Positions 1 to 21,002 of a DNA stretch of 21,002 nt are shown here, in pieces. The notes under the pieces are model-generated. The model was not told the origin of the DNA. It was given only the letters and a program-made list of their open reading frames with translations, and ran no database searches. The stretch covers positions 1 to 21,002 of IMG/VR virus record IMGVR_UViG_3300025840_000323; one strand, 5' to 3'. Numbering within the stretch: position 1 is the first letter of the stretch; the number at the start of each line of letters is the position of its first letter. A program made the translations under genes and the position numbers. The DNA comes from a virus.

Positions 1-248
1 AAGAATTAAAGAAAGTCAAGGGCGATTTACAAACTGCTCAACGTGAAGAAGTTCACGCTAAGAAACGACTAGAAGTAGAAAAATTCAGTGGAGAGTTAGA
101 TAAAGTATCTAACAGAGCTGATATGGCAACTACGCTTTATAAAGCAAGGTTGAACGATGCAAAACAACAGTTGATGAACTCTTCTCCTGGTGAAATGGAT
201 ATCATGGAAAATGATATATTTGAACCACAAGAGGTAGAAGAGAGTTAA
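1..248 (+). CDS. C-terminal end of a coiled-coil phage protein (5' truncated; possibly portal)
   Basis: An open frame enters from the left edge (first full codon at position 3) and stops with TAA at 246-248, giving 81 visible residues. The stretch is almost entirely charged and helical, with many Lys/Glu/Gln, and ends in an acidic tail, NDIFEPQEVEES. The next genes are a scaffold and the major capsid protein. In tailed phages the gene just upstream of these is commonly the portal, whose C-terminus is often a helical, charged extension. That is an inference from position only, because no portal core domain is visible. A protease or another head protein would fit equally well. The stop lies 13 bases before the next start and the next gene's Shine-Dalgarno sits in the gap. 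Confidence 0.6.
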   Translation, partial: ELKKVKGDLQTAQREEVHAKKRLEVEKFSGELDKVSNRADMATTLYKARLNDAKQQLMNSSPGEMDIMENDIFEPQEVEES

Positions 249-261
249 CATAGGAGATAAA

Positions 262-1131
262 ATGGAAGAAAATATAATGGACACAGTAAATGAGCAAGGA
301 GCAGAAGGCGTAACGACTGAGCCAACTGCTACTTCAGATGACATTTTTAACGAAATATTTGGACAAGCACAAGAACAGGTTGCTCCTGTCGGCCAAGAAG
401 TAGTTGAAGGTGAACCAACTGATACTCAAGTTACTATGGAACCAAAGAACGACCCTGACCAGTTTCAATACTGGCAAAGTCAAGCTGATAAGAGACAAGC
501 AGAAGTAGATATGTTGAAATCACAAATGGCAGATGTTATGTCAAGAGTGAGTCAACCTGCACCTGCTGCTCCAGTGGAGAAGGAAACAGTATTAGAAAAA
601 CCTGTTAAACCAACAAAACCAGCTGACTTCGACCGTTCTGAAGCTTTGACTGACCCTGATAGTGCATCAGCAAAGTACTTAGCAAAGCAAGAATCTTATT
701 TGGAAGCTATGTCAGATTATGTAGCAAGTTCAAATGAAAGAGTCATGCAAACGATGACAAAGGCACAACAAGAACAAGAAGCAATAGCTAGGGACCAAAA
801 GGTTATGCGAGACTTACAGTCTAAGTATAACTATACTCCTGAGCAAGCTAATGATTTTGTAGCTCAGATGTCATCACCAGATTCATTATCGTTAGATAAT
901 TTGGTGCAACTTCACCAACTGAGAATGAACACAGGTTCACAACAGGTTACACAGATAACCCCACAAGCTCAACAGAAAGCTGCAGTGATGAATCAACGTA
1001 ATGAAAAACTAAGTATACCTAAACCTATCGGAGTACAGCCAGGAGCTAGTGACCAGTCGCCAACTAAAAACGTAGAAGATAAGATGATGGATGCGATGAT
1101 TAGTAACTTTAACAAGCGTAATCCATTCTAA
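262..1131 (+). CDS. Putative capsid scaffolding protein
   Basis: A 289-residue protein that is acidic at its N-terminus, strongly enriched in Gln, Glu, Ala and Lys, and predicted to be mostly helical. Coiled coil is likely around residues 65-95 and 135-190. It has a short basic C-terminus, NFNKRNPF. Scaffolds typically combine a long helical body with a basic C-terminal end that docks on the capsid protein and are encoded directly before it, as here. No protease motif was noticed. The motif DPDQFQYWQSQADK near residues 65-78 resembles that of marine phage scaffold proteins from memory; no search was made. The start at 262 is supported by AGGAGA a few bases upstream (TAGGAGATAAAATG). An alternative ATG at 277 lacks this spacing. 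The role is inferred from composition and position. Confidence 0.75.
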   Translation: MEENIMDTVNEQGAEGVTTEPTATSDDIFNEIFGQAQEQVAPVGQEVVEGEPTDTQVTMEPKNDPDQFQYWQSQADKRQAEVDMLKSQMADVMSRVSQPAPAAPVEKETVLEKPVKPTKPADFDRSEALTDPDSASAKYLAKQESYLEAMSDYVASSNERVMQTMTKAQQEQEAIARDQKVMRDLQSKYNYTPEQANDFVAQMSSPDSLSLDNLVQLHQLRMNTGSQQVTQITPQAQQKAAVMNQRNEKLSIPKPIGVQPGASDQSPTKNVEDKMMDAMISNFNKRNPF

Positions 1132-1148
1132 TTTAAGGAGAAGGCAAA

Positions 1149-2579
1149 ATGGCACAAGACGCAAACGGAATATTCTCACCTAGCATTGGTGTTACACCTC
1201 AAGGTGTTTCTATCAATGATAGTAGACGAATATTTAACTTCGGCGAGAGAGTCGCTGAATTAAACCCAGCTGCTTCACCTTTCTTCGCATATTTATCAAA
1301 AGTAGCTAAGAAACCTACAGATGACCCTGTATTTAAATTCTTAGAAAAAAGACATCAATGGCAAAGAAGAAACTTCTTTGTTAAAGCAGCAGATACTTTA
1401 ACTGCTGACGCTACATGGGCAGCTTCAGAGTTTAATCTAAGCTCATTTGAAGTTGATGTTGATTACGATATTTATGGAAGAAAAGTAAGTGGCGGAGAAT
1501 ACAAAGCTGAATTTTTACAAGTAGGACAAATGATTGCTATGGAAGCAACAGCTACTTTATCAAGTACAGCATCACCAGTAATTGCATATTACAGAATTAC
1601 AGGTGTAACACAAAACTCAACAGATACATCTATTAATGCAGAATATGTTAAAGCTGTGAAAACAGGTGTAGAAAATGGTGAGATATCAACTTATGCTAAC
1701 ACAGACACTTTGGTATTTGCAGACAATGCAAATGGACAAGTAATTGGTTCAGCATACTTAGAAGGCGATACAGCACCAGTGGGTGGTTGGAGAGATGAAT
1801 TCTTCTCAAGAGAAGGATATGCTCAAATCTTCAAAACTGTTGTACCTCTATTTTCTGGTACTTCTTTAGCTACACGCTACAGAGGTGACGCTAACGAATA
1901 CATGAGAGTATATCAAGAAAAACTTATGGAACATAAGATGGACATTGAGAATGCTTTACTATTCGGTTATGGTGTAACTGATGAAAGTTCAACAGACGCT
2001 GCACGTAAAACTTGGGGTATCTTACCATACACCGAAATTTACGGTAGAGTAAAAACATTTACTTATGCTTCATCAGGATATGATGACTTCGTAGATGCTA
2101 TGTCAGATATTTTTGATGCAGAATCTGGTGCAGGTGGCAGTAAAATGGTACTTGCTTCACGTTCTATCATGAACTGGCTTAACAAATTAGGTGGTAGTTC
2201 TTTCTTAGGAAATACTATGAGTGCAGGCGTTGGAGTAGCAGCAGCTGGTGTACCAACATCATCACCATATGGTGTTTCTATTGATAAAGGACAATCACTG
2301 TTTAATGGTGTTAACGTAACACAAGTAGATACTTTATATGGTACTCTTAACTTTGTTATGGAACCACTATTAAGAGGTCCTTGGGCAAACCACGCTATCG
2401 TTGTTGACTTAAACAACGTAGCTTACAGACCACTAGCTGGTAATGGTGAGTCTAGAGATACTCAAATTATTACTAACATTCAAAACAACGATGTTGACGG
2501 CAGAAGAGACATGATTCTTACAGAAGCAGGTCTTGAAATTCAACTACCTGAAACACACGCTATTTTGAAATTTAGCTAA
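1149..2579 (+). CDS. Major capsid protein (HK97-fold, SU10/DUF5309-like)
   Basis: A 476-residue protein between the scaffold and a strong terminator, the usual place and size for a major capsid protein. The N-terminal region has the pattern NPAASPFFAYLSKV (residues 39-52), followed by an aromatic/basic segment (FLEKRHQWQRRNFF, 64-77). The mid-protein helix YQEKLMEHKMDIENALLFG (255-273) resembles the helical segment of SU10/DUF5309-type capsid proteins. Residues about 140-210 are beta-rich and Thr/Asn-rich and may form an inserted surface domain. The start has a good Shine-Dalgarno (AAGGAGAAGG). By eye the gene uses more C-ending codons (TTC, AAC, GAC) than the fibre genes, as expected for a highly expressed virion protein. 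The assignment to a named capsid family is from pattern recall. Confidence 0.88.
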   Translation: MAQDANGIFSPSIGVTPQGVSINDSRRIFNFGERVAELNPAASPFFAYLSKVAKKPTDDPVFKFLEKRHQWQRRNFFVKAADTLTADATWAASEFNLSSFEVDVDYDIYGRKVSGGEYKAEFLQVGQMIAMEATATLSSTASPVIAYYRITGVTQNSTDTSINAEYVKAVKTGVENGEISTYANTDTLVFADNANGQVIGSAYLEGDTAPVGGWRDEFFSREGYAQIFKTVVPLFSGTSLATRYRGDANEYMRVYQEKLMEHKMDIENALLFGYGVTDESSTDAARKTWGILPYTEIYGRVKTFTYASSGYDDFVDAMSDIFDAESGAGGSKMVLASRSIMNWLNKLGGSSFLGNTMSAGVGVAAAGVPTSSPYGVSIDKGQSLFNGVNVTQVDTLYGTLNFVMEPLLRGPWANHAIVVDLNNVAYRPLAGNGESRDTQIITNIQNNDVDGRRDMILTEAGLEIQLPETHAILKFS

Positions 2580-2590
2580 TAGTTGAATAC

Positions 2591-2624
2591 GGGGGAGTTG
2601 CAATATACTCCCCCAAAAAATTTT
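2591..2624 (+). terminator. Rho-independent terminator after the capsid gene
   Basis: A perfect 8-bp inverted repeat, GGGGGAGT (2591-2598) and ACTCCCCC (2607-2614), with an 8-base loop is followed by A6 and T4. It lies between the capsid stop and the Shine-Dalgarno of the next gene. Such an element lets capsid mRNA accumulate above downstream mRNA. The T run is displaced by six A residues, so termination may be partial, which would suit read-through into the rest of the operon. It is the only hairpin with terminator character that I found in the window. Confidence 0.82.
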
Positions 2625-2635
2625 AAAGGAGAAAA

Positions 2636-3949
2636 ATGAGTTTTCAAACAGATATAGAAGCAATAACAGGAAGTATTAGTTCTTATACTACAGAAGCTAA
2701 TAGTTATTTAGTAGAAGGTGTAAAGTTTATTACTAAGTATGTAATGAATAATATGGATATTGAACCTAGATTAACACAAAGTTCTTCTAAAGACAATTCT
2801 ACTCCTACACATTCTATGACAGATGTATTAAAGGTGTGTAGTGTTACTAGAAATGATGGTACAAGAAACAGAGAATGTTCTGAAATAAATTCTGCTGACA
2901 GAGATAACTATGCTGATATTAATAGTATTTATTATACTAGCAAGTTTGACCCAGTGTATTACATATTAGACAATACGTTAAATATTTTACCTACACCTAC
3001 TGCTAGTGAAACTGCAAGTGTTGTACATATAACACCAGATAATTCTGTTTCAGTTAGTGAATCTACTATATCTAACTTTCCAACAGAATTAAATAGAGGA
3101 GTAGTATTGTATGCTTCACAACAAATGTTAAGAAAATTTTTAAATGTACGTAATACTACCTTAACTAATCTAAGTACTGGGTTAGATGATATAGACCCGC
3201 CTACTGGTGCTGATTTATTAACCGCAGTTAGCTATAGTGGACCAGGAAATGATGATGTTGGTGGTGGAGCAAGTGCTGGTACAGTTACAAATAGTACTGC
3301 TGTTACTGCTACAGGAAAAATATCTTTAGGTAGTGCACCTGCATACGATGGCACTATATCATCTTCTGTAGACTATACTACAGCTACTATTGGTGTTGAT
3401 GCATTACTTACTTTAGAAGATGTAGAAATGGCTTCTATAGCATTAAATAAAGCTCAACAACAATTATCTGATTTTCAAACAGATATACAAAATGAATTAA
3501 ATGAATTTAATGAAGCTAATACGGCATATCAGGCAAACATACAAGCAGAGTTAGATAAAGCACAAAGAGATTTACAAGCTAATATAGCAGATGCACAAAA
3601 TGATTTAGCAGCAGCTAGAGAAACTGCACAACTTGCAACAAATGTTTCTATACAGAATCAAGCAGAAAAATCACAACGTTTGATACAGAATGCTATAAAC
3701 ACAATGCAAGCTATTGTAGCAGACAATCAAGACAACTTAGCTAAGTATTCTGCAGATTTAAATAAATATCAAGCTCAAGTAAATGAAGCAGTACAGGAAT
3801 ACCAGTTATCATTTCAAGAAGTGGTACAAGATTATAACTGGCTTGCACAACAATATCAGATAGTATCACAAGATTTAGTTACATTTTTACAACCATATAT
3901 ACCGATAGGAGTGCCAAATGAAGTTGCAGCAGATGATAGAGCAAGTTAA
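2636..3949 (+). CDS. Connector-like virion protein with long C-terminal coiled coil
   Basis: A 437-residue protein directly after the capsid terminator, started by AAAGGAGAAAAATG. The N-terminal 180 residues mix helical and short beta segments and include FPTELNRGVVLYASQQML, a helical pattern reminiscent of connector or adaptor proteins. Residues about 190-255 are a Gly/Ser/Thr-rich linker. Residues about 263-418 are one long helical, Gln/Asn/Ala-rich segment with coiled-coil character, unusual for a head-completion protein. The 3' end overlaps the next gene by 32 bases. Position suggests a head-tail junction component, but no family is recognised with certainty. A head fibre or a trimeric stalk carried on the connector is an alternative. 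Confidence 0.6.
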   Translation: MSFQTDIEAITGSISSYTTEANSYLVEGVKFITKYVMNNMDIEPRLTQSSSKDNSTPTHSMTDVLKVCSVTRNDGTRNRECSEINSADRDNYADINSIYYTSKFDPVYYILDNTLNILPTPTASETASVVHITPDNSVSVSESTISNFPTELNRGVVLYASQQMLRKFLNVRNTTLTNLSTGLDDIDPPTGADLLTAVSYSGPGNDDVGGGASAGTVTNSTAVTATGKISLGSAPAYDGTISSSVDYTTATIGVDALLTLEDVEMASIALNKAQQQLSDFQTDIQNELNEFNEANTAYQANIQAELDKAQRDLQANIADAQNDLAAARETAQLATNVSIQNQAEKSQRLIQNAINTMQAIVADNQDNLAKYSADLNKYQAQVNEAVQEYQLSFQEVVQDYNWLAQQYQIVSQDLVTFLQPYIPIGVPNEVAADDRAS

Positions 3950-4202
3950 AAAACATCATCCAGAATTAAGCAGTAATGAAATTATTTTGATGTTAAATGA
4001 AGCACAAGATGAATTTAGTGCTAGAACTTTGGTATTAGAAGAAGCTACGCAATTTACTACAGTAGCAAACCAACGTTATTATGGATTAAAAGATAGTATA
4101 CTAGAAATAAAGTCAGTGGACTTAACAGATGATTCAGGTAATGCTACAACAATTAAACGTCTACAAGGTAGACCTAAATATAGGGATTTAGATAATGTCT
4201 AA
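3918..4202 (+). CDS. Head-tail adaptor, N-terminal half (apparently split gene)
   Basis: A 94-residue protein. The helical N-terminus (KLQQMIEQVKKHHPELS, then ILMLNEAQDEFS) is followed by a beta-type segment, TTVANQRYYGL ... ILEIKSVDL, ending GRPKYRDLDNV. In many podophage-like genomes this helix-then-strand pattern is the first half of a single adaptor or tail-completion protein of about 200-230 residues. Here the frame stops at 4200-4202, and a frame carrying the expected second half opens at 4195. The start is set by GATAGGAG upstream, inside the previous gene, giving a 32-base overlap. It may be a naturally split gene, a programmed frameshift or an assembly error. The adaptor role is an inference from pattern recall and position. 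Confidence 0.65.
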   Translation: MKLQQMIEQVKKHHPELSSNEIILMLNEAQDEFSARTLVLEEATQFTTVANQRYYGLKDSILEIKSVDLTDDSGNATTIKRLQGRPKYRDLDNV

Positions 4203-4608
4203 TAATTATTCAAGAGTATATAATCGTTCTGTAAAAGAAAACGTATATTGGATTGAAAGAGATTCAATAGGATTAGCAGTATATGACCCGCTAGCAAGTG
4301 AGATAAATAGATTTGCAAGCTTAGATTCTGCAAAAACAGTAACATTGTTTTACTATAAAAAAGCTGACCATTTTAATACATTAGATAAAGCAGCTAGTGA
4401 AATGGATGAAACTAGTGAATTACCAGAACAATTTCATCAATACTTAGTAGATAGAGTTATACAAAAAGGGTATGAGTTTAAACCAGAGATGATTCAGATG
4501 GCTCCATACTTTGAAAGAAAATTTGAAAAAGGAATTAAAGAAGGTAAGATGTATGCTAATAGAGGGCGTATATCTGGAATGAGACAAGTAAGACAAACGA
4601 GTTATTAA
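4195..4608 (+). CDS. Head-tail adaptor, C-terminal half (apparently split gene)
   Basis: A 137-residue protein whose ATG lies 8 bases inside the previous gene (ATGTCTAA overlap), in the +1 frame relative to it. The sequence runs YWIERDSIGLAVYDP, a Ser-rich stretch, VTLFYYKKADHF, then LPEQFHQYLVDRVIQKGYE and a helical, basic C-terminus. The LPEQFHxYLVxRV helix is what I expect in the second half of podophage-type adaptor proteins that follow the portal ring. A weak TAGGGA precedes the ATG, so it may be re-initiated after the upstream stop. Joined with the upstream ORF it would give about 230 residues. It ends in a TAATG overlap with the next gene. Confidence 0.65.
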   Translation: MSNNYSRVYNRSVKENVYWIERDSIGLAVYDPLASEINRFASLDSAKTVTLFYYKKADHFNTLDKAASEMDETSELPEQFHQYLVDRVIQKGYEFKPEMIQMAPYFERKFEKGIKEGKMYANRGRISGMRQVRQTSY

Positions 4609-4907
4609 TGGCTAATAATTGGAAAGATGGAACATTTGGTTTACAGTTATTTGACAATGTAAATGGATATTTTGACGATTTAAATGATTCGTTTAACGAT
4701 GATATAGAGTCAGTATTTACAGATAAAGAGTCATTGTTGACAACAACATTTACAGATAAGTCTACATTATTTACAACGACATACACAGATAAACCTTCTT
4801 TAAGTAATGTTGTGTATACTGATAAACCAACATTAAAAAATACAACATATATAGACAAACCAAGTCTGAATAACGAGACTTATGACGATAAGGGGATTAA
4901 TGCATAA
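4608..4907 (+). CDS. Small protein with six exact-period 11-residue repeats
   Basis: A 99-residue protein. Residues 1-34 are Asn/Asp-rich and aromatic. From about residue 35 it is a tandem array of an 11-residue unit with consensus TTYTDKPSLxN. The Asp-Lys pair falls at residues 39, 50, 61, 72, 83 and 94, a perfect period of 11. The repeat is Thr/Tyr/Pro-rich and looks like beta or extended structure rather than coiled coil. It lies between the adaptor and fibre genes and starts in a TAATG overlap without a strong Shine-Dalgarno, so translation is probably coupled. A connecting rod or fibre-attachment role is plausible from position, but the function is unknown. Confidence 0.7.
   Translation: MANNWKDGTFGLQLFDNVNGYFDDLNDSFNDDIESVFTDKESLLTTTFTDKSTLFTTTYTDKPSLSNVVYTDKPTLKNTTYIDKPSLNNETYDDKGINA
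4710..4892 (+). repeat. Degenerate 33-base coding tandem repeat
   Basis: About five and a half units of 33 bases encode the 11-residue repeat of the surrounding gene. The core of each unit is an ACAGATAAA-like stretch (Thr-Asp-Lys), with third-position differences between units. The amino-acid period is exact although the DNA has diverged, which points to selection on repeat length. Copy number could vary by slippage or unequal recombination. Confidence 0.75.
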
Positions 4908-6232
4908 TGGGTGGAAGTTTAACAAAACCAAATAGAATTAAAGATGTATATAAAAAAATAGTCTTTTATGATGATAACAAGTTTAAGGTAGATAACGGTT
5001 CTTCTGATGTAGTAATTACATCTGCAGAAAATTTTTCTGGCGACACAGAGCAAACATTAGTTAATAAAACAATTGACGCTGATAATAACACTATTTCTAA
5101 CTTAGAAGTAGATAATTTAAAATCAGGTGTATTAGATACAGATTTAAGTTTGGTAGCTAGTACCGATACAACATTGCCTAGTGCTAAGGCAGTTAAAACT
5201 TATGTTGATGCATTAATAACAGCACAAGATTTAGACTTTCAAGCAGACACGGGTGGTGCATTATCTATTGACTTAGATAGTGAGTCATTATTAGTATCTG
5301 GAGGAACTGGAATTGACACTTCTGGCTCAGGAAATACAATTACGGTTGCCGTTGATAATACAATTGCAACAAAGACTTATGTAGATAGTCAAGTAACTGC
5401 ACAAGATTTAGATTTTCAAGCAGATACAGGTGGAACATTAAGTATTGACCTCGACTCAGAGAGCTTTAGAATTGCTGGAGGGACTGGTATTGATACTAGT
5501 GGAGCTACTAACACTTTAACAGTTGCAATAGACTCTACAGTTGCTACACTTACAGGTACACAGACTCTAACAAACAAAACAATAGATGTTGATAATAATA
5601 CTCTATCTAACATAGAAGTTGATAACTTAAAATCAGGTGTACTTGATACAGATTTAACAACTGTTGCAGCTACAGATACTACTCTTGCTTCTGCTAAAGC
5701 TATTAAAACTTATGTAGATGCACAAGTTACAGCACAAGATTTAGACTTTCAAGGAGATACAGGTGGAGTATTGTCAATAGACTTAGATAGTGAATCATTG
5801 ACAGTATCTGGAGGGACAGGAGTTTCAACATCTGGTAGTGGTAATACCATTACTGTAAATACAGTAGATAGTGAAATAGACCACGATAGTTTAAATAACT
5901 ATGATAGCGATGAACACGTAGCACATAGTTTTGTTACTTTAACAGCAGGTGCAGGACTAACTGGTGGTGGAGATATTACTACTAGTAGAGAATTTGCTGT
6001 AGGAGCTGGTACTGGTATTACAGTAAATGCAAATGATGTTGCTGTAGATACAAGCGTAATTGCTACAAGAAGTTATGTTGATGGACAAGTATCAACAGTA
6101 AATACTTTAGGAGAAATGACTGATGTGTCTTTAACGTCGTTAACAAATGGCGATTTATTGCAATATAATTCAAGTTCTTCAGAGTGGAACAATACAAACG
6201 AGATAGACGGGGGACCATTTACTGGTTCATAA
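4907..6232 (+). CDS. Fibre-like protein with internally duplicated modules
   Basis: A 441-residue beta-rich, Thr/Asp/Gly-rich protein. Residues 50-147 recur almost unchanged at 220-317, an exact offset of 170. The second part of that block (AQDLDFQxDTGG ... LSIDLDSES) occurs a third time at 165-206. After the repeats come the fibre-type motifs IDHDSLNNYDSDEH (324-337) and AGAGLTGGGDI (347-357), then a C-terminal NEIDGGPFTGS. Such repeats are common in trimeric phage fibres and adhesins. The N-terminus (about 1-45) is unlike the repeats and may attach the fibre to the tail. The start is a TAATG overlap with the repeat-protein gene and no strong Shine-Dalgarno is visible. The role as a fibre or fibre-connecting protein is inferred. 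Confidence 0.75.
   Translation: MGGSLTKPNRIKDVYKKIVFYDDNKFKVDNGSSDVVITSAENFSGDTEQTLVNKTIDADNNTISNLEVDNLKSGVLDTDLSLVASTDTTLPSAKAVKTYVDALITAQDLDFQADTGGALSIDLDSESLLVSGGTGIDTSGSGNTITVAVDNTIATKTYVDSQVTAQDLDFQADTGGTLSIDLDSESFRIAGGTGIDTSGATNTLTVAIDSTVATLTGTQTLTNKTIDVDNNTLSNIEVDNLKSGVLDTDLTTVAATDTTLASAKAIKTYVDAQVTAQDLDFQGDTGGVLSIDLDSESLTVSGGTGVSTSGSGNTITVNTVDSEIDHDSLNNYDSDEHVAHSFVTLTAGAGLTGGGDITTSREFAVGAGTGITVNANDVAVDTSVIATRSYVDGQVSTVNTLGEMTDVSLTSLTNGDLLQYNSSSSEWNNTNEIDGGPFTGS
5054..5857 (+). repeat. Intragenic module duplication (170-residue offset)
   Basis: Positions 5054-5347 (residues 50-147) and 5564-5857 (residues 220-317) encode near-identical blocks 510 bases apart. The QDLDFQ part is present once more at 5399-5524. 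DNA is conserved in short runs, for example TAAAATCAGGTGTA in both copies, while many third positions differ. This indicates an old duplication maintained at protein level rather than a recent one. Confidence 0.8.
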
Positions 6233-6246
6233 AATAGGAGAAAAAA

Positions 6247-6948
6247 ATGGCAAGTAATGTAATTAAAATGAAAAGAACTGCCTATAACGCATCAGGCGTA
6301 CCTCAGGCAAGTGAGGTACAATACGGTGAATGGGCATGGAGTAATAATGATAGTAAAATGTATTTTACAGCTGCGGATACTTCAGATGGTAGCGATAGAA
6401 TACTTTATATTAGAGATTTAATTCCTGATGCAGGTTCAGGTGGAAGTGGTTCTGCAAGAGGTAAAGCATCTTTTAATAATACTAATTTTACTGTTAGTAC
6501 TGGTTATGTACAGATAGCTACAAATGGTGTATTGTCTAGTAATATTTCAGCTAATGCAGTTGTAACAGATAAAATACAAGACAATGCAGTTACTGCAGAT
6601 AAAATTGTAGATAATATAGCATTACCTGGTAATTGTAGTGTAACAGGAGACTTTACTGTTGATGGAGATTTAACAGTAGATGGTACAGTAACTTCTGTAA
6701 ATAGTACTGAAGTAACAATAAATGATAAAAATATTGTATTAGCAAACAATTTAAGTGGAGACCCATTAACAACAAGTACTTATACAGGTTCTGGTATTAC
6801 TATTGGTACAAACGCTTCTGCACCAAAATTAACATGGAATACTGCTGCAAGTACAGATGCAGACTACTGGTTATTTAGTCACAAGACTAAAATTACTGGC
6901 GGTTTATATGAAACTGAAATTGACGGTGGCGACTTTACTGGAGCATAA
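6247..6948 (+). CDS. Short fibre protein with Mtd-like N-terminal domain
   Basis: A 233-residue protein. Residues about 4-58 (VIKMKRTAYNASGVPQASE ... YGEWAWSNNDSKMYF) match the pattern of the small N-terminal domain found on many tail fibres and on the major tropism determinant (Lys-Arg strand, YGE turn, GK-x-Y strand). The centre carries fibre repeats such as AVTADKIVDNIALPG and GDFTVDGDLTVDGTV. The C-terminus ends YETEIDGGDFTGA, nearly the same as the end of the preceding fibre protein. A strong Shine-Dalgarno (AATAGGAGAAAAAAATG) supports the start. Only 3 bases separate its stop from the giant fibre gene. It is probably a minor or connector fibre, and its partner is not known. Confidence 0.75.
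   Translation: MASNVIKMKRTAYNASGVPQASEVQYGEWAWSNNDSKMYFTAADTSDGSDRILYIRDLIPDAGSGGSGSARGKASFNNTNFTVSTGYVQIATNGVLSSNISANAVVTDKIQDNAVTADKIVDNIALPGNCSVTGDFTVDGDLTVDGTVTSVNSTEVTINDKNIVLANNLSGDPLTTSTYTGSGITIGTNASAPKLTWNTAASTDADYWLFSHKTKITGGLYETEIDGGDFTGA
6298..6319 (+). promoter_or_regulatory. Strong intragenic hairpin near the 5' end of a fibre gene
   Basis: GTACCTCA (6298-6305) and TGAGGTAC (6312-6319) form a perfect 8-bp stem with a GGCAAG loop, about 50 bases after the start codon at 6247. There is no T run behind it, so it is not a terminator. It could be an mRNA stability or processing element, or a chance structure within coding sequence. Confidence 0.4.
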
Positions 6949-6951
6949 TAG

Positions 6952-9900
6952 ATGTCTAATACTATTAAAATAAGAAGAGGGAGTGGTGTACCTACTGCAA
7001 GTGATTTTGCTGAATACGAATTAGCTTATGACTATACTGGTAACGACTTATATGTAAAAGTTGGTACTAATATGGTTAAGGTTAATTCTGAAGGTTCAGG
7101 TACAGTAACTAATGTAGTTGCTGGAAATGGTCTTTCTGGAGGTGGAACTGTTACTGCTACTTTAGATTTAGATTTTAGTGAATTAACAGATATGACTTCT
7201 GATATATCTGGTACTACTGAATTTATCTTACAGAACGGAACCACAGAATCACGTAAAGCAGCTAGTGAAATAAAGCTTACTGCTTTTGATGCAACAGGTT
7301 TTAGCATTGCTGGTACAGTAGATACAAGCGGTACTCCAGCAGCTAGTGAATATGCACGATTTACAGATAACAATACCATTGAAGGTAGAAGTTATTCTGC
7401 AGTTCGCAATGATTTAGGTCTTAATATTGGTAGCGATGTATTGGCTTACAATGCTGATGTTCAAACCATTGCAGCTTTAAATCCAACTGTTACCGAAGAT
7501 GGTAAGGTGTTGTCTTGGAATGAAGGTAATGAAGCATATGAATTAGTAGACCAATCCTCTGGTACTATTACTTCTGTTCAAAGTATGACTAATGATTATG
7601 TTTTGACAGCTAGCGGTAGCACAACGCTTCAAGGAGAATCTAATTTAAGATTTGCTGGACAATATTTATCTATACAAGGTAACGACCCATCAAACACATA
7701 CGGCGTAAAAGAAAAACTCAGAATACATAGAAGTGGTACTAATACTGATAGACAATTACAAATCTATGAAATGCGTCATAGTGGTGGTAGAGAGTTTTTA
7801 CAAACATTTAATCTTGATATAACTACTGATAATTCTTCAGGATATACTTATACACAAGGAAGTTATGGTGGTTCATCATATATAGAATTTGACAATGCAG
7901 GTGCATTAAAATTTTACAATGATAGTGGCGTAGCAAGTGGAAGTAGAAATGCTATAACTCCATCTTTATCAATGTGGATTAGTTATGATAACGATATTTT
8001 AATGACTGGAAAGTTAGGAATTGGTTGGACTTCTGGAGTACCTAATAGAGCATTAGATGTTAAAGGCGGTATAGAGTTGTCTCTAGATGATAACGCAATA
8101 GATACAAATAATTTTACTTTAAGAAGAGGCACAGGTGGAGTAGGGCATTTAGACGCTCCTGGAAATATTAGACTTAATATTGATGCAAACAATAATCAAA
8201 CAAATGCTTTTTTTGAAATATGTGCTAACGCTAGTACAACCCCTGTATTTAAAGTAGGAGAAACTGGAATTGTAACTACTGGTACTTGGCAAGGTTCAGC
8301 TGTGGGATTAGCTTACGGCGGTACTGGTGCTACAAGTGCAGCTGGTGCTAGAGTTAACTTACAATTAGGTGATTTAGCATTGTTAGATAATGCATCTATA
8401 TCTGATGTTACTGGTTTACAAACTGCATTAGATGGAAAAGTACCAACATCAAGAACTATTAGTGGTGTAGGATTAACTGGAACTGGAAGTTTAGCTTCTG
8501 ATAGAACATTTATTGTAGATTATTTAGCAGCAATTGATGATAGAGATGTTAAACCTAATGCTATTACAACAAGTGGTAGAAAACAAGTAAGAGCATACTT
8601 CACATCATTAGGTGGATTAACTGGTACTGCTAATAATAATTATCAAGATTTATTAGTCTTATCTACATATTCAGACGGCACTGGTGGAGATGTTAATGCT
8701 TTAGCATTTGACAAATCAGAACAAAAAATTAGACATTATTTAGCAGACCAAAGTGCTACAACCTGGGGTACTGCAAAAACTATTGCTTATACAGATAGCA
8801 CAATGACTGGTACTTGGCAAGGTACAGCTATAAATGCTACTTATATAGGAAATCTACCAGCGAGTAAAATTACATCTGGTGCATTTGATATAGATAGACT
8901 TCCTACTGCAGCGGTTACTAACGGCGATACTGATAATGTTCCAACTGCAGACCACGTATACGATTTTGTTACAGGACAAGGATATTTAACTTCGTCTTCA
9001 ACTCAATCTAAATATTTAAGAAGTGATACTGCAGATACAGCAAGTGGAGCTCTTACTTTTACTAATCGTGTAACTATTTCAGATGCTGGAGCAGACGGAC
9101 TTCATTTAAATCAAGATACTGGAACAACTACAAATTCTAATAGATTGTTTTTTACTGGAGGTTATGGCTCTTGTATTATGCAAGAAAATGATGATTTAAG
9201 TTTTAGAACTGGTGCAACGGTAGGAAGCTCAAGTGGTACTGAAAGATTTAAGATTAACAACAATGGTACTGTTACTGTAGTAGGAAGTCAAGTTATTGGA
9301 GGAGCTTTAACTGCTAATTTTGGTGCAGTATTTAATGAAACTGCTAATGATTCTAATTTTAGAGTAGAAAGTGTTGGTAACCCTCATATGTTGAGTATTG
9401 ATGCATCAACTAATAGAGTGGGAATTGGTACTGGTTCTCCGTCTTATACTTTAGATGTTAGTGGAACTGGTAGATTTACTGGTCATGTGGATTTTGACAG
9501 CACGATAACTATAGATTCTGTTCTTTATGGAAATCAAATTGATTTGACAGGTGAATTAAACTTTACAGGAAATGGTAATAAAGTTATAGATGTACAAACT
9601 TTAGAAGGAAATAATTATTTATTAATTAGACATCATAATCCTGTTGGTAATTTATTTGAAAATGCTTTAAAGCTTACTGCTAATGGTAGTGCAGAGCTTT
9701 ATTATAATAATAGTAAAAAATTTGAAACTACCAATACGGGTGTAACTGTAACTGGTAATATAGCAGTAACTGGAACAGTAGACGGAAGAGACATTGCTTC
9801 TGATGGAAGTAAGTTAGACGGAATAGAAAGTGGAGCTACTGCAGACCAAACTAAATCTGATATAGATGCTTTAGGTATTAATGCTACAACATTAGACGGA

Positions 9901-11577
9901 TACGATTCATCAAGATTATTTAGAAGACAAGGAGCTTCCTCTGCTACAGTAGGTCCAGGTTGGATGACAGTAGCTACCAACACAAGTGGTAGACAAGCTG
10001 GAGAAATATTAGTTACAGACGGAGATTCTGGCGACCACGGATTTATTAGAATACATTGGTTGAGAAGTTATCAAGACAGCAATTTTACTGTTATTAATTG
10101 TGGTGGACACAATAATAGAATTACTGGTGTTAGAGTATTAAGTCAAGATAGTGATAATACTTATGGAGAAAAAATTCTTCAGGTTTATGTAACAGCAAAT
10201 TCTTCCTATGATGTAAAGATATTTCGTATGGGAGATGATGCTCATTATGGCGACCATACAGTACACACACCTACAATAGAAAATACTATTAGTGGTTATT
10301 CTGTGCACGGACAACAATTAGAAAATTTAAGTGCTTATGGTTTTGCACACGAAGAAGGAATACAAGCTGGTGGAAATATGCAAGCAGATAGGATGTACAC
10401 TAGTACTGGAACTGTAGCATTTCCAGCTTACAGTTTTGAACCAGATACCAATACTGGTTTTTATCGAAAAGCAGCAGACCAAATAGGTTTTGTTACTGCT
10501 GGAGAAGAACAAATGTATCTAGCAGATGGTTCATTACACATTGCACAACCAGTGAGATTTCAATTTGCTAATGACCAAAGAATTTATGATGATAGTGGCG
10601 GTGGTTTAGCAGTAGGTGCACAATCTCACAAATTGACGTTATATGCAGGTAGTACTGATGGTACTATTCAGTTTAAAGATGGTGGTAGAAATGGAACTGT
10701 TAGAGCTACAATAAGTGGTGGCGGTGTATATCAATGGGGCTCTGCAGCAGCACATGGTACATTAACTTGGGATACTGGTAAAGCAATAGTAGCAGGTTTA
10801 TCTGAAAATAGTTTAGAATTAAGAAGTACAAATACTTCTGATATGATTGCTATAGAAAATAATCAGACACGTTTTATAGCTGATGGTACTGAAAGAATGC
10901 GAGTAAATGGTAATGGTTTAGATTTAAGTTTTACTAGTGTAAATAAGATTGTAATGCCAGCAGCTATAAGTAGAGATAAATATAGAGTTTGGAATAGTAG
11001 CTTCTATACAATAGGTATGGACGCAAGTTATACTTTTGGTGGTATAGGTAGTGACTATGTTATGACCTTCCAAATGAACGATAGTAATACAAGAGGTTTC
11101 TGGTGGGGAGATGACCAACATCCTAAGACACAAGGTGCTATGGCTTTAACTACTAATGGTAAGTTAACAGTAGCACATAGTGTAAGACTAGGATATGGAG
11201 AAGGTGACACAACAACGCCAGGTGCAACTTATAGATTAGATGTAAGTGGTAGCATTGGAGCAACAGCAGATGTTGTAGCTTATATATCATCTGATAAAAG
11301 ATTAAAAGACAATATTCAAAATATTGCAAATCCATTAGATAAATTAAATAAACTTAATGGTGTAGAATTTGATTGGAATGACAAGCAAGACTTGTATAAA
11401 GGACACGATATTGGTGTTATAGCACAAGAGGTAGAAGAAGTATTACCTGAAATTGTGGATACAAGAGAAGATGGTCATAAGGCAGTTAAATATGATAGAA
11501 TGGTTGCTTTGTTAATTGAAGCAGTCAAAGAACAACAAAAACAAATTAACAAATTAGAGGAGAAGTTAAATGGCTAA
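6952..11577 (+). CDS. Giant tail fibre / receptor-binding protein with S74 chaperone domain
   Basis: A 1541-residue protein, the largest gene here. Residues 3-45 form a second Mtd-like N-terminal domain (TIKIRRGSGVPTASDF, then YTGNDLYVKVG). The body is beta-rich, with collagen-like or trimeric-fibre motifs (AGNGLSGGGTV near 60; YGGTGATSAAGARVNLQLGD near 450; TGTWQGSAV and TGTWQGTAI as repeated modules near 445 and 620) and several lectin-like or beta-helix stretches. The segment near residues 1000-1130 (GDSGDHGFIRIHW, ITGVRVLSQDSDNTYG, DVKIFRMGDDAHYGDH) looks like a compact receptor-type domain. The C-terminal 95 residues are a peptidase S74 intramolecular chaperone. It overlaps the next gene by 8 bases. 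It is the likely host-range determinant. Confidence 0.9.
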   Translation: MSNTIKIRRGSGVPTASDFAEYELAYDYTGNDLYVKVGTNMVKVNSEGSGTVTNVVAGNGLSGGGTVTATLDLDFSELTDMTSDISGTTEFILQNGTTESRKAASEIKLTAFDATGFSIAGTVDTSGTPAASEYARFTDNNTIEGRSYSAVRNDLGLNIGSDVLAYNADVQTIAALNPTVTEDGKVLSWNEGNEAYELVDQSSGTITSVQSMTNDYVLTASGSTTLQGESNLRFAGQYLSIQGNDPSNTYGVKEKLRIHRSGTNTDRQLQIYEMRHSGGREFLQTFNLDITTDNSSGYTYTQGSYGGSSYIEFDNAGALKFYNDSGVASGSRNAITPSLSMWISYDNDILMTGKLGIGWTSGVPNRALDVKGGIELSLDDNAIDTNNFTLRRGTGGVGHLDAPGNIRLNIDANNNQTNAFFEICANASTTPVFKVGETGIVTTGTWQGSAVGLAYGGTGATSAAGARVNLQLGDLALLDNASISDVTGLQTALDGKVPTSRTISGVGLTGTGSLASDRTFIVDYLAAIDDRDVKPNAITTSGRKQVRAYFTSLGGLTGTANNNYQDLLVLSTYSDGTGGDVNALAFDKSEQKIRHYLADQSATTWGTAKTIAYTDSTMTGTWQGTAINATYIGNLPASKITSGAFDIDRLPTAAVTNGDTDNVPTADHVYDFVTGQGYLTSSSTQSKYLRSDTADTASGALTFTNRVTISDAGADGLHLNQDTGTTTNSNRLFFTGGYGSCIMQENDDLSFRTGATVGSSSGTERFKINNNGTVTVVGSQVIGGALTANFGAVFNETANDSNFRVESVGNPHMLSIDASTNRVGIGTGSPSYTLDVSGTGRFTGHVDFDSTITIDSVLYGNQIDLTGELNFTGNGNKVIDVQTLEGNNYLLIRHHNPVGNLFENALKLTANGSAELYYNNSKKFETTNTGVTVTGNIAVTGTVDGRDIASDGSKLDGIESGATADQTKSDIDALGINATTLDGYDSSRLFRRQGASSATVGPGWMTVATNTSGRQAGEILVTDGDSGDHGFIRIHWLRSYQDSNFTVINCGGHNNRITGVRVLSQDSDNTYGEKILQVYVTANSSYDVKIFRMGDDAHYGDHTVHTPTIENTISGYSVHGQQLENLSAYGFAHEEGIQAGGNMQADRMYTSTGTVAFPAYSFEPDTNTGFYRKAADQIGFVTAGEEQMYLADGSLHIAQPVRFQFANDQRIYDDSGGGLAVGAQSHKLTLYAGSTDGTIQFKDGGRNGTVRATISGGGVYQWGSAAAHGTLTWDTGKAIVAGLSENSLELRSTNTSDMIAIENNQTRFIADGTERMRVNGNGLDLSFTSVNKIVMPAAISRDKYRVWNSSFYTIGMDASYTFGGIGSDYVMTFQMNDSNTRGFWWGDDQHPKTQGAMALTTNGKLTVAHSVRLGYGEGDTTTPGATYRLDVSGSIGATADVVAYISSDKRLKDNIQNIANPLDKLNKLNGVEFDWNDKQDLYKGHDIGVIAQEVEEVLPEIVDTREDGHKAVKYDRMVALLIEAVKEQQKQINKLEEKLNG
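11290..11577 (+). other. Peptidase S74 autocleaving chaperone domain of the fibre
   Basis: The C-terminus begins SDKRLKDNI at residue 1447 and continues through NGVEFDWND, GHDIGVIAQEVEEVLPEIV, AVKYDRMVALLIEAVKEQ and a short coiled-coil end. This is the standard order of the S74 domain. Ser1447 and Lys1452 correspond in spacing to the Ser-Lys dyad described for endosialidase-type chaperones. Cleavage is expected just before Ser1447, releasing a 95-residue piece after trimerisation. The recognition is strong; cleavage in this phage is inferred. Confidence 0.92.
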
Positions 11578-11824
11578 AGTAATAAGTGCAGTAGAAGCTG
11601 TAGCAGTAGAATCAGTTGAATCACCAAAAATGGTATCAATTAAACATACAAGAGTTATGAAAAATCCAAATGGTAATGATGTTACTGTTTTAGATTGGGA
11701 AGAAACTAAAGATGTTGATTCAGCTATTTCAGATTGTGAAGCAATGAAAGCTAATTTAGAAGCACAGCTTGCAGAGTGTGAAGCAGAATTAGCAGACTAT
11801 ATAGCAATAAGAGACGCTGAGTAG
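11570..11824 (+). CDS. Small helical protein after the fibre gene
   Basis: An 84-residue protein. The N-terminal half is a Val/Ala/Glu-rich stretch followed by a short beta-like part (IKHTRVMKNPNGNDVTVLDW). Residues about 45-80 are an acidic coiled coil with two Cys (SDCEAMKANLEAQLAECEAEL). The ATG lies 8 bases inside the fibre gene (ATGGCTAA overlap) with GAGGAG upstream, so initiation is both coupled and Shine-Dalgarno driven. A small helical protein right after an S74 fibre could be a fibre-associated chaperone or a tip component. No family is recognised and the function is not assigned. Confidence 0.65.
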   Translation: MAKVISAVEAVAVESVESPKMVSIKHTRVMKNPNGNDVTVLDWEETKDVDSAISDCEAMKANLEAQLAECEAELADYIAIRDAE

Positions 11825-11827
11825 TAA

Positions 11828-12445
11828 ATGGCTTTACCAGCATCAGGACCAATTAGTATTAATGATATATATACTGAAACAGGTAATGAGAACGAATTTA
11901 ATGCTTCGTTAAAAAATATATCTGATGGTACGTTTGTAACTATAAACACTGTTAATCCAGCAGCAAATAGACCAGATGGCGTTGCACCGCATGCAATGTC
12001 TGAGTTTTATAGTTACGACCACGACTTAACTTCTTCTTCTTGGGGAAGTAGTTGGAGTGCTGGTAACCAAACTTATGAGGCTAATCCAGGTACTACAAAT
12101 TATTTTAACAGAAGTATTACATTTAGTGGATTTACTTCTGATGTGATAGACGTATACTTTACTCTAAATAGTGGAGTAGTTAGAGGTGGTCTTTCAGTGG
12201 CAACATCGACGTCTGCATTTCCAACTAATAGTGCAACATACTATAGTGTAGGTAGTAGTACTGGACAATTTACTACATCAATTAGTATAAATGGTAGCGG
12301 TACATTGTATTGTAGATTTAAGTATATACAACATAGCTCGTTATATGAAACAAGCAATAGAACAATTAAAATAGTAGCAGACGGAGAAACAACACCAGGA
12401 TTTAATTTAATTCTATTTGATGATAGTGGTGGAGGTTTCCCATAG
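11828..12445 (+). CDS. Small beta-rich tail-associated protein (MALPxSGPISxND type)
   Basis: A 205-residue protein. The N-terminus MALPASGPISINDIYTETG and the stretch ending HAMSEFYSYD (about residues 55-64) form a short module that I recall at the start of many tail and baseplate-associated proteins of marine phages. The remainder is a Ser/Thr/Tyr-rich beta region (about residues 70-190) likely to be a beta-sandwich. The protein ends DDSGGGFP. The start is 3 bases after the previous stop, with no strong Shine-Dalgarno. It is probably a fibre tip or tail-surface component, inferred from its fold-type composition and its position at the end of the fibre cassette. Confidence 0.65.
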   Translation: MALPASGPISINDIYTETGNENEFNASLKNISDGTFVTINTVNPAANRPDGVAPHAMSEFYSYDHDLTSSSWGSSWSAGNQTYEANPGTTNYFNRSITFSGFTSDVIDVYFTLNSGVVRGGLSVATSTSAFPTNSATYYSVGSSTGQFTTSISINGSGTLYCRFKYIQHSSLYETSNRTIKIVADGETTPGFNLILFDDSGGGFP

Positions 12446-12453
12446 GAACAATT

Positions 12454-12654
12454 ATGAAAGTTAGTGAATATAGAGAACAAATGACTGAAAGGGTAGCTGT
12501 AATAGAATCTCAAGTAATTGATATTTATCATGATATAAAAGAGATAAAACAATTACTAAAAGAGCAGAACGGAAGAGTACGTACTAATGAAAAAAACATT
12601 GCACGTATTATTACTGTTGGTGTAGTTATAGCTACCATATTAAGCATATTATAA
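12454..12654 (+). CDS. Putative holin-like protein with C-terminal membrane anchor (XhlA-like layout)
   Basis: A 66-residue protein. Residues 1-48 are a charged helix (REQMTERVAVIESQV, then DIKEIKQLLKEQNGRVRTNE) and residues 51-66 are a hydrophobic segment, RIITVGVVIATILSIL, reaching the C-terminus. The N-out helix plus single C-terminal membrane span is the layout of XhlA-like proteins and some pinholin partners. A Shine-Dalgarno (ATAGGAA) precedes the start. It may form part of the lysis apparatus, but an anchored virion or host-interaction protein is also possible. No separate endolysin gene was identified nearby. Confidence 0.6.
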   Translation: MKVSEYREQMTERVAVIESQVIDIYHDIKEIKQLLKEQNGRVRTNEKNIARIITVGVVIATILSIL

Positions 12655-12697
12655 AAAGTATTTGGAAAGAAGTTAAATAGGTATTAAATTTGACATC

Positions 12698-12838
12698 ATG
12701 CGTAAAGTATTCGGACCAACACAAACAAAACACACGAATGGTAAGAAGAAAACTCGTCAAGGAATGTCGAATAATACTAAATATGGAAATAAGATAAGTA
12801 AAAAGTATTATAAAAAACGTAGTAGAGGACAAGGATAA
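12698..12838 (+). CDS. 46-residue Lys/Arg-rich protein (KKKTRQG ... KRSRGQG)
   Basis: An ORF of 46 codons from ATG at 12698 to TAA at 12836-12838, sharing its last A with the next ATG (TAATG). It is very basic, with the motifs KKKTRQGMSNNTKYG and KKYYKKRSRGQG. I recall similar small basic proteins with TRQG and RGQG blocks in marine phage genomes; no search was made. The coding call rests on dense junctions, the motif pattern and basic composition like its neighbours. No strong Shine-Dalgarno is visible (weak TAGG far upstream). A nucleic-acid-binding role is plausible from charge only. Confidence 0.65.
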   Translation: MRKVFGPTQTKHTNGKKKTRQGMSNNTKYGNKISKKYYKKRSRGQG

Positions 12839-13125
12839 TGGCTGTTAAAAAAGATTCAAGACTAACTAGAGCTGGTGTAAGTGGTTATAATAAACCTAAA
12901 AGAACACCTAACCATCCTACAAAATCGCACGTAGTGGTAGCTAAGGTTGGAGAAACAAAAAAATTGATAAGATTTGGACAGCAAGGTGTAACAGGTGCTG
13001 GCAAGAATCCAAAGAGTAAAAAAGATAAAGCAAGACGTAAATCATATTATGCTAGACACAATGCACAAGATGCTAAACCAAGCAAATTAAGTGCTAGATA
13101 TTGGTCGCATAAAGTTAAATGGTAG
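12838..13125 (+). CDS. Conserved small basic phage protein (IRFGQQG ... SHKVKW)
   Basis: A 95-residue very basic protein. Residues 1-31 (SRLTRAGVSGYNKPKRTPNH) are Pro/Lys-rich. They are followed by a beta-type segment, VVVAKVGETKKLIRFGQQG, a Lys/Gly linker and a helical end, KARRKSYYARHNAQ ... ARYWSHKVKW. The combination of IRFGQQG, ARRKSYYARH and a terminal YWSHKVKW is, from memory, widespread in phages of marine bacteria and cyanobacteria, without an assigned function. The start overlaps the previous stop by one base. The stop is followed at once by the AGGAGG of the next gene. DNA or RNA binding is suggested by charge but not shown. Confidence 0.85.
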   Translation: MAVKKDSRLTRAGVSGYNKPKRTPNHPTKSHVVVAKVGETKKLIRFGQQGVTGAGKNPKSKKDKARRKSYYARHNAQDAKPSKLSARYWSHKVKW

Positions 13126-13137
13126 GAGGATAATACA

Positions 13138-13416
13138 ATGCCAATGGGAAAAGGAACATATGGTAGTCAAGTCGGTAAACCACCAAAAAGAAAGAATAGT
13201 ACTGACAATTACGCACAAAAACAAAGAGGTACAGGACAGAATAGTACAGACAATATGAATGATGGAGCTATTGATAGAAAATTATTTATGGATACTAAAC
13301 AAGGTAAAGATGAATTAAAACGATTAACAGAACAAAGTGCTGCAGTAATAGATGCAGAAAAGCGTGGAAAAATGCCAAAAGGTATAAAAAAATACGCAAA
13401 ACCAATGAGTAAATAA
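13138..13416 (+). CDS. Small basic protein of unknown function (MPMGKGTYGSQVGKPPKRK)
   Basis: A 92-residue protein. The N-terminus MPMGKGTYGSQVGKPPKRK is followed by a low-complexity polar stretch (DNYAQKQRGTGQNSTDN), then helical DGAIDRKLFMDTKQGKDELKRLTEQSAAVIDAEKRG and a basic tail. Initiation has a near-ideal Shine-Dalgarno (AGGAGG at 13124-13129, 8 bases before ATG), the best in this cluster. An in-frame ATG at 13144 is possible but less well spaced. The stop overlaps the next ATG (TAATG). The function is unknown; abundance and basic charge suggest a structural or nucleic-acid-associated role. Confidence 0.75.
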   Translation: MPMGKGTYGSQVGKPPKRKNSTDNYAQKQRGTGQNSTDNMNDGAIDRKLFMDTKQGKDELKRLTEQSAAVIDAEKRGKMPKGIKKYAKPMSK

Positions 13417-13553
13417 TGTTAAAGAAAGCTAAAACAGTAAGTTGGATGTGGGGTGGCAAACGCTATAAAGGAACTCTTATAAGAGAAACCAAAACACATA
13501 AATTTGCTAGAACGCATAACGGTAAAATTAAAAAAATAAAAAAAAATAATTAA
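13416..13553 (+). CDS. 45-residue basic protein with a possible small beta-barrel pattern
   Basis: An ORF of 45 codons from the TAATG overlap at 13416 to TAA at 13551-13553. The sequence has an aromatic/Gly start (VSWMWGGKRYKGTLIRET) followed by KTHKFARTHNGKIKKIKK, a short strand-turn-strand pattern with a Lys-rich end. The alternation GKRYKG and HNGKIKK suggests a small SH3- or KOW-like barrel, a weak inference. It lacks its own strong Shine-Dalgarno and is probably translated by re-initiation after the upstream gene. No function is assigned. Confidence 0.6.
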   Translation: MLKKAKTVSWMWGGKRYKGTLIRETKTHKFARTHNGKIKKIKKNN

Positions 13554-13576
13554 TAACATAATAGGAGACCAGTAAC

Positions 13577-13774
13577 ATGGCAAAAGAAAAAAAAGTAGAC
13601 CTAAGACAAGAAGCTGAGACTAAAATGCAAACTTTAGTTGAACAGCACAACATTCTTGTTGGAGAGATACAAGAAGCCCAAGGTAGATTGGGAGAAGTTA
13701 AACAAATGATTGTAGAGCATCAAGGATATATGAAAGGCCTAGAAGCTTGCAACAAAGATTGTGAGGTAAAATAA
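13577..13774 (+). CDS. Small coiled-coil protein with two C-terminal Cys
   Basis: A 65-residue protein, nearly all helical (LRQEAETKMQTLVEQHNILV, then QEAQGRLGEVKQMIVEHQ), ending LEACNKDCEVK. The start is supported by AATAGGAGACC upstream. The stop overlaps the next ATG (TAATG) so the following holin-like gene is probably coupled. No membrane segment or lipobox was seen, so a spanin is unlikely. The Cys pair could allow disulfide-linked dimers or metal binding, which is a guess. The function is unknown. Confidence 0.7.
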   Translation: MAKEKKVDLRQEAETKMQTLVEQHNILVGEIQEAQGRLGEVKQMIVEHQGYMKGLEACNKDCEVK

Positions 13775-13932
13775 TGGGACCAATATTAGGTAAGTTACTA
13801 ACTAGTTTAGGAACAGAGAAATTACTTACAGCTATTATCTTACACCTAGGTGACTATTTAGTGTTAAAGTCATCTAATAAGCTTGATGATAAGCTTTGGG
13901 GTGAAGTTAAAAAAGCGTTACATAAAAAATAG
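13774..13932 (+). CDS. 52-residue membrane-type protein, possible small holin
   Basis: An ORF of 52 codons from ATG at 13774 to TAG at 13930-13932. The N-terminal half is hydrophobic and amphipathic (MGPILGKLLTSLGTEKLL, then TAIILHLGDYLVLK). The end is charged, KLDDKLWGEVKKALHKK. I recall short phage holin-like proteins with a hydrophobic N-half and an NKLDDKL-type end, but no family search was done. The hydrophobic part is short for two full spans, so a single or amphipathic segment is likelier. The upstream overlap (TAATG) suggests coupling, and its stop overlaps the Shine-Dalgarno of the phosphoesterase gene. Confidence 0.6.
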   Translation: MGPILGKLLTSLGTEKLLTAIILHLGDYLVLKSSNKLDDKLWGEVKKALHKK

Positions 13933-13936
13933 GAGG
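13931..13936 (+). promoter_or_regulatory. Strong Shine-Dalgarno that fixes the TTG start of the phosphoesterase
   Basis: AGGAGG lies 5 bases before TTG at 13942-13944, and no ATG or GTG is found at suitable spacing. The strong site plausibly compensates for the weak start codon. Confidence 0.75.
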
Positions 13937-13941
13937 TTTCA

Positions 13942-14709
13942 TTGAAACTTAAAAAACGTGGTATCGTAATACCAGACCAGCATTATCCATTAGAAGATAG
14001 AGCTGCAGTAAAGTGTGTTAAGAAAGCAATACTTAAAATAAAGCCAAAGGTTTTTGTAAACCTAGGTGATGTTGGAGAATGGGAGTCTGTATCTGCTTGG
14101 AGATATAAAGACAAGAAGTTACCACCATTAGAGTTTCAACTTCCATTAGTAGAAGAAGATATAAGATTAGTAAATGAAGGATTAGATGAGTGGGATGAAG
14201 TACTTAAAAAAGTTGGATGTAAAGAAAAGTATTTACTTCAAGGTAACCACGACCTCTGGTTGGATAATTTTGCTAATAAGTATCCTTATCTCAACGATTA
14301 CACTTTTGAAAAGAAGTGTAGAATCAAAGAGAGAGGATACAAATACAAAGAACACAACTTACCAATCCAAGTAGGTAAGCTTGCGTTCTTCCATGGTGCT
14401 TTTGCAACGACATACCATGCAAAGAAACACCTGGAAACATATGGTGAAAATGTAATGTATGGACATACTCACGATATACAAAGACATACATTGACTAAGC
14501 TTAATGGTAATATTGGTGCTTGGGCATTGGGATGTTTAAAGAAAATGGACCATGATAATAATAAATGGTTAAAAGGTAGACTACATAACTGGGGTCACGC
14601 TTTTGCTATTATTGATTGGTTTACGAATGGAGAATTTAAAGTAGAAGTCGTTGAGATTATTGATGGTAAAACTACTGTATGGGGAGAGTTAATCGATGGC
14701 ACCAAGTAA
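13942..14709 (+). CDS. Calcineurin-like metallophosphoesterase
   Basis: A 255-residue protein with all the metal-site blocks of the calcineurin-like superfamily in order: PDQH (Asp12, His14), NLGDVGEW (Asp43), GNHD (101-104), FFHG (His151) and YGHTHD (174-179). Such enzymes bind two metal ions and cleave phosphomonoesters or phosphodiesters, but the substrate is not predictable here. The enzyme lies within the virion gene operon, between small basic genes and the nozzle gene, which may mean late expression or packaging. The start is TTG with AGGAGG upstream. The C-terminal half (KMDHDNNKWLKGRLHNW, residues 201-217) is not recognised as a known accessory domain. Its 3' end overlaps a 36-codon Lys-rich ORF by 14 bases. 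Confidence 0.9.
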   Translation: MKLKKRGIVIPDQHYPLEDRAAVKCVKKAILKIKPKVFVNLGDVGEWESVSAWRYKDKKLPPLEFQLPLVEEDIRLVNEGLDEWDEVLKKVGCKEKYLLQGNHDLWLDNFANKYPYLNDYTFEKKCRIKERGYKYKEHNLPIQVGKLAFFHGAFATTYHAKKHLETYGENVMYGHTHDIQRHTLTKLNGNIGAWALGCLKKMDHDNNKWLKGRLHNWGHAFAIIDWFTNGEFKVEVVEIIDGKTTVWGELIDGTK

Positions 14710-14806
14710 AATGAAAGGTGAAAGTATTAATAATACTCGAAGAATGTATAACTTAAAAAAGAAAAAGAAGAAGAAGAATGCCAAAAAAAGCTATAAACGT
14801 AAGTAA
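14696..14806 (+). CDS. 36-residue poly-Lys mini-gene overlapping both neighbours
   Basis: An ORF of 36 codons from ATG at 14696 to TAA at 14804-14806. It overlaps the phosphoesterase by 14 bases and the nozzle gene by 29 bases. The product has 16 Lys/Arg out of 36 residues, including a run of seven Lys at residues 21-27. It fits the theme of the small basic genes upstream. It also supplies the purine-rich AAGAAGAAG stretch just ahead of the nozzle ATG, so its main purpose could be regulatory or coupling. It could also be a chance ORF, because the Lys codons are A-rich in an A-rich genome. No strong Shine-Dalgarno is visible. Confidence 0.4.
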   Translation: MAPSKMKGESINNTRRMYNLKKKKKKKNAKKSYKRK

Positions 14807-17237
14807 TTTTAGTGGAGGACTAAATAACAATACTACACCTAGGGACTTAGCTGATAATGAATTGCAAGTATTATCAAACCTTAGTAATGAAGTACCAGGG
14901 AAGTTAAAGGTTATTGGTAATGAATCTAATATTACAACTACTGAATTAAATGCTATTAATTCTGTAAACTATGGTAATGGATTACTACATACAAACTTTG
15001 ATAGAAACTTAGGTAGTCCAACTACTATTAATGAAACAGAATATTTATTTATTAATGATACTACTAATTCAGAAGTAGAGATATTTGATGTTACTAATAC
15101 AGATTTAGAATCAGATACTATTGATTATGGTGATACTTCTTCTAGATTAGAAATGTATAATATTGATGGTGGTGTTAGAGTAGTGCCGCATTATGGAAAC
15201 TCTGGTAATACTCCTAAGTTATTTACGTATTATAAGTATAATAGAAAACTAGGTTCAGGTGGAGCTGCTGGAGTTCATGCAGTACAATCTGGTGATTATA
15301 GTTCAACAGATTTATATATAGCACCATTACGAGGTAGAAAAGATTCTAACAATAGTAGTTATAATTACAATGTTGATACATTAAATAGTCATATAGAAAA
15401 TGATGGAGAACCAAATTTTCATCCTAGTCAAGGGTCTGAAGTTTATATACCAAGTAGTGTAAGAGTAGGTAATTTAGGAAGTAGTTCTGCTCAAGAAGAT
15501 AGATGGAATGTTACTTTTGCTAATCTTGAACAAGAACTAGATGACTGGGATAATTTTGACGCTGCTCCAATAGATGCATACACAGATAATGGCGAAGGTT
15601 CTATGGCTTTTATTCCATATTTTGTAAATAAATCTAGTGAAAATACTGAATCAGATATACTTATAGATAAAAATAAACGTTATGCTTTTTGGTGTTCAAA
15701 AGTGTACAAAGATTTTAATGGGTCTATTCAGGAATCTCCTGCTGCATACATAGGTTATGCTCCTCAAAACCTAAATGCAGATGAAATAACACAAGTATTA
15801 CATTTTGGATTTGTTGGAAGGTTGGGACAAAAAGAAGCTAATTATGCAGGATTTAGAATATATTGGGGTATTATAGAAGATTTTGTTGAAGCTGATGGAA
15901 ACAATACTACTGTTGAAGAAGGTTCTGTTGGTGCTAGATATTTATTTTGTGAAGTTGATTTTGAACAAGGTATACGTTTAGCTGGAGAAGAATCATACAA
16001 ACCTTTTGGTGTAGATGAGGTTGAAGTACAATCTACTCCACTTCAAATATATGAAAGACAATTCGTATATCCATATAATTTTTATTCTGTAGGTTCTGAT
16101 GCTTATGCAGTAGGAGAAGATATATTTAGCTTACCTACAGTAGAACCTTACATCATAGATGCACCTTCTGTAATTGGCGAAGCTAACACAGGATTTAAAA
16201 CATCTACTATACTAAACAGAAGAGTATATGCTGGTAATGTTCAATACTATAATGATAAACACGAGTTAGTTACAAAATCAGATAGAGTATTAAAATCTAA
16301 ACCTAATGAGTTTGATTACTTTGAAGAAGAAAGTTTTCTTGATGTAGAAGTAGAAGATGGAGATAGCATTGTAAATTTATCTACAACTGGTAATAAGTTA
16401 TTACAATTTAAAAAACAAAATTTATTTATTATTAATGTATCAAGAGGTATTGAGTTTTTAGAAGCAACCTTTCAATATAAAGGGTGTGAGAAAGAATACC
16501 ATGTTATAGAAGCAGAAGGATTTGTAGCTTGGTTTAATAAGTATGGTGTTTACATATATGATGGTAATAGAATATTAGATATACATTTAAATGACAATGG
16601 ACAACCATTCTTTGATGATTGGGAATCTAACTACTATCATGATAACAATGTGATAGGGTTTATACCAAAAACAAAACAATTATATATTACCAATAATCAA
16701 TCTACTAACAATGTATTGATGTTTGATTTGAAATCTCAGTCTTGGATGACTGGTGATGTAACAAGTACAAATGATATTACTAATTTAATTACTAGAAATA
16801 ATGGTGATATTAATTGGGTAGAAATACAATCAAGTGATGCGAAGCTTGTAAAATGGAGCAATACTCCATCTAGTTTTACAAAGACTGGTGTTATTATGCA
16901 ATCTAAAGAGTTTGACTTTGGTACACCTATGGTAAATAAAAATATAAATACTATTTATGTAAATTGTAAACAAACTGATAATATTATTTTACAAGGATTT
17001 GGTACAAAAAGAAACAATACACCAGTTCCATTAACAGATATACCAGATACTGCAAATCAAAGTGGCGATACATTGTCGAACACTACAAATAGTTTAAAAA
17101 CGCTTAAAATACCTGTTCCTGACACTTTTAAGAACTTAGTGAGCTTTGGTATAGCATTGAAGAGTACAGGGGCTGTAAACGCCGATTTTGAAGTAAATGA
17201 TATACAGATTGTATACAGAGATAAGGTAGTGCGATGA
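14778..17237 (+). CDS. Tail nozzle-like virion protein (T7 gp12 size)
   Basis: An 819-residue protein, similar in length to T7 gp12 (794 residues). It opens with INVSNFSGGLNNNTTPRDLA and NLSNEVPGKLKVIG (about residues 6-47), the N-terminal signature I associate with podophage tail nozzle or stabilisation proteins. The body is beta-rich with repeated YxFIND-like and FDVTN-like strands, consistent with a beta-propeller. Around residues 565-600 lies EYHVIEAEGFVAWFNKYGVY, a blade-like segment of the type seen in nozzle proteins. The C-terminus (ADFEVNDIQIVYRDKVVR) is also beta. Neighbouring internal-virion genes support a tail-tip role. The start follows an AAGAAGAAGAA purine run. It ends in an ATGA overlap with the next gene. 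Confidence 0.75.
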   Translation: MPKKAINVSNFSGGLNNNTTPRDLADNELQVLSNLSNEVPGKLKVIGNESNITTTELNAINSVNYGNGLLHTNFDRNLGSPTTINETEYLFINDTTNSEVEIFDVTNTDLESDTIDYGDTSSRLEMYNIDGGVRVVPHYGNSGNTPKLFTYYKYNRKLGSGGAAGVHAVQSGDYSSTDLYIAPLRGRKDSNNSSYNYNVDTLNSHIENDGEPNFHPSQGSEVYIPSSVRVGNLGSSSAQEDRWNVTFANLEQELDDWDNFDAAPIDAYTDNGEGSMAFIPYFVNKSSENTESDILIDKNKRYAFWCSKVYKDFNGSIQESPAAYIGYAPQNLNADEITQVLHFGFVGRLGQKEANYAGFRIYWGIIEDFVEADGNNTTVEEGSVGARYLFCEVDFEQGIRLAGEESYKPFGVDEVEVQSTPLQIYERQFVYPYNFYSVGSDAYAVGEDIFSLPTVEPYIIDAPSVIGEANTGFKTSTILNRRVYAGNVQYYNDKHELVTKSDRVLKSKPNEFDYFEEESFLDVEVEDGDSIVNLSTTGNKLLQFKKQNLFIINVSRGIEFLEATFQYKGCEKEYHVIEAEGFVAWFNKYGVYIYDGNRILDIHLNDNGQPFFDDWESNYYHDNNVIGFIPKTKQLYITNNQSTNNVLMFDLKSQSWMTGDVTSTNDITNLITRNNGDINWVEIQSSDAKLVKWSNTPSSFTKTGVIMQSKEFDFGTPMVNKNINTIYVNCKQTDNIILQGFGTKRNNTPVPLTDIPDTANQSGDTLSNTTNSLKTLKIPVPDTFKNLVSFGIALKSTGAVNADFEVNDIQIVYRDKVVR

Positions 17238-17479
17238 TATTTGGCAAACAAAAAGTAAAAAGAATTTTAGATAGAATACATACTATTAAAGACAATACTC
17301 AAGATATTGAAGAAACAAAGCAGCAATATGAAACACCAATCAAGGTAGATAGAAATATACCTACAAACTCAGAAGGAGTTGATGGTGATAGAAAAGTAGT
17401 AAAAGAAGGTAATGATAATTACTTATATATTAAAGTAGATGGCAGATGGATGAAGACACAGTTACAGGAGGTAAGGTAG
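17234..17479 (+). CDS. Small protein of unknown function with YLYIKVDGRW strand motif
   Basis: An 81-residue protein that begins inside the nozzle stop codon (ATGA, 4-base overlap). Residues 5-32 are a charged helix (KVKRILDRIHTIKDN). The second half is beta-like: NSEGVDGDRKVVKEGNDN, then YLYIKVDGRWMKTQ. The EGxxGDxxxV ... YLYxKxxGxW pattern is, from memory, recurrent in phage tail-associated proteins, where it resembles a small surface strand pair. The downstream Shine-Dalgarno AGGAGG lies inside its 3' end. It is likely a minor virion component, inferred from tight linkage to nozzle and ejection genes. Confidence 0.7.
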   Translation: MIFGKQKVKRILDRIHTIKDNTQDIEETKQQYETPIKVDRNIPTNSEGVDGDRKVVKEGNDNYLYIKVDGRWMKTQLQEVR

Positions 17480-17480
17480 A

Positions 17481-18302
17481 ATGGCAAGTAGAGCAGGATT
17501 AATTATGTCTCAAATACGTGGTCAACTTAGTCAAATTTATAGAGAAAGACCAGATGACGGAGGTACATTAACAGATATAACAGCTGGATTAATGGGAGCA
17601 AGAACAGCATATGAGGGAATTAAAGCGTATCAAAATGTACGTGGAGACTTTGAAAAGCAATTTCAAACAGGAAGATTTGCTGATGGAGATAGTTTTATAG
17701 AAAGAGGAGCACAAAGACTTGGAGAAAGAATGTTTGGACCATATAGTGCAGAAGGTGGTGCATTATATTATTCTGAGTTAGCTAAAAAAGACCCATCTGT
17801 AAAAGATGTTATGTCGTTTTATGACCCTGATACAGGACAACAAAGAGAAATAAACTTAACAAAACCTTTATTTGAGAAAGCACCTAAAAAACCAATGACA
17901 GAAGACCAGATTAAATTACCAGCAGGAGCAGGATTAACTGGAGGCAGAAGCGGTGATAACATACATACAAACTATGGAACTGGTGTTGTTAAAGAAGGTA
18001 GTGCTGAGCATCGTGCATTATTAAGAAGAAAAGAAGGAATTGATTCTGAATTATTACCTGATATGGAATTAATAGGAGAAAATGCAAAACCTATTGCACA
18101 ATTTTCTGATGGTAAATTAGTTTATTCTCAAGAAGAAATGGATGAGTACACAAAAGGTTTTACACAACTTGGAGTTAATCAACCTTTATTAGATGAATTA
18201 AAACAAAAGTTTTATCAAGGTACTATAAAAAGTAATGTTAATCCATCTGGAGGAACAGTTATGTCTCAATTTTATAATTCAAGTTTATTAAAAAAATATT
18301 AA
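17481..18302 (+). CDS. Virion protein of unknown function, probable ejection module
   Basis: A 273-residue protein started by AGGAGG (17466-17471). It has a basic N-terminus (SRAGLIMSQIRGQLSQIYRERP), then a Gly/Ala-rich part (LTDITAGLMGARTAYEGI), then charged, soluble sequence with GAGLTGGRSGDN (near 152-163) and a C-terminus ending SQFYNSSLLKKY. No enzyme motif or clear membrane span was seen. It lies between nozzle-linked genes and a transglycosylase-like gene and is likely an internal virion or ejection protein. The stop codon is in the same frame as the next gene, separated from it by only nine bases. No family is recognised. Confidence 0.65.
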   Translation: MASRAGLIMSQIRGQLSQIYRERPDDGGTLTDITAGLMGARTAYEGIKAYQNVRGDFEKQFQTGRFADGDSFIERGAQRLGERMFGPYSAEGGALYYSELAKKDPSVKDVMSFYDPDTGQQREINLTKPLFEKAPKKPMTEDQIKLPAGAGLTGGRSGDNIHTNYGTGVVKEGSAEHRALLRRKEGIDSELLPDMELIGENAKPIAQFSDGKLVYSQEEMDEYTKGFTQLGVNQPLLDELKQKFYQGTIKSNVNPSGGTVMSQFYNSSLLKKY

Positions 18303-18311
18303 GGAGATATT

Positions 18312-18950
18312 ATGCAAGGAGCATTAGAAGTTATTAGAAAAAATAGAGGAGTACAACAAGCTGATATGTTGCAACTACACGCAAAAGAAGTTGCTATGTT
18401 GGAATCTAACAATCAAAATATACCTCAGAGAGGACCAGATGGTAAACCTAAAGGTCCAGGAAAAGGTTTATATCAATATGAAATGTTCGATGAAGGTGGT
18501 TCAGGAGCTGCTAGAGATGCTATTGTTAGATATGAAAGATTTTATGAGCAGTATGGTGCAGAAATGCCAAAAGAGTTTGCAAACGAATTAAAGAATATCG
18601 ACAAAGATAATCCTGATTTTACGAAGCTATCACCAGAATTACAGACTGATATATTTTATGCAGATAAAGAACAAAAAGGTGGATTTCCATTAGATAAATT
18701 AGGAACACCAGAATTTACACATAAAGATGCGTGGCTAAAATCACATTGGGCAGGTTCTGCAAAAGATTTACCTGCTAAATCAAATTATTACGATAACACC
18801 ATAACTCGTATGATAAATGAACAGCAGGAACAAAACGATATAGAAGCATATAATCAAGTTAAAAAAGAATTTTCACAAGAAATAGCACCTAACTTTACTA
18901 TACAAGATGTTATGGAAGATTTAGGACAAGTATTTGAAACATTTGAATAG
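18312..18950 (+). CDS. Putative virion-associated lytic transglycosylase-like protein
   Basis: A 212-residue protein with AAGGAGATATT as its Shine-Dalgarno. The N-terminal region has MLESNNQNIPQRG (residues 29-41) and GKGLYQYEM (50-58). A Glu-Ser followed some 20 residues later by GLxQ is the core signature of lysozyme-like and lytic-transglycosylase folds, with Glu31 as candidate catalytic acid. The second half contains FPLDKLGTPEFTHKDAWLKS and HWAGSAKDLPAKSNYYDN, helical and soluble. In short-tailed phages such enzymes travel in the virion and open peptidoglycan during ejection, which fits the neighbours. The similarity is by eye. A peptidoglycan-binding or structural role without activity is possible. 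The C-terminus is acidic. Confidence 0.6.
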   Translation: MQGALEVIRKNRGVQQADMLQLHAKEVAMLESNNQNIPQRGPDGKPKGPGKGLYQYEMFDEGGSGAARDAIVRYERFYEQYGAEMPKEFANELKNIDKDNPDFTKLSPELQTDIFYADKEQKGGFPLDKLGTPEFTHKDAWLKSHWAGSAKDLPAKSNYYDNTITRMINEQQEQNDIEAYNQVKKEFSQEIAPNFTIQDVMEDLGQVFETFE

Positions 18951-18961
18951 GGAGGTATAAA

Positions 18962-19513
18962 ATGAGTGGATTTGGTAAAGCAGCAGAAGCTTTAGGTATG
19001 TCATCTTTAGGATTAGGATTAACTATTGGTGGTGCAGTACTAGGTTTTTTTGGAAGTAGAAGAAAAAGAAAAAAAGCAAGAAGACAACGTGCACAAGCAA
19101 GGCAATTATTAGGACAACAGTATGGTGCATTGCAACAAGCAAGAACAGCTGAAGCAGCAGAATTTGTACAACAAAGAGAGTTTTTAGGAGAAGGACAACA
19201 ATTAGCACAACAAGCTGCAGTTCAACAATATGGATTACAACAACAAGGATTGCAAAGTCAAGTTGGAATGACAGGATTAGCAGGGAGTGGTGCTGGTATG
19301 CAAATGATGCAACAAGGACAAATGCAATTTGCTCAACAACAAGCAGCTAGAGATTTAGGATTTAGAGAATCTTCATTTCAACTAGGTATGAGAGAAGCAG
19401 CAAGTATTAGAGATATACAGTCAGCAGGATTTGAATTAGATAGATATGCTGCAGAAAAAGGAATTAAATCAAGTTATGGACAATCATTATTAGACATGTA
19501 CGGAGGAGTATAA
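18962..19513 (+). CDS. Putative internal virion protein with N-terminal membrane segment and Gln-rich body
   Basis: A 183-residue protein with Shine-Dalgarno GGGAGG. Residues 11-31 (LGMSSLGLGLTIGGAVLGFF) are hydrophobic. Residues 33-48 are strongly basic (RRKRKKARRQRAQARQ), as in a positive-inside anchor. The rest is helical and rich in Gln, Ala and Gly with QxxxQ spacing (LGEGQQLAQQAAVQQYG, LQQQGLQSQVG). It resembles in layout, though not in any residue I can name, the small membrane-interacting core proteins of T7 such as gp14. Role: probably part of a channel for DNA delivery across the cell envelope (inference). The stop is followed by a one-base gap and the next ATG. Confidence 0.7.
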   Translation: MSGFGKAAEALGMSSLGLGLTIGGAVLGFFGSRRKRKKARRQRAQARQLLGQQYGALQQARTAEAAEFVQQREFLGEGQQLAQQAAVQQYGLQQQGLQSQVGMTGLAGSGAGMQMMQQGQMQFAQQQAARDLGFRESSFQLGMREAASIRDIQSAGFELDRYAAEKGIKSSYGQSLLDMYGGV

Positions 19514-19514
19514 A

Positions 19515-20552
19515 ATGGCAAGCAATCAAACAATAGAAAATATAGCAAATATTTTAGGAATGCTGAAAGAGTTTAACGAACCATATAAAGAAGCAGAAAA
19601 ACGTATGCAAGAAATGGCGTTTGAAAAAGATATGGTTGAATTAAAGTTTGAACAACAATTAGAATTATCTAACAAAGCAATAGAAGCACAAAAGCAATTT
19701 GAGCAATGGAAGATAACAGACCCTACAATGAAAGCAGAAACTTTAAGAAAAGAACAAGTAGCAAAAGACGAAGCAGAAGCAGCTCGTAAATATGGAACAA
19801 AAATAGCTACAATGGAAATTAAAGGAGATGAAGCAATAGCTAAGATAAATAATTCTTATAAAAAGGAAATTCAAACAGCGATTGATAGTAAAAATTTAGA
19901 TATAGAAAGTCAGAATGCTTTAATTGGGTTTTTGCAAAAAGATACTGAAGGATTATTAAGTATGGAAGATTTGTCAGAAGCTGAAACTATTTTGGGAAGG
20001 CAATTATTTTATGACAGTGAACAAGATGCTGCTTGGGGTTTCACAAAGGATTTATTGTCTTCAGGTGTTTTAGCAGGAATATCAGCTGGTACTATAGCTA
20101 GTGGTCAAGCATTAATGACTATACCTAGTCCTTACGCCATAACGCAAATTGCTGGAGGTCTTTTAACTGCTGTAGGAACTGGAGGAGCACTTCTTTCGGC
20201 AAGAGAAGCAACTCAAGCCGTAGTAGGTGCTGGAGCTGCTGGAGCAGAAGTTCTTGAACCTCTTACTGGCGTTGATTTAAATTACAAAAGAGCACAAAAA
20301 TTAGATAGTATTTTAAAAAATAAAAGTTTAATAATCAATGAATTAACACAAAGTGCTATACAAGGACAAAAGGGAATGAATGCAGGAACGCCATCAGCAA
20401 AAACATTGCAATCACTTCTTTATGATAAAAAGAAACAACTGGAAGACCCTGATTTAGAACTCTTTATCGAAAGATATGGTAGCGATGCACAAAAAGAAAC
20501 CCATGAAAATCAAAATAAAGCACTACTTAATCTTGTTAATATAATTTATTAG
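19515..20552 (+). CDS. Putative internal virion / ejection protein with hydrophobic centre
   Basis: A 345-residue protein started by GGAGGAGTATAAAATGG, its Shine-Dalgarno inside the upstream gene. Residues about 8-125 are a charged helical, coiled-coil segment (EAEKRMQEMAFEKDMVEL). Residues about 183-249 form a long Gly/Ala-rich hydrophobic stretch with several possible membrane segments (GVLAGISAGTIASGQAL, ITQIAGGLLTAVGTGGALL, AVVGAGAAGAEVL). The remainder is soluble and helical. Long helical arms plus an amphipathic or hydrophobic core are typical of ejection proteins that pass through the tail and insert in the membrane. No catalytic motif was seen and no family is recognised. Part of the same module as its neighbours. 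Confidence 0.68.
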   Translation: MASNQTIENIANILGMLKEFNEPYKEAEKRMQEMAFEKDMVELKFEQQLELSNKAIEAQKQFEQWKITDPTMKAETLRKEQVAKDEAEAARKYGTKIATMEIKGDEAIAKINNSYKKEIQTAIDSKNLDIESQNALIGFLQKDTEGLLSMEDLSEAETILGRQLFYDSEQDAAWGFTKDLLSSGVLAGISAGTIASGQALMTIPSPYAITQIAGGLLTAVGTGGALLSAREATQAVVGAGAAGAEVLEPLTGVDLNYKRAQKLDSILKNKSLIINELTQSAIQGQKGMNAGTPSAKTLQSLLYDKKKQLEDPDLELFIERYGSDAQKETHENQNKALLNLVNIIY

Positions 20553-20560
20553 GAATATAA

Positions 20561-21002
20561 ATGAACCAACAGCTTGACTATTTAAATAAACTAGTTATGG
20601 GTGGAGTTATCACTCAAGAAGACTATGCGAATAGATTATATCTTGTATATCAAAACGACCCTACTGGTTTTAATCAAAAAGATACAGACTATGTAGAACG
20701 TGTTATGAAAGCGTCTGATATACCTTTTAATAGAGATATGGAAGCTGCTGAAGAATCTATGGGTTCTATATTAAACCAATTTGTATCTGGATTTGCAGAA
20801 GGATTTACTACATTTGGTTGGGCTGATGACGCTGATACTACCAGTGAATCTTTAGCAAATAAGATGGGACACCTTGTAGGTTTAGCACCAGATGTTATTG
20901 CTGGTGTATTATCTATGGGTGCATCTATACCTGCTTCTATAGCTAAGGTAGGATTACGTACTGGTGTTAAAAAAGAAGCATTAAAAGGTCCTTTAGCAGC
21001 TA
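20561..21002 (+). CDS. N-terminal part of a probably large internal virion protein (3' truncated)
   Basis: An open frame of 147 full codons that continues past the right edge. It starts after TAGGAATATAA. Residues 1-60 are charged and helical (QLDYLNKLVMGGVITQEDY, then DPTGFNQKDTDYVERVMKA). From about residue 70 it has an amphipathic or hydrophobic stretch (SILNQFVSGFAEGFTTFGW, then GHLVGLAPDVIAGVL and SMGASIPASIAKVGLR). The pattern resembles the N-termini of large internal proteins in short-tailed phages, with an FxSGxxEGFTTxGW motif remembered from marine phages. Only the first part is present, so domain content beyond residue 147 is unknown. Probably the largest ejection component. Confidence 0.6.
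   Translation, partial: MNQQLDYLNKLVMGGVITQEDYANRLYLVYQNDPTGFNQKDTDYVERVMKASDIPFNRDMEAAEESMGSILNQFVSGFAEGFTTFGWADDADTTSESLANKMGHLVGLAPDVIAGVLSMGASIPASIAKVGLRTGVKKEALKGPLAA

Follow-up and report, generated by a model that had tools for sequence, protein, structure and literature searches.

Internal head proteins of tailed phages have been described in T4 and P1. The T4 proteins IPI-IPIII are small and basic, are made late, are encoded several per genome and can be replaced by other basic proteins (PMC9026906). The DarA-Hdf proteins of P1 are found at the inner capsid wall and on the DNA, and serve an anti-restriction function (PMC12810830). A further family that bears on the present locus is Tlr6F, which is widely conserved in viruses but has come without a functional clue (Yutin et al., 2013, PMC3671162; Yutin et al., 2015, PMC4642659). 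The papers on Tlr6F consulted here, these two included, report no link to head proteins. Tlr6F has been seen in phages, polinton-like viruses, virophages and giant viruses.

Here we compare with these systems a run of small genes in a stretch of DNA, 21,002 nucleotides long, from a marine bacterial virus (IMG/VR record IMGVR_UViG_3300025840_000323; the whole stretch is called the window below). A first-pass annotation had placed eight genes of 36-95 residues around a phosphoesterase gene, three of 52 codons or fewer before it and one of 36 after it. The open reading frames bear this out: positions 12454-14806 hold eight mini-ORFs of 66, 46, 95, 92, 45, 65, 52 and 36 codons, by which they are designated here. 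The features are as follows.

12454..12654, + strand: g66, 66 aa, net charge +1, hydrophobic C-terminus, pN/pS 0.23.
12698..12838, + strand: g46, 46 aa, net +15, KKKTRQG family (phrog_516), first gene of a basic cassette.
12838..13125, + strand: g95, 95 aa, net +22, IRFGQQG/ARH/YWS family (phrog_7595), by profile comparison a distant Tlr6F/DUF5754 relative.
13138..13416, + strand: g92, 92 aa, net +11, family with MPMGKGTYGS N-terminus, basic tail variable.
13416..13553, + strand: g45, 45 aa, net +14, WMWGGKRYKGTLIRETKTHKFARTHNGKIK family.
13577..13774, + strand: g65, 65 aa, coiled-coil-like, net -2, first gene of a fixed block.
13774..13932, + strand: g52, 52 aa, net +4, phrog_402 (E=1.1e-8).
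13942..14709, + strand: calcineurin-like metallophosphoesterase, TTG start, PF00149 above cut-off, phrog_221 (E=3e-26).
14696..14806, + strand: g36, 36 aa, net +15, overlapping the phosphoesterase and nozzle genes.
14778..17237, + strand: putative tail nozzle protein, end of the fixed block, best fold match to the SU10 tail.

The mini-genes are real and under purifying selection, since every one of them has a pN/pS of 0.11-0.57 against its relatives (for g92 from 6 comparisons only). The strongest constraint is on g45 (0.11); g36 has 0.27. The genome is AT-rich and the frames are short, which could suggest that they are spurious, but the chance of this is negligible: apart from pN/pS values well below 1 and a conserved gene order, which by themselves refute it, 96% of 12454-13932 is taken up by plus-strand ORFs of 36 aa or longer, far more than in dinucleotide shuffles (mean 12%, maximum 42%). 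A promoter scan gave no excess over shuffles, and Rfam and tRNA scans gave no match.

Most of the small proteins had been called strongly basic. This holds for g46, g95, g92, g45 and g36, and does not hold for g66, g65 and g52. The basicity of the five is not a product of composition, as in six long proteins of the window no segment as long as these reaches their charge. The genes had also been described as mostly linked by TAATG overlaps. Such stop-start overlaps are present at 3/9 junctions only (g46/g95, g92/g45 and g65/g52), and the description was therefore overstated. The overlaps are longer at phosphoesterase/g36 (14 nt) and g36/nozzle (29 nt), and the other four junctions are gaps of 9-43 nt.

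The motifs that the first-pass annotation linked to marine phages (KKKTRQG, IRFGQQG, ARRKSYYARH and SHKVKW) do recur in them. The mini-genes are also kept together, in order, over many independent contigs; therefore the scattering that would have counted against them as a functional set is not what we find. The eight genes nevertheless do not form one set. Three units can be told apart: a mobile basic cassette of g46-g95-g92, with or without g45; a fixed block that includes phosphoesterase and nozzle; and g66. In the fixed block, g65 adjoins g52 in 67/67 distinct relatives, g52 the phosphoesterase gene in 70/70, and the phosphoesterase gene g36 in 72/72. Thus g65-g52-phosphoesterase-g36-nozzle is a near-invariant block separate from the cassette, and g36 belongs to it despite its charge. 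The name nozzle is held with moderate confidence: the SU10 tail is the best fold match of a low-confidence model of the 14778-17237 product, and the major capsid protein is of SU10 type.

Within the cassette, g92 adjoins g95 in 46/51 distinct relatives, and the place of g45 varies, behind g92 in some relatives and between g46 and g95 in others. The order g46-g95-g92 is kept across relatives and was relocated once, as a block, beyond the nozzle gene. That all eight genes, with g66, g65, g52 and g36, make a single functional set agrees with their forming one run, most of which is kept in the closest relatives. It is, however, very improbable given this relocation independent of the g65-to-nozzle block, and given that g66 is found in 29/81 distinct relatives only, often with two other genes intervening. 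The g66 product is probably a separate membrane protein, outside the basic cassette.

Elsewhere in marine phages the cassette recombines with further basic mini-families, and such genes cluster with it (0.77 vs. 0.11 per kb). Those flanking g46 or g95 in relatives match DUF5872 (PF19197) weakly (E 0.0016-0.014), below the Pfam cut-off; DUF5872-like genes are absent from the window. DUF5754 and DUF5872 are both among the annotations of an algal virus, CpV-BQ1 (PMC12085832). The g46 protein matches phrog_516 over its full length (E=4.5e-6; residues 3-46, profile 5-47 of 48), and its family alignment has 22 invariant columns among 18 sequences. A tblastn search of a phage collection with g46 gave no match, which may be an effect of masking by the low-complexity filter. 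An AT-hook was considered for g92 and rejected: an RGRP/KGRP core with basic flanks is present in 20/101 family members, and the window's g92 has VGKPPKR.

The g95 protein is an ordinary member of phrog_7595, with a full-length match (E=1.6e-34; residues 3-95, profile 3-96 of 96) and no difference seen. Its score against DUF5754 (PF19058), 11.4 bits, lies below the Pfam gathering score of 27.4 bits, and 49 g95 relatives reach at best E=4.6e-4, below the cut-off among the matches listed. The connection comes through an intermediate. A protein of phage NCTB passes the DUF5754 gathering score (43.8 bits, E=2.5e-11), matches phrog_7595 (E=1e-11) and scores 41 bits against the g95 profile, where 3,000 shuffled sequences reach at most 12.8. 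By this chain of profile matches g95 is a distant relative of Tlr6F (DUF5754), and we do not file it as a member. Like g95, proteins of the Tlr6F/OLV2 family are small, and they occur across many DNA viruses. Cultured phages with a g95-family gene include HMO-2011, CRP-345, CRP-5 and SIO1. When g95, g46, the NCTB protein and the Aeromonas phage protease discussed below were searched by sequence against the PDB, all matches were at chance level. Compared with known folds, the g95 model had no match better than chance, and none that would point to a binding function. The 'tail tube initiator' family PF23980 was set aside for the g95 relatives: the individual matches listed (best E over all 3e-4) score below the Pfam cut-off and cover just the first two thirds of the protein, without its conserved C-terminal part.

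The same domain is found fused to head proteins. The head protease of Aeromonas phage 4L372XY (4L372XY_107) matches both phrog_7595 (E=4e-11) and Peptidase_S78_2 (E=2e-20), and the capsid protease gp125 of Vibrio phage ICP1 carries a g95-type domain in the opposite domain order, at its C-terminus (about residues 184-261). In both, the domain is the same as g95 but is fused to Peptidase_S78_2, whereas g95 is free-standing, and no head maturation protease was identified beside it or elsewhere in the window. In cyanophage CL131, a g95-type domain is embedded within the portal-MuF protein. Judged by homology, then, other phages attach to a procapsid protease or to portal-MuF the Tlr6F-like domain that in g95 stands alone. 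An association of g95 with the head is well supported by this homology and the fusions. In unrelated phages, g95-type genes lie in the late head and packaging region. Genes 3-5 kb off, taken as a control, likewise include head and packaging genes, and therefore we do not claim that g95 is tied more tightly to head genes than the wider late region is.

The fusions bear on two other roles. HK97-fold proteases are active only in the procapsid, and a fusion to the maturation protease fits an assembly role as well as a structural one. Accordingly, g95 and its partners might be transient scaffold helpers, chaperones or protease adaptors that are removed on maturation and organise no DNA in the mature head. 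We consider this rather unlikely, as it does not account for the partners being so highly positive, and as the CL131 fusion is to the portal-MuF protein, whose portal ORF012 was found by LC-MS/MS in purified, mature particles (PMC6293099). The other role would be inside the cell, where the proteins would bind nucleic acid or take over the host at the ribosome, RNA polymerase or nucleoid, and would only ride in a late operon. Proteins of this kind are commonly small and highly charged too, and the NCTB relative adjoins an annotated transcription elongation factor gene, near thymidylate kinase. Such a role is unlikely in view of the late-region place, the coupling to structural genes and the procapsid proteins to which the g95 domain is fused elsewhere. 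Takeover genes, moreover, are usually early.

The reading we prefer, tentatively and at slightly less than even likelihood, is that g46, g95, g92 and g45 are small basic head proteins that enter the procapsid and stay with the packaged DNA in the head, as those of T4 do. It is favoured because the g95 domain occurs in the head protease (4L372XY, ICP1) and in portal-MuF (CL131); because in 26 distinct relatives g46 is the gene immediately before the connector gene, in most of them just behind the genes for scaffold and capsid; because the cassette keeps its order and moved as a block; because its basicity exceeds composition and it clusters with further basic mini-genes; and because unrelated phages have late head and packaging genes around it. 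Domain fusions and gene position thus lend support to a virion-linked role of the basic members, as suggested in the first-pass annotation. Against the head reading, the cassette in the window lies between the fibre and nozzle genes, away from the capsid genes, and phage DNA is said to be generally neutralised by ions and polyamines, not basic proteins (PMC3281028). The literature search found no virion proteomics for free-standing g95 or g46, and none that was usable for HMO-2011-type phages and pelagiphages.

As head proteins, the four would be produced late, at the same time as the proteins of capsid and tail, and in part through translational coupling. The g95 protein would bind the procapsid interior or the portal region; with its basic partners, which we infer to share its location, it would enter the head, settle on the DNA packaged there and help to package or condense it, and they may leave with the DNA on ejection. 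Condensation is plausible from the charge, whereas host takeover is suggested by analogy with the internal head proteins of T4 and P1 and by nothing beyond it. The fixed block would be a separate, tail-linked unit.

For Tlr6F, the fusions with head protease and portal in tailed phages suggest a concrete and testable place and time of action, and one of the fusions sits in a well-studied laboratory phage, ICP1. A broader view, which we regard as speculative and rather doubtful, is that Tlr6F is a module of the capsid interior, which tailed phages have either free in a portable basic cassette or fused to the head protease or portal, and that it forms a protein-based DNA-organising layer exchanged among dsDNA viruses of different realms. 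No sequence relation is shown between the cassette and the T4 internal proteins or DarA-Hdf; the P1 proteins are larger, and the N-terminal capsid targeting sequence of the T4 proteins, which the prohead protease cuts, is not known from the cassette. Like the T4 internal proteins, g46, g95, g92 and g45 are small and basic (net +11 to +22), and the place they would take is that of DarA-Hdf, at the inner capsid wall and on the DNA. If the cassette proteins are packaged, abundant ocean phages would organise their DNA with protein, and not with ions and polyamines alone.

The eight mini-genes, named here by their codon number, are real. The ORFs of 66, 46, 95, 92, 45, 65, 52 and 36 codons lie within 12454-13932 and 14696-14806, where the first-pass annotation had placed them. 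In 12454-13932, 96% of the sequence lies in plus-strand ORFs of 36 codons or more (shuffles: mean 12%, maximum 42%), and pN/pS against relatives is 0.11-0.57 across all eight (for g92, from six comparisons only); it is because of this coverage and selection that we regard them as genuine. The view that most are strongly basic holds, by computed charge, for five of them but not for the other three. In this genome the basicity of the five is not caused by AT-rich DNA, since no equal-length stretch in six of the window's long proteins is as charged. TAATG, thought to link most of the genes, is found at 3 of 9 junctions but not at the rest, two of which overlap by 14 and 29 nt. The ends of g36 (14696-14806) overlap the phosphoesterase and nozzle genes; the gene is still retained in 72/81 relatives.

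The source of the window, an IMG/VR record of 21,002 bases, is a podovirus-like phage. The features relevant here are:

1149-2579, major capsid protein, SU10-type (PF17236, E=1.2e-28)
4195-4608, SU10 adaptor, a weak match below the Pfam cut-off
12698-12838 (+), g46
12838-13125 (+), g95
13138-13416 (+), g92
13416-13553 (+), g45
13942-14709 (+), calcineurin-like phosphoesterase
14778-17237 (+), predicted tail nozzle protein

The protein encoded at 14778-17237 (819 aa) has neither a Pfam nor a PHROG match, and AlphaFold2 modeled it poorly (mean pLDDT 49.9). A fold search with this model nevertheless placed the SU10 tail chain 7z47_G first, and most of its top matches are podophage tail chains. 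On this basis, and with moderate confidence, we retain the earlier label of nozzle. By eye, the C-terminal end of the 1541-aa fibre (6952-11577) resembles an S74-type intramolecular chaperone (SSDKRLKDNI...).

Relatives were drawn from IMG/VR with g95, phosphoesterase, nozzle, g92 and g46 as queries, and their ORFs were then profile-searched; at most the best 80 loci per query were taken, so frequencies differ from whole-collection values. Adjacency was counted in 81 distinct phosphoesterase-gene relatives, at loci holding both genes (exact duplicates of that gene removed, close relatives kept, some loci sharing one contig). Proposed earlier to be a functional set, the mini-genes do keep their order in these viral metagenome relatives, but as two units. 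One is the phosphoesterase block, with adjacencies of 67/67 (g65-g52), 70/70 (g52-phosphoesterase), 72/72 (phosphoesterase-g36) and 70/72 (g36-nozzle). The other is the basic cassette (53/56 for g46-g95 and 46/51 for g95-g92). In one clade the cassette (g46 and g95, plus g92, g45 or more basic genes) lies directly 3′ of the nozzle gene, not before g65. A single change on the nozzle tree explains this position (9/52 rows; support 100/100); the cassette therefore relocated once, as a unit, separately from the phosphoesterase block. In many relatives the 43-nt gap between g66 and g46 (12655-12697) is occupied by two extra genes (e.g., L165:1930-2615 and L288:7765-8448), one of ~98 aa that has both a membrane segment and a coiled coil, the other of ~126 aa, secreted-looking and thioredoxin-like, without a CxxC pair. 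Both seem to have been lost from the window.

The cassettes of relatives hold additional basic mini-families: 'SLxxWTKQKWRTKSGK', 'GNYTKPxMRKRL...QWSARKAQ', 'LTKRQxxAMKRHSKHH', 'KGLYANIHAKRKRI' and the 'LRKWFKEDWVDI' protein, which is DUF5872-like. Within 1.5 kb of g46/g95, small genes with a net charge of at least +10 occur at 0.77/kb, vs. 0.11/kb elsewhere in the same loci. Phages with cassette members infect Pelagibacter, roseobacter, Methylophilales and cyanobacterial hosts. The g95 relative of Roseobacter phage SIO1 (L332:3501-3716) is unannotated in its GenBank record. When 84,980 prokaryote genomes were scanned with g95, 55 loci came up (L338-L392). Almost all of them are in metagenome-assembled bins, labeled Euryarchaeota, Bacteroidetes, Planctomycetota and others, and many are on contigs that are short; we interpret them as viral sequence that was binned together with host DNA.

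The match of g95 to phrog_7595 is full-length (E=1.6e-34), and both of its direct Pfam hits, DUF6321 and DUF5754, fall below cut-off. A phage NCTB protein is above the DUF5754 cut-off (E=2.5e-11), matches phrog_7595 (E=1e-11) and reaches 41 bits against the g95 profile (maximum 12.8 among 3,000 shuffled sequences). By these profile matches, therefore, g95 is a distant relative of Tlr6F, the DUF5754 protein (PMC12220804), outside the Pfam-defined membership. Published work describes Tlr6F as a conserved protein of nearly all polinton-like viruses, and also of several virophages, many giant viruses and some phages, and as unlike any domain whose structure or function is known (PMC4642659). The predicted g95 fold has two strands plus helices (mean pLDDT 78); a fold search with it returned no known match.

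The strongest functional evidence here is the fusion of the g95-type domain to head proteins. This domain is N-terminal to a Peptidase_S78_2 protease in Aeromonas phage 4L372XY, with a head decoration gene two genes on, and C-terminal to the protease domain in Vibrio phage ICP1 gp125 (annotated 'capsid protease'; local gene order portal, gp126, gp125, scaffold, decoration, coat). In cyanophage CL131 it forms residues 534-604 of a 1393-aa protein, between portal (60-419) and Mu F (991-1103); the CL131 paper describes LC-MS/MS of purified particles and counts the portal ORF012 as one of 23 structural proteins (PMC6293099). Because there are three architectures, and in two of them the domain stands on opposite sides of the protease, it seems to have been joined on separate occasions, each time to a head-assembly protein. 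The phrog_1530 profile (labeled 'DNA methyltransferase') covers residues 11-305 of 4L372XY_107 (L329:2258-3181); the label is probably wrong, because that protein combines a Tlr6F-like domain with the head protease. A further fusion, in a 173-aa protein (L367:4758-5279), has a full g95 domain behind an acidic, helical N-terminal part that weakly matches phrog_32745.

In 26 distinct relatives from another marine group, g46 is directly 5′ of the connector gene, mostly directly after scaffold and capsid genes and usually via a stop-start overlap. Among the best 25 of 119 families of nearest large g95 neighbors in unrelated phages, many are terminase, portal, head-tail adaptor, scaffold, capsid or head-protease families. 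As control genes 3-5 kb from g95 are a mixed set that also includes terminase and head genes, the result speaks for residence in the late region at large, not for strict adjacency to head genes.

The best-supported model is that the cassette encodes a set of small head proteins, and it builds on the genes, their selection, order and movement as a block, homology and the fusions. The cassette would be expressed late, with translation partly coupled; recruitment to the procapsid interior would go through the g95 domain, the partners of g95 following, and the basic mini-proteins would touch packaged DNA and might be ejected. We infer this location, DNA contact and ejection; a literature search for stand-alone g95 found no virion data. 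The particles of Chlorella virus PBCV-1 contain many basic DNA-binding proteins, and the same paper reports no evidence of a large contribution by basic proteins in phages (PMC3281028). In T4, the basic internal proteins IPI-III are present at ~300 copies each and many are ejected into the host (PMC9026906); P1 DarA-Hdf bind DNA and the inner capsid wall (PMC12810830). T4 IPI-III and P1 DarA-Hdf are the precedents for the proposed role of the cassette products as head proteins.
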